Source: Gammaproteobacteria bacterium (lineage in GTDB: Bacteria; Pseudomonadota; Gammaproteobacteria; Pseudomonadales; Pseudohongiellaceae). From it: a DNA stretch of 64,000 nucleotides. The position numbers were made by a program, and so were the translations under genes. Location: NCBI GenBank assembly GCA_018401885.1, contig JAGYKB010000006.1, positions 1-64,000 of the forward strand, written 5' to 3'. The notes beneath the pieces are model-generated. The model was given only the letters and a program-made list of their open reading frames with translations. It made no database searches and had not been told where the DNA came from. Position 1 is the stretch's first letter. Each line of letters begins with the position of its first letter. Shown one piece after another: positions 1 through 64,000 of this stretch.

Positions 1-85
1 AAAGCTCTCGCCAAACTTAGCTAGTATTGGTTTTTATGAGGCGTTAATCTGCGCGCCTGTTTAATCCCTGTCTATACAGAGAATT

Positions 86-352
86 ATGATGACTGAATCA
101 GATGATTTACACCCCTCTAAAATATTTTGGCATAGCCGGCGAGGGATGCTCGAGCTCGACCTATTGCTGGTCCCTTTCGCGCGCGAAGCGTTCGAGACTC
201 TCAGTCTCGAGGATAAGCTGCTCTATCGCGATTTTTTAGCCGAGGAAGATCAGGATCTATGGGCATGGCTTATGAAGCGGGCCGAGCCGAGTGAGGCTCG
301 CTTTACTCCGATGATTGACCAAATCCTCGCGCATAAGTTGGCAAACGCCTAG
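86..352 (+). CDS. sdhE: SdhE/YgfY family flavinylation factor (succinate dehydrogenase assembly)
   Basis: Small 88-residue acidic protein of the SdhE (Sdh5, YgfY, CptB) family, which promotes covalent attachment of FAD to the succinate dehydrogenase and fumarate reductase flavoproteins in the cytoplasm. The family signature RGxxE is present as R19-G20-M-L-E23-L-D25, and the length is normal. ATG codons at 86 and 89 are both possible; neither has a strong Shine-Dalgarno. The next gene is a YgfX homologue, and the sdhE-ygfX pair beside nadB and rpoE is the usual gammaproteobacterial arrangement, which supports the call. No convincing promoter was found in the 85 bases in front of it. Confidence 0.88.
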   Translation: MMTESDDLHPSKIFWHSRRGMLELDLLLVPFAREAFETLSLEDKLLYRDFLAEEDQDLWAWLMKRAEPSEARFTPMIDQILAHKLANA

Positions 353-452
353 AATTAAGTTGGGTGCCCTTGTAGTCAGGGTAGGGGTGTTGAATCAGGC
401 GAAATGTGAACGCAGAAACGCGCTAACGGCCGAAACTAGATAGGGAATATGG

Positions 453-890
453 ATGTTCGCCGTGGATATCCGACTCTCGCCGCTTATTCCACTCTCTGTT
501 TGGATCACGCACGCTGTTTTCTTTTACGCGGCGATCGATTTGCCGCAGGCTCCTGCCTTAAAAGCGATTCTTGCGCTAGGGATCTTCATCAGCTTGATTG
601 ACTCTCTGCGCCGCTGTTCTACACGATATCCCAAGCGCATTCGACGCCTGATTATCACCGGCACGAAGTCGTTACTCATCACGCAGCAGGCAGGCGGTGG
701 GCGGAATGGTGTAGAGGATATCTTAGAGAGGGAAGTGCCGACTCTTGTGCGCTGCGGCGAGTTTCTGGTTGTTCTTCGATTTAACAGTATCGAAAAAAAT
801 AGGCGTCCAATTATCTTGCGTCTATGGCCGGGCAGCCTGAGCCGCCGCGATGCAAGCCTGCTTCGCCGCTATCTCAACTTCTCTAGTTAA
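453..890 (+). CDS. ygfX: YgfX family membrane protein
   Basis: 145-residue protein with two predicted membrane segments near residues 12-30 and 35-52, followed by a basic soluble part. The C-terminal part ends with an Arg-rich LRLWPGSLSRRDASLLRRYL stretch of the kind seen at the end of YgfX (CptA) proteins. YgfX is encoded with SdhE and has been studied as an inner-membrane partner or toxin-like protein affecting cell shape, but its role is not settled. Position right after sdhE and before nadB supports the assignment more than sequence similarity does. The gene ends 15 bases from the stop of the convergent nadB. Confidence 0.7.
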   Translation: MFAVDIRLSPLIPLSVWITHAVFFYAAIDLPQAPALKAILALGIFISLIDSLRRCSTRYPKRIRRLIITGTKSLLITQQAGGGRNGVEDILEREVPTLVRCGEFLVVLRFNSIEKNRRPIILRLWPGSLSRRDASLLRRYLNFSS

Positions 891-905
891 CGGTGTTTAT
901 CCTAT

Positions 906-2570
906 CTATGCTGTTTTAGACGGAGGACACAGATGAGTGTCCTCAGCCTGAGCCGCTAGGTCTGGATAATCCAACGTGAAATGCAGGCCGCGTGATTCCT
1001 TTCTGCTAAGCGCGCTATCGATGATTAAGCTCGAGACGAGGACTAGGTTTCTAAGTTCTAGCAGATCATTGGTCACTCGGTGTCGCCTGTAATAATCGAT
1101 GACTTCTTCCTGAAGTAGATTAATTCTCTTTTTTGCTCGGATCAGGCGCTCATCATTGCGAACGATACCAACGAAATCCCACATGCAGCGTCTGAGTTCA
1201 TCCCAGTTATGCGACACCAGAATCTCATCGTCTGAGTCGACAACTCTGCTCGCATCCCATGCCGGTAGATCGACTTCGAGAGGCGTTGCTTCGAATCTGT
1301 TTGCGATGTCCTGTGCAGCTGCAAAGGCGATGACAAAACATTCAAGAAGAGAATTGCTTGCCATGCGATTGGCGCCATGAAGGCCGGTGAAACTTGTTTC
1401 GCCTATGGCATAGAGATTCGCAATGTCGGTCATCCCGCGCTGGTTCACTACGACGCCGCCACAGGTGTAGTGAGCGGCAGGGACGACGGGTATGCGATCG
1501 CGAGTAATATCGATGCCAAATTCTAGGCAACGGGTATAGATCGTAGGAAAGTGCTCTTTGATGAACTCAGCGGGCTTGTGTGTGATGTTCAAAAAGACAC
1601 AGTCACAGCCGAGGCGTTTCATTTCATGGTCGATAGCGCGAGCGACAATGTCTCTTGGGGCGAGTTCTTCACGGCTATCAAAGCGGGGCATAAAGCGAGA
1701 GCCATCGGGTAGTTCGAGCGTCGCGCCCTCGCCGCGTAGAGCTTCGGTGATCAAAAATGACTTGGCATGAGGATGATACAAGCAGGTCGGATGGAACTGA
1801 TTGAATTCGAGATTCGCCACCGAGCAGCCTGCGCGCCAGGCCATGGCGATGCCATCGCCACTCGCACCGTCAGGGTTAGAAGTATATAGATAAGCCTTGC
1901 TTGCGCCACCGGTTGCAAGCGCCACGAACTTGCTACTCACCAGCTCAACCGTCTCGTTCGATTGGTTGAGTACATAAGCACCAACGCAGGTTGTTTTTCC
2001 CGCATCCCCTTTTTTCGTGATTAGATCGACTGCAGTGTAGGCTTCGAGCAGGTGTATATTGGGATGGGCAAGCGCTCGATCCTTAAGCGTTTCGAACACT
2101 GCTTTACCCGTGGCATCGGTCGCATGGATAATGCGCCGATGACTGTGCCCGCCTTCTTTGGTCAAGTGCAGTTCGCTCAGCTTCGGAAGATTAGAGGCAG
2201 TTGTCTTTTGGTTTGCGTGAACCGTGCCGCCGTCGACAGTGGTGAAGGGAACGCCCTGATCGACAAGCCAACTAACCGCTTCCGCACTGTGTTCGACAAT
2301 CTGCTCGACGACTTCGGGGTGGCATAAACCCACGCCTGCGTTTAGCGTGTCGGCAACATGCGCTTCGATGCTATCTTCACTATCAAGCACCGCAGCAATG
2401 CCGCCCTGTGCGTAAAAGGTAGCTCCTTGGCTAAGCTCGCCCTTACTTAATACAGCGACGCGGGCGAAATCGGCTGTTTTTAACGCGAGGGTAAGCCCCG
2501 CGGCACCGCTGCCGATGATAAGGATGTCAAATTGTGCGGGATGGGCGCTGTTTGTCATGTAATGATTCAA
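906..2570 (-). CDS. nadB: L-aspartate oxidase
   Basis: Flavoprotein that oxidises L-aspartate to iminoaspartate, the first step of de novo NAD synthesis; NadA then makes quinolinate. At 554 residues it has family length. The FAD-binding GSGAAGL motif lies at residues 20-26, and the [12 protein letters not shown] segment and the substrate-site HPAHYTCGG-like PAAHYTCGG block of the succinate dehydrogenase/fumarate reductase flavoprotein superfamily are present. A second ATG at codon 5 is an equally good start. It is transcribed divergently from rpoE, as in E. coli and Pseudomonas. The 237-base spacer must hold both promoters; only that of rpoE is recognisable. Confidence 0.96.
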
Positions 2571-2715
2571 CTTATTGAATATACGAATAAATTTTTAGTT
2601 AGAGCGGTGCTTTTTGCTCTGAGAAATACGCTGGCTCCTAAGGAGTGGATTGGTCAAGGTGCGATGGCGCGTTAATTCTGGCTGGTTAATAAACTGGTGA
2701 TTTTATAGAAATTGA

Positions 2716-2742
2716 GAACTTTTGCACTGAGATGCTGTCTAT
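2716..2742 (+). promoter_or_regulatory. Sigma-E type promoter of rpoE
   Basis: A GAACTT element (2716-2721) is followed after exactly 16 bases by TCTAT (2738-2742), close to the sigma-E/AlgU consensus GAACTT-N16-TCTRA. It sits about 65 bases upstream of the rpoE start codon, so the predicted transcript starts near 2750. This fits the known autoregulation of rpoE/algU in gammaproteobacteria. The match is by eye. Confidence 0.72.
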
Positions 2743-2807
2743 TCAGGTATCTGAATGCATTTGTTCCCCTCGGTGCAGGTCGAACGCACGGAGTAGGGAG
2801 TTGATTA

Positions 2808-3389
2808 ATGAGTTTTAGTGGCGCTGATGCGAGCGACCAGCAGTTAGTTGATCGAGTGAGAGCGGGTGATACAAATGCCTTCAACTTTCTCGTCTTGCGC
2901 TACCAGAATCGCGTGGCGGCGCTGGTGGCTCGATTTATCAAAGACCATCAAGAAGTAGAAGATGTAACCCAGGAGGCGTTCATAAAGGCGTATCGGGCAC
3001 TCCATTTGTTCAGAGGTGAAAGTGCTTTTTATACGTGGCTTTATCGCATTGCAGTAAATACAGCAAAAAACTCGCTAGTCGCGCGGGGAAGACGCCCGCC
3101 GACAAGTGATCTCGATGCGGGCGAGGCCGAACTCGTGGAAATTGGCGCGCCGCTGCGTGATCAAGAGACGCCGGAGGGAAGTTTTGCGACGGCAGCGCTC
3201 AAAGTGGCCGTCGAGAAGGCAATTGAGGAGCTCCCAGAGGATCTGCGCACCGCGTTCACGCTGCGCGAATTTTCAGGTCTGAGCTACGAAGACATCACCG
3301 AGGTGATGAACTGCCCAGTAGGTACAGTGCGATCGCGTATATTCAGGGCGCGCGAAGCGATAGATAGAGTGATTAAGCTCCATATGTAA
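2808..3389 (+). CDS. rpoE: RNA polymerase sigma-E factor (RpoE/AlgU)
   Basis: ECF sigma factor of 193 residues that directs RNA polymerase to envelope-stress genes. Region 2 spans roughly residues 25-95 (DVTQEAFIKAYRAL, then the FYTWLYRIAVN segment that contacts the -10 element), and region 4 spans about 130-190 with the helix-turn-helix LSYEDITEVMNCPVGTVRSR that reads the -35. The ATG at 2808 has a GGGAG ribosome site 8 bases upstream. The anti-sigma gene rseA follows after 60 bases, probably in the same transcript. Divergence from nadB and the sigma-E type promoter in front are as expected for this family. Confidence 0.97.
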   Translation: MSFSGADASDQQLVDRVRAGDTNAFNFLVLRYQNRVAALVARFIKDHQEVEDVTQEAFIKAYRALHLFRGESAFYTWLYRIAVNTAKNSLVARGRRPPTSDLDAGEAELVEIGAPLRDQETPEGSFATAALKVAVEKAIEELPEDLRTAFTLREFSGLSYEDITEVMNCPVGTVRSRIFRAREAIDRVIKLHM

Positions 3390-3449
3390 GCCAAAGCTAG
3401 TTTGCAGTAAGGCAAATTGGCAGGTCAATGATCTAAAAAGGACTCAGCA

Positions 3450-4142
3450 ATGAGCGAGAAAGAGAAGACTAATGAGACGGTAAGAATCAGCAGCGATCAA
3501 CTCAATGAAGAGTCGCTGTCGGCACTGCTCGACGGTGAGGCGAATGAGTTGGAACTTCGGCGCATACTGTCTTCATCTAGCCCTGAAATAGCCGCAAAAT
3601 GGGCACGATTGAACGCGTCGCAGGCGATAATTCATGGCGAAGGTTCGGAGTTGTATAAATTAAGCGATGGGTTTGCTGAGAGGGTTGCGCAGGCGGTCGG
3701 CAAGTTGGGCAGATCGGATAACGATAAATTTGAGAGTCAGGTGGCAGATTTCGGCGCGGCCCATAGCGCGGTGCTTGCTGCGCCTTGGGCACGGGGTGTT
3801 GCGAAAGTAGCCGTTGCAGCGTCTGTTGCGCTCGCTTTCGTCGTTGTTTTGCAAACTTCACTTCCGGGCAATGACTCTTCAATACCTACAGTGGCTGAGT
3901 CGAGTGAGCGCGCTGATTTGGGAACATTAGCTCAGCCTCAGAATATGGCGCTTAACGAAAAGGCCGGTGAATTGCCTGCAACCCTCCGGGCAGGGGTTGA
4001 TGCTGAGGCACAGAAACGGCTTCGCGACTATATTGGCAGTATGACATTCAATGTCGACGAACCCGTTCGAATTGAACATATTCAAGACTCTCCGCTATAC
4101 AGGCTTGTTAGTGAAACTATCGAAAGCCCGCCGCAGCGTTAA
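3450..4142 (+). CDS. rseA: Anti-sigma-E factor RseA/MucA
   Basis: 230-residue single-pass inner-membrane protein that holds sigma-E inactive until it is cut by site-1 protease and then RseP. The N-terminal cytoplasmic domain carries the conserved ESLSALLDGEANELELRRIL segment (residues 21-40) that clamps the sigma factor. One membrane helix lies at about 116-135, followed by a roughly 95-residue periplasmic part. The gene follows rpoE closely and ends in a strong terminator. The rseB/mucB gene that normally follows is absent, so periplasmic protection of RseA must come from another locus or not exist. Sequence outside the N-terminal domain is poorly conserved, as usual. Confidence 0.92.
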   Translation: MSEKEKTNETVRISSDQLNEESLSALLDGEANELELRRILSSSSPEIAAKWARLNASQAIIHGEGSELYKLSDGFAERVAQAVGKLGRSDNDKFESQVADFGAAHSAVLAAPWARGVAKVAVAASVALAFVVVLQTSLPGNDSSIPTVAESSERADLGTLAQPQNMALNEKAGELPATLRAGVDAEAQKRLRDYIGSMTFNVDEPVRIEHIQDSPLYRLVSETIESPPQR

Positions 4143-4160
4143 AGCCCGGATTGACCGTAG

Positions 4161-4187
4161 CGCCCCGTCATAGGGGCGTTTTCGTTT
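4161..4187 (+). terminator. Rho-independent terminator after rseA
   Basis: Perfect 6-bp GC stem CGCCCC (4161-4166) / GGGGCG (4173-4178) with loop GTCATA, followed by TTTTCGTTT. It closes the rpoE-rseA transcript 19 bases after the rseA stop and separates it from degP, which therefore needs its own promoter in the remaining 170 bases; none was clear to me. Confidence 0.85.
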
Positions 4188-4360
4188 GGCATTCACCTGA
4201 CGAGTCGATTCGCTCCAAAATGATTTGGATCCAGACTAGGATTTTTCTCGTTCAGTCCCATATAGTTATCCGTAGAATCTGATAACCAATTAATCTGCCT
4301 AAAGCCGCGTTAACTGGGTATCAGATCCAGTCGCTCACGAACGTTTAAGGAGTTATCGCC

Positions 4361-5839
4361 ATGGGCAGTAAGCCTTTCGCTCATCTAGTCAGTCATCTAG
4401 CCAAACACCTACTTAACTACCTTGTGCCGAGGAAAGCCTTGTTAGGTGGTCTTCTTATCGTCAGCCAGATTGCCCTGCCTGCTCTTGCGCCTACTCACGC
4501 GTTTGCGGCAGCAGGATTGCCCAATTTCGCCGATCTCGTTGAAGCTAACGCGAGCGCTATCGTCGAGATATCTGCGCGCAGAACGGTGGCCGCCCGGCCA
4601 CAGTTAAGCGACGAAAACTTAGAGGAACTGCTTCGTGGATTGCGTCCAGACCAGCGCCCAGACATCCAACAACAAGATAGAGTACCTATGCAGAGGGGTG
4701 CCGTAGGATCAGGATTTTTAATTTCAGCGGATGGCTATGTGATTACTAATAATCACGTCGTCGAAGGCGCTGATCAGATTCAAGTAACGCTAAACGATCG
4801 CAGGGTTTTCGACGCAGAGGTCGTGGGCCTCGATGAGCCTTCGGATATCGCGCTCTTAAAACTCGATGCAGAGGATTTACCCTACGTCGAGTTTGGCGAT
4901 TCCGAGGCGGTGAGGGTTGGCGATTGGGTGTTAGCAATTGGCTCGCCCTTTGGTCTCGAATTTTCAGCAGCGGCAGGAATCGTGAGCGCGAAAGGGCGCT
5001 CCGTGCCCGGAAATTCCGCTTATAACTATATGGCGTTTATCCAGTCCGATGTGGCGATTAACCAGGGTAATTCCGGCGGTCCCCTGTTTAATCTCGAGGG
5101 CGATGTCATCGGTATTAATTCGCAGATACTTAGCAGTACCGGCGGTTCGAACGGAATCTCGTTTTCTATTCCGAGCAATGTAGCGATGAATGTGGTCGCG
5201 CAGCTTAAGGAGTCTGGTGCGGTTGAACGCGGCCTGTTAGGCGTTCGCATGCGCGAAGTTGACTACGCGTTGGCCGAAATTTTCGAGATGGATCGTCCGC
5301 GCGGTGCTTTCGTTGATGGCGTGATGGACGAAAGTCCTGCGGCCAGCGCTGGCATTGAGGATGAGGATATCATCATCGAGTTCAACGGCCATGAAATCGA
5401 ATATTTCACCGATCTGCCTTTTTATGTAGGTCAGTATCAGCCGGGTACCGAAGCCGCTGTGCGACTCATTCGCGATGGAGAAGTAAGGCGGGTGATGGTC
5501 GTCCTTGGCAGCTCGCCCACAAACGAATCGTCGGTGGCGGTTGTCGATACCGCTCCCGAGAGAGTTAATCCGCTAGGATTCAAAGTGGCCGAACTAAGTG
5601 ATGAGACTAGGCAAGTTGTTGGAATCGATGGCGTGCGTGTTGCTCAGGTCGAAGACGGACCTGGCCGAGAGGCGGGCCTTCGGGAAGGCGACGTGGTGAC
5701 CTCATTGAATCGAGAGACAGTCACCTCTGTCAGTGAATTCGCCGCCATTGCGGAGGCTCTGCCCGAAAGCGGCTTCGTCCAGATTCGCATCATGCGGCAA
5801 GGCCAAGGCACAACGCTGTCGATAGAACTCAAGCCTTAA
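4361..5839 (+). CDS. mucD: Periplasmic serine protease DegP/MucD family
   Basis: 492-residue HtrA-family protease/chaperone that removes misfolded envelope proteins. A long signal peptide has a hydrophobic core at about residues 26-48 and a likely cleavage after the Ala-rich HAFAA. The trypsin-like domain shows the triad H132 (in NNHVV), D162 (in SDIALL) and S238 (in GNSGGP). Two PDZ domains follow at about 285-375 and 395-490. The AAGGAG site 8 bases upstream of ATG 4361 supports the long N-terminus. In Pseudomonas mucD follows mucA-mucB-mucC; here mucB and mucC are missing and degP comes directly after the rseA terminator. Confidence 0.95.
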   Translation: MGSKPFAHLVSHLAKHLLNYLVPRKALLGGLLIVSQIALPALAPTHAFAAAGLPNFADLVEANASAIVEISARRTVAARPQLSDENLEELLRGLRPDQRPDIQQQDRVPMQRGAVGSGFLISADGYVITNNHVVEGADQIQVTLNDRRVFDAEVVGLDEPSDIALLKLDAEDLPYVEFGDSEAVRVGDWVLAIGSPFGLEFSAAAGIVSAKGRSVPGNSAYNYMAFIQSDVAINQGNSGGPLFNLEGDVIGINSQILSSTGGSNGISFSIPSNVAMNVVAQLKESGAVERGLLGVRMREVDYALAEIFEMDRPRGAFVDGVMDESPAASAGIEDEDIIIEFNGHEIEYFTDLPFYVGQYQPGTEAAVRLIRDGEVRRVMVVLGSSPTNESSVAVVDTAPERVNPLGFKVAELSDETRQVVGIDGVRVAQVEDGPGREAGLREGDVVTSLNRETVTSVSEFAAIAEALPESGFVQIRIMRQGQGTTLSIELKP

Positions 5840-5868
5840 TCGAAGCCTCCCTGGTTCCTCGAGCAACC

Positions 5869-5900
5869 GGCAACAGCATGCGATTTGTGATGCTGTTGCC
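5869..5900. repeat. 11-bp perfect inverted repeat between mucD and lepA
   Basis: GGCAACAGCAT (5869-5879) is repeated inverted as ATGCTGTTGCC (5890-5900) with a 10-base loop. It lies 30 bases after the mucD stop. No T-run follows on either strand, so it is not a classical intrinsic terminator; an mRNA-end stabilising hairpin or a protein site are alternatives. The rest of the 207-base gap shows nothing I can name. Confidence 0.6.
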
Positions 5901-6046
5901 TGCCACTCTGGCACCGATTCACGCGGCGTGTAGAAGCGATGCCCGCGTTCAAACTTCCTGACAGAATTCGCCAGATACTGTAGACTTGCCGCCTCACGGA
6001 TAGCCTCGCTATCTCTCACCGAACCTTACTCTGCGACGCTAACTTT

Positions 6047-7846
6047 GTGACCGACCTAAGCCATATTCGTAACTTTTCAATCATAGCCCATATCGATCAC
6101 GGTAAATCGACGCTTGCTGATCGGTTTATTCAGATCTGCGGTGGCCTCACTCAGCGTGAAATGGCAGAGCAAATTCTAGATAGCCTCGATATTGAACGCG
6201 AGCGCGGTATCACGATTAAAGCCCAGAGCGTGACACTCTACTACACAGCACGTGACGGCATTCGCTATCAGCTAAACTTCATCGACACACCGGGGCATGT
6301 TGATTTTACTTATGAGGTCTCGCGATCACTCGCGGCATGCGAAGGCGCACTGTTGGTCGTCGATGCGGGGCAGGGAGTAGAGGCGCAGTCAGTAGCGACC
6401 TGTTACACGGCAATAGAGCAGGGCCTGGAAGTACTGCCGGTGCTGAACAAAATGGATCTTCCGCAGGCTGAGCCTGAACGCGTGAAAATCGAAATCGAGG
6501 AAATCATCGGTATCGGTGCGCAGGACGCTGTGTGTGCTAGCGCAAAATCTGGCATGGGCATAGAGGATATTCTCGAAGAAATAGTAGCAAAGATTCCAGC
6601 GCCGGTCGGCGATCGCGAGGCGAAAACGCAGGCGCTAATAATCGACTCATGGTTCGATAATTATCTCGGTGTTGTGTCGTTAGTCCGGGTAATGGCAGGA
6701 ACACTTAAGAAGGGCGACAAGATAATTTCTAAGTCCCTTGGCAAAACACATATTGTCGATAGCGTCGGCGTCTTCACGCCCAAACGTACCGAACTGGCCT
6801 CTCTCGGTGCCGGTGAGGTCGGATTTGTGGTCGCTGGTATAAAAGAGATTCTCGGTGCACCAGTTGGTGACACCATAACGCTTGCGAGCACCCCAGAGGT
6901 TGAAGCGCTAGCTGGGTTTAAACGCATCAAGCCGCAGGTCTATGCCGGTCTATTTCCTGTGTCATCAGATGATTTTGAAGCGTTTAGAGACGCATTGTCC
7001 AAACTCACGCTCAATGATTCGTCTTTGCAGTACGAACCGGAGAATTCAGATGCGCTAGGGTTCGGATTCCGCTGTGGTTTCCTTGGCATGCTGCACATGG
7101 AGATCATCCAAGAGCGACTCGAACGAGAATATGATCTCGACCTGATCACCACTGCGCCGACCGTTGTTTATGAAGTACTGATGAATAACGGCGATGTGGT
7201 CTTGGTCGACAGCCCATCCCGCTTGCCGCCTGTTGCCTCGATTCAGGAGATGCGGGAACCAATAGTGCTTGCGAACATACTCGTCCCACATGAGCATCTC
7301 GGGAGCGTTATTACGCTATGTGTGCTCAAACGCGGCGTTCAGCGAGATATGCAATTCATCGGCAAGCAAGTTTCTCTGAGTTACGAATTGCCAATGAACG
7401 AGGTCGTGCTCGACTTTTTCGACCGGCTCAAATCAGTAAGCCGTGGCTATGCGTCGCTCGACTATCAGTTCTTGCGCTTTGATCGAGCGTCGCTAGTGCG
7501 TCTAGATGTGCTCATTAACGGTGACAGGGTCGATGCGTTAGCACTGATCGTGCATAGGGATCATGCGCTTAGTAAGGGCCGTGCCCTTGTTGAAAAAATG
7601 AAGGAGCTGATCCCTCGCCAGCTTTATGATGTAGCCATACAGGCGGCGATAGGTGGGCAAATCATTTCACGTCAAACGGTAAAAGCGCTTCGTAAAAATG
7701 TGACCGCGAAATGTTATGGTGGAGACATTACTCGTAAGAAAAAGCTCTTAGAGAAGCAGAAAGCCGGTAAAAAGCGAATGAAGCAAGTGGGGAATGTCGA
7801 AGTTCCCCAAGAAGCCTTCCTCGCTGTGCTTAAAGTCGACAGCTAA
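6047..7846 (+). CDS. lepA: Elongation factor 4 (LepA), back-translocating GTPase
   Basis: 599-residue translational GTPase of exactly the family length. G1 AHIDHGKST is at residues 14-22, G3 DTPGH begins at D80, and G4 NKMD is at 134-137. Domain II, the two EF-G-like domains and the LepA-specific C-terminal domain (ending in [16 protein letters not shown] and [16 protein letters not shown]) follow. The start is GTG at 6047, without a clear Shine-Dalgarno. It precedes lepB by 16 bases, the standard lepA-lepB pair. EF4 is thought to rescue stalled or mis-translocated ribosomes under ionic or cold stress. Confidence 0.97.
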
Positions 7847-7862
7847 GAGAAGGAATTTTCAA

Positions 7863-8717
7863 ATGGATATCGATTTTTCGTTCGTACTTGTCTGTCTCGT
7901 TTCAGGCTGTGGGGTTATCTGGCTGCTTGATAGCCTGCTTGTTAAGGGTGGGCGCGTAAAAGCAGCAGAAGCGTTTTCAGCGCGCGCCAGTAATGACCCA
8001 AAGCTAAGCGATGAACAAATTGAACAAGAGACGCGCAGACTCCTCCAAGAGCCTTTGCTGACCGAGTATGCGAAATCTTTTTTCCCCGTCTTGCTGTTTG
8101 TGCTAATGCTACGCTCGTTCCTATTCGAGCCCTACCAAGTGCCGACCGGCTCAATGATCCCGACGATAAAAGTTGGAGATTTTATTCTTGTTAACAAGTT
8201 CGCGTATGGGCTTAGACTTCCCGTACTGGGAACTAAAATACTCGATGTAGCAGAACCTCAGCGCGGCGAGATAATGGTTTTTATTCCACCACACGTTGAT
8301 CAATACTACATTAAACGGGTCATCGGTCTGCCGGGTGATACTATTCGCTATGAGAACCAGCGTCTCTTCGTTAACGGTGAGATCATTCCTGAAGAATTTG
8401 TTGCCAATATTAAAGTGGATACTGGTATCGGGCCTCTCGACGGCGTACTCAATTCTGCGACCTATAACGGTGTTACACATGCGACGCAGCATATACCTAG
8501 CGTTAATTCTTCTAGGGGGCGCACAAGCTGGATAGTGCCGCCAAAACATTACTTTATGATCGGCGACAACAGAGAAAATAGTGCCGATAGTCGAGTATGG
8601 GGGCCGGTTTCCGAGGACAATATTGTCGGCAAGGCGATAGCGGTTTGGTTACATAAAGACCCAGGGCTGAATTTCCCTACGTTTGAGAACAATGCCTTCT
8701 TTGCGCAACCTCAATAG
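7863..8717 (+). CDS. lepB: Signal peptidase I
   Basis: 284-residue inner-membrane protease that removes signal peptides from exported proteins. Start ATG 7863 follows an AGAAGGA site; an upstream extension inside lepA is not needed. Two membrane segments lie at about 5-25 and 70-88. The catalytic dyad is S97 (in PTGSMIPT) and K151 (in YIKRVIGLPGD), and box E is GDNRENSADSR. The length and topology match the E. coli-type enzyme. It lies between lepA and rnc in a likely lepA-lepB-rnc-era-recO transcript. Confidence 0.96.
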   Translation: MDIDFSFVLVCLVSGCGVIWLLDSLLVKGGRVKAAEAFSARASNDPKLSDEQIEQETRRLLQEPLLTEYAKSFFPVLLFVLMLRSFLFEPYQVPTGSMIPTIKVGDFILVNKFAYGLRLPVLGTKILDVAEPQRGEIMVFIPPHVDQYYIKRVIGLPGDTIRYENQRLFVNGEIIPEEFVANIKVDTGIGPLDGVLNSATYNGVTHATQHIPSVNSSRGRTSWIVPPKHYFMIGDNRENSADSRVWGPVSEDNIVGKAIAVWLHKDPGLNFPTFENNAFFAQPQ

Positions 8718-8753
8718 GCTGCGTTTCTTGGCGGTGAAGACCAAGGAGCAGAA

Positions 8754-9452
8754 GTGATCATGCGTTCAACGAGTGATACGGGTCTTGACCGTTTAACTAA
8801 GCAGCTAGGCTACGAATTCACAGATGAGTCTCTCTTGCGCTTGGCGCTCACTCATCGCAGTGCAAGCGCGACCCATAACGAGCGACTCGAATTTCTTGGT
8901 GACTCGGTGCTCGGATTCGTCACCGCAGAAATGCTTTACAAGCAGCGCCGCAAATCGACAGAGGGGGATCTTAGCCGACTCAGAGCAAGTATGGTGAGCA
9001 AGCCCGCGCTTGCAGCTCATGCGCGAGCGATAGGTCTGGGCGAGCATCTAAATCTTGGAAGCGGGGAGTCGAAGAGCGGGGGACGCGAGCGTGATTCGAT
9101 TCTGGCCGACGCTGTCGAGGCAGTCATAGCAGCAGTTTATCTTGATGGTGGTCTGTCAGCAGCGACAGCACTTATAAAGAAGCTCGTGGCTATCGAAGAG
9201 AATAGTGGTCATAAAGCGTCTGCAGAAAAGGACAACAAAACTGCGCTTCAGGAACTTCTGCAGGCTAGGAAAGTAGCATTACCTGTTTATGACGTTGTTT
9301 CTATCGAAGGGGCAGCACATGAACAAGTGTTCAGGGTCGAATGCCGCGTAGAGGGAATTGCAGAGACCTTTGGTGGAAGCGGAGAGAGCAAAAAAGAAGC
9401 GGAACAAGCCGCTGCCGAACGAGCGCTGCTCGTATTAGGAGAGAGTGGGTGA
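8754..9452 (+). CDS. rnc: Ribonuclease III
   Basis: 232-residue double-strand-specific endoribonuclease for rRNA and mRNA processing. The catalytic signature ERLEFLGDS is at residues 43-51, with a second acidic cluster [20 protein letters not shown] near 120-139. A C-terminal double-stranded RNA-binding domain occupies about 160-230. AAGGAG at 8743-8748 is 5 bases from GTG 8754 and 11 from ATG 8760, so the GTG is the more likely start. Its TGA overlaps the GTG start of era (GTGA), indicating translational coupling. Confidence 0.96.
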
Positions 9453-10375
9453 TTGAAAAGGACGTAGAGGCGCGCGAAAAGGGTATCGAAACTCGCTGTG
9501 GTTTCGTTGCTATCGTAGGGCGACCGAATGTGGGCAAATCAACCTTGCTCAATCACATGCTTAAACAAAAAATCAGTATCACCTCACGCAAGCCTCAAAC
9601 CACACGCCACCGCATTCTGGGTATAAGCACTGAAAATAACGCTCAATGTCTCTTCGTTGATACGCCAGGCTTGCATGCTCCTACTGGCAAGGCACTGAAT
9701 CGAGTGATGAATGAAACCGTGCACAATGTCATCAAAGATGTTGATGTCGTGCTGTTCGTCGTTGAGAGATTTATCTGGAACGAGGCGGATGAGCGCGTTC
9801 TTGAGGCGCTAAAATACAGCAAAGTGCCGGTGTTATTGATTATCAACAAGATTGATCTAGTAAAAGATAAGGCGCAGCTGCTGCCTCATATTGCACAGCT
9901 GTCGAGTAAGCGTCAATTTGCCGAAATAGTGCCTGTGTCTGCACTCGGGGGGCACAATTTAGAGTCGCTTGAAGGTCTCATTCGCAGCTATCTGCCTATG
10001 AGCCAATTCTTGTTTCCAGATGACCAGGTTACGGATCGTAGCTCAAGATTTCTCGCCTCTGAGCTCATTCGTGAAAAAGTGACGCGGCAGTTAGGTGACG
10101 AATTACCTTACGATGTTACAGTCGAGATAGAAAAGTTCGAACAAATCGGCGCCACGCTGCATATTCATGGCCTCATTCTAGTCGACAGAAAGGGACAGAA
10201 ACGAATTATTGTCGGCGCCGAGGGCGATCGGTTAAAGCAAATAGGCACCGCCGCGCGAGAAGATATGGAAATTAGCTTTGATTGCAAAGTGATGCTCCAT
10301 CTCTGGGTGAAGGTGAAATCAGGTTGGGCGGACGACGAGAGGGCGCTACAAAGTTTGGGTTATAGCGACCGCTAG
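9449..10375 (+). CDS. era: GTPase Era
   Basis: 308-residue GTPase that binds the 3' end of 16S rRNA during 30S assembly. From the GTG at 9449 the G1 loop GRPNVGKST is at residues 24-32, DTPG at about 71-74 and NKID in the middle of the G domain. A KH domain with [20 protein letters not shown] and GxxG-like [11 protein letters not shown] forms the C-terminus. The reading frame is open further upstream, but the start at 9449 overlaps the rnc stop by four bases, as is typical, and gives normal length. recO follows after 62 bases. Confidence 0.96.
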
Positions 10376-10437
10376 TGCTCTTAATACAGGGCTTATAGGC
10401 AGCCTAGAACCCTCGTTTTGTCAGGAGGAACAGTTGA

Positions 10438-11196
10438 GTGGATGCCAGAATTGCCCTGCAGCCTGCCTACGTGCTTCATCGCACACCTTTCCAAAACAGC
10501 AGCTTTCTAATCGACTTTTTCACCGTCGACTACGGCAGAGTGCGCGCCGTAGCCCGTGGCGCACGAGGAGAAAAGTCGCGAACGCGCTCTATACTCCAAC
10601 CCTTTCAGCCATTGCTAATAAGTCTCAGCGGGCGCACTGATCTAAAAACACTCACTAATGTCGAGCCAATGCACGAAGCGCTCAGACTCGAAGCGACAAG
10701 ACTTTTTAGTGGCCTTTACATCAATGAACTTTTAACTAGGCTGCTGCAGGATCACGAAGAGCATCGTGCGCTCTACGGTTTTTACCAAGACACGCTCGTT
10801 TCCCTACAAGGCGATTCGCGTATCGACTCTGTACTCAGGCATTTCGAGCTAAGTCTTTTATCCGAGCTTGGGTATGGCTTAGATCTTGAATCGGAATGTG
10901 ACTTCAATCGCGAGATTAAAGAAACTCACTATTACCGGTTTGATGCTAAGCGAGGATTTACACTTGCGAGAGAAAATCTAATACACCAGCAGGAAGGCAC
11001 TAAGTTAATTAGCGAGTCTGAGAACGCTGAGACTCTTATTCCTGGCAGCGCTATTATCGCCCTGAGAGAGGCGGATTTTGATTCCCCCGAAAACGCAAAA
11101 TTTGCGAAGCTTATTCTAAGGCGTGCACTTGCTGAGCATCTAGGTAACAGGCCGCTCAATAGCCGAAGTCTTTTTATGCAGAGGCCGAGGCGCTGA
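10438..11196 (+). CDS. recO: DNA repair protein RecO
   Basis: 252-residue recombination mediator that with RecR loads RecA on SSB-covered gaps. The N-terminal OB fold is recognisable from ALQPAYVLHRTPFQNSSFLIDFFT and GRVRAVARGAR; the C-terminal helical part has the usual LSELGYGLDLE segment. AGGAGG at 10423-10428 lies 9 bases before the GTG start. It closes the lepA-recO cluster. pdxJ, which follows recO in E. coli and Pseudomonas, is not here; the next gene, cysM, begins after 127 bases of no recognised content. Confidence 0.93.
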   Translation: MDARIALQPAYVLHRTPFQNSSFLIDFFTVDYGRVRAVARGARGEKSRTRSILQPFQPLLISLSGRTDLKTLTNVEPMHEALRLEATRLFSGLYINELLTRLLQDHEEHRALYGFYQDTLVSLQGDSRIDSVLRHFELSLLSELGYGLDLESECDFNREIKETHYYRFDAKRGFTLARENLIHQQEGTKLISESENAETLIPGSAIIALREADFDSPENAKFAKLILRRALAEHLGNRPLNSRSLFMQRPRR

Positions 11197-11323
11197 AGTT
11201 CGGAGAGATCTTTCAAGCGGTTTGGGCGTGAGTCACTTTCCGTGTAACAATCCGCGGCAGAGGATGCAGCTGCGTGCTTAGCGCCAACACTGTTATGCGA
11301 TCAAGCTTTGAGGATTATCTTAC

Positions 11324-12211
11324 ATGCGCCTACAGTCGATAGAATCTTTGATTGGCAACACGCCATTAGTAGCGCTCAAGAAGTTACCCGGCGCTACAAC
11401 CAACCGCATTTTGGTCAAGCTGGAGGGTAATAATCCTGGTGGGTCGGTAAAAGACAGACCTGCGCTTAATATGCTCGTTCAGGCAGAGCTGCGAGGATCG
11501 ATCAAACCCGGTGATGCACTCATCGAGGCAACGAGTGGTAATACCGGCATCGCTTTGGCGATGGTGGCTGCCGCTAAGGGCTATAGGATGATTCTCATTA
11601 TGCCAGACAATATGAGCGAAGAACGCAAGGCTGCGATGGCGGCCTATGGTGCAGAGCTGATTTTGGTATCGCCGGAGGAGGGTATGGAGGGCGCAAGAGA
11701 TTTAGCGCAGAGGCTTGAAGCGGAGGGTCGAGGTTTAGTGCTCGATCAATTTGCAAATCAGGATAATCCAGATGCGCATTATAGGAGCACCGGCCCAGAA
11801 ATTTGGCGCGACACTGAGGGTGAAGTTACCCATTTCGTCTGCTCAATGGGTACAACAGGTACGATAATGGGTGTTTCAAGATTCTTGAAAGAACAGAGCA
11901 AAGCCGTGCAAATTGTCGGTTTACAGCCGCAGGAGGGCTCTAAAATCCCCGGTATCAGGCGTTGGCCTGAAGCCTACCTACCTAAAATATTTGATCGCTC
12001 ACGCGTTGATCAAGTCGTTGATGTAAGACAAAGTGACGCGGAACAGACGATGCGCGCGTTGGCACGCGAAGAAGGGATATTCTGCGGCGTTTCATCGGGC
12101 GGGTCAGTTTTTGCAGCGCTGGCACTCAGCCAACAAGTTCAGAATGCAACGATCGTAGCCATCGTGTGCGACAGGGGCGATCGTTATCTTTCTACAGGTG
12201 TGTTTGCATAA
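11324..12211 (+). CDS. cysM: Cysteine synthase B (O-acetylserine sulfhydrylase, CysM)
   Basis: 295-residue PLP enzyme that makes cysteine from O-acetylserine and sulfide or thiosulfate. The PLP lysine is K43 in GGSVKDRPA, the substrate loop is EATSGNTGIALA, and the phosphate-binding glycine loop is SMGTTGTIMG. Length and the short C-terminus match CysM rather than CysK. It is followed by rlmD and then mazG, the order found in Pseudomonas except that relA is missing. Confidence 0.93.
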   Translation: MRLQSIESLIGNTPLVALKKLPGATTNRILVKLEGNNPGGSVKDRPALNMLVQAELRGSIKPGDALIEATSGNTGIALAMVAAAKGYRMILIMPDNMSEERKAAMAAYGAELILVSPEEGMEGARDLAQRLEAEGRGLVLDQFANQDNPDAHYRSTGPEIWRDTEGEVTHFVCSMGTTGTIMGVSRFLKEQSKAVQIVGLQPQEGSKIPGIRRWPEAYLPKIFDRSRVDQVVDVRQSDAEQTMRALAREEGIFCGVSSGGSVFAALALSQQVQNATIVAIVCDRGDRYLSTGVFA

Positions 12212-12316
12212 GCAGCTGTAACTCTGAACCTCATCCTAAAGCGCCCACTAGGCCCTATAAATTACCTTGCTGGTCGTCAGGCAGGTTATGCATTCACTTA
12301 TTGAGACAAACCCTTT

Positions 12317-13684
12317 ATGAGTAAAAGAAGATTTCGTAAACAAAAACTCCCTGCCGAACCGGTTGAGCTCGAGATTACCTCGCTGAGCCACGAAGGCAGG
12401 GGAATTTCGCATATCGATGGCAAAGTGGCGTTTGTCGATGGCGCACTCGAGGGAGAACGCGTAATAGCCAGCTACATACGGCGACGCAATAGTTACGATG
12501 AGCTGCGCACTGAGTCGGTGCAACAAGCGTCACCACTCCGTGTGACTCCGCCTTGCGCGTTTGCAGGGACCTGCGGCGGCTGTTCGTTACAACATATGGA
12601 TCCCGCTGCACAGATCGAGTTCAAGCAATCTGTTCTTCTGGAGCAAATGGCTCAGGCACTCGGTCATGAGTTGATAGGCGTTGAGATACTGCCGACTTTA
12701 CGAGACACAGATTTTCATTATAGGCGCAAGGCACGTCTGGCGGCGCGATTCGTTTCAAAGAAGGGTGGTGCACTCGTAGGCTTCCGAGAGAAATACAGTA
12801 GTTTCGTTGCAGAAATGAATAACTGTGAAGTTTTGGTAGCCAATGTAGCTAAACTTATCGCGCCTCTACGAATGTTGTTTAGTGAGCTCGACGGGAAAAT
12901 GGAGATACCACAAATCGAAGTCGCTGTCGGTGAAAGTGCGCCCGATCTGACTGCGCCGCTTGTCGTTGCGCTAGTGGTGAGGCACCTATCCGAGTTGAGC
13001 GCGGCCGACACCGACGCGCTTACTGCCTTCGCAAAGGAGCACCAGGTAGAGATTTATTTGCAATCAGGGGGCGTTGATACCGTGACTAGGCTTTGGCCTC
13101 TTCGCGAAACCGATAGGTTAAGCTATTTCTTGCCGGATTTTGGACTTGAGCTTGGATTCCACCCTATGGATTTCACTCAAGTCAACGCGGGAATCAACCG
13201 CAAGATAGTTAAGAAGGCATTGGACCTTTTGGAGCTAAGTAAGGAGGATGATGTTTTAGATCTGTTTTGTGGCCTAGGGAACTTCACCCTCGCAGCGGCA
13301 ACGCTATGTGGCAGTGTTGTTGGCGTTGAAGGAAGCGAAGAGATGGTTCATCGTGGAGGCGAAAATGCGATCAAAAATGGATTAACTAATACCGCGTTTT
13401 ACGCCGCTAACCTTGCCAAGTCGTTTGAAAACGAGGTCTGGGCTTCAAAAAAATACACAAAGATAATATTAGATCCCCCTCGGTCTGGGGCTCTTGAGAT
13501 AATTCATGAGGTTGCTCAGTTGGGTGCCGCGAGAATTGTTTATATCTCCTGTAATCCGGCCACGCTTGCGCGCGATACAGCTGAACTCGTGAAAGCAGGC
13601 TATCACCTAAAATCGACCGGAGTTATGGATATGTTTCCTAATACTACTCACGTTGAGTCGATGGCGGTCTTTGAGCTGACTTAA
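12317..13684 (+). CDS. rlmD: 23S rRNA (uracil(1939)-C(5))-methyltransferase RlmD
   Basis: 455-residue SAM-dependent methyltransferase with an N-terminal TRAM domain (about residues 14-72) and a 4Fe-4S cluster motif CAFAGTCGGC followed by a fourth cysteine in NNCEVL. The SAM site DVLDLFCGLGNFTL and the catalytic DPPRSGA and YISCNPATLARD blocks (nucleophilic Cys in SCNP) are present. The length fits RlmD (RumA). It sits between cysM and mazG. No relA lies between it and mazG, only 32 bases. Confidence 0.94.
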   Translation: MSKRRFRKQKLPAEPVELEITSLSHEGRGISHIDGKVAFVDGALEGERVIASYIRRRNSYDELRTESVQQASPLRVTPPCAFAGTCGGCSLQHMDPAAQIEFKQSVLLEQMAQALGHELIGVEILPTLRDTDFHYRRKARLAARFVSKKGGALVGFREKYSSFVAEMNNCEVLVANVAKLIAPLRMLFSELDGKMEIPQIEVAVGESAPDLTAPLVVALVVRHLSELSAADTDALTAFAKEHQVEIYLQSGGVDTVTRLWPLRETDRLSYFLPDFGLELGFHPMDFTQVNAGINRKIVKKALDLLELSKEDDVLDLFCGLGNFTLAAATLCGSVVGVEGSEEMVHRGGENAIKNGLTNTAFYAANLAKSFENEVWASKKYTKIILDPPRSGALEIIHEVAQLGAARIVYISCNPATLARDTAELVKAGYHLKSTGVMDMFPNTTHVESMAVFELT

Positions 13685-13716
13685 GTAGTAGCTGCGACTT
13701 CGAATGGAAGATCAAA

Positions 13717-14562
13717 ATGATGAGCAATATAGATTCGCTAATCGAGTTAATGAGTAAATTGCGTGATCCGGTACAGGGCTGCCCTTGGGATCTCAAACAA
13801 TCGATCACATCCCTTCTTCCACATACTCTAGAAGAAGTTTATGAGGTTGCCGATGCCATCGAAAGTGGCAGTATGGTTGAGCTCGAGGACGAGCTGGGAG
13901 ATTTGCTCTTTCAAATCGTGTTTTATGCTCAATTAGCACGCGAAGGGGGAAGTTTTAATTTCGATGATATTGCTGCAGGCGTGACTAAGAAATTACTTCG
14001 TCGGCATCCGCATGTTTTTCCTGATGGGACACTTGCGAGTTTCGGCGAGACTAAGGAGCTTAGCGCCGAACAGGTTGTGGCAAATTGGGACGCGATCAAG
14101 GAAATAGAGCGCGAAGAGAAGCGCCAAAAACTAAAGTTGACCGGCCAGGAGCAGAACGATTCGCCTGCGAGTCTCCTAGATGATGTGCCCAAGGCGCTCC
14201 CAGCAATGGAGCGTGCGCGAAAGCTTCAGAAAAGGGCTGCGAGCGTAGGCTTTGATTGGAGCGAAATAGAGCCGGTTCTTGCGAAGCTAAAGGAAGAAAT
14301 AGCTGAGCTAGAAGAGGCTATCGTGCAAGGTCAGACGAAGGAGATCGAGCACGAACTAGGTGATGTATTGTTCGCCTCCGTTAATCTCGCACGACATGCG
14401 CAAATTGAGCCGGAAATCGCGCTGCGCGGCTGCAATTCGCGATTCGAAGCAAGATTTCGCTTTATCGAAAAACAATTGCAAATCGAAGAAACCGAATTTA
14501 AGAGTAAGAGTATCCAAGATCTCGATCATCTGTGGGATTTAGCCAAGCAATCTGGGTTATAG
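13717..14562 (+). CDS. mazG: Nucleoside triphosphate pyrophosphohydrolase MazG
   Basis: 281-residue enzyme that hydrolyses (d)NTPs to monophosphates and can lower alarmone levels in E. coli. Two MazG domains are visible: residues about 15-105 with EEVYEVADAIE and ELEDELGDLLFQIVFYAQ, and about 165-265 with EEIAELEEAI and EHELGDVLFASVNLARH, each giving the EExxE...ExxD metal-binding pattern. Tandem ATGs at 13717 and 13720 can both start. The usual partner upstream, relA, is absent here. Confidence 0.94.
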   Translation: MMSNIDSLIELMSKLRDPVQGCPWDLKQSITSLLPHTLEEVYEVADAIESGSMVELEDELGDLLFQIVFYAQLAREGGSFNFDDIAAGVTKKLLRRHPHVFPDGTLASFGETKELSAEQVVANWDAIKEIEREEKRQKLKLTGQEQNDSPASLLDDVPKALPAMERARKLQKRAASVGFDWSEIEPVLAKLKEEIAELEEAIVQGQTKEIEHELGDVLFASVNLARHAQIEPEIALRGCNSRFEARFRFIEKQLQIEETEFKSKSIQDLDHLWDLAKQSGL

Positions 14563-14606
14563 TTCGGGGTTTGGATTGCTAGAATTATCTATTGAAGGAG
14601 CGAAAT

Positions 14607-15257
14607 ATGAGATTAATACTTTTGGGCGCACCGGGAGCCGGCAAAGGGACACAAGCGCAATTCATTACTGAAAAGCTTGGTATCCCTCAGATATCTACAG
14701 GCGATATGTTGCGCGCAGCCGTTGCTGCAAAGTCCGAATTGGGCTTGAAAGTCGGTGAAGTTATGGCATCCGGCGGCTTGGTAACGGATGAGATCATAAT
14801 CGCTTTGGTAAAAGACCGGATTGCACAGGCAGATTGCGCCAATGGTTTTCTCTTCGACGGATTCCCGCGGACTATTCCTCAAGCTGAAGCGATGGTTGAT
14901 GCGGGCGTCGAAATTGACTGCGTGCTGGAAATTGATGTGGCTGACGATGAAATCGTAAAGCGTCTGAGTGGTCGTCGTGTCCATCCAGGTTCGGGGCGTG
15001 TCTATCATGTTGAGTTTAATCCGCCTGCAAAGGAAGGTATTGACGACGAATCGGGCGAGGAGTTGGTTCAGCGCGAAGATGATCAAGAAGAGACGATTCG
15101 TAAGCGATTGCAGGTCTATCATGAGCAAACCGAACCTTTAGTAGGTTTCTACAGTGAAGCAGCGTCTAAAGGCGTTAACGTAAGTGTCGTCAAGGTAAAT
15201 GGATTGGCTCCTGTTGACGATATTCGGCAGCAGATAGATTCAATTCTCTCTAGCTAG
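14607..15257 (+). CDS. adk: Adenylate kinase
   Basis: 216-residue kinase interconverting ATP + AMP and 2 ADP. The P-loop [10 protein letters not shown] is at residues 7-16, the AMP-binding [10 protein letters not shown] follows, and FDGFPRT is present. The LID domain ([13 protein letters not shown]...) lacks zinc-binding cysteines, as in other proteobacteria. ATG 14607 lies 6 bases after AAGGAG; the frame is open upstream but that extension has no support. A strong bidirectional terminator follows. Confidence 0.97.
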
Positions 15258-15295
15258 CTGGTTGCCGATGGCTAAAGGTGTAAGTGATAGACGGT

Positions 15296-15330
15296 AATAA
15301 AAAAGCTCGGCTTGGCTGAGCTTTTTTATT
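15296..15330. terminator. Bidirectional intrinsic terminator after adk
   Basis: Perfect 13-bp inverted repeat AATAAAAAAGCTC (15296-15308) / GAGCTTTTTTATT (15318-15330) around a 9-base loop, with T-runs on both strands. It ends the adk transcript. Confidence 0.9.
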
Positions 15331-15817
15331 ACTTAGCTTTTAGTATTCTTTGCCATAATCTATTCCATAACGCATCTCGCAAAGCATTGCATAGCTCGTT
15401 CAAGACTCTTTTATCAATTGCAACGAAAAAATCCTCTGAAAGATGTCCTCGAGTTTTTCAATTCTTTCTGTAATAAAGTTATAATCGATTAAAAATTATT
15501 CACTTTTTCTTAAAGTTTTTTGAACTACAAGCGAAACATAGCGTATCACCGTAGTTACTCGGTGAATGTATGTGGGTTGACTAAAGAGTTTCTTTTATTC
15601 AGCATCTCTATACGATCACTGTTTGCAAAGTCGTTAAAGTGTTAGTTTGGATGTTCCGAACAGGTTCGGGAAGAACTAAGAACGAATATGTAACAGGCTA
15701 AAGCGAAAAACTGCGGCTGTGAATACAAGCTTGATGAACTCCTAAGTCAATGTAAGTAACTTTGGAGTGCATAGAAACAGCAGCGGGTAAGAACCATAAC
15801 CTAGGAGAAAATCGAGC
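15331..15817. other. AT-rich intergenic region upstream of the histone-like gene
   Basis: With the preceding terminator this is the longest gene-free stretch of the window (15258-15817, 560 bases), AT-rich in its first half. I see no tRNA, no coding frame with a recognisable product and no convincing sigma-70 promoter pair. It holds the 15653-15676 dyad. It probably carries the promoter and a leader for the Lys/Ala-rich gene, which has AGGAG at 15803-15807, 10 bases before its ATG. Confidence 0.5.
15653..15676. repeat. Operator-like dyad symmetry upstream of histone-like gene
   Basis: CCGAAC (15656-15661) and GTTCGG (15664-15669) form a 6+6 palindrome with a 2-base centre, flanked by outer GTTC (15653-15656) and GAAC (15673-15676). 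It could be a protein operator or a small hairpin in the leader RNA. No known regulator is assigned. Confidence 0.4.
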
Positions 15818-16666
15818 ATGGCTAAAGTTAAAGCGAAAGCGAAAGCAAAACGTAGTCCAGCAGCGAAAAAGCCTGCTGCAAAGGTCACAAGTCCAGCGTT
15901 AGAAAAAGCCCAAGGCGTGTTATCGAAGCTAACTAAAGAGTCAGTGGCCGCCGCTAAAATCGCCTCTGCATCAAGCAAGAAGGCTGCGGTGGCAACAAAG
16001 GCTGCTGCTAAAGCTAAAACTGCTGTAAGCAAAAAAGCGGCAACTGCTGCAAAAGCTGCGGCTAAGAAGGCGGCAGCAAAGGCTGCAGCGATCAATGCCA
16101 AAACACGCGCTGCTAAGGCTCGCGTTAAGGCTGCCGAGGCGGTAGCTAAGGCTGCAGCTAAGAAGGTGGCAGACGCAGAGAAAGCCCAGGCCGCCTTAGA
16201 TAAGGCAGTAAAAGCGTTTACGGCTAACTTCAAGAAGAAGCAAGCTAAAGCAGCTGCCGCTAAAGCTGCTAAGGCAGCTAAAAAGGCTGCGGCTAAAGCG
16301 AAAGCTGATGCTAAGAAAGCCGCTGCGAAAGAAAAAGCCGCTGCCAAGAAAGCCGCACTGAAAGCTAAGACTGCTGCTAAGAAGGCATCTGCAAAGAAAG
16401 CCAAAAAGCCCAAGAAGAAGGTGACTAAGCGTGCTGCAGCCAAGAAAGCAGCTCCTAAGAAAGTCGCAAAGGCCAAGCCAGCTGCCAAGAAGAAAGTAGT
16501 TGCCAAGAAAGCACCTGCTAAGAAGAAGGCAGTAGCAAAGAAAGCACCTGCTAAGAAGAAAGCAGTAGCAAAGAAAGCGCCTGCTAAGAAGAAAGCAGTA
16601 GCAAAGAAAGCACCTGCTAAGAAGAAAGCAGCAGCAAAGAAGCACCTGCTAAGAAGAAAGCAGTAG
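15818..16666 (+). CDS. Histone H1-like Lys/Ala-rich DNA-binding protein (AlgP-like), truncated by frameshift
   Basis: 282-residue protein made almost only of Lys, Ala, Val and Pro, resembling the C-terminal tail of eukaryotic histone H1 and the AlgP (AlgR3) proteins of Pseudomonas, which bind DNA non-specifically. Residues 1-160 are Ala/Lys helical heptad-like sequence; from about residue 227 an 11-residue unit AVAKKAPAKKK repeats. In the last unit one A is missing near 16642, so the frame changes and ends at 16666 after KKHLLRRKQ. In-phase repeats continue downstream to 16873. Without the lesion the protein would have about 350 residues. The function is by composition only; a true homology cannot be shown for such low-complexity sequence. 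Confidence 0.75.
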   Translation: MAKVKAKAKAKRSPAAKKPAAKVTSPALEKAQGVLSKLTKESVAAAKIASASSKKAAVATKAAAKAKTAVSKKAATAAKAAAKKAAAKAAAINAKTRAAKARVKAAEAVAKAAAKKVADAEKAQAALDKAVKAFTANFKKKQAKAAAAKAAKAAKKAAAKAKADAKKAAAKEKAAAKKAALKAKTAAKKASAKKAKKPKKKVTKRAAAKKAAPKKVAKAKPAAKKKVVAKKAPAKKKAVAKKAPAKKKAVAKKAPAKKKAVAKKAPAKKKAAAKKHLLRRKQ

Positions 16667-16870
16667 AGGCATGCTAAAGAGTAGGCACCTGCTAAGAAGA
16701 AAGCAGTAGCAAAGAAGGCGCCTGCTAAGAAGAAAGCAGTAGCAAAGAAGGCACCTGCTAAAAAGAAAGCTGCTGCGAAAAAAGCCCCCGCTAAGAAAGC
16801 AGTAGCTAAAAAAGCGCCTGCGGCTAAAAAAGCGCCTGCTAAGAAAAAAGCAGTAGCGAAGAAGCGCAAG
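16495..16870 (+). repeat. 33-bp tandem coding repeats (AVAKKAPAKKK units)
   Basis: About ten units of a 33-bp sequence encoding AVAKKAPAKKK; the first five or so are nearly identical and later ones diverge at third positions and in length. One unit has a single-base deletion (near 16642) and the next carries about ten extra bases (around 16667-16684) with stop codons in the coding frame. Such arrays expand and contract easily and are also prone to assembly error. Confidence 0.85.
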
Positions 16871-16873
16871 TAA
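16685..16873 (+). pseudogene. Detached 3' part of the histone-like gene
   Basis: 62 codons of continuing AP-AKKK-AVAKK repeats ending KKRK-stop, in the same phase (position modulo 3) as the upstream gene but separated from it by in-frame TAG codons at 16664 and 16682. There is no start codon or ribosome site of its own. It is therefore the severed C-terminal end of the upstream gene, or the gene is intact and the sequence here is wrong. Confidence 0.65.
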
Positions 16874-16937
16874 AATTGCGCTCAAGCTTGTTAGCCGCTG
16901 TAAGTCCAATTAGCGTCTAGTTTTCGAGCTTTGTGAT

Positions 16938-16973
16938 AAAAGTCCCTCTTGGCATGCTAAGAGGGACTTTTTT
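16938..16973 (+). terminator. Intrinsic terminator after histone-like gene
   Basis: 13-bp perfect stem AAAAGTCCCTCTT (16938-16950) / AAGAGGGACTTTT (16959-16971), 8-base loop GGCATGCT, then further T. Its loop plus two stem bases (16951-16960) recur exactly at 16668-16677 inside the broken repeat array. Confidence 0.9.
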
Positions 16974-17032
16974 GTGTGTAGAATATGCGACACGGCCGCA
17001 TGGGTGGTCTTATTAATTAAGGCGAAAAACTG

Positions 17033-17713
17033 ATGTCTCATTCCTCTATATTGCTAATCGATACTTCCGCCTCTCGCTGCGCCGTTGGTCTAGCAGCAGA
17101 CGTACTCCATCAGAGATTTGGTACTGAGGAGCGCAGATCTGCGCAAAATTTGCTGCCCTTAGTCGCTGAGGTTACCCAGTCAGCAGATATTGCTCTTAAA
17201 GACCTAAGTGCTATCGCGGTAATGGCCGGTCCGGGCTCGTTCACGGGGCTGAGGATAGGTGTTGGCGTCGCGCAGGCTCTCGCCATGGCTAACCGCACAC
17301 CCGGTATCGTGCTATCCAACCTTGCTGTTCTGGCCCTCGCGGCAGTCGAGGCAACCGAGGCTGATACTTTTTTCGTTGCGCTTCCAGCTCGAGAAGGCGA
17401 ATTTTATTTTGCAGTCTACGTTTCTGACGATGTGCATGGGGTTCGACTACTGGGTAAAGAGCAGGTTGCTAGCCCGGATCAATTGCTTTTGCCCGAGGGA
17501 CTAAATGAAGTTGTTTTACTCGGAGAGGTTTGGAGCTCAGAGGAAAACTTGCGCCTGCGCGCTGAAGCTTGCACTGAACGTGTTTCCCACTTCAACTCAA
17601 GCGTTAACCTCGAGGTCATGGCTCAGCTTGCTGAGAGGCGTCTTTCTGCAGGGTTGGTCGGTGATGCCTCGTCTCTTAAACCCAATTACGTTAAAGAGCA
17701 GCTAGAATACTAA
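17033..17713 (+). CDS. tsaB: tRNA threonylcarbamoyladenosine biosynthesis protein TsaB
   Basis: 226-residue non-catalytic partner of TsaD in making the t6A37 modification of ANN-decoding tRNAs. It has the ASKHA fold: LLIDTSASRCAVGL at the N-terminus and the MAGPGSFTGLRIGVGVAQALA block typical of TsaB/YeaZ. The length is normal. It follows the terminator of the histone-like gene and precedes uppP by 48 bases, so tsaB-uppP-rsmJ look like one transcript. Confidence 0.93.
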   Translation: MSHSSILLIDTSASRCAVGLAADVLHQRFGTEERRSAQNLLPLVAEVTQSADIALKDLSAIAVMAGPGSFTGLRIGVGVAQALAMANRTPGIVLSNLAVLALAAVEATEADTFFVALPAREGEFYFAVYVSDDVHGVRLLGKEQVASPDQLLLPEGLNEVVLLGEVWSSEENLRLRAEACTERVSHFNSSVNLEVMAQLAERRLSAGLVGDASSLKPNYVKEQLEY

Positions 17714-17750
17714 AACGATGCCGCTCACTAGCAGCCGGCGAGCAAGAATA

Positions 17751-17764
17751 GGAGGTCGTAAATT
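17751..17764 (+). promoter_or_regulatory. Ribosome binding site and ATT start of uppP
   Basis: GGAGG (17751-17755) is followed after 6 bases by ATT (17762-17764). The in-frame codon just before it is TAA (17759-17761), and no ATG, GTG or TTG occurs in this frame before 17840, which already lies beyond the conserved N-terminal active-site segment. ATT is therefore the best supported start. Confidence 0.7.
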
Positions 17765-18568
17765 AATACGCTTCAAGTAACCGTACTCGCGATCCTTCAA
17801 GGTCTTACGGAATTCCTGCCAGTCTCGTCTTCAGGACATTTGCTTTTGCCTGCGGCGCTTTTCGGTTGGGTAGATCAGGGGTTGACGCTCGATATCGCAG
17901 TGCACCTAGGTACCTTAGTTGCCGTCATCGTATACCTGCGTCTTGAATTGTTGAGTTTAATCACGGGGTCTTTCGAATGGTTGTTAACTCGTACTGCAAA
18001 TGAAGATTCACGCCTCGCCTTCAAATTGGCCGTGGCAACTCTTCCAGCGGGTGTCGCGGGACTCTTATTCAGATCGATAATAGAAGCGAATGCGCGCTCC
18101 CTTGGATTAGTGGCGACGACGTCAATCGTCTTTGCCGTCTTATTATGGCTCGCAGATCGCTTCGGAGCGCAGCGTGCGCGCCCAGTAGCTTTCTCACAGA
18201 TTTCCGTCTCGGGTGCGTTCTTGATTGGCGCCGCGCAGGCACTGGCACTTATCCCCGGTACCTCACGCTCCGGTGTGACAATGACCGCCGCGCGATTTCT
18301 GGGAATTAGTCGAGAAGACTCAGCTCGATTCTCTTTCTTGCTTTCTATACCGATAATATTAGCTAGTGGCCTTGCACTGCTCTTTGATACTCGCGCGGTT
18401 TCCTCTGCAGTTAATTATTCAACTCTAAGTTTTGCGGCAGCAGTTTCTGCGCTAACTGCTTTCCTAACGATTCATTATTTCATGCGCCTATTACCGAAAG
18501 TAGGTGTATTGCCGTTTGTTATCTATCGCATACTGTTCGGGATCCTTCTCATAGTGTGGCTAGTATGA
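17762..18568 (+). CDS. uppP: Undecaprenyl-diphosphatase (UppP/BacA)
   Basis: 268-residue polytopic inner-membrane enzyme that converts C55-PP to C55-P for reuse in wall and LPS synthesis, and gives bacitracin resistance. The first conserved motif, GLTEFLPVSSSGH, is at residues 14-26 with catalytic-site E17, and the second, PGTSRSGVTM, lies in the middle. About eight hydrophobic segments are visible. Because the first motif precedes the first ordinary start (TTG 17840), translation must begin upstream, and ATT 17762 behind a good GGAGG site gives exactly the family length. ATGA overlap links it to rsmJ. Confidence 0.92.
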   Translation: MNTLQVTVLAILQGLTEFLPVSSSGHLLLPAALFGWVDQGLTLDIAVHLGTLVAVIVYLRLELLSLITGSFEWLLTRTANEDSRLAFKLAVATLPAGVAGLLFRSIIEANARSLGLVATTSIVFAVLLWLADRFGAQRARPVAFSQISVSGAFLIGAAQALALIPGTSRSGVTMTAARFLGISREDSARFSFLLSIPIILASGLALLFDTRAVSSAVNYSTLSFAAAVSALTAFLTIHYFMRLLPKVGVLPFVIYRILFGILLIVWLV

Positions 18569-19242
18569 GCGAGGGCTTCCACCTAGTTAGCGTGGAGGAA
18601 AAGTTGAGCCTTAAACGCGTTGGTGCCGCTGATTCAAGCGCGGTAGCGGTTGATTTTACGGCCCCAGCACTCAATTACCGGGTATCAAGTGCAGTGAGGC
18701 AACAGGGTCTGAGTAAGGCAGTTGGTGTAAAAGGGTCTTTTAGGCCAAGCGTATTAGACGCAACAGCTGGGTTTGGCAAAGATGCCTATTTATTGGCGAG
18801 TCAGGGCTGCGATGTCACCATGCTGGAGCGAGACCCATTAGTGTTCGCGCTTCTCAAGGATGGGCTCATGAGAGGGCTGGCCTCACAACAGTCGGCGGTC
18901 GTCGATGCATGCCGGCGGCTAGCGCTTATCAATCGCGACTTCGTTGAACTTAATAGTGACACGTTTAGTGGGGTAGGGAGTGTCGATGTAGTCTATCTCG
19001 ATCCCATGTTCCCAGAGTCCAAGAAGAGTGCAAGGGTAAAAAAAGACATGTTTGCGCTGCAGGAACTGCTTGGCGCCGCAAACGATGCCGAGGCACTTTG
19101 GAGTCATGCCTGCGCAATTGCGTGCAGACGTGTTGTCGTCAAGCGCAGCAAATCTGCGCCAACATTGGGCAATCGAGCACCTGATATTCAGTATAAAGGC
19201 ACTAGCAGCCGCTTCGATGTCTACCTAACCCCAAAGCCTTAA
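18565..19242 (+). CDS. rsmJ: 16S rRNA (guanine(1516)-N(2))-methyltransferase RsmJ
   Basis: 225-residue SAM-dependent methyltransferase. The motif [28 protein letters not shown] and the catalytic-loop segment [15 protein letters not shown] are the RsmJ (YhiQ) signatures. ATG 18565 overlaps the uppP stop (ATGA), implying coupling. The 3' end overlaps the convergent dapE by four bases through the shared TTAA. The N-terminal 50 residues are variable, as usual for the family. Confidence 0.92.
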
Positions 19243-20390
19243 GCGTTAACACCCACTGCTATTCGCTCGATTAGACGTTCGTAGATTAACGCCAGCGTAT
19301 CAAGGTCTGCCGTGCTGATGCGCTCGTTTACCTGATGTATCGTTGCATTACAGGGTCCCAGCTCAACTACTTCAGCACCCGTCGGTGCGATGAAGCGACC
19401 ATCGGAAGTCCCACCGGCCGTAGACTGTTCCGTCTTTAAGCCGGTTATTTCTTCAATGCTTGCTGCCACGGCGTTGCGAAGCAGTCCCGGTCTAGTCAGG
19501 AACGGTTCGCCGGATAAATGCCAATCGATTTTGTAATCGAGGTCGTGAGCCTCGAGTAGTTCGGTTGTTTTTGCTATTAATCCCTCATGAGTGCTTTCTG
19601 TTGAGAAGCGGAAGTTGAACTCTATTTTACATGAGCCAGGGATCACATTATTGGCACCAGTGCCGCCTGCAATGTTTGAAATTTGCAGAGTCGTTGGCGG
19701 GAAGGCGTCGTTTCCCGAGTCCCAGGTTACCGCTGACAGCTGGGCGAGCATCGGCATCGCGCGGTGAATCGGATTGTCTGCGAGATGGGGGTAGGCAACG
19801 TGCCCCTGCTTGCCAAAAATAGTCAGTGCTGCGCTAAGTGAGCCTCTGCGTCCGATTCTTATCGTGTCCCCAACCGCCGTGGTGCTGCTTGGCTCGCCGA
19901 CAATGCAGAAATCAATCTGTTCACCTCGTTCTCGTAATGTATCGATGACGCGGCGTGTGCCGTTAACAGCAATACCTTCTTCGTCACTCGTAATGAGAAA
20001 TCCTAGCCGGAGAGTATCTAGCGAGGGATGGCCCGTTGCCACTGCGGATTCACACGCTGTAATCATCGCTGCAAGGCTGCCTTTCATATCTGCAGCGCCT
20101 CGGCCGTGGAGCATTCCATCTTCCACAAGCGCAGAGTAGGGATCGTGATCCCAGTTCTTGCTGTCGCCGGAGGGAACTACATCAGTGTGTCCTGCGAAGA
20201 CTAATAGGGGGCCGGATTCTCCGCGCACAGCCCAAAGATTATCGACATTTTCGAAGCGCAGGTTTTCACAGGCAAAGCCGAGTGCTTCTAAGCGTTCTGC
20301 CATTAACTGCTGACAGCCTTCATCTGCGGGTGTAACTGAAGGGCGCTTAATTAGTTGCTGCGCGAGTTTAATGGTAGGTGAGGCGCTCAT
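19239..20390 (-). CDS. dapE: Succinyl-diaminopimelate desuccinylase
   Basis: 383-residue dinuclear-zinc M20 peptidase-family enzyme that releases succinate from N-succinyl-LL-DAP in the lysine/peptidoglycan pathway. Metal-site motifs are in order: [27 protein letters not shown] and the late [15 protein letters not shown]. The length matches. It is the downstream member of a minus-strand group (dapD-dapE), separated from dapD by 32 bases and convergent with rsmJ. Confidence 0.96.
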
Positions 20391-20422
20391 TGACTAGTAG
20401 ATCCCTATCGACTCAAAAGTAA

Positions 20423-21424
20423 TTAATTGTGCGCATGCAGTTCTTCGTTGAGCTCCACTTCACTTTGCAGCGGTAGGCATTCGACGGCGCCGCTAAGCGA
20501 ATTGCGACGGAAAAGTAAACCTTCAACGCCGACGAGGTCCAGAGCTTTGCAGTTGCGCTGCAGTTCGCCTTGCGTGTTTAGAAGCTGTACTTTGGTGCCG
20601 GCTGTCACATAGAGACCGGCTTCAATCACACAGCCGTTTGCGAGAGGTATACCGATTCCCGCATTGGCGCCGATCAAGCAGTTTTTACCGACTGAGATTA
20701 CCTGTTTACCACCCCCTGAAAGCGTGCCCATTGTGCTGCAGCCGCCTCCAAGATCACTGTTCGCGCCAACCATGACGCCCGCGGAAATTCTGCCTTCGAT
20801 CATTGCTGGTCCCTCGGTCCCTGCATTGAAATTAATGAATCCTTCATGCATTACCGTGGTGCCTTCGCCGAGGTAGGCGCCGAGGCGCACGCGGGCGGTA
20901 TCGGCTATGCGAACGCCAGACGGCACAATGTAATCGCTCATCTTAGGAAATTTATCTACCGACGTGACGCTAAGCTGGCGCCCCTGCAGCCGCGCCGCTA
21001 GCTGTCTATCATGCAGTTCGTCAAGATCGATAGGACCCTCATTCGTCCATGCGAGGTTATGCAATACGCCAAACATTCCATTGAGATTCAGTTCATGAGG
21101 CTTAACGAGGCGAGCAGAGAGAAGATGCAGTTTTAAAAAGGCCTCGGCGACGGATGCTGGGGGCATATCGGCACCGAGTACGCACAGCACAAGCGTTTTT
21201 TCGCTGTTCGCCAAAGCGCCAAGATGCGTCCGTAGGCGCTCTCGGAGAGATCCGTCCAGTTTGACATAGCCGCATTGGCCAGGCTCGAGTCCGCAGCAAG
21301 TTAGCACCTCAGACGCAAATTCCGCCCCAGCATCGAGACCAAAGTGAGCATAGTAAACTTCTATAACTTCCCCTGCGCTATTTTCAGTGGCGAGGCCAAA
21401 ACCGTAGCTGTGTATTGCTGGCAT
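20423..21424 (-). CDS. dapD: 2,3,4,5-tetrahydropyridine-2,6-dicarboxylate N-succinyltransferase
   Basis: 333-residue acyltransferase using succinyl-CoA in lysine/DAP synthesis; it is of the longer form seen in Pseudomonas, not the 274-residue enterobacterial one. A left-handed beta-helix of hexapeptide repeats covers about residues 165-285 (VRLGAYLGEGTTVMHEGFINFNAG, GCSTMGTLSGGGKQVISVGKNCLIGANAGIGI). The start chosen is ATG at 21424, which has GGAG 9 bases upstream; the open frame extends further, but without a site. It lies between the Spx/ArsC-like gene and dapE. Confidence 0.94.
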   Translation of the reverse strand: MPAIHSYGFGLATENSAGEVIEVYYAHFGLDAGAEFASEVLTCCGLEPGQCGYVKLDGSLRERLRTHLGALANSEKTLVLCVLGADMPPASVAEAFLKLHLLSARLVKPHELNLNGMFGVLHNLAWTNEGPIDLDELHDRQLAARLQGRQLSVTSVDKFPKMSDYIVPSGVRIADTARVRLGAYLGEGTTVMHEGFINFNAGTEGPAMIEGRISAGVMVGANSDLGGGCSTMGTLSGGGKQVISVGKNCLIGANAGIGIPLANGCVIEAGLYVTAGTKVQLLNTQGELQRNCKALDLVGVEGLLFRRNSLSGAVECLPLQSEVELNEELHAHN

Positions 21425-21444
21425 CTTGCTAACTCCAAATTTCG

Positions 21445-21792
21445 TTACTGGTTGTTGAGAGACGCTAAGGCGGCCTCGTCGTAGCCAATCAGCCATCGGT
21501 CGCCACTGTGTATTATCGGTCGCTTGATAATAGACGTTTCGCGCTGAATGAGCGCGAGGGCGCTTTGGGCGTCGAGGTTTTGCTGTTCTTCTGCCGAAAG
21601 CTTGCGCCAGGTTGTGCCGCGTTTGTTAATTAGTTGATCTATGGGAAATGTCTTGACCAGTTTCGCCGCGAGAGTCGCATCGCAGCCCAGTTTTTTGTAA
21701 TCATGAAACGTAAACTTATGGTTGTTTAACTCAAGCCACTTCTTTGTCTTCTTTATGGTATCGCAGTTTGCAATACCGTATACCGTGAGCAT
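21445..21792 (-). CDS. ArsC/Spx family protein (YffB-like)
   Basis: 115-residue thioredoxin-fold protein of the ArsC/Spx superfamily. It has a single N-terminal cysteine (C10 in ANCDTIKK), not a CxxC pair, and the conserved RGTTWRKLS and late IIKRPII-GYDE segments of YffB-like proteins. In many gammaproteobacteria yffB lies next to dapE or dapD, as here. The biochemical role is not known; glutathione-dependent reductase activity has been suggested for the family. It is not a proven arsenate reductase. Confidence 0.85.
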   Translation of the reverse strand: MLTVYGIANCDTIKKTKKWLELNNHKFTFHDYKKLGCDATLAAKLVKTFPIDQLINKRGTTWRKLSAEEQQNLDAQSALALIQRETSIIKRPIIHSGDRWLIGYDEAALASLNNQ

Positions 21793-21837
21793 GTTCTTAG
21801 TGTCCTTTTTTCGATCGGTCTTAATGCTTTGACCAGC

Positions 21838-24552
21838 TTAACTCGCGAGTCTTTTTTCGAGGGTTTCTTGAGCACTGGCGATCAAGTTCTCAATTTCGGA
21901 TTGGTCGGTTATAGGTTCGTTGGCTCTGTTAGTTATGTAAAACAGGTCTTCGACTCTTTCGCCGAGCGTGGTTATTCGTGCATCTTTTATATTGATCGAT
22001 TCTTCAACGAATAATTTACCTACGGCGGCAAGAATACCGGGGTGATCCGGGCAGTTGATTTCGAGGGTGGAATACAGGCGCCCAGGCTGATTGAGTAGAC
22101 GCACGATAACCTTACTGGCGAAATATCTGTCCTTTCGGGTCTGTCTATACTGTGGTGCGCGTGCAGCCTGATGTTTGTCCGCAAAACTCAAGATCAGCGC
22201 CGATTTTATTTCTTCGATACGCGCGAGGTTATCTCCAACAGGGCGTCCAGACTCTTCAAGAACTGTGAAGGTATCGAGGCAGTAACCGTGCGTTGAAGTG
22301 AAGATGCGCGCGCCTTGGACGTTGAGGCGTAGCCGCTCCAGCGTTGCTGTTGTATTGGCGAAAAGGAAATCGCCGTCTTTCGTGTATATGAAAACTTGGG
22401 TTGCGCCTTCACCGTCGATTCGCGTGAGCTCCTGCAGTGCGATTATTGGCCCCTTACCTTGGCTGTTTGCGATGAGCTCTGAATGCCAGGCTATATTCAC
22501 CGCAGATTCACGAACGAAATACTCATCGTCCAGATTAGCCCAAATTGACTCGATCTGTTGCGTGTCTACTCCGCGCTGAAGGAGGGCTTTGCTGGCAGAG
22601 TCTTTCTTGTCATTGATTCGTTCTTCGCGATTCTGAGGGTTTTCAAGTCCAGAGCGAAGCGCTTGCTTTGTGTTTAGATAAAGCTGGGACATGAGCGAGG
22701 CGCGCCAGCTGTTCCATAATTCCGGATTAGTCGCACGAATATCTGCAACGGTCATCGAGTAGAGATAATCAAGATGGAGTTTGTCACCCATGATTGAAGC
22801 GAATTCATGAATAACCTCGGGGTCAGAAATATCCTTGCGCTGAGCAGTCATCGACATCAGTAAGTGCTTGTCGACGAGCCATGAAACGAGTTTTGCATCC
22901 CAGCTACTTAGATGATGCCGCTTGCAAAAATCGACTGCGTCAATCATCCCCAGCTTGGAATGGTCGCCGCCACGACCTTTAGCAATATCATGGTAAAGAC
23001 CGGCGATGTAGAGAAGCTCGATCTTCGGTAGATTCTTTACGACATTGGATACCAGCGGGAATTCGTGCGCGGTTTCGGGTAGCCAAAGTCGGCGCATGTT
23101 CTCGACAACCTGCAGCGTGTGCGCGTCGACCGTATAGATGTGAAAGAGGTCATGCTGCATCTTGCCCATGATTTTTCCAAACTCGGGTAGGTAGCGCCCG
23201 AGGATGCCGTAGCGTGCCATGCGCCGAAGTTGAAACGTCACCTTGTTCGGTGAGCGCAGCAGCTCCATAAAAAGAGTGACACAGCGGATATCTGCACGAA
23301 ATTCGTCGTCGATTAAGTGGCGATTGTCTCTGATGAGGCGAATAGTCGATGCACGCACACCTTCAATTTGGGGGTTCTGGGCACAGAGCACAAAGACTTC
23401 GATTAGCGCGAAGGGAGCGCGTGTGAAAACCTTCTCGTCAATCACTTCCAAGTAGTCGTTGCGAATTTGAAATCTGTTGTTTAATGGGGTGATGCGTTCG
23501 CGTTCTCCCAAGCGCAATATCACCTCATCGAAATGCTGAAGCAGTAAATCGTTGAGGCCGCGCAGTGTCCCTACGGTGCGGTAGTAGCGCTGCATGAGTT
23601 TTTCAACGCCAAGACTCAATTCATCGTCTTCATAGCCGAAGATCTTTGCCAATTCCCGCTGCTTATCGAAGAGAAGCCTGTCCTCTCGTCTACCTTCGAG
23701 CAGGTGGAGTCCATAGCGGACACGCCAAAGGAAGCTTTGCCCCTTGTCGATCAGTGATTGTTCCATCTTGCTTAGAAAGCCGAGTTCGACAAGATCGCTA
23801 AAAGAGGACGCATTGAAGTGACGCTTAGCAACCCAAGCGATCGTTTGGATATCACGAAGCCCGCCTGGAGAAGTCTTTACATTTGGCTGCAAGGCATAAT
23901 CTATATCGTGATATTTCTCATGCCTTGCCAGCTGTTCATCCCATTTGGCACGCATAAACTTCTTGATTGGCCAGACTCGTTTCGAGGTTGTGGCACTATA
24001 CATCTCGGCTTGCAGAGCTTCGGGTCCCACCAGCGTGCGCGACTCCATCAAGGCTGTAGCGACGGTTATGTCGTTGCTGGCCTCTTGGACGCATTGTTTA
24101 ATCGAACGCACGCTCTGCCCAATTTCTAATCCGATGTCCCAAAGTAGTGTAAGGAAACTGCTTACGGCGGCCGTTAATTTCTTGTCAGGCGTCTTGCGGG
24201 TAAGCAGGAGGATATCAATATCGGAATGCGGCGCGAGTTCTCCTCGACCGTAACCTCCCACGGCAACAAGTGAAAGCTCGATTGCGGGCCACGTCTGCTG
24301 CTCCCATGCGAGCATAAGTATTTGATCGACAGCCCATGCGCGCCCGCGCACGATAGCTTCGATTTCCGCATTGTCTCGGAATCGTTGATCCAAGAGTGCG
24401 CTCGCCGCGCTTAGGGCGTTCTTTAAGGGTAAAACCGGAGAGGTGTGCTGACTCAGTTCAGCGCGTACAGCGGCCACGTCGAGGAGGCTCGTGTCCGCAT
24501 CTGGACGGCTTAATGCAACTGAGTCAACGTCGAGCGGCGCTGCGATACTCAT
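21838..24552 (-). CDS. glnD: Bifunctional [protein-PII] uridylyltransferase/uridylyl-removing enzyme
   Basis: 904-residue nitrogen sensor that uridylylates PII proteins when glutamine is low and deuridylylates them when it is high. Domains in order are a nucleotidyltransferase (GGYGRGELAPHSDIDILLL near residue 100), a helical linker, an HD phosphohydrolase domain (HTLQVVENM and LYHDIAKGRGGDHS) and two C-terminal ACT domains. ATG overlaps the map stop by four bases on the minus strand. In Pseudomonas dapC lies between glnD and yffB; it is absent here. Confidence 0.96.
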   Translation of the reverse strand: MSIAAPLDVDSVALSRPDADTSLLDVAAVRAELSQHTSPVLPLKNALSAASALLDQRFRDNAEIEAIVRGRAWAVDQILMLAWEQQTWPAIELSLVAVGGYGRGELAPHSDIDILLLTRKTPDKKLTAAVSSFLTLLWDIGLEIGQSVRSIKQCVQEASNDITVATALMESRTLVGPEALQAEMYSATTSKRVWPIKKFMRAKWDEQLARHEKYHDIDYALQPNVKTSPGGLRDIQTIAWVAKRHFNASSFSDLVELGFLSKMEQSLIDKGQSFLWRVRYGLHLLEGRREDRLLFDKQRELAKIFGYEDDELSLGVEKLMQRYYRTVGTLRGLNDLLLQHFDEVILRLGERERITPLNNRFQIRNDYLEVIDEKVFTRAPFALIEVFVLCAQNPQIEGVRASTIRLIRDNRHLIDDEFRADIRCVTLFMELLRSPNKVTFQLRRMARYGILGRYLPEFGKIMGKMQHDLFHIYTVDAHTLQVVENMRRLWLPETAHEFPLVSNVVKNLPKIELLYIAGLYHDIAKGRGGDHSKLGMIDAVDFCKRHHLSSWDAKLVSWLVDKHLLMSMTAQRKDISDPEVIHEFASIMGDKLHLDYLYSMTVADIRATNPELWNSWRASLMSQLYLNTKQALRSGLENPQNREERINDKKDSASKALLQRGVDTQQIESIWANLDDEYFVRESAVNIAWHSELIANSQGKGPIIALQELTRIDGEGATQVFIYTKDGDFLFANTTATLERLRLNVQGARIFTSTHGYCLDTFTVLEESGRPVGDNLARIEEIKSALILSFADKHQAARAPQYRQTRKDRYFASKVIVRLLNQPGRLYSTLEINCPDHPGILAAVGKLFVEESINIKDARITTLGERVEDLFYITNRANEPITDQSEIENLIASAQETLEKRLAS

Positions 24553-25322
24553 AGCGTGTCATCGCTGCGAAGAGTAAACACCTCAAATCCAGTTGCAGTG
24601 ACCGTCAGCGTATGCTCCCACTGAGCAGACAAGCGTCGGTCCTTTGTGGTGACGGTCCAGCCGTCTGCGCGGGAGAGTTTCGTGTGGCGCATGCCTGCAT
24701 TGAACATCGGTTCGATCGTGAAGGTCATTCCCTCTTCGAGGATAAGCCCCGTTCCAGCGCGGCCGTAGTGCAAGACCTGCGGCTCTTCGTGAAAGACACG
24801 CCCAATGCCATGACCGCAGTATTCGCGCACCACTGAATAGTTATTGCCTTCGCCATGCGCTTGAATAATGGCGCCTATATCCCCTAGCGTGGTACCAGGG
24901 CGCACAATTTCGATGCCCTTGTACATGGCTTCTTGCGTCACGCGAATGAGTCGCTGGGCGTGTTCGGGGACCTCACCGACACAAAACATTTTGCTCGTGT
25001 CGCCGTGGTAACCGTCTTTGATCACGGTTACATCGATATTTATGATGTCGCCCGCCTTCAGGATTTTTTCGTCGCTAGGAATTCCGTGACAGACGACATG
25101 ATTCACCGAGGTGCAGACTGATTTTGGGAAGCCATTATAGTTGAGGGGTGCGGGTATCGCTTTTTGCACCTCAACAATGTGCTGATGACAGAGGCGATCG
25201 AGCTCTCCAGTACTTACGCCTGGAACCACGAATGGTTCAATCATTTCGAGTACTTCGGCGGCGAGTTTGCCTGCAATGCGCATTTTGGCTATTTCATCTG
25301 CTGTCTTGATCTGAACTGTCAT
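24549..25322 (-). CDS. map: Methionine aminopeptidase, type I
   Basis: 257-residue metalloprotease that removes the initiator methionine from nascent proteins. The metal ligands can be placed in IDVTVIKDGYHGDTSKMF (two Asp), EYCGHGIGRVFHEEPQ (His), TFTIEPMF (Glu) and SAQWEHTLTV (Glu). The length matches the short type I form without an N-terminal extension. It is divergent from rpsB, the standard map/rpsB arrangement, and is coupled to glnD through an ATGA-type overlap. Confidence 0.97.
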   Translation of the reverse strand: MTVQIKTADEIAKMRIAGKLAAEVLEMIEPFVVPGVSTGELDRLCHQHIVEVQKAIPAPLNYNGFPKSVCTSVNHVVCHGIPSDEKILKAGDIINIDVTVIKDGYHGDTSKMFCVGEVPEHAQRLIRVTQEAMYKGIEIVRPGTTLGDIGAIIQAHGEGNNYSVVREYCGHGIGRVFHEEPQVLHYGRAGTGLILEEGMTFTIEPMFNAGMRHTKLSRADGWTVTTKDRRLSAQWEHTLTVTATGFEVFTLRSDDTL

Positions 25323-25450
25323 GCTTTTCTACTTTGTGATGAGTCGAAGAGTGTTGCTAAGGCCTTATTTGAGAGCGAGATTGTAATGCACGATGGGTCT
25401 CAATACGACCCTCGGGCAGGGCGCAGTTGGGTGAAAACAGGGTTAAATCT

Positions 25451-25478
25451 TTAATCGAGAATGGCTTTATGGTATAAA
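25451..25478 (+). promoter_or_regulatory. Probable rpsB promoter
   Basis: TATAAA (25473-25478) preceded by TGG, a near-extended -10, lies 16 bases after TTAATC (25451-25456). The bases after it, GCGCGGCG, form the GC-rich discriminator seen at stringently controlled ribosomal promoters. Transcription would begin near 25485. The -35 match is weak. Confidence 0.5.
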
Positions 25479-25485
25479 GCGCGGC

Positions 25486-25731
25486 GTTTTATGGATCGGT
25501 GGCAAACGTAAAAGCGACGCGTCGTTAATACACTGCCATTTTTAATTTATAAATAGCATAAATATCAATAACTAATGTCGCACACTTATCGTCACGTCTG
25601 ATCTGGGTGCCGCACAGCTCTTTGTGGGTTTTCACTGAAAACGCGCGCGTCGGGTGGATCACTCGACTCGAGAGGAATGTGCGGTTGATCGATGGGATAT
25701 GTGGAGGCCTAACCCGTTACAAAGGAAACTT
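25486..25731 (+). promoter_or_regulatory. Long rpsB leader, candidate S2 autoregulatory element
   Basis: The candidate transcript has about 245 untranslated bases before ATG 25732. It contains a 7-bp hairpin (25650-25656 with 25660-25666, loop GAT) and a short CACA/TGTG stem near 25610-25627. In gammaproteobacteria S2 represses its own mRNA through a conserved rpsB leader. The gene order fits, but I cannot confirm the conserved fold by eye. Confidence 0.4.
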
Positions 25732-26571
25732 ATGTCAGTATCAATGAAAGATATGCTTCGCGCAGGCGTCCATTTCGGCCACCAAAGCCGCTACTGGAAT
25801 CCAAAGATGGACAAGTTCATCTTCGGCGCGCGCAATAAAATCCACATTATCAACCTCGAGCACACCGTTCCTGCAATGAACAAGGCGCTCGAAGAAATCA
25901 GCAATCTCGCTGAGAAGAATCGCAAAATCCTCTTCGTCGGAACCAAGCGTGCGGCTTCTAAAATCGTAGGCCAAGAAGCGGAGCGTGCGGGCATGCCATT
26001 CGTCAATCATCGCTGGCTCGGTGGAATGCTGACGAATTACAAGACTATCCGCGGTTCGATCAAGCGTTTGAAAGACCTTGAGACTCAAGAAGCCGACGGC
26101 ACTTTCTCTCGCCTAACCAAGAAAGAAGCGCTAATGCGCACGCGTGCGAAAGAGAAGCTGATCCGCAGCATCGGCGGTATTAAAGACATGGGCGGTTTGC
26201 CTGATGCACTTTTCGTGATAGATGTTGAGCACGAGCGCATTGCAGTAACTGAAGCAAATAACCTTCGCATCCCTGTAATAGGCGTTGTTGACACGAACAG
26301 CAACCCAGATGGTATCGATATCGTCATTCCAGGAAACGATGACGCCTTGCGCGCTATTCAGCTTTACGCAACGGCTGTTGCCGACGCTTGCATCGCAGGT
26401 AAGAAGCGCAACGGTGGCGCAGCGTCGAACAGCGAATTCGTCGAAATCGATGAAGAGATCGTCGCAGCGCCAGTAGCTGAGACAGAGGCGGTACCTGCTG
26501 CCTCTGAAGAAGCGCCAGCTGCTGAGGAAGCGCCTGCACCCTTAGCGGAAGAGACGCCTGCTGCAAGCTAA
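25732..26571 (+). CDS. rpsB: 30S ribosomal protein S2
   Basis: 279-residue ribosomal protein; the core (residues 1-235) is classical, with [36 protein letters not shown] and [29 protein letters not shown] 25732 follows AAAGGA; the frame is open further upstream, but that part is leader. The protein is about 38 residues longer than the 241 of E. coli because of an acidic Ala/Glu/Pro-rich C-terminal tail. It is followed by two terminators before tsf. Confidence 0.97.
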
Positions 26572-26620
26572 TTGATCGAGGCGATTACTGAAAGTCGTCC
26601 TGATCTAGAGTAGCAAGGAT

Positions 26621-26644
26621 AAGGGGGCAAATAGCCCCCTTTTT
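26621..26644 (+). terminator. Terminator/attenuator 1 between rpsB and tsf
   Basis: 8-bp stem AAGGGGGC (26621-26628) / GCCCCCTT (26634-26641), loop AAATA, then TTT. A transcription attenuator at this position is known in E. coli, where it lowers tsf relative to rpsB. Confidence 0.85.
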
Positions 26645-26649
26645 CTAAG

Positions 26650-26674
26650 GCGATCGCGTTGGATCGCTTTTTTT
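26650..26674 (+). terminator. Terminator/attenuator 2 between rpsB and tsf
   Basis: 6-bp stem GCGATC (26650-26655) / GATCGC (26662-26667) with a 6-base loop and a run of seven T (26668-26674). It lies directly behind the first terminator and about 110 bases before tsf. Confidence 0.75.
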
Positions 26675-26787
26675 AAAAAATATACCGAAGGACATTCCTG
26701 GCGAAAGCGACCGTCGAATAGTCCACGACAACTTCTTTAGAGTCGGCGCATCGCCGGTTCGCACCTATTAAAGTAGAGGCAAAGCTC

Positions 26788-27669
26788 ATGGCTAATATAA
26801 CTGCGGCAATGGTAAAAGATCTGCGCGAGCGCACGGGTCTTGGCATGATGGATTGTAAGAAAGCGCTTTCTGAAGCGGATGGCGATATCGAAAAAGCGAT
26901 TGACGACCTGCGTAAAGCGAGCGGAATGAAAGCGGCAAAGAAAGCGAGTCGTGTTGCTGCAGATGGTATCGTCGCAACGAAGGTCGCCGCAGATGGTAAT
27001 TACGGCGTCATTCTCGAAGTAAACAGCGAGACAGACTTCGTTGCACGCGACGAGAATTTCCTCGCTTTCGCCAACGATGCCATTGAAGCTGCATTTGCGC
27101 ATAAAGAGGCTGACGTTCCTGCTATTCTCGCTTCCGGACTCGAAGATCAGCGCGAAAAGCTTGTGCAAAAAATTGGTGAGAACATCAACATCCGCCGCGT
27201 CGGGCGTCTTCAGTTCGCTGATGCAAACGAAGGAATTGTTGAAAGCTACGTGCACAGCAACAACCGCATCGCGGTGCTAATCTCGCTGCGCGGTGGCGAC
27301 GAAGCATTAGCTAAAGACATCGCTATGCACATTGCGGCGGTCAATCCGATGGTTGTCCGAGCCGAAGACGTTCCGGAAGAAACGCTAGCTAAAGAATCTG
27401 AAATTTATTCGGCGCAGGCTCGCGAAAGTGGCAAGCCAGAAGAGATCATCGAAAAGATGATTAGTGGCCGACTGAAGAAATTTGTTGCTGAGATCAGCTT
27501 GTTAGAGCAGCAATTTGTTAAAGACCCAGAAACTACTATTTCGGACCTACTGAAAGCAGCCGGCGCGGACGTCGTTGACTTTGTTCGCTTTGAAGTAGGC
27601 GAAGGTATCGAAAAAGAAGAGGTCGATTTTGCTGCCGAGGTTGCAGCGCAAGTCGCAGGGTCAAAATAA
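26788..27669 (+). CDS. tsf: Elongation factor Ts
   Basis: 293-residue nucleotide-exchange factor for EF-Tu. The N-terminal UBA-like domain has [30 protein letters not shown], and the core has the [13 protein letters not shown] signature that contacts EF-Tu. The length is normal. It lies between rpsB and pyrH. Two terminators precede it, so its expression depends on read-through or on a promoter in 26675-26787 that I could not identify. Confidence 0.97.
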
Positions 27670-27703
27670 CAGAGAATAATCGTCACTTACTCAGGAGCAC
27701 GTC

Positions 27704-28423
27704 ATGCCAAAGCACGAACGAAAGTATAACCGCATACTCCTGAAGCTAAGTGGCGAGGCGCTCACCGGTGATGCCGAATTCGGTATTGATCCCAAAGTGT
27801 TAGACAGGATGGCCGTCGAAGTCGGGCAGCTGGTAGGCCTGGGTGTGCAGATCGGCATGGTTATTGGTGGCGGCAATCTTTTTCGCGGTGCTGCGCTCCA
27901 CTCTGCGGGGATGGAGCGCGTAACTGGCGATCACATGGGGATGCTTGCGACAGTTATGAATGCGCTAGCAATGCGTGACGCACTAGAAAGGGCAAGTATT
28001 CCGACTCGCGTGATGTCTGCTATTCCGATGAGCGGCGTAGTTGAACACTACGATCGCCGCACTGCGATTAGACACCTCAATGCCTCTGATGTGGTTATTT
28101 TCTCGGCTGGTACGGGAAACCCTTTCTTTACGACGGATTCTGCCGCATGCCTGCGAGGCATAGAGATAGACGCAGACCTAATCCTAAAGGCGACGAAGGT
28201 CGACGGTGTTTACTCGGCGGATCCTGAGAAAGACCCGTCCGCTGTAAAGTATGATCACCTAACCTTCGACGAAGTTATTGAGAAGAAGCTCGGCGTGATG
28301 GACATGACTGCCATCCTACTAAGCAGAGACCACGGCGTGCCAATCAAGGTGTTTAATATGAACCGCCCTGGTGCGCTCCTCGCCAACGTGTTAGGTGATG
28401 CAGACGGTACGCTGATCAACTAG
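27704..28423 (+). CDS. pyrH: Uridylate kinase
   Basis: 239-residue hexameric UMP kinase of the amino-acid-kinase fold. N-terminal [24 protein letters not shown] and [13 protein letters not shown] are the substrate and nucleotide segments, and [13 protein letters not shown] is the late conserved block. The length and place between tsf and frr are standard. It supplies UDP for wall precursors and, through CTP synthase further along, pyrimidine nucleotides. Confidence 0.97.
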
Positions 28424-28463
28424 AATTCAGAATCATAAAAGAACGCAATTAACGGACAAAATT

Positions 28464-29021
28464 ATGATCGATGAAATTATTGCTGACGCAGACGAACGCA
28501 TGCAAAAGAGCCTAGCGGCACTGGACGAGGCCTTCAAACGAATCCGAACCGGGCGAGCCCATCCCAGCATTCTCGACTCAGTCATGGTTCCCTACTATGG
28601 GTCTGATACACCGCTGAATCAGCTCGCAAATGTAAATGTAGAAGAGGGACGCACGCTCATCGTGTCGCCTTGGGAAAAGCCGCTTATCTCAGACATTGAA
28701 AGAGCGATTATGAAATCCGACCTGGGCCTCAATCCGTCGAACAACGGGGACACCATCCGAGTGCCTATGCCCACTCTGACAGAAGAGACGCGGCGCGAGT
28801 ACACTAAACAGGCTAAAAACGAGGCCGAGAATGCGCGTATCGCCGTTCGAAACATTCGTCGTGATGCCAATTCAGACTTCAAAGACCTCGAGAAAGAGAA
28901 AGAGATAAGCGAAGACGAGCAGCGTCGTGCGGAGGACCTTGTTCAAAAGCTAACGGACAAAACGATAGCTGCCATCGAAGCGGCTTATCAAGTGAAAGAA
29001 GCCGATCTGCTATCGATTTGA
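28464..29021 (+). CDS. frr: Ribosome recycling factor
   Basis: 185-residue factor that with EF-G splits post-termination ribosomes. It shows the three-helix-bundle family blocks [65 protein letters not shown] and VRNIRRDAN. The length is exactly that of E. coli RRF. It is the fourth gene of the rpsB-tsf-pyrH-frr translation set; 100 bases separate it from uppS. Confidence 0.97.
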
Positions 29022-29121
29022 TACGCGTCGTGCTAATTCTCGGTCAAACTGCTCGGTTGGGAGCTAAAGTGGGTATACTGTTGTCCAACTGTATCTCCCG
29101 ATTTAGCTTAACGACAACGTT

Positions 29122-29910
29122 ATGACCACAGCATCCTCTCAAGCCACCGGTGATCTGCCACGGCATGTCGCCATCATCATGGATGGCAATAATCGCTGGG
29201 CGAAGTCGCGACAACTAAAGCCACAAGAGGGCCACAGCCGAGGCGCTGAGGTGGCGCGTGAGATAGTGGCCGCGTGTGTCGACCTAAGTATTCCCTACCT
29301 AACTCTCTTCGCGTTCAGCAGCGAGAATTGGCTTCGACCGCAGTCTGAGGTACGTGCCCTCATGGCGCTTTTTCTGACGGTACTGAGGCGCGATGAAATA
29401 ACACAGCTCCATGCTATGGGCGTCCGCGTGCGGTTTGTCGGCAACCGCTCGAGCTTTTCATCAGCGCTTCAGAAAGGCATGTATGAAGTTGAAAGACGCA
29501 CCGAAGCTAATCGAAAGACGACGGTTTTCGTCGCGGTGGACTACGGAGGCCGCTGGGATATCTCGCAGGCAGTCTCGTCACTCGTTGCTAAATTACCACC
29601 TGGATCCGAGATAGCAGGTGCCATTACCCCTGAGACCCTGCATCGCTATACCAGCCTTGCGGAGGCGCCAGATCCAGATCTTTGCATAAGAACTGGTGGA
29701 GAGCGGAGGCTGAGTAATTTTTTGCTTTGGCAATTAGCCTATACCGAGCTTTATTTCTGCGACACCTATTGGCCAGACTTTAACAAGACTGAGCTTCAAC
29801 TTGCCCTTGATGATTACGCGCGCCGACAGCGACGATTCGGTGGGCAAAGCTCCTGCGAGCACGACAGTTGCGAGCAGCCTGAGAATAATAAGGTGCTAGC
29901 CGATGCTTAA
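29122..29910 (+). CDS. uppS: Undecaprenyl diphosphate synthase (cis-prenyltransferase)
   Basis: 262-residue enzyme that elongates farnesyl diphosphate with isopentenyl diphosphate to C55-PP, the carrier lipid for wall and O-antigen units. The catalytic block AIIMDGNNRWAKSR holds the essential Asp, FSSENW is present, and the C-terminal RTGGERRLSNFLLWQLAYTELYF signature is complete. It overlaps cdsA by 8 bases. Precursor genes (dxr, ispD, ispF) and recycling genes (uppP, DUF368) are in the same window. Confidence 0.96.
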   Translation: MTTASSQATGDLPRHVAIIMDGNNRWAKSRQLKPQEGHSRGAEVAREIVAACVDLSIPYLTLFAFSSENWLRPQSEVRALMALFLTVLRRDEITQLHAMGVRVRFVGNRSSFSSALQKGMYEVERRTEANRKTTVFVAVDYGGRWDISQAVSSLVAKLPPGSEIAGAITPETLHRYTSLAEAPDPDLCIRTGGERRLSNFLLWQLAYTELYFCDTYWPDFNKTELQLALDDYARRQRRFGGQSSCEHDSCEQPENNKVLADA

Positions 29911-30757
29911 GCAGCGCATAGCTACAGCACTCATCTTGCTAGTCGGGTTAATTGCGATGACTACCATTCTGGATTTGGAGCAATTTGCTGCAATAACCGC
30001 CGCCTTGGTATTAATCGGTGCCTGGGAGTGGGCTGCCTTCGCTTCGCTGGGAAGTAAGTCTCGTCTCGCCTTTGTCGGGACGCTGGCATTGTCGATTGCG
30101 CCACTTTGGTTTGCCCTCGGGGTAGGCGGCGCTCCGGGCTATGACGCAAGTTTTGCTCTTGGCTTTTCGCTTCTGGGTGCCTTATTTTGGGTGTTGATGT
30201 TTGCTGCAATAGCCTCTTTCCCTCGGTCGACCGACGCATGGAATGACAAATCGCGAATCTCAGTGATGGGCATGCTTTCGCTGCTCTGCACATGGGTGGG
30301 GCTGGTGTCATTGAAAGCGTTATTACCAAACGGTGCACTGGTGATCATGCTGATCATAATGGTTGCGGCGGTTGATGTTGGAGCCTTCTTCACGGGTAAG
30401 CTTTTTGGCAAACGTAAATTAGCGCCGGCGTTAAGCCCCAATAAGACATGGGAAGGCGTTTGGGGCGGAGTCACGCTTAACGTTGCCGTTTCGATTGTTT
30501 TTGCCATACTGCTAAACAACTATGTACAACCTTTTTCGCTGATTGACTATGCGATATTCGCAGCGCTCGCGCTTATCGTTGCTTTTTTTAGTGTCGTTGG
30601 TGATCTTGCAGAGAGCATGCTCAAGCGCAATAGAGAGCTCAAAGACAGCGGGTCGATTCTCCCGGGTCACGGCGGTTTACTCGATCGAATCGACGGATTA
30701 ATGGCCGCCACACCGATTTGTGTCGCCTTCCTTATCCTTTTGCTTGGAGGTGTTTGA
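29903..30757 (+). CDS. cdsA: Phosphatidate cytidylyltransferase
   Basis: 284-residue polytopic inner-membrane enzyme making CDP-diacylglycerol from phosphatidate and CTP. About eight hydrophobic segments are seen, and the C-terminal family signature KDSGSILPGHGGLLDRIDG is complete. The LSPNKTWEGVWGG segment before it is also conserved. It overlaps uppS and is separated from dxr by a single base, so uppS-cdsA-dxr are coupled. Confidence 0.95.
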   Translation: MLKQRIATALILLVGLIAMTTILDLEQFAAITAALVLIGAWEWAAFASLGSKSRLAFVGTLALSIAPLWFALGVGGAPGYDASFALGFSLLGALFWVLMFAAIASFPRSTDAWNDKSRISVMGMLSLLCTWVGLVSLKALLPNGALVIMLIIMVAAVDVGAFFTGKLFGKRKLAPALSPNKTWEGVWGGVTLNVAVSIVFAILLNNYVQPFSLIDYAIFAALALIVAFFSVVGDLAESMLKRNRELKDSGSILPGHGGLLDRIDGLMAATPICVAFLILLLGGV

Positions 30758-30758
30758 G

Positions 30759-31961
30759 ATGCTGCTCAATACCCTCGATCGCGACGCATCGATTACGATA
30801 CTTGGCTCCACGGGCTCGATCGGCGAAAGCACGCTCGCAGTCGCACGCCACATAGAAAATCTCTCGATTTTTGCTTTAACAGCAAAGTCCAATGTAACGA
30901 CGCTGCTCAGCCAATGCCTAGAATTTACGCCGCGCTATGCTGTGTTAGTGGACTCCCAGAGCGCGAACACGCTCGCAGAGGCGCTGCGCTCAGCCGGCTG
31001 TGAGACAAAGGTTTTGGTTGGCCGTGAGGCGCTTGAGGAGGTTGCTTCCGATTCGCAAGTCGATATGGTCATGGCGGCGATCGTCGGTGCGGCGGGGCTT
31101 GCACCTACGCTGGCTGCGGCGAAGTCTGGTAAACGGCTCCTTCTCGCAAATAAAGAAGCGCTTGTGATGACCGGGGACATCTTAATGGATGCCGCTCGTC
31201 AAAACGGTTCCACTCTCTTGCCCATCGATAGCGAACACAATGCGATCTTCCAGTGTCTGCCTACCGTCGCAGAGGGTATTGGTGCCTCACAGGTAAAATT
31301 TGTCGATAAAATTGTTCTTACAGCGTCCGGCGGACCCTTTCTCGATACGCCGCTTGACCAATTCGCGGTCATCACGCCAGCGCAGGCATGCGCCCATCCG
31401 GTGTGGTCTATGGGGAGTAAAATCTCGGTAGACTCGGCAACAATGATGAATAAAGGCCTGGAGTTCATCGAGGCTTGTTTTCTCTTTGGCCTTTCGGCTG
31501 ACCAAGTAGAGGTAATTATTCATCCGCAGTCGATTATTCATTCTATGGTGCACTACAGCGACGGTTCCGTGCTCGCGCAAATGGCAAGCCCTGATATGCG
31601 CGTCCCCATTGCACACTGCATTGCGTGGCCGCAGCGCATCACCACCGAGGCGCCGAGGTTAAACCTTGCGGCTGCGAAAACATTGGAATTTCGCGAACCC
31701 GATCTCGTGCGGTTTCGCTGTTTGTCACTAGGGATGGAAGCCGCACGAGTGCGTGGCACTGCGCCGGCATTGTTAAATGCAGCCAATGAAGAATCCGTCA
31801 GCGCGTTTTTGGCCGGGCGTCTAAGCTTCAACCGAATCGCCGAGATCAATGCCGATGTCATGGCACAAATACCTTGTGAACCCGCGGTGAGTCTCGCTAT
31901 CATCATTGAGGCAGATTCGCGGGCAAGATCGCTCGCTAATTCACTGATAAATAATGGTTAA
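30759..31961 (+). CDS. dxr: 1-deoxy-D-xylulose 5-phosphate reductoisomerase
   Basis: 400-residue NADPH enzyme for the second step of the MEP isoprenoid pathway. From ATG 30759 (GGAGG about 9 bases before) the dinucleotide-binding GSTGSIGEST is at residues 16-25. LLANKEALVMTG and the metal-site PIDSEHNAIFQCL follow, and ASGGPF and MNKGLE are the substrate-loop blocks. The open frame continues upstream into cdsA, but that extension is not needed. It is followed by rseP. Confidence 0.96.
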   Translation: MLLNTLDRDASITILGSTGSIGESTLAVARHIENLSIFALTAKSNVTTLLSQCLEFTPRYAVLVDSQSANTLAEALRSAGCETKVLVGREALEEVASDSQVDMVMAAIVGAAGLAPTLAAAKSGKRLLLANKEALVMTGDILMDAARQNGSTLLPIDSEHNAIFQCLPTVAEGIGASQVKFVDKIVLTASGGPFLDTPLDQFAVITPAQACAHPVWSMGSKISVDSATMMNKGLEFIEACFLFGLSADQVEVIIHPQSIIHSMVHYSDGSVLAQMASPDMRVPIAHCIAWPQRITTEAPRLNLAAAKTLEFREPDLVRFRCLSLGMEAARVRGTAPALLNAANEESVSAFLAGRLSFNRIAEINADVMAQIPCEPAVSLAIIIEADSRARSLANSLINNG

Positions 31962-32003
31962 TTTAACCGAACGCGACTGGCGCGCGCGTCAGAAGAGGCA
32001 GTA

Positions 32004-33404
32004 ATGATCGAGAATTTAATCGAAATCACTACCAGCGTACTGGCACTGCTGGTCACGCTCGGCATATTAGTCACAGTGCACGAGTTCGGCCATTTTTGGG
32101 TGGCAAGGCGCTGCGGCGTCAAAGTGCTTAAATTCTCTATCGGGTTTGGCAAGGCCGTCAAAACGTGGGTTGGAAAAGACGGTGTCGAATACGTCATCGC
32201 CCCGATTCCACTCGGTGGCTATGTCCGTATGCTCGGGCAGGAAGATACTTCGGTGGCGGATGCTGAGGCGGTTCCAGCAGAGGAACAAGAAAAGTCCTTT
32301 GCGTCGAAGAGCGTGTGGCAACGCATGGCAATCTCTGCTGCCGGCCCGGCTGCCAACTTCTTACTCGCCATAGTGATTTTTTGGATTATCAATATCGCTT
32401 TTGGCACATCGGGTGTTGCGCCTGTCATAAGCTCGGTAACCGAGGGCTCAGTGGCAGAGCGCGCGGGTCTCGTGCCCGGTGACGAGATTATCGCGATAGA
32501 TGGTGAACCAACGCTGATCTGGCAACAGGTTGCTCTGCAACTGGTTGGCCGAATGGGAGAAAGCGGCAGCGTTACCTTTTCGGTGAGAGGGCCGGAGTCT
32601 GAAGCCGCGCGCGATGTCAATGTGCCTATACTCAGCTTCATGGCTGACTCGACCGATCCGCGGCCACTCAAGACTCTGGGCATCACACAAATCGATATCC
32701 CTGCGGTCATAGATAAGCTCGTTGAAGGCGAGGCGGGTGATCAAGCGGGTCTTCTGGCTGGCGACAGAATAGTGCGTGTGACTGGACAGAGGATTGATGG
32801 CTGGACTCAATGGGTCGAAATAATCAGAGCGAGTCCGGAACTCGAGCTAGAAGTCGAGGTCGAACGGGAAAATCAATTAATCGAGTTACGCGTTACCCCA
32901 GCACTTTCCGAGCTTCCTGATGGAAGCCGAATTGGCATTATCGGCGCTTATGTACAGCAAGTGGACTACGATGAACTCGTTCCGCGAGAGATGCGGCGCG
33001 AAGTAAAGTACAATGTGCTCTCGGCAATAGTACCGGCCATCACCGAAACTTATGAAAAATCGGTGTTTGTTCTTGTTTCGATCAAGAAAATGATTGTTGG
33101 CCTGATATCAGTTAAGAATATTAATGGGCCAATTACGATCGCTCAGGTTGCGGGAGAGACTGCTTCCTATGGTCTAAACGTCTACCTTGGGTTCTTAGCG
33201 CTTCTCAGTATTTCGCTGGGCGTTATGAATCTAATGCCTATCCCTATCTTAGATGGGGGGCACATTTTGTACAATCTGATCGAGATCGTCACTCGTCGAC
33301 CTGTGCCGGAGAAGGTGCAGTCTTTCGGGTTGCAGATAGGACTATTACTGATCTCGGGCATCATGATGTTGGCCGTTTATAACGATGTAGCCCGTTTGCT
33401 TTAG
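32004..33404 (+). CDS. rseP: Intramembrane zinc metalloprotease RseP (site-2 protease)
   Basis: 466-residue inner-membrane protease that makes the second cut in RseA and so releases sigma-E. The zinc motif HEFGH is at residues 26-30 in the first membrane helix, and the third ligand lies in NLMPIPILDGGHILYN near the C-terminus. Two periplasmic PDZ domains lie between (about 115-190 and 220-300), with GDEIIAIDGEPTLIW and GDRIVRVTGQRIDGW as ligand loops. The position dxr-rseP-bamA is conserved. It pairs functionally with the distant rpoE-rseA at 2.8-4.1 kb. Confidence 0.96.
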   Translation: MIENLIEITTSVLALLVTLGILVTVHEFGHFWVARRCGVKVLKFSIGFGKAVKTWVGKDGVEYVIAPIPLGGYVRMLGQEDTSVADAEAVPAEEQEKSFASKSVWQRMAISAAGPAANFLLAIVIFWIINIAFGTSGVAPVISSVTEGSVAERAGLVPGDEIIAIDGEPTLIWQQVALQLVGRMGESGSVTFSVRGPESEAARDVNVPILSFMADSTDPRPLKTLGITQIDIPAVIDKLVEGEAGDQAGLLAGDRIVRVTGQRIDGWTQWVEIIRASPELELEVEVERENQLIELRVTPALSELPDGSRIGIIGAYVQQVDYDELVPREMRREVKYNVLSAIVPAITETYEKSVFVLVSIKKMIVGLISVKNINGPITIAQVAGETASYGLNVYLGFLALLSISLGVMNLMPIPILDGGHILYNLIEIVTRRPVPEKVQSFGLQIGLLLISGIMMLAVYNDVARLL

Positions 33405-33419
33405 GGAGCGGGGCTCCCT
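33403..33419 (+). other. Hairpin overlapping the rseP stop
   Basis: AGGGAGC (33403-33409) pairs with GCTCCCT (33413-33419) over a 3-base GGG loop, starting within the TAG stop. No T-run follows, so it is at best a weak or factor-dependent terminator or an RNA-stabilising structure before bamA. Confidence 0.4.
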
Positions 33420-33534
33420 TACCTAAAGTCGAGTTGACGCGGCTTAGAACATAATTGCACTGCTACAAATTATATTGTGGCCTGCGGGAGTGTATAGACG
33501 CTCCTCAAATGAATAATCCGAGAAAGCATTACGC

Positions 33535-36210
33535 ATGAAGAAACTGCTCTGTTGTTTCCTGTTAGCCTTTGGCTTCGCAAGCCCGCTCCACGCGCAAAAT
33601 TTCATAGTTGCCGACATCATTGTCGATGGCTACCAGCGTATTTCGCCCGGGATTATCTACAATTTATTGCCGGTCGGCATCGGCGATGAGGTTAATGCAT
33701 TGACCTCTGCTCAAATAATTCGTGAACTCTCTCGATCAGAATATTTCGATGAGATCGAAGTGTCTCGCGAGGGCAATATCCTCGTTGTGACTGTGTTGGA
33801 GCGCCCCTCGGTTGCCGAGATTACCATTGAGGGAAACAGCGTACTTAAAACAGAGGACATTATTGAGAATATGGCCTCGGCAGATATCGCAGAGGGCCAA
33901 ATTTTTACGCGCGCCGCCTTAGAGGTTATTCGACAGGGCATACAAGATGTCTACTCTTCACGAGGCCGCTACGGCGCCGCTGTCGAAATTGAAGTCGAAG
34001 AGCTTCCCCGTAATCGGGTGAGTATCAAGTTGGATATCAATGAGGGCGAAGAGTCGCGTATCCGGCATATAAATATCGTAGGCAATGACTCCTATGCCGA
34101 AGAAGATTTATTGCGTCTTTTTGAGCTTGGCACGAAGCCGTTCTATTTAATTATGAGTCGTAGGGATCGGTATTCTCGGGAGCAATTGTCGGGAGATCTT
34201 GAGCGACTAGAGTCTTTTTACCTTGATAATGGCTTTGTTGAATTTAGTATAGATTCTACGCCTATTGCGATTACACCGGATCGAAAAGAAGTCTATATCA
34301 CAATTAACATTTCCGAGGGCAAGCAGTACACGGTTCGCAATGTGGAACTCGCTGGTGATCTGGTCGACGCTGAAGACTTGTTGCGCGCGGCGTTGTTTGT
34401 CCGCTCTGGGCAGATCTATTCGCAGGGGTTGGTGACCGGCACTGAAGAGATCATGGTGCAATTTCTGGGTAATCTCGGTTATGCCTTTGCCGAAGCCACC
34501 GGCGTGCCGGAGGTCAACGATGATGAACAAACGGTAGACGTCACTTTCTTCATCGAACCCGGCAATCGTACCTACGTAAATCGAATCAGCTTTGCCGGCA
34601 ATGTATCCACAGCCGACGATGTGCTGAGGCGCGAGATGCGCCAACTTGAGAGCGCGCCCGCGTCGAGTCTACAAATAGAGCAGTCTAAAGTTCGTCTGGA
34701 GCGGCTCGGTTATTTCGAAACAGTCGAGGTTGACACCACAGAGGTGGCTGGGGTCGAAGATCAGATCGATGTTAACTACGAGGTTGTCGAACAGAATTTC
34801 GGCGCGGTAAGTTTTCAAGTGGGCACAGGGGGAGGCGGTAACTTTTTCATCAGTTCGAGCCTTCAGGCGCAAAACTTTCTGGGAACAGGGCGGACTATTG
34901 GAGTCGGAGTCAATAAAAGCCGCTTTCAGCAAGGACTTAACTTCCAATACGTTGATCCCTATTTTACGCCCGATGGTGTGAGTCGCGGATTTAATGTTTT
35001 CGCACAAAAATTGGAGTCGCCGTTTAACGTGTCCGCGTTTAATACGAGCTCGTATGGCGGCTCGGCAAGTTTTAGCTACCCGCTGAGTGAAATCGAAATG
35101 CTTGGCTTTGATCTAGGCTTCACTCACACCGAGCTGAGTGCTGGCGTAGGCTCAGTGCAAGAAATTATGGCAAGCCCGACGCTTTACCAAGGGATAGACA
35201 AATACATCATCACGCCTGCCAACGGTAATGCATTCGATGGACCTGTCGTCGATTCTGTTCTTGGAAACGTGGCAGACTTGACTCCGCAGCAACTACGCAG
35301 CCCTACAGAGAAGGGGTTTGTCGACAAGTTTGGTGATACGTTCGATAACTTTACTATCACCGGCAATTACTTTCGCAATACGCTGAATCGCGGTCAGCTC
35401 CCCAACGCCGGTTTTCTGCATAGCTTAGGGGTCGAAGTCACGCTCCCAGGATCGGATCTCGAGTACGCGCGAATTAATTATAACGGCCAGTTCTATTGGC
35501 CTGTCTCGCAAAATCGAGAATGGGTTGTCTCGCTGCGAACAAACCTTGGTTATGGGATTGGCTATGGTGAAACCGATGAGCTTCCTTTCTTCAATAACTT
35601 CTTTGCAGGGGGTTTGAGTGCCGCAGGTGTTTTGCGCGGATTCGAAGAGAATAGTCTAGGTCCAGAAAGCACGCCGGGCGCAAGATATTTAACCCAGGGC
35701 GGCATCAGCTTATTGAAGGACGATGACGGTAATATTATCAAAAGAGAAGATGGCTCTGCTGCAGGTCTTAGCAATGAATTTGGCTACACGACTTCGCCAG
35801 TGTTTGATGCTAACGGTAACCAGCTTTTCGATGAGAATGGTAATCCAGAGATAGCGCTCGCGGTTGAAAATTTCTTTCTGGATAGGGATTTCGATAGCTT
35901 TGGTGGTAACATATTGGCAACAGCGACATTGGAACTTCTGTTCCCACTTCCCTTCGTAGAGGACAGGAGTCGGGTGCGGTCAGCTTTTTTCATCGATGCC
36001 GGTAACGTTTTCTCCTCTAGTTGCTCCGAGAGGCGGCAATTATTGAAAAACTGTTCGGATTTTGATCTAGCTGAGATTCGCTACTCTGTAGGCGTTAGTG
36101 TGACGTATCTGTCGCCCTTTGGGCCGTTAACCTTCTATCTTGCTCAGCCGTTCGGAAAAGAGGGGGATGATACGAGGACGTTCGACTTTACAGTAGGCCA
36201 AGGTTTTTAA
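33535..36210 (+). CDS. bamA: Outer membrane protein assembly factor BamA
   Basis: 891-residue Omp85 insertase of the outer membrane. The signal peptide is residues 1-20 (cleaved in LHAQN), five POTRA domains span about 22-420, and a 16-strand barrel follows. The loop-6 motif VLRGF is at 699-703, after which a long insert (about 710-785) carries Asp/Gly/Asn-rich segments DDDGNIIKRED and DANGNQLFDENGN. The protein is about 80 residues longer than E. coli BamA. The last residue is the usual aromatic Phe. It is followed by skp, the standard pair. Confidence 0.96.
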   Translation: MKKLLCCFLLAFGFASPLHAQNFIVADIIVDGYQRISPGIIYNLLPVGIGDEVNALTSAQIIRELSRSEYFDEIEVSREGNILVVTVLERPSVAEITIEGNSVLKTEDIIENMASADIAEGQIFTRAALEVIRQGIQDVYSSRGRYGAAVEIEVEELPRNRVSIKLDINEGEESRIRHINIVGNDSYAEEDLLRLFELGTKPFYLIMSRRDRYSREQLSGDLERLESFYLDNGFVEFSIDSTPIAITPDRKEVYITINISEGKQYTVRNVELAGDLVDAEDLLRAALFVRSGQIYSQGLVTGTEEIMVQFLGNLGYAFAEATGVPEVNDDEQTVDVTFFIEPGNRTYVNRISFAGNVSTADDVLRREMRQLESAPASSLQIEQSKVRLERLGYFETVEVDTTEVAGVEDQIDVNYEVVEQNFGAVSFQVGTGGGGNFFISSSLQAQNFLGTGRTIGVGVNKSRFQQGLNFQYVDPYFTPDGVSRGFNVFAQKLESPFNVSAFNTSSYGGSASFSYPLSEIEMLGFDLGFTHTELSAGVGSVQEIMASPTLYQGIDKYIITPANGNAFDGPVVDSVLGNVADLTPQQLRSPTEKGFVDKFGDTFDNFTITGNYFRNTLNRGQLPNAGFLHSLGVEVTLPGSDLEYARINYNGQFYWPVSQNREWVVSLRTNLGYGIGYGETDELPFFNNFFAGGLSAAGVLRGFEENSLGPESTPGARYLTQGGISLLKDDDGNIIKREDGSAAGLSNEFGYTTSPVFDANGNQLFDENGNPEIALAVENFFLDRDFDSFGGNILATATLELLFPLPFVEDRSRVRSAFFIDAGNVFSSSCSERRQLLKNCSDFDLAEIRYSVGVSVTYLSPFGPLTFYLAQPFGKEGDDTRTFDFTVGQGF

Positions 36211-36315
36211 GAAAAGAATTTTAGACATCGGGGATATCGCCGATAAACCATCAACCGAGCAGAGGTGCTTTTACCATCTCGCTTAAAAAAGATTAGTTAG
36301 AATTGGAGAACATAA

Positions 36316-36837
36316 GTGAAAACATTGAAGACTTTAATTGCTGCATTGTGCTTGGTCACTGCATCACAGGGGGCTTTCGCACAGGACACCAAAATAGGTG
36401 TCCTCAATGCATTGCAAGCGTTGTTTAACTCTGACGCGGCGCGAATAGTGCAGGAAGAATTAGAGCAAGAGTTTAGTGCGGATGAAGCCCGAGCGCAGGA
36501 GCTATCCGATCAACTGGCTGCCCTCAGTGAGAAGTTCCAGCAAGATGAATCAGTAATGACGCAGGAAGAAATTCGCCGGATGAATTCGAATGCGCAAGAT
36601 CTTCAGGTGCAGCTCCAACTCATTCAGGAACGTGTCCAAAAGGCGTTGCAAGAAAAGAATCAGCAGTTTTTACAAAGCATGCAAGGGACTCTTGCACAGG
36701 CCGTTTCTGATGTTGTTGCAGAGGGTGGCTATGACCTGATCCTTAACGTTGACAGTGCTCCCTATTTCGCGCCGGTGCTCGATATCACCGCAAAGGTGAC
36801 GGCGAAGTTAAATCAGAACAGCGCGGCAGCTAACTAG
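36316..36837 (+). CDS. skp: Periplasmic chaperone Skp/OmpH family
   Basis: 173-residue periplasmic chaperone for unfolded outer-membrane proteins. The signal peptide runs to about residue 22 (QGAFAQD), then a short beta part (IGVLNALQALFNS) and a long Gln/Glu-rich coiled coil (about 45-125) that forms the tentacle arms of the trimer. The start is GTG with GGAG upstream. It lies between bamA and lpxD, as in most gammaproteobacteria, and is a typical sigma-E target, although I see no clear sigma-E promoter here. Confidence 0.92.
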   Translation: MKTLKTLIAALCLVTASQGAFAQDTKIGVLNALQALFNSDAARIVQEELEQEFSADEARAQELSDQLAALSEKFQQDESVMTQEEIRRMNSNAQDLQVQLQLIQERVQKALQEKNQQFLQSMQGTLAQAVSDVVAEGGYDLILNVDSAPYFAPVLDITAKVTAKLNQNSAAAN

Positions 36838-36914
36838 AGGCTCGCGACCGCTTCAAACACGCCGACTCGCGAATTCTTTTTGAGTATAGAGCGTTATACC
36901 AAAGGAGAGGGGCC

Positions 36915-37940
36915 TTGCCGCAAGCCAAGCAATTCAGACTGGCTGATATCGCCGAACTTCTTGGGGCGAGGTTGGAGGGAGATGGGGAAATAATCATCTC
37001 GAGCTTGTCGCCACTAAACTCGGCTGGCGAAGGTCAGCTAAGTTTTCTCAGCAATCCCGTCTATGCTCCTCAGCTAAAAAGTTGTCAGGCGAGCGCGGTT
37101 ATTCTAGCCGAAAAATTCGCCGATTCCTTTGTAGGCAATCGGCTTATCTCTGACAAACCTTACGTAACATTTGCCTACGCAACGCAGCTATTCGCGCTTG
37201 AAGACACACCCTTGGCTCTCTGTCACCCATCGGCAGTCATTTCCGAATCGGCAACGATAGCCGAAGATGTGAGAATAGAAGCCAATGTGGTGATCGGCGA
37301 CGGGGTGACTATCGGTAAGGGAGCGTCCATTGGCGTCGGAAGCTATGTTGGGCGCGACTGCCAAATTGGCGAGAATGTGCGAATTTACCCCAACGTTGTG
37401 CTTTATCATGAGGTAATACTCGGCGATCGCGTGATCATTCATTCAGCTAGCGTTATCGGTGCCGATGGTTTCGGGTTTGCGTTCGATGGAGAGCGTTCTG
37501 TAAAGATCGCTCAGCTTGGCGGGGTACGTATCGGCAATGACGTTGAGATCGGTGCTGCGTCAACGATCGACCGCGGAGCTATGCTAGACACGATCATTGG
37601 CGAGGGAGTGAAGATCGACAATCATGTGCAGATCGGGCACAACTGCGTTATTGGCAAGCATACAATTATCTGCGGATGCGCGGCCCTTGCGGGCAGTGTG
37701 ACCGTTGGGGAGTATTGCATCTTTGGCGGGGGATCAGGCGCCGTGGGTCATATTACGGTTGCCGACCGAGTGCAAGTGAGCGCTATGGCGCTGCTAAGTA
37801 AATCCGTGACCGAAGCGGGGATGATTTCATCCGGTACGCTCGCATCACCAACGCCGGAGTGGAAACGCAATGCACTGCGCTTCCAGCAGTTGGATAGCAT
37901 CGCTAAGCGTCTCAAGGAGCTCGAGCGCAAGGCTGACTAA
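36915..37940 (+). CDS. lpxD: UDP-3-O-(3-hydroxyacyl)glucosamine N-acyltransferase
   Basis: 341-residue acyltransferase for the third step of lipid A synthesis. The N-terminal uridine-binding domain (LSPLNSAGEGQLSFLSNPVY) is followed by a left-handed beta-helix of hexapeptides, with IGADGFGFAF and the catalytic HVQIGHNCVIG block, and a C-terminal helix. The start is TTG behind AGGAGAGG; no ATG is available near. It heads the lpxD-fabZ-lpxA-lpxB cluster. Confidence 0.96.
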   Translation: MPQAKQFRLADIAELLGARLEGDGEIIISSLSPLNSAGEGQLSFLSNPVYAPQLKSCQASAVILAEKFADSFVGNRLISDKPYVTFAYATQLFALEDTPLALCHPSAVISESATIAEDVRIEANVVIGDGVTIGKGASIGVGSYVGRDCQIGENVRIYPNVVLYHEVILGDRVIIHSASVIGADGFGFAFDGERSVKIAQLGGVRIGNDVEIGAASTIDRGAMLDTIIGEGVKIDNHVQIGHNCVIGKHTIICGCAALAGSVTVGEYCIFGGGSGAVGHITVADRVQVSAMALLSKSVTEAGMISSGTLASPTPEWKRNALRFQQLDSIAKRLKELERKAD

Positions 37941-37979
37941 TTACCGTTACTTAATAACATCATAACTATTGAGATCGAG

Positions 37980-38429
37980 ATGCTTTTAGATATTAATGAG
38001 ATTAAAGAGTATTTGCCCCAACGTTACCCCTTCTTGCTTGTTGATAGGGTGCTTGAGATGGAGCTGGGCAAATCTATCGTTGCCTATAAGAACGTCACTA
38101 ATAACGAACCGTTTTTCGAAGGCCATTTCCCCGAAAATCCGATTATGCCGGGCGTGCTTATTATTGAAGCAATTGCTCAGGCGGCGGGCATTCTTGGATT
38201 TAAAACTCAAGAAAAAAAGCCTAAGGAAGGGTTTTTATATTATTTTGTTGGAGCCGATGACTTGCGGCTCCGGCGACCGGTTGTGCCGGGCGATCAGTTA
38301 ATTCTAAAAGCTGAGGTAATCACGAATCGCCGAGGAATCTACAAGTTTCAAGGCACAGCGTTTGTTGGCGATGAACTCGCTGCCTCAATGACAATAATGT
38401 GTGCTGAGAGGAAAGTGAATGTCGATTGA
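37980..38429 (+). CDS. fabZ: (3R)-hydroxyacyl-[acyl-carrier-protein] dehydratase FabZ
   Basis: 149-residue hot-dog fold dehydratase of type II fatty acid synthesis. The catalytic residues are H49 in [14 protein letters not shown] and E63 in [10 protein letters not shown]. The length is normal. It lies within the lipid A cluster, where it competes with LpxA for 3-hydroxyacyl-ACP, and overlaps lpxA by 11 bases. Confidence 0.97.
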
Positions 38430-39192
38430 TCCCAGTTCTCGGATCGATCCGAGTGCGGTAATAGAAGACGGAGTCACAATAGGCCCTTGGTGCATAGTCG
38501 GTCCCAACGTATTTATTGGCGCCGGCAGTGTTATCGAGTCGCATGTGGTAATCCGAAGCCATACTCGTATAGGAAAGAATAATCGCTTCTTTCAATTTGC
38601 CTCTGTCGGAGAGGACCCCTCTGATAAGAAATTTGAAGGTGAGGAAGCGTGGCTTGAGATTGGCGATAATAACGTCTTTCGCGAAGGGGTTACTCTGCAT
38701 AGAGGGACCGGCTTCGGCGGCGGGCTAACGAAAATCGGCAGCAATAATTTACTCATGCCGTATGTCCACATTGCCCATGATTGCATGGTTGGCAACAACA
38801 CTGTGTTTGCCAACAATGCAGGATTGTCCGGGCATGTTGAGGTAGACGACTGGGCTATTCTTGGTGGTTACGCCGGCGTTAATCAATTCGTTAAGATTGG
38901 CGCCCACGCGATGATTGGAGGCGTTACACACGTTGGACAGGATGTTCCTGCATACATGCTCGTCAGCGGACAGCCGGCGGCGGTTCGTAGCGTAAATACG
39001 GTAGGGCTAAGTCGCCGTGGCTTTAGTGACGACGCGATCAAAGACCTTCGTACTGCGTTTAAAATAGTGTATCGCAGGGGTTTGAGTCTCAAGGAAGCCC
39101 TTGAGGAACTGCGCTCGATGGCGACCCGCTGCCCTGAAGTTTTGCCTCTTATTGCTTCGATCGAATCTTCAACCAAAGGTATACAACGCTAA
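38419..39192 (+). CDS. lpxA: UDP-N-acetylglucosamine O-acyltransferase LpxA
   Basis: 257-residue trimeric acyltransferase, first committed step of lipid A synthesis. The beta-helix covers about residues 1-190; the catalytic histidine is H120 in HIAHDCMVG (equivalent to E. coli His125). A helical C-terminus follows from about 195. The start ATG lies within the end of fabZ, and lpxB begins 16 bases after the stop. The acyl-chain length preference cannot be read with certainty. Confidence 0.97.
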
Positions 39193-39208
39193 GAGAGCGG
39201 GAGGCGTT

Positions 39209-40351
39209 ATGCCTAAGTGTTTCGGTATAGTCGCCGGTGAAAAATCCGGAGACATACTTGGCGCCGGACTCATCAAAAGCTTGAAATTACGCTTTCCCGA
39301 TGCTCACTTTGTCGGCGTTGGCGGTCCCGAGATGCTAAGCGAAGGCTGTGAGAGTATCGCAGCGATGGACCGCCTCGCAGTGATGGGGTTCGTAGAACCG
39401 CTTGGCAGACTCCCCGAGTTGTTTCGACTGAAAAAAGCATTGCGAGACCTCATGGTCGAACGCAATGTCGATGCTTTTATCGGAATAGATTCGCCGGACT
39501 TCAATCTTAGGCTCGCAAGTGAGCTCAATGCCCGTGGCATAAGAACTGTCCATTACGTAAGTCCGAGTGTATGGGCTTACCGCAAGAAACGCATTCATAA
39601 AATTGCCCGCGCCGTAGACTTGATGCTCACGCTCTTTCCCTTTGAGACGGAGATCTATGACGAGCATGGTGTTCCGGTTTGCTGCGTTGGTCACCCACTG
39701 GCAGACAAGCTTGCGAGTTCAGATGAACTAACTAGACTCGCGCGTCAGCAGTTTGATTTAGACCCGTCTGATAGAGTCGTCGCGCTGCTCCCAGGCAGTC
39801 GCGGTGGCGAAATCTCGCGTCTCGGACCCGTTTTCCTCGCCAGTGCGGTCGCATCATTGGCGCTCGACCCCGCGCTACGCTTTTTGATTCCCGCAAGCGG
39901 ACCTGAATCCCGTGCGCGTCTCGAGACGTTGTTGCGCAGCAATGGATTGGTCGACGGTACGCCGTTCAAGATAGTCGACGATTCGCAGCGTGCGATGCGA
40001 GCGGCAGATCTCGTGGTATTGGCATCGGGCACTGCAACGCTTGAGGCAATGTTGCTGCGGCGGCCGATGGTGGTTGGCTATAAGCTAGCACCGGTAACGC
40101 ACTTCATCGCCTCGCGATTAGTGAAAATTCCCTTTGTCGCTTTGCCTAATCTACTCGCTGGCAGACGCCTCGTGCCTGAGTATATTCAGCATGACCTTAC
40201 TGAGGAGGCCTTGGTGTCGGAGATAATGTCGTTTTTTTCTGGAGCTGACGACACTTCGCAGATGTTGGCGGCATTCGACCAGATTCACGCGTCAATCCGC
40301 TTGAACGCCTCGGAGCGAGCAGCTGATGCGATAGCCGGAATCATCGCCTGA
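39209..40351 (+). CDS. lpxB: Lipid-A-disaccharide synthase
   Basis: 380-residue peripheral membrane glycosyltransferase (family GT19) that joins lipid X to UDP-diacylglucosamine. [17 protein letters not shown] at the N-terminus, the GIDSPDFNL and [13 protein letters not shown] segments, [13 protein letters not shown] and [11 protein letters not shown] are all family blocks. ATG 39209 with GGGAGG upstream is preferred to the longer open frame inside lpxA. Its TGA shares one base with the rnhB start. Confidence 0.96.
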
Positions 40352-40956
40352 TGGTGGCAGAGCCTTGGGAAAACGTGAAGGTAGCGCCCGAAAAAGCTGC
40401 CGGCTGCGATGAAGCAGGCCGAGGTCCGCTAGCGGGCAACGTGATCGCTGCTGCAGTTATTCTTGACCCGCGAAAGCCAATCACAGGGTTAGCCGATTCA
40501 AAAAAACTCAGTCACAAACAAAGAGAGTCACTTTATGAGACCATACTGAGTAAGGCGCTTGGTGTTGGAATAGGTAGCGCATCGCCTCAAGAAATTGACG
40601 AAATCAATATTCTACAAGCAAGCCTTCTGGCAATGACTCGCGCAGTTGACTCATTGCCCACCAAGCCTGAGTTTGTTTTTGTCGATGGCAATAGATGCCC
40701 GCGCTGGTCTTTTCCAAGTCTTGCCGTGGTGAAAGGAGATGCCAAAGTGGCGAGTATCTCTGCAGCATCAATTGTGGCTAAAGTCGTGCGTGACCGCGAG
40801 TTACTTCTTTTGGACGAGCAGTATCCAGGCTACGGCTTTGCCCAACACAAGGGCTATCCCACGGCTGCCCATTTCACTGCGCTCGAGCGTTTCGGAGTAA
40901 CACCTGTGCATAGATTAAGTTTCGCGCCAGTTGCCGCGAGAATAAAGCGCAGCTAA
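40351..40956 (+). CDS. rnhB: Ribonuclease HII
   Basis: 201-residue endonuclease that nicks RNA in DNA-RNA hybrids and removes misincorporated ribonucleotides. The catalytic acids are in [11 protein letters not shown] (Asp-Glu), FVDGN and the later VVRDRELL segment. The [17 protein letters not shown] block is diagnostic of HII. The start overlaps the lpxB stop (TGATG). lpxB-rnhB-dnaE is a conserved order. Confidence 0.96.
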
Positions 40957-41042
40957 GGGATTCTGGCCGCCCCTTGACGCTGCTATTGCCGCTAAACTTT
41001 TCCGTGCGAACGCGGTATATTCAATGCAATCTTTAGCTCGCC

Positions 41043-43982
41043 ATGCCGCGATCAGATGCGAGAGTAGTTATCGCTGCAACAACTGAAACGGACCCAATGA
41101 CTGCGTCACCTGACCAAGCCCTAGCTGCAAGCAATTCTTCGCCAGGTTTTGTACACCTGCGACTGCATACCGAGTTCTCAATAGTCGATGGACTTGTCCG
41201 GATAAACCCGCTGCTTGCGCGTGCACGCGAATTAAACATGCCAGCGATTGCAGTAACAGACCTTGCAAACATGTTCGGTCTGATCAAATTCTACAGTGGC
41301 GCAATAAAAGAGGGCATCAAACCCGTTTGCGGCTGTGATGTCGTGGTTAGAGGTGAAGAGGGTGCCGCGGACACTCGGCTACTGCTGCTGGCCAAAGACC
41401 GCGAAGGCTATTTGAATCTCTCTAAACTAATCTCGCTTATCTACACCGATAACCCAAATCGCAGCGATGCAAGTCTCCGGCTAGACCAGCTAGCGGCGCT
41501 CAGCGATGGAGTGATTGCATTATCTGGCGGTCAGTTTAGCGATATCGGTGCGGCCCTTCTGGAGGGGGATCAAGCGAGGGCCGCAGCCTATCTGTCTCGT
41601 TGGCGATCGCTCTTTCCAGAGTCGTTCTACTTAGAGCTCCAGAGAGTTGGGCGAGAGAGAGAAGAAGACTATATCGATGCAGTACTTGATCTTGCCGCAG
41701 CGACGAAAACACCTGTTGTTGCAACCAACGATGTTCGCTTTCTCGAGCAGGATGATTTCGATGCGCATGAGGTGAGAGTCTGTATAAACGACAGACGCAC
41801 ATTAGACGATCCGCGCCGATCACGTGAATATACCGATCAGCAATATCTAAAAGATTCGGCAGAGATGCTGGCGTTATTCCATGATGTCCCTTCTGCGTTA
41901 GAAAACAGCATCGAGATTGCCAAGCGCTGCAATTTATCCCTCGATCTTGGCACGCCGCGGCTACCGAATTATCCGGTCCCAGATGGGCTGACCATGGAGG
42001 AATTCTTTACTCAGGTTAGCGTAGATGGATTGAAGCGGCGGCTGATTAATCTCTACGGCGAAAACTATGCTGAGCAGGAGGGCATCGATCGCTATTGGGA
42101 GCGACTCGATTTCGAGCTAAAAATCATCAATCAGATGGGCTTTGCCGGTTACTTTCTTATCGTGATGGAGTTCATCCAATGGTCTAAAGACAACGGTATC
42201 CCTGTTGGACCGGGCCGCGGCTCCGGCGCAGGCTCGATTGTCGCTTATGCTTTAAAGATTACAGATCTAGACCCGCTTAAATATGATCTTCTCTTCGAGC
42301 GATTTTTGAATCCAGAGCGGGTTTCAATGCCAGATTTTGACGTTGATTTCTGCATGGAGGGGCGCGATCGTGTAATTCAGCACGTTGCTGAGTTGTATGG
42401 TAAAGAGGCGGTGTCTCAGATCATTACGTTCGGTACGCTTGCAGCAAAAGCGGTGGTGAGGGACGTCGCTCGAGTGCAAGGCAAGCCCTATGCGCTGGCT
42501 GACAAACTCAGTAAGCTCATTCCTTTCGAGCCGGGCATGACGCTCACCAAAGCATTCGAAGAAGAGCCCGAGTTAGGCGCGTTTGTCGACTCCGACGAAG
42601 AGGCTCAGGAAATTATCGAAATGGCCTTCAAGCTCGAAGGCATCACTCGCAATGTAGGCAAGCATGCGGGCGGCGTCGTCATAGCGCCGACTAAACTCAC
42701 TGATTTTACACCGCTGTATACCGACGAAGCAGGGCAAGGACTTGTCACACAGTTTGACAAGAATGACGTTGAAACAGCGGGGCTTGTGAAGTTCGACTTT
42801 TTAGGACTGCGCACCCTTACGATTATTGATTGGGCTGTAAAAATGATCAACGAGCGCCGCGACGAAGGCGCCCCCGTACTTAATATCGATCATCTCGAGC
42901 TAAACGATGAGCGCGTCTACAAGCTTTTACAAAGCGGAGAAACAACGGCAATTTTTCAGCTTGAATCCCGGGGCATGAAAGAGCTTATCAAGAAGCAGGT
43001 TCCTAATTGCTTTGAAGATATTATCGCACTCGTCGCGCTGTTTCGTCCCGGGCCATTGCAATCAGGCATGGTTGACGATTTTATCGATAGAAAGCACGGC
43101 CGAACGAAGGTAGTGTATCCACATCCAGAGCTTGAGCCCGTGTTGTCTAACACCTATGGCGTCATTCTGTACCAAGAGCAGGTGATGCAGATAGCCCAAG
43201 TGCTTGGCAACTACACACTTGGCGGCGCTGATATCTTGCGCAAAGCGATGGGCAAGAAAAACCCAGATGAGATGGCAAAACAGCGCAGTTTGTTTACCGA
43301 GGGGGCGATTAAGAGAGATATTGACGCCGATCTTGCCGAGTCCATTTTCGATCTTATGGAAAAATTCGCCGGCTACGGCTTCAATAAGTCTCACTCTGCC
43401 GCTTACGCCTTGGTATCGTATCAGACTGCTTGGTTAAAAACGCATTATCCTTCGTATTTTATGGCTGCAGTTTTATCTGCTGATATGCAGAATACCGACA
43501 AGGTTGTCACGCTCATCGAAGAATGCCGGGCGATGGGGCTTAAAATTGTGCCGCCCGATATCAATAAGGGACAGTTCAATTTCACCGTCAATGAGGCGGA
43601 TGAAATTGTTTATGGCCTCGGCGCGATTAAAGGCCTAGGCGAGGGGCCCGTTGGCGGAATTCTCGAAGCGCGAAAAAACGGGCCTTTTACGAATATGCTC
43701 GAACTCTGTCAGCGCGTCGACTCGCAGCAGCTCAATAGAAGAACGCTAGAGGCAATGGTTAAAGCAGGCGCATTGGATAGTTTGGTCGAAGGCGTACCCG
43801 ATAGCGCAAGGGCGAAGCTCGCCGAGCTTCTACCGCAGGCGATGAAGGCTGCCGAGCAGGCAAATAAAAATGCAGCGGCGGGCGTCGCCGATATGTTTGG
43901 CAGATCACCGAGGGCACGACTGCCAGTGAGCTGTCGTTCGGAACGTCGAAGATTAAGCCCTGGGCTGAGCAGGAAAGGTTGA
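41043..43982 (+). CDS. dnaE: DNA polymerase III alpha subunit, N-terminal and catalytic part (frameshifted gene)
   Basis: First 979 residues of the replicative polymerase as read. The PHP domain starts at [15 protein letters not shown]; the palm motif [12 protein letters not shown] and PDFDVDF (catalytic D431 and D433) are intact, as are the EEQ-type [10 protein letters not shown] and [13 protein letters not shown] blocks. After DMFG (about residue 954, near 43900) the frame turns into an unrelated basic tail, while the normal continuation [12 protein letters not shown] is found in the -1 frame from 43907. One base is missing near 43900-43906. ATG 41043 or 41097 may start. No slippery heptamer is seen. 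Sequence error or real lesion cannot be told apart. Confidence 0.93.
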
Positions 43983-44683
43983 AAGCCGAGAAAGAGACGT
44001 TAGGTCTTTACTTATCGGGACACCCTATCGACGAATACTTAAGCGAGCTTTCGCACCTCACCAGGGATAGGCTTGCGAATCTGCGGCCGGAGCGCGCGCC
44101 TCAGCCTGTAGCAGGCTTGCTCATCGATGTGAGAACCATGCGCAATAAGGCTGGAGACACGGTAGCGTTCCTGACTCTAGATGACCGTAGCGGACGCTTC
44201 GAAATTCGCCTCTTTGCGAAAGAGTACGAGCGCTTTCGCGACATTTTACAAAAAGATCAGATTATCATTGTGGACTGCACCGTGAGCATGGATGACTACA
44301 GCGGTGGTATGCAAGGGCGTGGTAAAGAGGTCATGACGCTCGAACAGGCGCGGCAGCGACGCGCCCGCAGCATAACATTGAGCCTGCGAAGAGATGCGCT
44401 GTTGAAGGGCTTTAGTGAGCATCTTGCGGAGGTGCTCGAGTCGTATCGACTCGACTCCAGCGCTCAGCTGCAGGTATCGCTCTCGAGATTAGCAGCCCCG
44501 GGATATTATGCCGACGACAGGCAAGAAGGTACTTTGGGCTGCGGTATTGTGATCAGTTATCAGCGTGAGGCCGTGAAGGGGTGTATAATGCTCTCCGATG
44601 AGTGGCGCGTCGCGCCGTCTAATGAATTGGTTCAGCGTCTGCGAAGCGAATACGGGCGTATGAACGTAGTCGTAGACTACTGA
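43979..44683 (+). CDS. dnaE: DNA polymerase III alpha subunit, C-terminal part (frameshifted gene)
   Basis: Second part of dnaE in the -1 frame; coding continuity is visible from 43907 ([19 protein letters not shown], then [19 protein letters not shown]). It includes the OB domain ([32 protein letters not shown]) and the tau-binding C-terminal domain ending NVVVDY. If it is really separate, a TTG at 43979 overlaps the TGA of the first part (TTGA), with AGGAAAGG just upstream, so reinitiation is imaginable. More likely the two parts form one 1213-codon gene with a one-base deletion or error. accA follows after 25 bases. Confidence 0.9.
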
Positions 44684-44708
44684 TTATACAGAGTGAGTCG
44701 AATAGGAT

Positions 44709-45645
44709 ATGGACCCCAACTACCTAGATTTCGAACAGCCTATCGCTGAATTGGAAGCCAAGATAAGCGAATTACGTTTGGTCGGCAGCGACAACGATTT
44801 AAACATCGGCGAGGAGATTCAGAATCTCCGCGCGAAAAGCACCAAGCTCACCGAAAAAATCTACGCTAATTTGAGTTCATGGCAGGTGTCTCAGGTTGCA
44901 CGCCATCCCCAAAGGCCGTATACGCTCGATTATATCGAGCATATTTTTACCGATTTCGACGAGCTCCATGGTGATCGCTATTTCGCCGACGATCAGGCGC
45001 TTATTGGCGGGCTCGCTAAAATCGATGGGCGCCCCTGCGTTGTGATGGGGCATCAGAAAGGCCGGGGCACGAAAGCGAAGGTCAAACACAATTTCGGTAT
45101 GCCGCGCCCTGAGGGTTACCGCAAGGCGCGTCGACTCGTCGAGCTTGGCGAAAGATACAATCTTCCTGTACTGAGCTTCATAGATACCCCGGGTGCCTAT
45201 CCCGGAATCGATGCTGAGGAGCGGGGCATTAACGAAGCCATTGCGGTGAATATGGCGATGATGTCGCGGGTCAGGACACCGTTGATAGCGACGGTAACAG
45301 GCGAAGCCAACTCTGGTGGTGCGATTGCGATCGGCGTTTCGGATCAGCTAAATATGCTGCAGTATTCGACCTATACAGTCATCACGCCCGAAGGTTGCGC
45401 AACGATTCTCTGGAAGTCCTCCGAATATGCTTCAGCTGCGGCCGAGGCGATGGGGGTGACTTCGGCGCGCCTCGAAGAACTTGGCATTGTCGATCAGACT
45501 ATTGCTGAACCATTAGGGGGTGCGCATCGGGACGTCGCCGCGACCGCCGAGAACATCAAAGTCTCGCTCTTAGAGCAGATGGATCGGCTAGGAGCCACCG
45601 ATACTGATGCGCTCATTGAGCGACGCTATAAGCGTCTTATGAGCT

Positions 45646-45662
<17 letters not shown>
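44709..45662 (+). CDS. accA: Acetyl-CoA carboxylase carboxyltransferase subunit alpha
   Basis: 317-residue subunit that with AccD transfers CO2 from carboxybiotin to acetyl-CoA to make malonyl-CoA. An N-terminal helical segment ([17 protein letters not shown]) is followed by the crotonase-fold carboxyltransferase domain with [27 protein letters not shown] and [15 protein letters not shown]. The length matches E. coli. It overlaps tilS by 17 bases. Confidence 0.97.
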
Positions 45663-48871
<3,209 letters not shown>

Positions 48872-48872
<1 letters not shown>

Positions 48873-49717
48873 TGGTTGCTAAAACTGTTAGCATAGCGGG
48901 CCTGCAGGTTTCGAATGAGAAGCCCTTCACGCTATTTGCCGGAATGAACGTTCTTGAGTCGAGAGACCTTGCATTAAGGGTTGCTGAAAACTTTAAGAGT
49001 GTCACTGACAAGCTCGGGATTCCGTTTGTTTTTAAGGCATCGTTCGATAAAGCTAATCGCTCTTCCATAAGCTCTTTTAGAGGTCCGGGGTTAGAGACAG
49101 GTCTGATGTGGCTTGCGGAAATTAAAGAGACATTCGCCGTTCCAATTATTACCGATGTTCACACTGAGGATCAGGCTGCTGCTGCCGCTGAAGTCGCGGA
49201 TGTGATTCAGTTGCCTGCATTTCTATCAAGGCAAACTGACCTCGTAATGGCGATGGCGAGAACCGGTGCCGCGATCAATATCAAAAAGGCACAGTTTTTA
49301 GCGCCACAAGAGATGCGTCATATATTGGCTAAATTCGAGGAGGCGGGTAACGACCGACTAATGCTGTGCGAGCGGGGGAGTAGCTTTGGTTACAATAATC
49401 TCGTGGTCGATATGCTGGGGTTTTCGGTGATGAAAAAATTTGGTTATCCGCTTCTATTCGATGCAACCCATGCACTGCAGCAACCAGGTGGATTGCCTGA
49501 TGCTGCAGGTGGCCGCCGCGCCGACGTGACATCACTGTCGCTCGCAGGCCTTTCGCAGGGTATCGCCGGACTTTTTATCGAGGCGCACCCCGATCCTTCG
49601 AGCGCGCTTTGCGATGGACCCTGCGCTTTGCGATTAGATCGTATCGAACCGTTCCTTGAGAGGATGAAGGCGCTCGATACGCTGGTAAAAGGATTTGTGC
49701 AACTCGATACCGCCTAA
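48872..49717 (+). CDS. kdsA: 2-dehydro-3-deoxyphosphooctonate aldolase (KDO-8-P synthase)
   Basis: 281-residue TIM-barrel enzyme condensing phosphoenolpyruvate and arabinose 5-phosphate for the LPS inner core. [39 protein letters not shown] and [12 protein letters not shown] are the active-site blocks. The Asn in KANRSS marks the metal-independent class. It is coupled to pyrG by TAATG and sits 61 bases before eno. PEP from enolase is its co-substrate. Confidence 0.97.
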
Positions 49718-49769
49718 TATTTCGCCGTGAGCTACGTGCAATACAATAAGTACAAAGATTACAAAGTAA

Positions 49770-51077
<1,308 letters not shown>

Positions 51078-51095
51078 GGGCTGAAGGAGTAAGAC

Positions 51096-51371
51096 GTGAA
51101 ATTACTGATTGCCTTCCTGACAGTATGCCTGGGCGTTCTCCAGTACAAGCTATGGTTTGGCGACGACAGCCGCAGCGAGCTCAAAGCAGTCGAAAAGAAT
51201 GTCGCGTTGCAACTCAGCACAAACGCAGCGTTGTCGGAACGCAATGAGGCACTGGAGGTCGAGGTGCTTGATCTAAAAAACGGCCTTGAGGCAGTAGAAG
51301 AGAGAGCGAGATCTGAGCTTGGGATGATTGAGGAGGGGGAAACTTTTTACCTGATTGTCCCAAATCGCTAA
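51096..51371 (+). CDS. ftsB: Cell division protein FtsB
   Basis: 91-residue bitopic divisome protein. A single membrane helix spans about residues 3-21, followed by a coiled coil (about 30-70, including EVEVLDLKNGLEAVEERARSELGMI) that pairs with FtsL and binds FtsQ. The C-terminal GMIEEGETFYLIV block is diagnostic. The start is GTG behind AAGGAG. It follows eno by 18 bases and may share its transcript. Confidence 0.93.
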   Translation: MKLLIAFLTVCLGVLQYKLWFGDDSRSELKAVEKNVALQLSTNAALSERNEALEVEVLDLKNGLEAVEERARSELGMIEEGETFYLIVPNR

Positions 51372-51549
51372 ATTTTAGCCTAAGCATCTCTCGTACCTCC
51401 CTTTAGTTTTTCTGCCTTGTCCTAATTTTTGTACTCTGTTCAGCTATTTGGCAATCAAGTAATGTCGCTCCGAGGAGATTGTCAGGGTGATAAATTGGGT
51501 CGCGGCAACAAGCCCGTACTAATCTCAGCATGTATCGAAGGACCCACGA

Positions 51550-52260
51550 ATGGCTATATGGGCAATTGTCCCAGCAGCAGGAGTCGGCAGTCGCCTTGGC
51601 GGCCCCGTTCCTAAACAGTACCTGCCACTGCTTGGTCGAACAGTAGTCGAGCGATCGATTGACTGCCTGCTTGCCTTGGCTGGCGTGACGCGCGTGGTGG
51701 TTGCGATTGGCGCTGACGATGTCTATTGGCAAAAATTACCCATGGCTCAGCATCCTCGCGTCACCGTCGTTACCGGCGGGAGCGAACGGCAGACTTCTGT
51801 GCTCAATGCCCTGCGGTCGATACTCGCCGAGGCGAATAGCGATGACTGGGTGTTAGTGCACGACGCGGTTCGCCCCTGTGTAAAAAGCGATGACATTGAC
51901 AACCTAATACATCGGGTGAAAGACGATGAGGTTGGCGGGTTGTTAGCAGCCACAATGGACAATACGGTCAAGCGTGCGAAAAAGGGCGAATTATCCATCC
52001 GCGTTGCAGAGACGCTTGATCGTACGCATCTCTACAATGCATTAACTCCGCAGATGTTTCGCGTCGAAAAGCTATTCAACGCGCTAAGTGAAGCCGCTGA
52101 GCAGAATGCGCCTATCACCGACGAAGCCTCGGCCATGGAGCGTATGGGTTGGGCGCCTTTATTAGTTGAAGGGTGCAAAACGAATATCAAAATCACCCAT
52201 AGTAGCGATCTACTGCTCGCAGAGGCGATCCTCAACAATAGTCAGCAACCAAAAGGCTGA
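51550..52260 (+). CDS. ispD: 2-C-methyl-D-erythritol 4-phosphate cytidylyltransferase
   Basis: 236-residue CTP-dependent enzyme of the MEP pathway. The nucleotide-binding AAGVGSRLGGPVPKQYLPL is at the N-terminus; GGSERQTSVLNAL, VHDAVRPCV, TLDRTHLYNALTPQMF and TDEASAMERMG complete the family blocks. AAGGA lies 7 bases before ATG 51550. The 178-base gap after ftsB contains nothing that I can name. ispF follows immediately. Confidence 0.96.
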   Translation: MAIWAIVPAAGVGSRLGGPVPKQYLPLLGRTVVERSIDCLLALAGVTRVVVAIGADDVYWQKLPMAQHPRVTVVTGGSERQTSVLNALRSILAEANSDDWVLVHDAVRPCVKSDDIDNLIHRVKDDEVGGLLAATMDNTVKRAKKGELSIRVAETLDRTHLYNALTPQMFRVEKLFNALSEAAEQNAPITDEASAMERMGWAPLLVEGCKTNIKITHSSDLLLAEAILNNSQQPKG

Positions 52261-52266
52261 AACTAA

Positions 52267-52788
52267 GTGGCAGAGATGAGAGAGGATATGAAAAGCAAAA
52301 TTAGAGTGGGGCATGGATTCGATGTTCATCGCTTCGCGCCAGAAGCGAGCACGAATAAACCACTCATTCTGGGCGGGGTGACCCTGCCAGACGCGTTAAG
52401 CCTAGAGGCGCACTCGGATGGCGATGTAGTGTTGCATGCCCTTTGCGACGCGTTGCTAGGTGCCATCGGCGAAGGGGATATTGGTCGACATTTTCCTGAT
52501 ACAGACAAAAAGTTTGCGGGTGTCTCCAGTCTCATCCTTCTAGAACACGTTTATTCGCTGGTTACGGCGCGCAACTTAGCCCTATCGAATGCCGATATCA
52601 CCGTTGTTGCGCAATTACCCAAGCTCGCTCCCCACAGTGAAGCTATGTGTGTACGCATTGCTTCTTCACTTAAAGCGCCTCGCGATTGCATTAATGTCAA
52701 AGCAACGACAACAGAACAACTCGGCGCAATTGGTCGTGGGGAGGGGATTGCGTGCCATGCCGTTGTTTTACTCGAGGGGTGCGAGTGA
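52267..52788 (+). CDS. ispF: 2-C-methyl-D-erythritol 2,4-cyclodiphosphate synthase
   Basis: 173-residue zinc enzyme following IspD/IspE in the MEP pathway. [11 protein letters not shown] supplies the Asp-x-His zinc ligands, [20 protein letters not shown] the third histidine, and the late [17 protein letters not shown] is diagnostic. The start is uncertain: GTG 52267 has a weak AAAGG upstream, and ATG 52276 and ATG 52288 remain possible. Its TGA overlaps the GTG of truD. Confidence 0.94.
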
Positions 52789-53933
52789 GTGAGCGACGCG
52801 TGAGTAATGACCTCTTGCCGCTCGACTCGCTCGCCTACGCGCTCGGCAAGCCGGATGGTAGCGCTAGAATTAAACAAAAATTTAGCGATTTTCGCGTCGA
52901 TGAGGAACTGGCATTCGCACCCACCGGAGAGGGTGATCATGTCTTCGTCCAAATCAGGAAGACCGACGCATCGACCATTGAGGTTGCAAAGCGCTTAAGT
53001 CAGGTCGCGTGCGTACGGCAAGCAGACGTCAGCTACTCAGGAATGAAAGATAGGCGGGGAGAGACCAGTCAGTGGTTTAGTGTCAAGCTCCCATCAGAAA
53101 AGGAGTCTCGACTGTCTGAGCTCGAAGATGACCAGCTCTCTATACTTGCGTTACAGCGCAATAGCCGCAAACTCAAGATTGGTAGTCATGCTCGCAATCG
53201 CTTCCACCTAAAATTACGCGACTGCGAGGGCTCAAAAGAAGAATTCGAAAGGCGGCTGAGTGCGTTGCGCGACAACGGCGTGCCAAATTATTTTGGTGCG
53301 CAGCGTTTTGGCGCTCAATTGAGTAATCTGCGACAGGTTACAGTGCTGATGCGAGAGGTTCTGGATGGCAAGATGGCGGCCGAGCGCGGTCCCCGCTTTC
53401 GGCGAGGAATGCTTTATTCTGCAGCGAGATCCTATTTATTCAATCAAGTGTTGTCAGAGCGAGTGCGCGTAGGAAATTGGCTAAATTATGTCCCTGGCGA
53501 CGTTTTAAGTCTTGAGGGCAGTGGTCGCTTTTTTACGGTTGGATTCGAAGACGAGCACGGCGCTGAGTTGACCGACGAGCTTCAGCGGCGAATGGATAGT
53601 TTGGATATTCATGCAACGGGCCCGCTGCCTGGAATCATTTCGGCAAAAGATAAGTATGTAAGCTTGGGCAAAGCGGCCGATATTGAAGAGACAGTGCTAG
53701 AAGATCTTGACTGGATGGTGGCCGGTCTCGCGGCATTCGGGCTGCAGGCAGCGCGCAGAGCGCTGCGGTTTGTGGTCTCAGAACTGACTTGGCAGTGGGA
53801 AAACGAAGGGCCGGCAAGTAGTGCCGCGGGTGCAGCATCAACCTGCGGCAACCTTAATTTAACGTTTACCTTGCCCCGCGGAGCCTATGCAACCAGCCTG
53901 CTGCGCGAACTATGTCAACTAAGAGAGAGTTAA
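52785..53933 (+). CDS. truD: tRNA pseudouridine(13) synthase TruD
   Basis: 382-residue pseudouridine synthase for position 13 of tRNA-Glu. The catalytic aspartate lies in [16 protein letters not shown], and the inserted TRUD domain includes NYFGAQRFG. The C-terminal [17 protein letters not shown] block is typical. The start is taken as GTG 52785 with GAGGGG 5 bases upstream, giving a GTGA overlap with ispF; the open frame extends further back. In Pseudomonas surE follows truD; here pcm follows directly. Confidence 0.94.
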
Positions 53934-53950
53934 CTGCCTAACCGATACCA

Positions 53951-54658
53951 ATGAGCGGCTGGCTCGAGACGATTAAAATGAGTTTTAGAACAGAGTCCAC
54001 CCCCAATTTAAGCGGGATCGGGATGACCTCGCAGCGAACGCGTGAGCGTCTCCTAGGCAGACTGATGGATCAGGGTATTACCAGTATGGAAGTGCTCGAT
54101 GTGATCCGCTCGACCCCCAGGCATATTTTCCTGGACGAGGCTTTGTCGCACAGGGCTTATGAAGATGTCGCGCTCCCCATAGGATTCAATCAAACTATTT
54201 CACAGCCCTATATTGTCGCCCGGATGACGGAGATCGCTTTTCTCTCGGGACCACTGACTAACGTCCTTGAGATTGGCACCGGCTGCGGCTATCAAACGTC
54301 CATTCTCGCGCGCCTCGCTAAGCGGGTGACAACGGTCGAACGGATTAAACCACTGCTCGATAAAGCACGGAAAAATTTGCGTCTTTTAGGGCTTCGAAAC
54401 ATCGATTTTCGTCACGGCGACGGGAGTCTTGGGTTTAAGCGCAGTGGGCCCTTCGATGCCATCATAACAACGGCAGCGCCCCAGCAGATTCCTCACGAAT
54501 TACTCTTTCAGCTCAACGACGGTGGTCGGTTAATTATTCCCGTCGGCGGCGATGTTCAGCAGCTGCAGTTAATCACCCGTCGCGGTGAGGATTTTCAATG
54601 TGACAAACTAGAAGACGTCAAATTTGTCCCATTGCTTGTGGGTCAGGTTCAAAACTGA
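53951..54658 (+). CDS. pcm: Protein-L-isoaspartate O-methyltransferase
   Basis: 235-residue repair methyltransferase that acts on L-isoaspartyl residues in aged proteins. Family blocks are RHIFLDEALSHRAYEDVALPIGFNQTISQPYIVARMTE and the SAM site VLEIGTGCGYQTSILARL. The normal protein is about 210-225 residues, so ATG at codon 10 or 25 is also possible. surE, its usual partner upstream, is missing. The stop overlaps the start of the DUF368 gene (TGATG). Confidence 0.94.
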   Translation: MSGWLETIKMSFRTESTPNLSGIGMTSQRTRERLLGRLMDQGITSMEVLDVIRSTPRHIFLDEALSHRAYEDVALPIGFNQTISQPYIVARMTEIAFLSGPLTNVLEIGTGCGYQTSILARLAKRVTTVERIKPLLDKARKNLRLLGLRNIDFRHGDGSLGFKRSGPFDAIITTAAPQQIPHELLFQLNDGGRLIIPVGGDVQQLQLITRRGEDFQCDKLEDVKFVPLLVGQVQN

Positions 54659-55626
54659 TGGATAAGTCTTCTGCTCAGGAGGGACTCAGTAACCTCCAGC
54701 GAGCGACGGTGTTCGCTAAAGGGCTAGTGATGGGGGTTAGTGACTCTGTTCCGGGTGTTTCGGGAGGCACTATTGCGCTTATTGTGGGTATTTACGAACG
54801 ACTTATCCGAGCGATAAGTGCGTTCGATTTGATCGCGCTGCGGCTGCTAATGAGGAGAGAGTTGCTGCAGGTATGGCGCCATATCGACGGCGCGTTCCTG
54901 TTACCACTCGCGCTTGGCATGGGATGCGGTCTTTTGCTGTCCGCCAACACCGTTCTCTATGCCCTCGAACATGTGCCAATTTTTGTAGGTAGTTTTTTTA
55001 TAGGCTTGGTTTTAGCTGCGATGCTTCTCTTGCGCAGCGAATTCACGCTTAGGCATTCTCCGTATCTATTGCTCGGGGCAGGCTTGGTCGGGGCGCTGGG
55101 GTGGTTGCAACCAAGCTCAGAGCCGCTGACCAGCCTTGGTTTGTTTGTCGCCGGTGCAGTCGCAATTAGTGCGATGTTACTGCCGGGTCTATCAGGCGCG
55201 TTTATACTAATATTGTTGGGTGCCTATGAGACCATGCTCACCGCGCTGGTAACTCTCGACATTGGCACAATTGCTGTTTTCTCAGCGGGCTGCATAGTCG
55301 GTCTGATGGTGTTCTCTCGGGTGTTGAGAGGCTTGCTCAGTCGTTTCCATAGTGAAGCTTACAGCGTTATCGGTGGATTGTTGTTAGGTTCTTTAGCATC
55401 GATATGGCCTTGGCGAGTGCCGGTTACCTCGGCAAGCATTGAAGGCGATGATCCTATGATGCGATTGGCTCTGCCGTCTGAGTATGCGACGAGCCTCGGG
55501 GTTGAAGCACACACATGGATTGCACTCGGTTTTGTCGGCGCCGGTTTGGCTTGCGTCTTAGGTCTCAACCGGCTATTCAACTCAAGAAACTCTGCGAGAG
55601 GAATTTCATCGGCGCAGCAAGAGTGA
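54658..55626 (+). CDS. DUF368 family membrane protein, predicted undecaprenyl-phosphate translocase (PopT-type)
   Basis: 322-residue polytopic membrane protein with about eight hydrophobic segments. Two related motifs, SDSVPGVSGGTIALIVGIYERLI (residues about 28-50) and MLLPGLSGAFILILLGAYETML (about 172-193), form the internal repeat typical of DUF368. Members of this family were reported in 2022 as transporters that return undecaprenyl phosphate to the inner face of the membrane; applying that here is inference. It is coupled to pcm and nlpD by one-base or close overlaps. Its place between pcm and nlpD is not one I know from Pseudomonas or E. coli. Confidence 0.88.
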   Translation: MDKSSAQEGLSNLQRATVFAKGLVMGVSDSVPGVSGGTIALIVGIYERLIRAISAFDLIALRLLMRRELLQVWRHIDGAFLLPLALGMGCGLLLSANTVLYALEHVPIFVGSFFIGLVLAAMLLLRSEFTLRHSPYLLLGAGLVGALGWLQPSSEPLTSLGLFVAGAVAISAMLLPGLSGAFILILLGAYETMLTALVTLDIGTIAVFSAGCIVGLMVFSRVLRGLLSRFHSEAYSVIGGLLLGSLASIWPWRVPVTSASIEGDDPMMRLALPSEYATSLGVEAHTWIALGFVGAGLACVLGLNRLFNSRNSARGISSAQQE

Positions 55627-55661
55627 TGACCGGAAAAAGTTTTATGGGAGGGTTCAGTTTC

Positions 55662-56606
55662 ATGCGAATTTACCAAGCTGCGATTCTCACGCTAGTAGCA
55701 ACGGTAGGCGGGTGCAGGAGCTATGAAGCACCGATTGCCGATCAAGGTGATCGCCAGGTTGTAACGCCGCCGCTCGTTGTTACGACATCGACACCGGATA
55801 GTCAGTTGCGTGTGCCCGCAAATGCGCCCGTTATTGTGAATTCTGACGGTTCTGCTTCCATTGCTCGTCAATCTAGGCAGCCAGCGGCGGTGACTGTGAG
55901 CGAGCCAGTTCGACGAGTGGGCGGTCTCACAGAGACACGGACATTCCCCTCAGGTGCGCGCACTCATCGAGTACGCGAGGGTGATTCGCTCTACTCGATA
56001 GCGTTTCAATACGACCTCGATGTTAGGGCGTTGGCACTCGCCAATAGCCTGCGCGCACCCTACACGATTTTCGTTGGACAAGAATTGACCCTAGATTTGA
56101 ATGCGCCTGCGGCAAGAGCCGCGTCCCCCTCGATTGCAATAGGCACGCCCGTTCGTAACAACGGTGTGGCCCAAGCACAGGCTGGTACGCCGGCTCGTGG
56201 TGGCGTGCTACGCCGTTCCATCGGAGGTGGGTCACAAGCGGTCACGTGGCAATGGCCAGCTGAGAGCACACGCCTGCTGCGAAGCTTTGGCTCCGGCGAT
56301 GCGCGTGGGATAGATATCGCAGTTCGCCGCGGCGACCCAGTGCTTGCGGCTGCTGACGGCGAGGTTGTTTACTCGGGACGCGGAGTGCAGGGAAGTGGCG
56401 ATCTAATTATCTTACGGCATAACGATCGCTACCTAAGCGCCTATGCGCACAACAGCGTTATGCTTGTGACCGAAGGTGAGCGAGTGAAAGCTGGGGACAA
56501 AATTGCCGAGGCTGGTACGAATCTATCGGGAGACCCGCTGCTACATTTTGAAATTCGTGAAGACGGAAAATCAATTGACCCAGTTGGCTTGTTGCCGCGG
56601 CGTTAA
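55662..56606 (+). CDS. nlpD: NlpD family lipoprotein, amidase activator
   Basis: 314-residue predicted lipoprotein. From ATG 55662, which has GGGAGG 10 bases upstream, a short signal peptide ends in the lipobox VGGC with the lipidated Cys at residue 19. A LysM domain (THRVREGDSLYSIAFQYDL..., about 105-148) binds peptidoglycan. The C-terminal LytM/M23 domain (about 215-310) lacks the zinc ligands: GIDIAVRRGD replaces the HxGxD motif and LLHFEI has only one histidine, as in non-catalytic NlpD that activates AmiC. rpoS does not follow. Confidence 0.93.
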   Translation: MRIYQAAILTLVATVGGCRSYEAPIADQGDRQVVTPPLVVTTSTPDSQLRVPANAPVIVNSDGSASIARQSRQPAAVTVSEPVRRVGGLTETRTFPSGARTHRVREGDSLYSIAFQYDLDVRALALANSLRAPYTIFVGQELTLDLNAPAARAASPSIAIGTPVRNNGVAQAQAGTPARGGVLRRSIGGGSQAVTWQWPAESTRLLRSFGSGDARGIDIAVRRGDPVLAAADGEVVYSGRGVQGSGDLIILRHNDRYLSAYAHNSVMLVTEGERVKAGDKIAEAGTNLSGDPLLHFEIREDGKSIDPVGLLPRR

Positions 56607-56631
56607 TGCCGCAGGCTTTTAGCGCTCGATG

Positions 56632-56955
56632 CTAGCGTTCGAGATACTGGAGTTTGTTTTCTACGTCAGTGAACTCTTCGGCCTCTGGTAACGCGTCTTT
56701 TTTCTCAGTGATATTTGGCCATATCTCCGCGAGTTCCGCATTTAGGGCTAAAAATTGCTGCTGATTCTCAGGAAGTTCGTCCTCGGCGAAAATCGCGTCT
56801 ACTGGGCATTCGGGTTCGCAAAGCGCGCAATCGATGCACTCGTCTGGGTGAATTACCAAGAAGTTAGGGCCTTCGTAGAAGCAATCTACAGGGCACACCT
56901 CAACACAATCTGTATGCTTACAACGAATACAATTGTCTCCAACTACGAATGTCAT
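56632..56955 (-). CDS. fdxA: 7Fe-8S ferredoxin FdxA
   Basis: 107-residue electron carrier of the Azotobacter FdI/Pseudomonas FdxA type. Cysteines C9, C17 and C50 fit the 3Fe-4S site, and C21, C40, C43 and C46 the 4Fe-4S site; C12 and C25 are extra. A helical tail of about 50 residues follows the cluster domain. It is convergent with nlpD at only 25 bases; in Pseudomonas rpoS lies in that gap. The upstream 226 bases toward mutS show nothing that I can name. Confidence 0.95.
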
Positions 56956-57181
56956 GTTATCTCCGCACTTTTCCCGGTGACACGCAGTTTAACCTTGCGC
57001 GGCACTCTCTGACCTAAAATTTAACGCCGAGGCTCTCGTCTGTCGCCTAAATTAGAATGTCTGTCGACATCGCTATTGGGTTCTCTAACTCTCACGCCCA
57101 AAGGCGCGAAGCAGGCGACGAATTCTAGCAGTTTTTTTCGTTTCTGACTCGGCTTTTCCCTCACGTACCCAGGCGTTGAGT

Positions 57182-59821
57182 CTAGCCAAGCTTTGCTTTC
57201 AATGCATACAGCAACTCCAGCGCTTCTTTGGCAGTGATTTCATCTGGGTTTACGCGCTCGAGCGTCTCGATGACAGGATGTGGTCCCTCGGCAAAAAGTT
57301 CGCTTTGATAGGGCGCGCTGCCCGATGTTTTTTGCACGCTGTTGAGCGTCGCGCTCGCCACCGCTTGACTCGTCGATTCTGTCGCAAGGCTTTCGGCTTC
57401 GAGCTGAGCCAACTTACCGCGTGCACTGTCGATAACCGCGGCAGGAATGCCCGCGAGTTGTGCAACCTGTAAGCCGTAACTCTGATTGGCGGGCCCGGGT
57501 TTGACAGAGTGCATAAATACAATCCCGCTCTCGTGCTCGACTGCGTCGAGATGCACGTTGACTATGCTGTCGAAATCATCGGGCAGGCTCGTGAGTTCGA
57601 AGTAGTGTGTCGCGAAAAGCGTGTAGGCATTAAGTCGCTGAGCGATGTAGACCGCGGCAGACCAGGCGAGGGAGAGGCCATCGAAGGTGCTGGTACCGCG
57701 CCCAACCTCGTCCATGAGCACGAGGCTGTCTTTGGTTGCATTGTGTAAAATGTTCGCTGTTTCGGTCATCTCAACCATGAAAGTCGAGCGACCGCCGGCG
57801 AGATCGTCTGCCGAGCCAATACGCGTGAAGATGCGATCGATAGGTCCAAGCTTGACTTGTCTGGCGGGAACGAAGCTACCGCACAGCGCGAGTAAAACAA
57901 TTAGCGCAGTTTGGCGCATATAGGTCGATTTACCGCCCATGTTTGGTCCGGTAATAATGAGCATTTTGCGCTCGCGATTAAGGATTAAGTCATTGGCTAC
58001 GAAGCTGCTTTCACTTACGCTTTCGACGACAGGATGGCGTCCTGCTTCTATCTCGATGCCTGGTTCTGAAGTCAGCTCGGGCTTGCAAAAATCGAGGTTC
58101 GTGGCTCGCTCGGCGAAACAGGTAAGAACATCTAATTGGGCAAGAGCTTCGGCGCTTGTTTGCAATGCTGCAAGGTCTACGGCGAGCGTGTCGAGGAGGT
58201 CATCGTACAGTGCTTTTTCGCGGCTTAGGGATTTGCTTCGAGCGCTCAACACTTTATCCTCAAATTCTTTTAATTCGGGAGTGATGAATCGTTCGGCGTT
58301 TTTCAGCGTTTGTCGGCGAATATAGTCAGCCGGCATCGCGACGCCTGCCTGGCCTTTACTGATTTCAATATAGTAGCCATGCACACGGTTATAGCCGACC
58401 TTAAGCGTTGTGATGCCGGTGCGTGCTTTTTCTTTTGTCTCTAAATCGATTAAAAACTGACCGGCGTTGCTGCTTAGGTTGCGCAACTCATCGAGCTCAG
58501 AATCGAAGCCGCTTTTGATTACACCGCCCTCGCGTATAACCACCGGCGGATCCTCCTCAAGCGCGTGAGTTAGCAGCGCATATTGGTTTGGAAACTCTGC
58601 GATGCTTGCCGCAAGTTCGGCAAGCGTATCACTCTCTGTAGCTGCGAGTTTGCTTTGCAGTGCTGGCAATTGGCCCAAACCGTCGCGAAGCTTTGCAAGG
58701 TCTCGAGGACGCGCTGACCGAAGACCAAGACGCGCGAGTATTCTTTCGAGGTCACCAATGCTGCTCAGCAGTTCCGCTATGGTCTCGAAGTGGTAATTGC
58801 GCATCAGCTCTGCGACACGGTTCTGCCTAGTCTTAAGGAGCGTAAGATCTCGCAGGGGACGATTGACCCAGCGCGACAGCAACCGTCGCCCCATTGCAGT
58901 CGAGGTTGTATCGATAACGGAGAGCAGCGTGTTGTCGCGTCCGCCCGAAAGATTGATATCGAGCTCTAGATTACGTCTGCTTGCGGCATCGAGAATGACG
59001 CTGTCCTCAAGCTGCTCGACGCTCAGTCCCTGAATGTGTGGTAGCTCTGTGCGCTGTGTGTCCCTCGCGTACTGTAAGAGGCAACCAGCCGCTTGCAGCG
59101 CTATGTGCAGATGTTCGCAACCAAAGGCGCTTAGATCTCGGGTTTTAAAATGGCTGATGAGCGCTCGACGCGCATTGTCGAGTTCGAATTCCCACACGGG
59201 GCGCTTCCGTTTTGCGGGATGCCGAACAGTCTCCATCGCCGGCTCTAGCTCTTCTTGGAAAAGAATTTCGGCAGGCCGGATGCGTTCGATTTCTGCCCGC
59301 AGCGCTTCAAGGCCGAATACCTCGCTTAGTACGAATCGACCGCTGCTTATATTCATCGACGCGATACCGAATGTTGTGCTGGCATCGATTTCGTTCACGT
59401 TTGACTTGACCGAGAGACAGAGCAACGAGTTGTCCGTGCTCTCGTCGAGGAGCGCTTCGTCACTCACGGTGCCGGGGGTAATTACCCGCACTACTTTGCG
59501 TTCAACGGGGCCCTTACTGGTGGCTGGGTCGCCTATCTGCTCGCCGATGGCTACCGAGACACCTGCGGCTACGAGCTTCGCTAAATAGCGATCGGCGGCG
59601 TGAAATGGGATGCCGCACATGGGTATTGGCTGGCCACCAGATTTACCCCGCGCCGTGAGGGTAATGTCGAGAATTCGCGATGCTATTTTCGCGTCTTCGT
59701 AGAAGAGTTCGTAGAAATCTCCCATGCGATAAAACAAGAGGCCCTCGGGGTGCTGCGCTTTGATGCTGAGGTATTGCTGCATCATCGGTGTGTGAGTGCT
59801 TGAGTGGTTGACTATGGTCAA
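57182..59821 (-). CDS. mutS: DNA mismatch repair protein MutS
   Basis: 879-residue mismatch-recognition ATPase. The N-terminal mismatch-binding domain has [33 protein letters not shown] with the Phe-x-Glu wedge. Connector, core and clamp domains follow. The C-terminal ATPase has Walker [10 protein letters not shown] and Walker B/signature [22 protein letters not shown]. The C-terminal tail for dimer/tetramer contact is present. The order fdxA-mutS-pncC-recA-recX is shared with Pseudomonas. Confidence 0.97.
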
Positions 59822-60013
59822 GTGAATAAGGCCCTGCAGATGTTTGGTGTTTAACTCGTATTCTTAGCTTTCGTCGATCTGATTCACTTGTCAGGTAGAC
59901 AGGCTAGCGAGGTGTGACTAGTTTTGACGTAGCGATTTAGTTAGAAGACTAGCAGATTGTCGTAGTTGGAAACAGCACTCGAGACGCGGCGCAAGCTAGA
60001 GTAAACTGCGACT

Positions 60014-60517
60014 ATGCAGACAAATAACTCGGTACACAACTTGAACACGTCCCTCGTCGAGGCTCTTGCCCAAAAGCTCGTCGCAAAACGATGGATCATG
60101 GCGACAGCGGAGTCCTGTACCGGCGGCGGAATCGCCGCTGCACTGACTGACTTAGCGGGAAGTTCGGCATGGTTCGATGCAGGGTATGTGACTTATTCTA
60201 ATGCCGCGAAGCAAAAAATGTTGGGCGTCAATTCAGCGCACTTTTCCGCGGGTGGGCCTGGCGCGGTAAGCGAGGAAGTTGTGCGTGAGATGAGCGCCGG
60301 TGCGGTTGCTCGGAGCGAGGCGAATGTCGCCGTGGCTGTGAGTGGCGTGGCGGGGCCCGGTGGCGGAAGTGCGGAGAAACCGGTCGGCATGGTATGGATC
60401 GGATGGTGTGTAGAGGGCGAGTCGAGTGCGCAATGTTACTTTTTTGATGGGGACAGGGAGCGTATTCGCCAAGAGACTGTCGCTGCAGCTCTGCAAGGGC
60501 TACTCAGCAGGATCTAA
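60014..60517 (+). CDS. pncC: Nicotinamide-nucleotide amidase PncC (CinA C-terminal domain)
   Basis: 167-residue stand-alone CinA C-terminal domain that deamidates NMN to nicotinic acid mononucleotide in pyridine nucleotide salvage. TAESCTGGGIAAALTDLAGSSAWFDAGYVTYSN contains the active-site Ser, and VAVSGVAGPGGGSAEKPVGMVWIG is the second conserved block. It is divergent from mutS and upstream of recA, the usual place. The N-terminal MoCF-like domain of full CinA is not present. Confidence 0.94.
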   Translation: MQTNNSVHNLNTSLVEALAQKLVAKRWIMATAESCTGGGIAAALTDLAGSSAWFDAGYVTYSNAAKQKMLGVNSAHFSAGGPGAVSEEVVREMSAGAVARSEANVAVAVSGVAGPGGGSAEKPVGMVWIGWCVEGESSAQCYFFDGDRERIRQETVAAALQGLLSRI

Positions 60518-60540
60518 AGGAATTTGATAGATGGCCAATA

Positions 60541-60560
60541 TACTGGTTGTTCATACAGTA
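60541..60560. promoter_or_regulatory. LexA box 1 upstream of recA
   Basis: TACTGGTTGTTCATACAGTA: a CTG-N10-CAG core with the flanking TA...TA of the consensus. It lies 263-282 bases before the recA start and just after pncC. A TTGTTC-N17-TTTAAT pair (60547-60575) overlaps it and may be the promoter. Confidence 0.75.
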
Positions 60561-60578
60561 ATTATCTGATTTAATACC

Positions 60579-60598
60579 TACTGTTTGGATATCCAGTT
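60579..60598. promoter_or_regulatory. LexA box 2 upstream of recA
   Basis: Second CTG-N10-CAG match (CTGTTTGGATATCCAG at 60581-60596), flanked by TA on the left. Its centre is 38 bases downstream of the first box centre, so both sit on a similar helix face. Confidence 0.65.
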
Positions 60599-60703
60599 GT
60601 TTTAAAGATAAGCACTTTCCTCGAAGGGCTTGCATGACATCTCGATTAGCTATCATAGCTAAAATGGCGGCAATGAGCGGGGTTTAGAATCCCAAAAAAT
60701 AGC

Positions 60704-60726
60704 GAATAGCCCAGGACAGGCTATTC
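60704..60726 (+). other. Hairpin in the recA leader
   Basis: GAATAGCC (60704-60711) and GGCTATTC (60719-60726) form a perfect 8-bp stem with a 7-base loop, about 97 bases before the recA ATG. No T-run follows. The remaining part of the 305-base pncC-recA gap (60518-60822) holds the two LexA boxes and no gene. Confidence 0.55.
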
Positions 60727-60822
60727 TATGAGCGAGACAGTGAGTAAAGGCACTCTCGCACGGCACACGGATACTCAGGGAACAAGGCTTCGGTTGTGTG
60801 TTTTAACCATAAGGAATAGATA

Positions 60823-61911
60823 ATGGTCGACGAAACTAGCAAGGATAAAGCATTAGCGGCGGCGCTTTCGCAGATTGAGCGTCAATTCGGAAAAGGTTCG
60901 ATGATGCGCTTGGGCGACAGTGAGAGGGAGGCGATTCCCTCTATTTCGACTGGCTCGCTTGGGCTCGATGTCGCGCTAGGCATAGGCGGTTTGCCCAGAG
61001 GGCGTATCGTCGAAATTTACGGCCCTGAGTCATCAGGTAAGACGACGCTTACCCTGCAAGTTATCGCCGAGGCGCAAAAAGCTGGCGGCAGCTGTGCATT
61101 TATCGACGCCGAGCATGCGCTAGACCCAATTTACGCTGAAGCTCTCGGAGTTGATGTTGATAATCTATTGGTCAGTCAGCCAGACACGGGTGAACAGGCG
61201 TTAGAGATTTGTGACATGGTCGTTCGTTCGGGTGCGCTCGATGTGGTCGTTATTGACTCAGTCGCCGCGCTTACGCCGAAGGCAGAGATCGAAGGTGATA
61301 TGGGTGATAGCCACATGGGGTTGCAGGCGCGCCTTATGTCGCAAGCGCTTCGAAAAATGACGGGAAACATAAAGAATTCCAACACGTTAGTCATCTTTAT
61401 TAATCAAATTCGTATGAAGATCGGTGTCATGTTTGGCTCGCCTGAAACTACCACCGGGGGTAATGCACTTAAATTCTACTCGTCTGTTCGTCTCGATATT
61501 CGTCGCATAGGTTCGATCAAAGAGGGCGATGAAGTAGTCGGCAACGAGACGCGAGTGAAGGTGGTGAAGAATAAAGTTGCGCCTCCCTTCCGTCAGACCG
61601 AATTCCAGATAATGTATGGTAAAGGCATCCACCGACTGGGTGAGGTGATCGATCTCGGTGTTAAGCTGGACCTGATCGACAAGTCCGGCGCTTGGTATGC
61701 CTATAAAGGTGACAAGATAGGGCAGGGAAAGAAAAATGCGTCTATTTACCTCGAAGAAAATCCTGAGGTAGCGGCCGAAATTGAGGCGTTGCTGCGGCAA
61801 AAGCTACTCGCTGATCCGAAGGCCCAGGCGGCTGCAGAAGCAGCGGCACGTGCAGAGGCGCGTGCCTCAGCGAATGATGGCAGTGTTGAAGCGGATGTTT
61901 CCGCCATCTAG
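60823..61911 (+). CDS. recA: Recombinase RecA
   Basis: 362-residue ATP-dependent strand-exchange protein and co-protease for LexA. Walker [10 protein letters not shown] is at residues 67-75, [10 protein letters not shown] is Walker B, loop L1 is [19 protein letters not shown] and L2 is [24 protein letters not shown]. The Ala/Glu-rich C-terminal tail is a little longer than in E. coli. Two LexA-type boxes lie upstream, consistent with SOS control. recX overlaps its end. Confidence 0.98.
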
Positions 61912-62428
61912 CTGCGCTAACGACGCTGCTGAGTCAGCAGAGAGCACCGAGGGCGGCGCAAAGGCACAGCCTGCGCCGCCTCTTAGGCGTTTCGCGATGG
62001 ATTCGCTTGCGCGACGGGAGCACTCTTTCGTTGAGTTGCAGCGGAAGCTGCGCACCAAATACCCTGAAGCCTCTTTCGATGAAATTGAAGCCCAGCTGGG
62101 GAGACTTCGTGACCAAGGGCTGCAGTCTGATGCTCGATTTGCCGAATCCTACGTTCGCTATCGAAAGTCACGAGGCTTCGCCTATCATCACATCCGATCA
62201 GATTTGCTAGGTCGAGGTGTGTCGGAATCGCTCATCGAAGCGAATCTGTTCGAAGATGACGACGATTGGTTGCCTATGGCAGAAGCCCTTGTGGAGAAGA
62301 AGCTGCTGGGCGAGTCCGATCTCTCTTTCGGTAGTAAATCCCATCTCAGACTGCAGCGTTTTCTTGATGCTCGCGGCTTTCCTCCGAGGGTTACGCGCAG
62401 AGTGTTGGATGCGCGATTCACCCGATAG
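61895..62428 (+). CDS. recX: Regulatory protein RecX
   Basis: 177-residue modulator that limits RecA filament growth. The helical RecX repeats are seen from about residue 30: [62 protein letters not shown]. The start is uncertain: ATG 61895 overlaps the recA end by 17 bases, earlier ATGs at 61874/61877 lie deeper in recA, and 61997 would give a shorter protein. Coupling to recA is usual. alaS, which follows in E. coli, is not here. Confidence 0.9.
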
Positions 62429-62570
62429 TCCAGACGTTTTTTACCCGAAAGTTGCTCTATCCTCACGTGAAGTCGTTTAAGCCTTGGGACGATAATGCGA
62501 TAATACTTGACGTCTGTTAACCAAGGCACAGTAAAGAAAATTCTGGTTTCACACTTCTTCGGGATCCCCT

Positions 62571-63821
62571 ATGAAACTCATTAGATCATTTCGCGGTATT
62601 CGCCCGCTTGCGCAGCTCGCCGCAAAAGTCGCCTCGCATCCTTACGATGTGCTAAACAGGGAAGAGGCTTATGAACTTGCTAAGGACAATGCTTATAGCT
62701 TTTTGCACATCAACAAACCCGAAGTCGATATGCCAGCAGAGGTTGATGTTTACGATACGAGTGTCTATGCCAAAGGCCGCGATAATCTCGATCGATTTAT
62801 GCGCGAAGGTACGCTCAAGCAAGATGATAAGTCTACGCTTTATGTCTACAAGCAAGTTATGGGTGATCATCAACAGATTGGCCTTGTAGCAGTCGCCTCG
62901 GTGGATGCCTATGATCATGATCTAATTAAGAAGCATGAGTTTACTCGACCCGTTAAAGAAGACGATCGGGTGAATCATATGGATGCGCTCGACGCGCAAG
63001 TGGGTCCTGTATTTCTTACCTATAAAGCGCAAGCGGCGATAGATTCCCTCATTGAGCAGGTCATTAAGGACGAACCAGAATATGATTTCGAAGCGGACGA
63101 TGCGACGCGGCATGTCTTCTGGGTTATCCGCGATGAAGACCTAGTCTCTGCTATTGAAGATGAGGTCAATGCGTTGGAGTGTCTTTATGTCGCTGATGGG
63201 CATCACCGCTCGGCCGCTGCATCGCGGGTGAAAAAAATGCGACAGGAGACAAATTCAAATCACACAGGAGAGGAGCCTTACAACTATTTTCTCACAGTGT
63301 TGTTTCCGCATAATCAGATGCAAATTCTCGATTACAACCGCTTGGTTGCGAATCTAAATGGTCACAGTGTGAACGAATTTCTCGGGGCGCTCGCCGAAAA
63401 TTTTGACATAGAGTTGGTCGAGGGTCAGGCGAAACCTAGCAAGGCGCGTGAAATTGGTTTCTACGCGGGGCAGCAGTGGTATCTATTGACTGCTAACTCG
63501 AATCTGCTCGAAAAAATAGATGATAACGACCCAGTTGCCAGTCTCGACGTGAGCATCCTGCAGGACTTTGTGTTCGCGCCTCTGCTGAATATTGTCGATC
63601 AGCGCACGGATAAGAACGTTGATTTTGTCGGCGGGATCCGCGGCTTGGCAGAACTTGAGCGTCGCACAGCCGACGATGAATGGCAGGCGGTATCTGCGCT
63701 TTATCCAACTTCAATCGAGAGCCTGATGGATATAGCCGACGCAGGTGAAGTCATGCCGCCAAAATCGACGTGGTTTGAACCGAAGCTTAAAAGCGGGCTG
63801 GTTGTCCACTCATTAAAGTAG
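62571..63821 (+). CDS. DUF1015 family protein of unknown function
   Basis: 416-residue soluble protein of the DUF1015 family, recognised from the N-terminal FRGIRPLAQLAAKVASHPYDVLNREEAY, the HEFTRPVKEDDRVNHMDALDAQVGPVFLTY block and LYVADGHHRSAAASRV. The conserved His-rich DGHHR and the strong conservation suggest an enzyme, but no reaction is established for the family. No membrane segment or signal peptide. TTGACG at 62508-62513 may be a -35 of its own promoter; the -10 is poor. A bidirectional terminator follows. Confidence 0.85.
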   Translation: MKLIRSFRGIRPLAQLAAKVASHPYDVLNREEAYELAKDNAYSFLHINKPEVDMPAEVDVYDTSVYAKGRDNLDRFMREGTLKQDDKSTLYVYKQVMGDHQQIGLVAVASVDAYDHDLIKKHEFTRPVKEDDRVNHMDALDAQVGPVFLTYKAQAAIDSLIEQVIKDEPEYDFEADDATRHVFWVIRDEDLVSAIEDEVNALECLYVADGHHRSAAASRVKKMRQETNSNHTGEEPYNYFLTVLFPHNQMQILDYNRLVANLNGHSVNEFLGALAENFDIELVEGQAKPSKAREIGFYAGQQWYLLTANSNLLEKIDDNDPVASLDVSILQDFVFAPLLNIVDQRTDKNVDFVGGIRGLAELERRTADDEWQAVSALYPTSIESLMDIADAGEVMPPKSTWFEPKLKSGLVVHSLK

Positions 63822-63833
63822 CCGCATGAGCAA

Positions 63834-63869
63834 AAAAAATGACGCGGCATCACTGCAGCGTCATTTTTT
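63834..63869. terminator. Bidirectional terminator after the DUF1015 gene
   Basis: 12-bp stem AAAAAATGACGC (63834-63845) / GCGTCATTTTTT (63858-63869), 12-base loop. A-run on one side and T-run on the other allow it to serve both the DUF1015 gene and the converging gene at the window end. Confidence 0.88.
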
Positions 63870-63925
63870 GGCAAGGTTTTTGGTCCGGCTAGGGAAAATC
63901 AACCGGGCTAGTTGAGCACTTGCTT

Positions 63926-64000
63926 TTAAGCTGCAGACTGCTTGCCGAGGTCGACTAGCTTGGGCTTTTCGGCATTGATCGGAATCTGCTTAGGCCGCAT
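63926..64000 (-). CDS. C-terminal end of a probable Hsp20/IbpA-family small heat shock protein (partial)
   Basis: Minus-strand reading from the window edge gives 24 residues ending in a stop at 63926: MRPKQIPINAEKPKL then VDLGKQSAA. The IPI triplet after a basic RPKQ and the Lys-rich short tail are what follows the alpha-crystallin domain in IbpA/Hsp20 proteins (PxxxxPRRIEI-type ends). Only the tail is visible; the rest lies beyond the window, so the call rests on this motif, the reading frame and the terminator placed correctly behind it. Confidence 0.5.
   Translation of the reverse strand: MRPKQIPINAEKPKLVDLGKQSAA

Follow-up and report, generated by a model that had tools for sequence, protein, structure and literature searches.

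The genome examined here lacks the canonical rpoS gene between nlpD and fdxA, and it encodes, on a different contig, a divergent RpoS-type sigma factor that we term RpoS2 (gene rpoS2). We think it likely that the nlpD-fdxA junction marks the place from which a canonical rpoS was lost and that the paralog now holds the role of the RpoS-type sigma factor of the cell. Textbooks treat RpoS as the master regulator of the general stress response; candidate steps by which lineages might come to live without it are visible in the living relatives of this bacterium, namely genomes with both copies, with the paralog only, with a decaying paralog and with none found.

The DNA under study is a 64,000-nt stretch of a single contig, hereafter the window. 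Its genome (G000; 70 contigs, 2.62 Mb, 99.63% complete) belongs to a genus-level group of 84 genomes, here designated g1, whose nearest named relative is OM182 BACL3.

The nlpD-fdxA junction

A preliminary description of the window reported that nlpD and fdxA converge at 25 bases with no rpoS between them, and the coordinates of the two stop codons agree with this (Table 1). The absence of rpoS at this junction is real and unusual. As the junction and its flanks all lie on a single contig, an assembly gap is not the cause. A scan of the junction for promoters and terminators found none. Upstream, a 363-aa nlpD frame from 55515 overlaps popT, and the likely start of nlpD is Met50 of this frame, at the beginning of a lipoprotein-like signal. 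The genes to the left (truD, pcm and popT) were identified by family searches, while the names mutS, pncC, recA and recX on the right are those of the preliminary description. Its statement that the flanks are preserved holds for nlpD and fdxA by family search and for mutS, pncC and recA by comparison with relatives; recX keeps the name given there.

Table 1. Features of the window at and around the nlpD-fdxA junction
Feature	Position	Strand	Basis
pcm, conserved left flank	53951..54658	+	Family search
popT-type polyprenyl-phosphate transporter, left flank conserved in g1	54658..55626	+	Family search
nlpD, with LysM and M23 domains	55662..56606	+	Domain search; same place in relatives
Convergent nlpD/fdxA junction, 25 bp, canonical rpoS missing	56607..56631	.	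Compared with 69 g1 junctions and sister genera
fdxA, 107-aa ferredoxin, preserved right flank	56632..56955	-	NF045490, 171.1 bits against a cut-off of 135
mutS, preserved flank and rate yardstick	57182..59821	-	Name from the preliminary description; compared with relatives

The pairing of nlpD with rpoS, described earlier as one of the most stable in gammaproteobacteria, is borne out by the best 80 loci of a name search: nlpD lies just upstream of rpoS in 76 of the 79 loci from outside OM182, the exceptions being L129, L146 (at a contig start) and L153. The order nlpD-rpoS-fdxA-mutS of Pseudomonas nitroreducens (L170) likewise agrees with the statement that fdxA follows rpoS in Pseudomonas. 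Closer to the window, rpoS is present at this kind of junction in all 21 loci read in sister genera of the same family and in five g1 genomes, and fragments of it persist at four further g1 junctions. The comparison of relatives with and without rpoS that the preliminary description had proposed could be made at 69 readable g1 junctions, of which five have the gene and 64 do not (G031 being scored from matching contig ends); the remaining 15 of the 84 genomes could not be judged.

A separate feature of the left flank concerns surE, which from other genomes is expected between truD and pcm. In the window (52752-54658) these two genes are 17 bp apart with no surE between them; g1 loci and Seongchinamella (L107) show this spacing too, and the Pseudomonas locus (L170) has gene-sized room.

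RpoS2 and its origin in group g1

The preliminary description took the stress sigma factor gene to have been removed or moved. It is correct in that rpoS once stood at such junctions; however, a search of the genome recovered an RpoS-type sigma factor on contig C1 (G000:C1:375608-376546, minus strand, 312 aa), which by sequence comparison is a paralog and not a relocated rpoS. An RpoS gene at a second locus is what the preliminary description itself had named as refuting it, and the idea that the genome has no RpoS-type sigma factor at all is thereby ruled out. A profile search of the contigs gave five matches to RpoS models. RpoS2 is best matched by RpoS models (NF004207, 343.2 bits; TIGR02394, 328.2 bits), the best RpoD-type model reaching 231.2 bits; the true RpoD lies on another contig, with 755.8 bits to its own model, and the remaining three matches score at most 128.6 bits each. 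The RpoS2 scores fall short of the curated RpoS equivalog cut-offs, which are 394 bits for NF004207 and 378.7 bits for TIGR02394, and some other RpoS2 proteins exceed the curated cut-off, such as that on contig C1 of G012 at 440.9 bits. A missing rpoS beside nlpD, or an RpoS score below cut-off, does not therefore prove that an RpoS-type sigma factor is missing.

The best matches of RpoS2 in the PDB are RpoS structures, and Sigma-70 regions 1.2, 2 and 4 are recognised in it. Among nine RpoS2 proteins scanned, the Pfam Sigma70_r3 domain gave no match in those of G000 and G058 and fell below the cut-off in that of G026; it is present in the other six and in two canonical proteins. A structure model of BACL3 RpoS2, of modest confidence (pLDDT 68.6, pTM 0.35, 20 sequences), places helices where region 3 would be. 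The lysine equivalent to E. coli K173, which RpoS uses in promoter recognition as described in PMC3306417, is present in the RpoS2 of the window's genome; at this position, 42 of the 46 readable rows have Lys and four have Arg, with nine of the 55 rows (G015 included) unreadable. The nearest named relative of the protein is from OM182 bacterium BACL3 MAG-120619-bin3 (75% identity), which PMC4699468 assigns to the marine OM182 group. Searched against Rfam, the rpoS2 locus returned no match.

In the window's genome, rpoS2 is flanked downstream by a CoA-transferase gene and upstream by ubiC and an OmpA-type gene. For the former we use caiB as shorthand, its best model being a succinate-glutarate CoA-transferase, under cut-off. 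Across g1, both ubiC and caiB flank the gene in 32 of 55 cases (where both are on the contig), and at least one of ompA, ubiC and caiB is nearby in 48 of 55; the other seven are near contig ends or different. One further match above the limit, in G015, was placed beside RpoD in the tree and excluded from the RpoS2 counts.

Given that the window's genome has a single RpoS-type gene, at the ubiC-caiB site, one might suppose that the canonical rpoS moved there from between nlpD and fdxA, so that there would be one gene and no paralog; a grouping of RpoS2 with the canonical RpoS of g1 is also not rejected in tree tests. Nevertheless, we regard such a move as highly improbable. The RpoS model search found both kinds of gene in five g1 genomes (G007, G011, G012, G024 and G031). 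In four of them a single contig carries the canonical copy flanked by nlpD and fdxA; in G031, nlpD and rpoS are at matching ends of two contigs, from which its double-copy state is deduced. Because these five genomes hold both copies, simple relocation is rejected. Moreover, the 54 RpoS2 sequences in a 94-row tree make up a single clade (SH-aLRT 100), separate from the nlpD-linked RpoS of this and other families; the tree was built by a quick method and carries a long-branch warning, with 11 slow rows alone giving an agreeing result, and the RpoS2 of G006 (127 aa) was too short to be included. The GNLGLxHAV motif also sets the two apart, with His in place of Arg in 50 of the 54 RpoS2 rows (Arg in G014 and G036, unreadable in G058 and G071) and Arg in 5/5 canonical RpoS proteins of g1.

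The paralog being the preferred reading, its origin can be approached through the sister genera. Of 15 sister-genus genomes searched for the ubiC-caiB region, seven had no caiB match; in 8/8 loci found, ompA, ubiC and caiB are adjacent and the ubiC/caiB site is empty. Of 23 sister-genus genomes searched for RpoS, none showed a second RpoS, and the order nlpD-rpoS-fdxA is kept in the 21 loci read, with the gene shortened in G333 and G332; G340 has a broken rpoS beside nlpD (L367), and G331 gave no RpoS match. With rpoS at nlpD and an empty ubiC-caiB site in these genera, the canonical rpoS is ancestral and rpoS2 is an addition of g1.

Whether this addition came about by duplication bears on a further explanation, in which the g1 ancestor acquired RpoS2 from an unsampled donor, after which the newcomer displaced the rpoS already present. 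This would account for the failure of RpoS2 to join the canonical RpoS of g1 in free trees. However, long branches can push RpoS2 out of such a grouping, and trees constrained to join the two are as likely, with lnL 3.7 and 0.2 higher (AU p 0.638 and 0.497). A constraint joining RpoS2, the g1 canonical RpoS and the sister genera was also not rejected (p 0.193), and the sister genera, as noted, showed no second RpoS among the genomes searched. We hence consider transfer from a donor rather unlikely. That a grouping of RpoS2 with the g1 canonical RpoS is not rejected fits a duplication in the stem of g1, which would predict this, but does not prove it.

Probable loss of canonical rpoS and the state of RpoS2

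The five genomes that keep the canonical rpoS are scattered over the species tree of g1, which was built from six markers for 76 taxa (three of them outgroups) by a quick method, with several rows less than half filled. This scatter suggests that the canonical gene was lost repeatedly. Dollo parsimony, which admits losses only, yields 13 losses, of which collapsing weak nodes leaves at least 10, and we conclude from these reconstructions that canonical rpoS was probably lost 10-13 times in g1.

Fitch parsimony, which allows gains, needs only six changes, and, with the canonical gene at just five scattered sites among the 69 readable junctions, this might be taken to mean that RpoS2 was ancestral in g1 and that an early-lost canonical rpoS returned to the nlpD-fdxA slot through as many as five horizontal transfers. 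Several findings speak against such regain, which we judge improbable. First, the sister genera have the nlpD-rpoS-fdxA order. Second, the five canonical copies form one clade (SH-aLRT 100) with identities of 0.77-0.85, and those of MutS are 0.69-0.78; differing about as much as MutS, they are no recent import. Third, remnants of the canonical gene, in the expected strand, are detectable at four further g1 junctions (G002, 67.4 bits; G074, 35.8; G099, 32.3; G091, 32.0), that of G002 spanning 48 aa at 75%. They emerged from a comparison of 53 junction gaps of 40-1000 bp with 1060 shuffled gaps, whose maximum was 25.4 bits, so that the fifth real gap, at 25.0 bits, is inside the shuffle range; the 25-bp gap of the window is itself below the length usable in this test. 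If the fragment junctions count as once occupied, the Fitch reconstruction rises to 10 changes.

Two observations on individual junctions may be recorded here. The canonical rpoS of G011 (C29, L048) has an in-frame TAG in region 4.2, which may reflect a decaying copy or an error. In G086 (C242, L265, 1-6000), nlpD is followed by a putative DNA methyltransferase and other putative island genes in place of fdxA-mutS.

Repeated loss of canonical rpoS, as we prefer to read the junctions, is accompanied by decay of RpoS2 in part of the group. The rpoS2 frame is intact in 47 of 55 genes, interrupted or shortened in six and cut by contig ends in two; most of the genomes are drafts, in which false breaks can arise and some stops and absences are possibly errors, and the breaks in G023, G066 and G092 are the least certain. 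Truncation or fragments of rpoS2 are seen at further loci in G094, G061, G064 and G102. The ubiC and caiB genes are 15 bp apart in G095 and about 240 and 360 bp apart in G002 and G010, with no match between them in the latter two, and G086 has a different reading frame at this place. A sensitive RpoS search of 20 genomes (18 of the 29 g1 genomes without RpoS2, and two with a broken gene; nine of the 20 at least 90% complete) found no intact RpoS in any of them, the match in G093 running off the end of its contig; 17 of the 20 gave RpoD. In G095, which is 98% complete and sister to the lineage of the window on a long branch, both sites are closed up and neither RpoS gene is present.

These states raise the possibility of erosion alone, in which the family would be losing its general stress response, with RpoS2 on the way to extinction and its promoter motif merely vestigial. 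RpoS2 is indeed highly diverged where it is alone, it is broken, truncated or deleted in the relatives listed above, and Pfam no longer recognises region 3 in the proteins of G000 and G058; the RpoS of the sister genera is also changing fast, and PMC10325922 reports RpoS to be absent in 54.9% of 1686 gammaproteobacterial representatives. Against this, most rpoS2 frames are intact, the motif described below persists in leaders whose remaining sequence aligns poorly, and the copy of G000 resembles mutS in its dN/dS: by our own counting script, the rpoS2 value is 0.062 for G000/G071 (188 codons; mutS, 0.093) and 0.073 for G000/G084 (312 codons; mutS, 0.065). Such low values, similar to those of mutS, indicate that the copy in the window's genome is maintained, and we view erosion alone as somewhat unlikely. 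In other pairs, the rpoS2 value ranges from 0.046 (G028/G034) to 0.262 (G020/G100), several lying at 0.19-0.26.

Over longer spans RpoS2 has diverged rapidly: between G000 and G026, MutS is 84% identical and RpoS2 52%. For 37 genomes in which both proteins are intact, we divided the RpoS2 distance by the MutS distance; the quotient is 0.84-1.03 in the five double-copy genomes and 1.16-2.33 in the 32 single-copy ones, without overlap, distances being taken to the double-copy genomes, which double as the reference set. Relative to MutS, RpoS2 is thus about twice as diverged in genomes without canonical rpoS; the genomes are related and are not independent data points. The lowest single-copy ratio belongs to G089, close kin of the double-copy G012. 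The neighbouring CaiB shows no difference between the two classes (p 0.26; 27 of 32 usable). The nlpD-linked RpoS proteins of sister genera g23, g24, g112, g113 and g114 lie on long branches too. In this family RpoS can hence change fast without loss of the canonical gene, and it may be in the double-copy genomes that constraint is unusually strong. The nlpD-linked RpoS proteins of g23 (L327-L332) have very long branches, RpoS changing fast across the family.

A candidate promoter of rpoS2 and comparison with known systems

Of 55 rpoS2 leaders, 45 contain the exact motif CTATACT in the 400 bp that precede the first aligned base, a count that overstates independence as there are close relatives among them. 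In 100 rounds of shuffling, it was found on average in 0.6 leaders and never in more than three; the reverse strand gave none, and TATAAT is present in one leader. Within 900 bp the motif is found in 49 of 55 leaders (a count made without shuffles); the six misses are G071, with no upstream sequence, G031 and G029, with CTATAAT, G090 and G068, with broken genes, and G026, a close relative with an intact gene. In the 600 bp upstream of canonical rpoS, by comparison, it is seen in 0/5 g1 leaders, 4/18 from sister genera and 2/80 from elsewhere. An alignment of the leaders of five close relatives was little informative. In Pseudomonas putida, CTATACT is reported to be the -10 region motif of RpoS, and its mutation abolishes RpoS binding (PMC11784136), and a C at -13 is given as part of the E. 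coli RpoS consensus (PMC7527412). The presence of this RpoS-type -10 motif in the rpoS2 leaders suggests that RpoS2 transcribes its own gene, and its conservation makes such possible self-transcription by a sigma factor directly testable.

Taking these findings together, we propose a mechanism in which rpoS2, to judge from the trees and synteny, would have arisen in the g1 ancestor, with the canonical rpoS then being lost about ten or more times. RpoS2 is predicted to bind core RNA polymerase and might read the same -10 element by means of its conserved region 2 and the K173-equivalent lysine. A separately controlled rpoS2 copy of this kind could have made the canonical rpoS dispensable. After the loss, the remaining RpoS2 would come under weaker or altered selection, some lineages ending without any RpoS. 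A bolder version, which we offer tentatively and think less probable than the basic reading, is that a self-transcribing paralog made rpoS redundant, that at least 10 deletions followed, that each freed the paralog to evolve fast, and that the whole RpoS-type response was thereby repeatedly lost. If this were true, all stages of such a path would be represented among the living species of g1.

CTATACT gives no sign of a broad regulon: it is not enriched upstream of genes in 737 kb (28%) of the window's genome (10 sense and eight antisense occurrences; rank 11 among 210 anagrams). As a single anecdotal match, an OsmC-family gene of this genome (C10:27495-27914, L401) has the motif 44 bp before its start and is a possible target of RpoS2.

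RpoS2 shares with the canonical, nlpD-linked RpoS (sigma-38) regions 1.2, 2 and 4, the best-matching family and PDB structures, and the K173-equivalent lysine; it differs in lying away from nlpD, in forming a separate clade, in the His of the GNLGLxHAV motif, in scoring under the curated cut-offs in the species of the window, and in its leader with an RpoS-type -10 element. Parallels are also offered by the RpoQ protein of Aliivibrio, which accompanies a normal rpoS, whereas in g1 the paralog is what remains. Compared by description, RpoQ is likewise an RpoS-like protein that has diverged, and Pfam finds no significant region 3 in it, but it is tied to quorum sensing (PMC6134601). The same source describes RpoX of Vibrio alginolyticus as an RpoS-like sigma factor without region 3, and the likeness to RpoS2 is again by description only. 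The apparent end state of some g1 relatives, with no RpoS found, resembles that of RpoS-less gammaproteobacteria such as Acinetobacter baumannii, although the available part of the account of these (PMC10325922) describes no paralog stage. Thus, both RpoS-like paralogs (RpoQ and RpoX; PMC6134601) and the absence of RpoS (PMC10325922) were already known. In the open-licence literature on rpoS paralogs, loss, duplication and relocation, and on OM182 and Pseudohongiella, we found no case of a paralog outliving rpoS group-wide with its own RpoS-type promoter.

In a survey of 245 genomes of the order, 44 had, among the matches listed, none better than the RpoD level. At least 13 of the surveyed genomes, eleven of these thirteen in families f20 and f39, carry a third strong sigma factor match, and RpoS2 may therefore occur outside g1.
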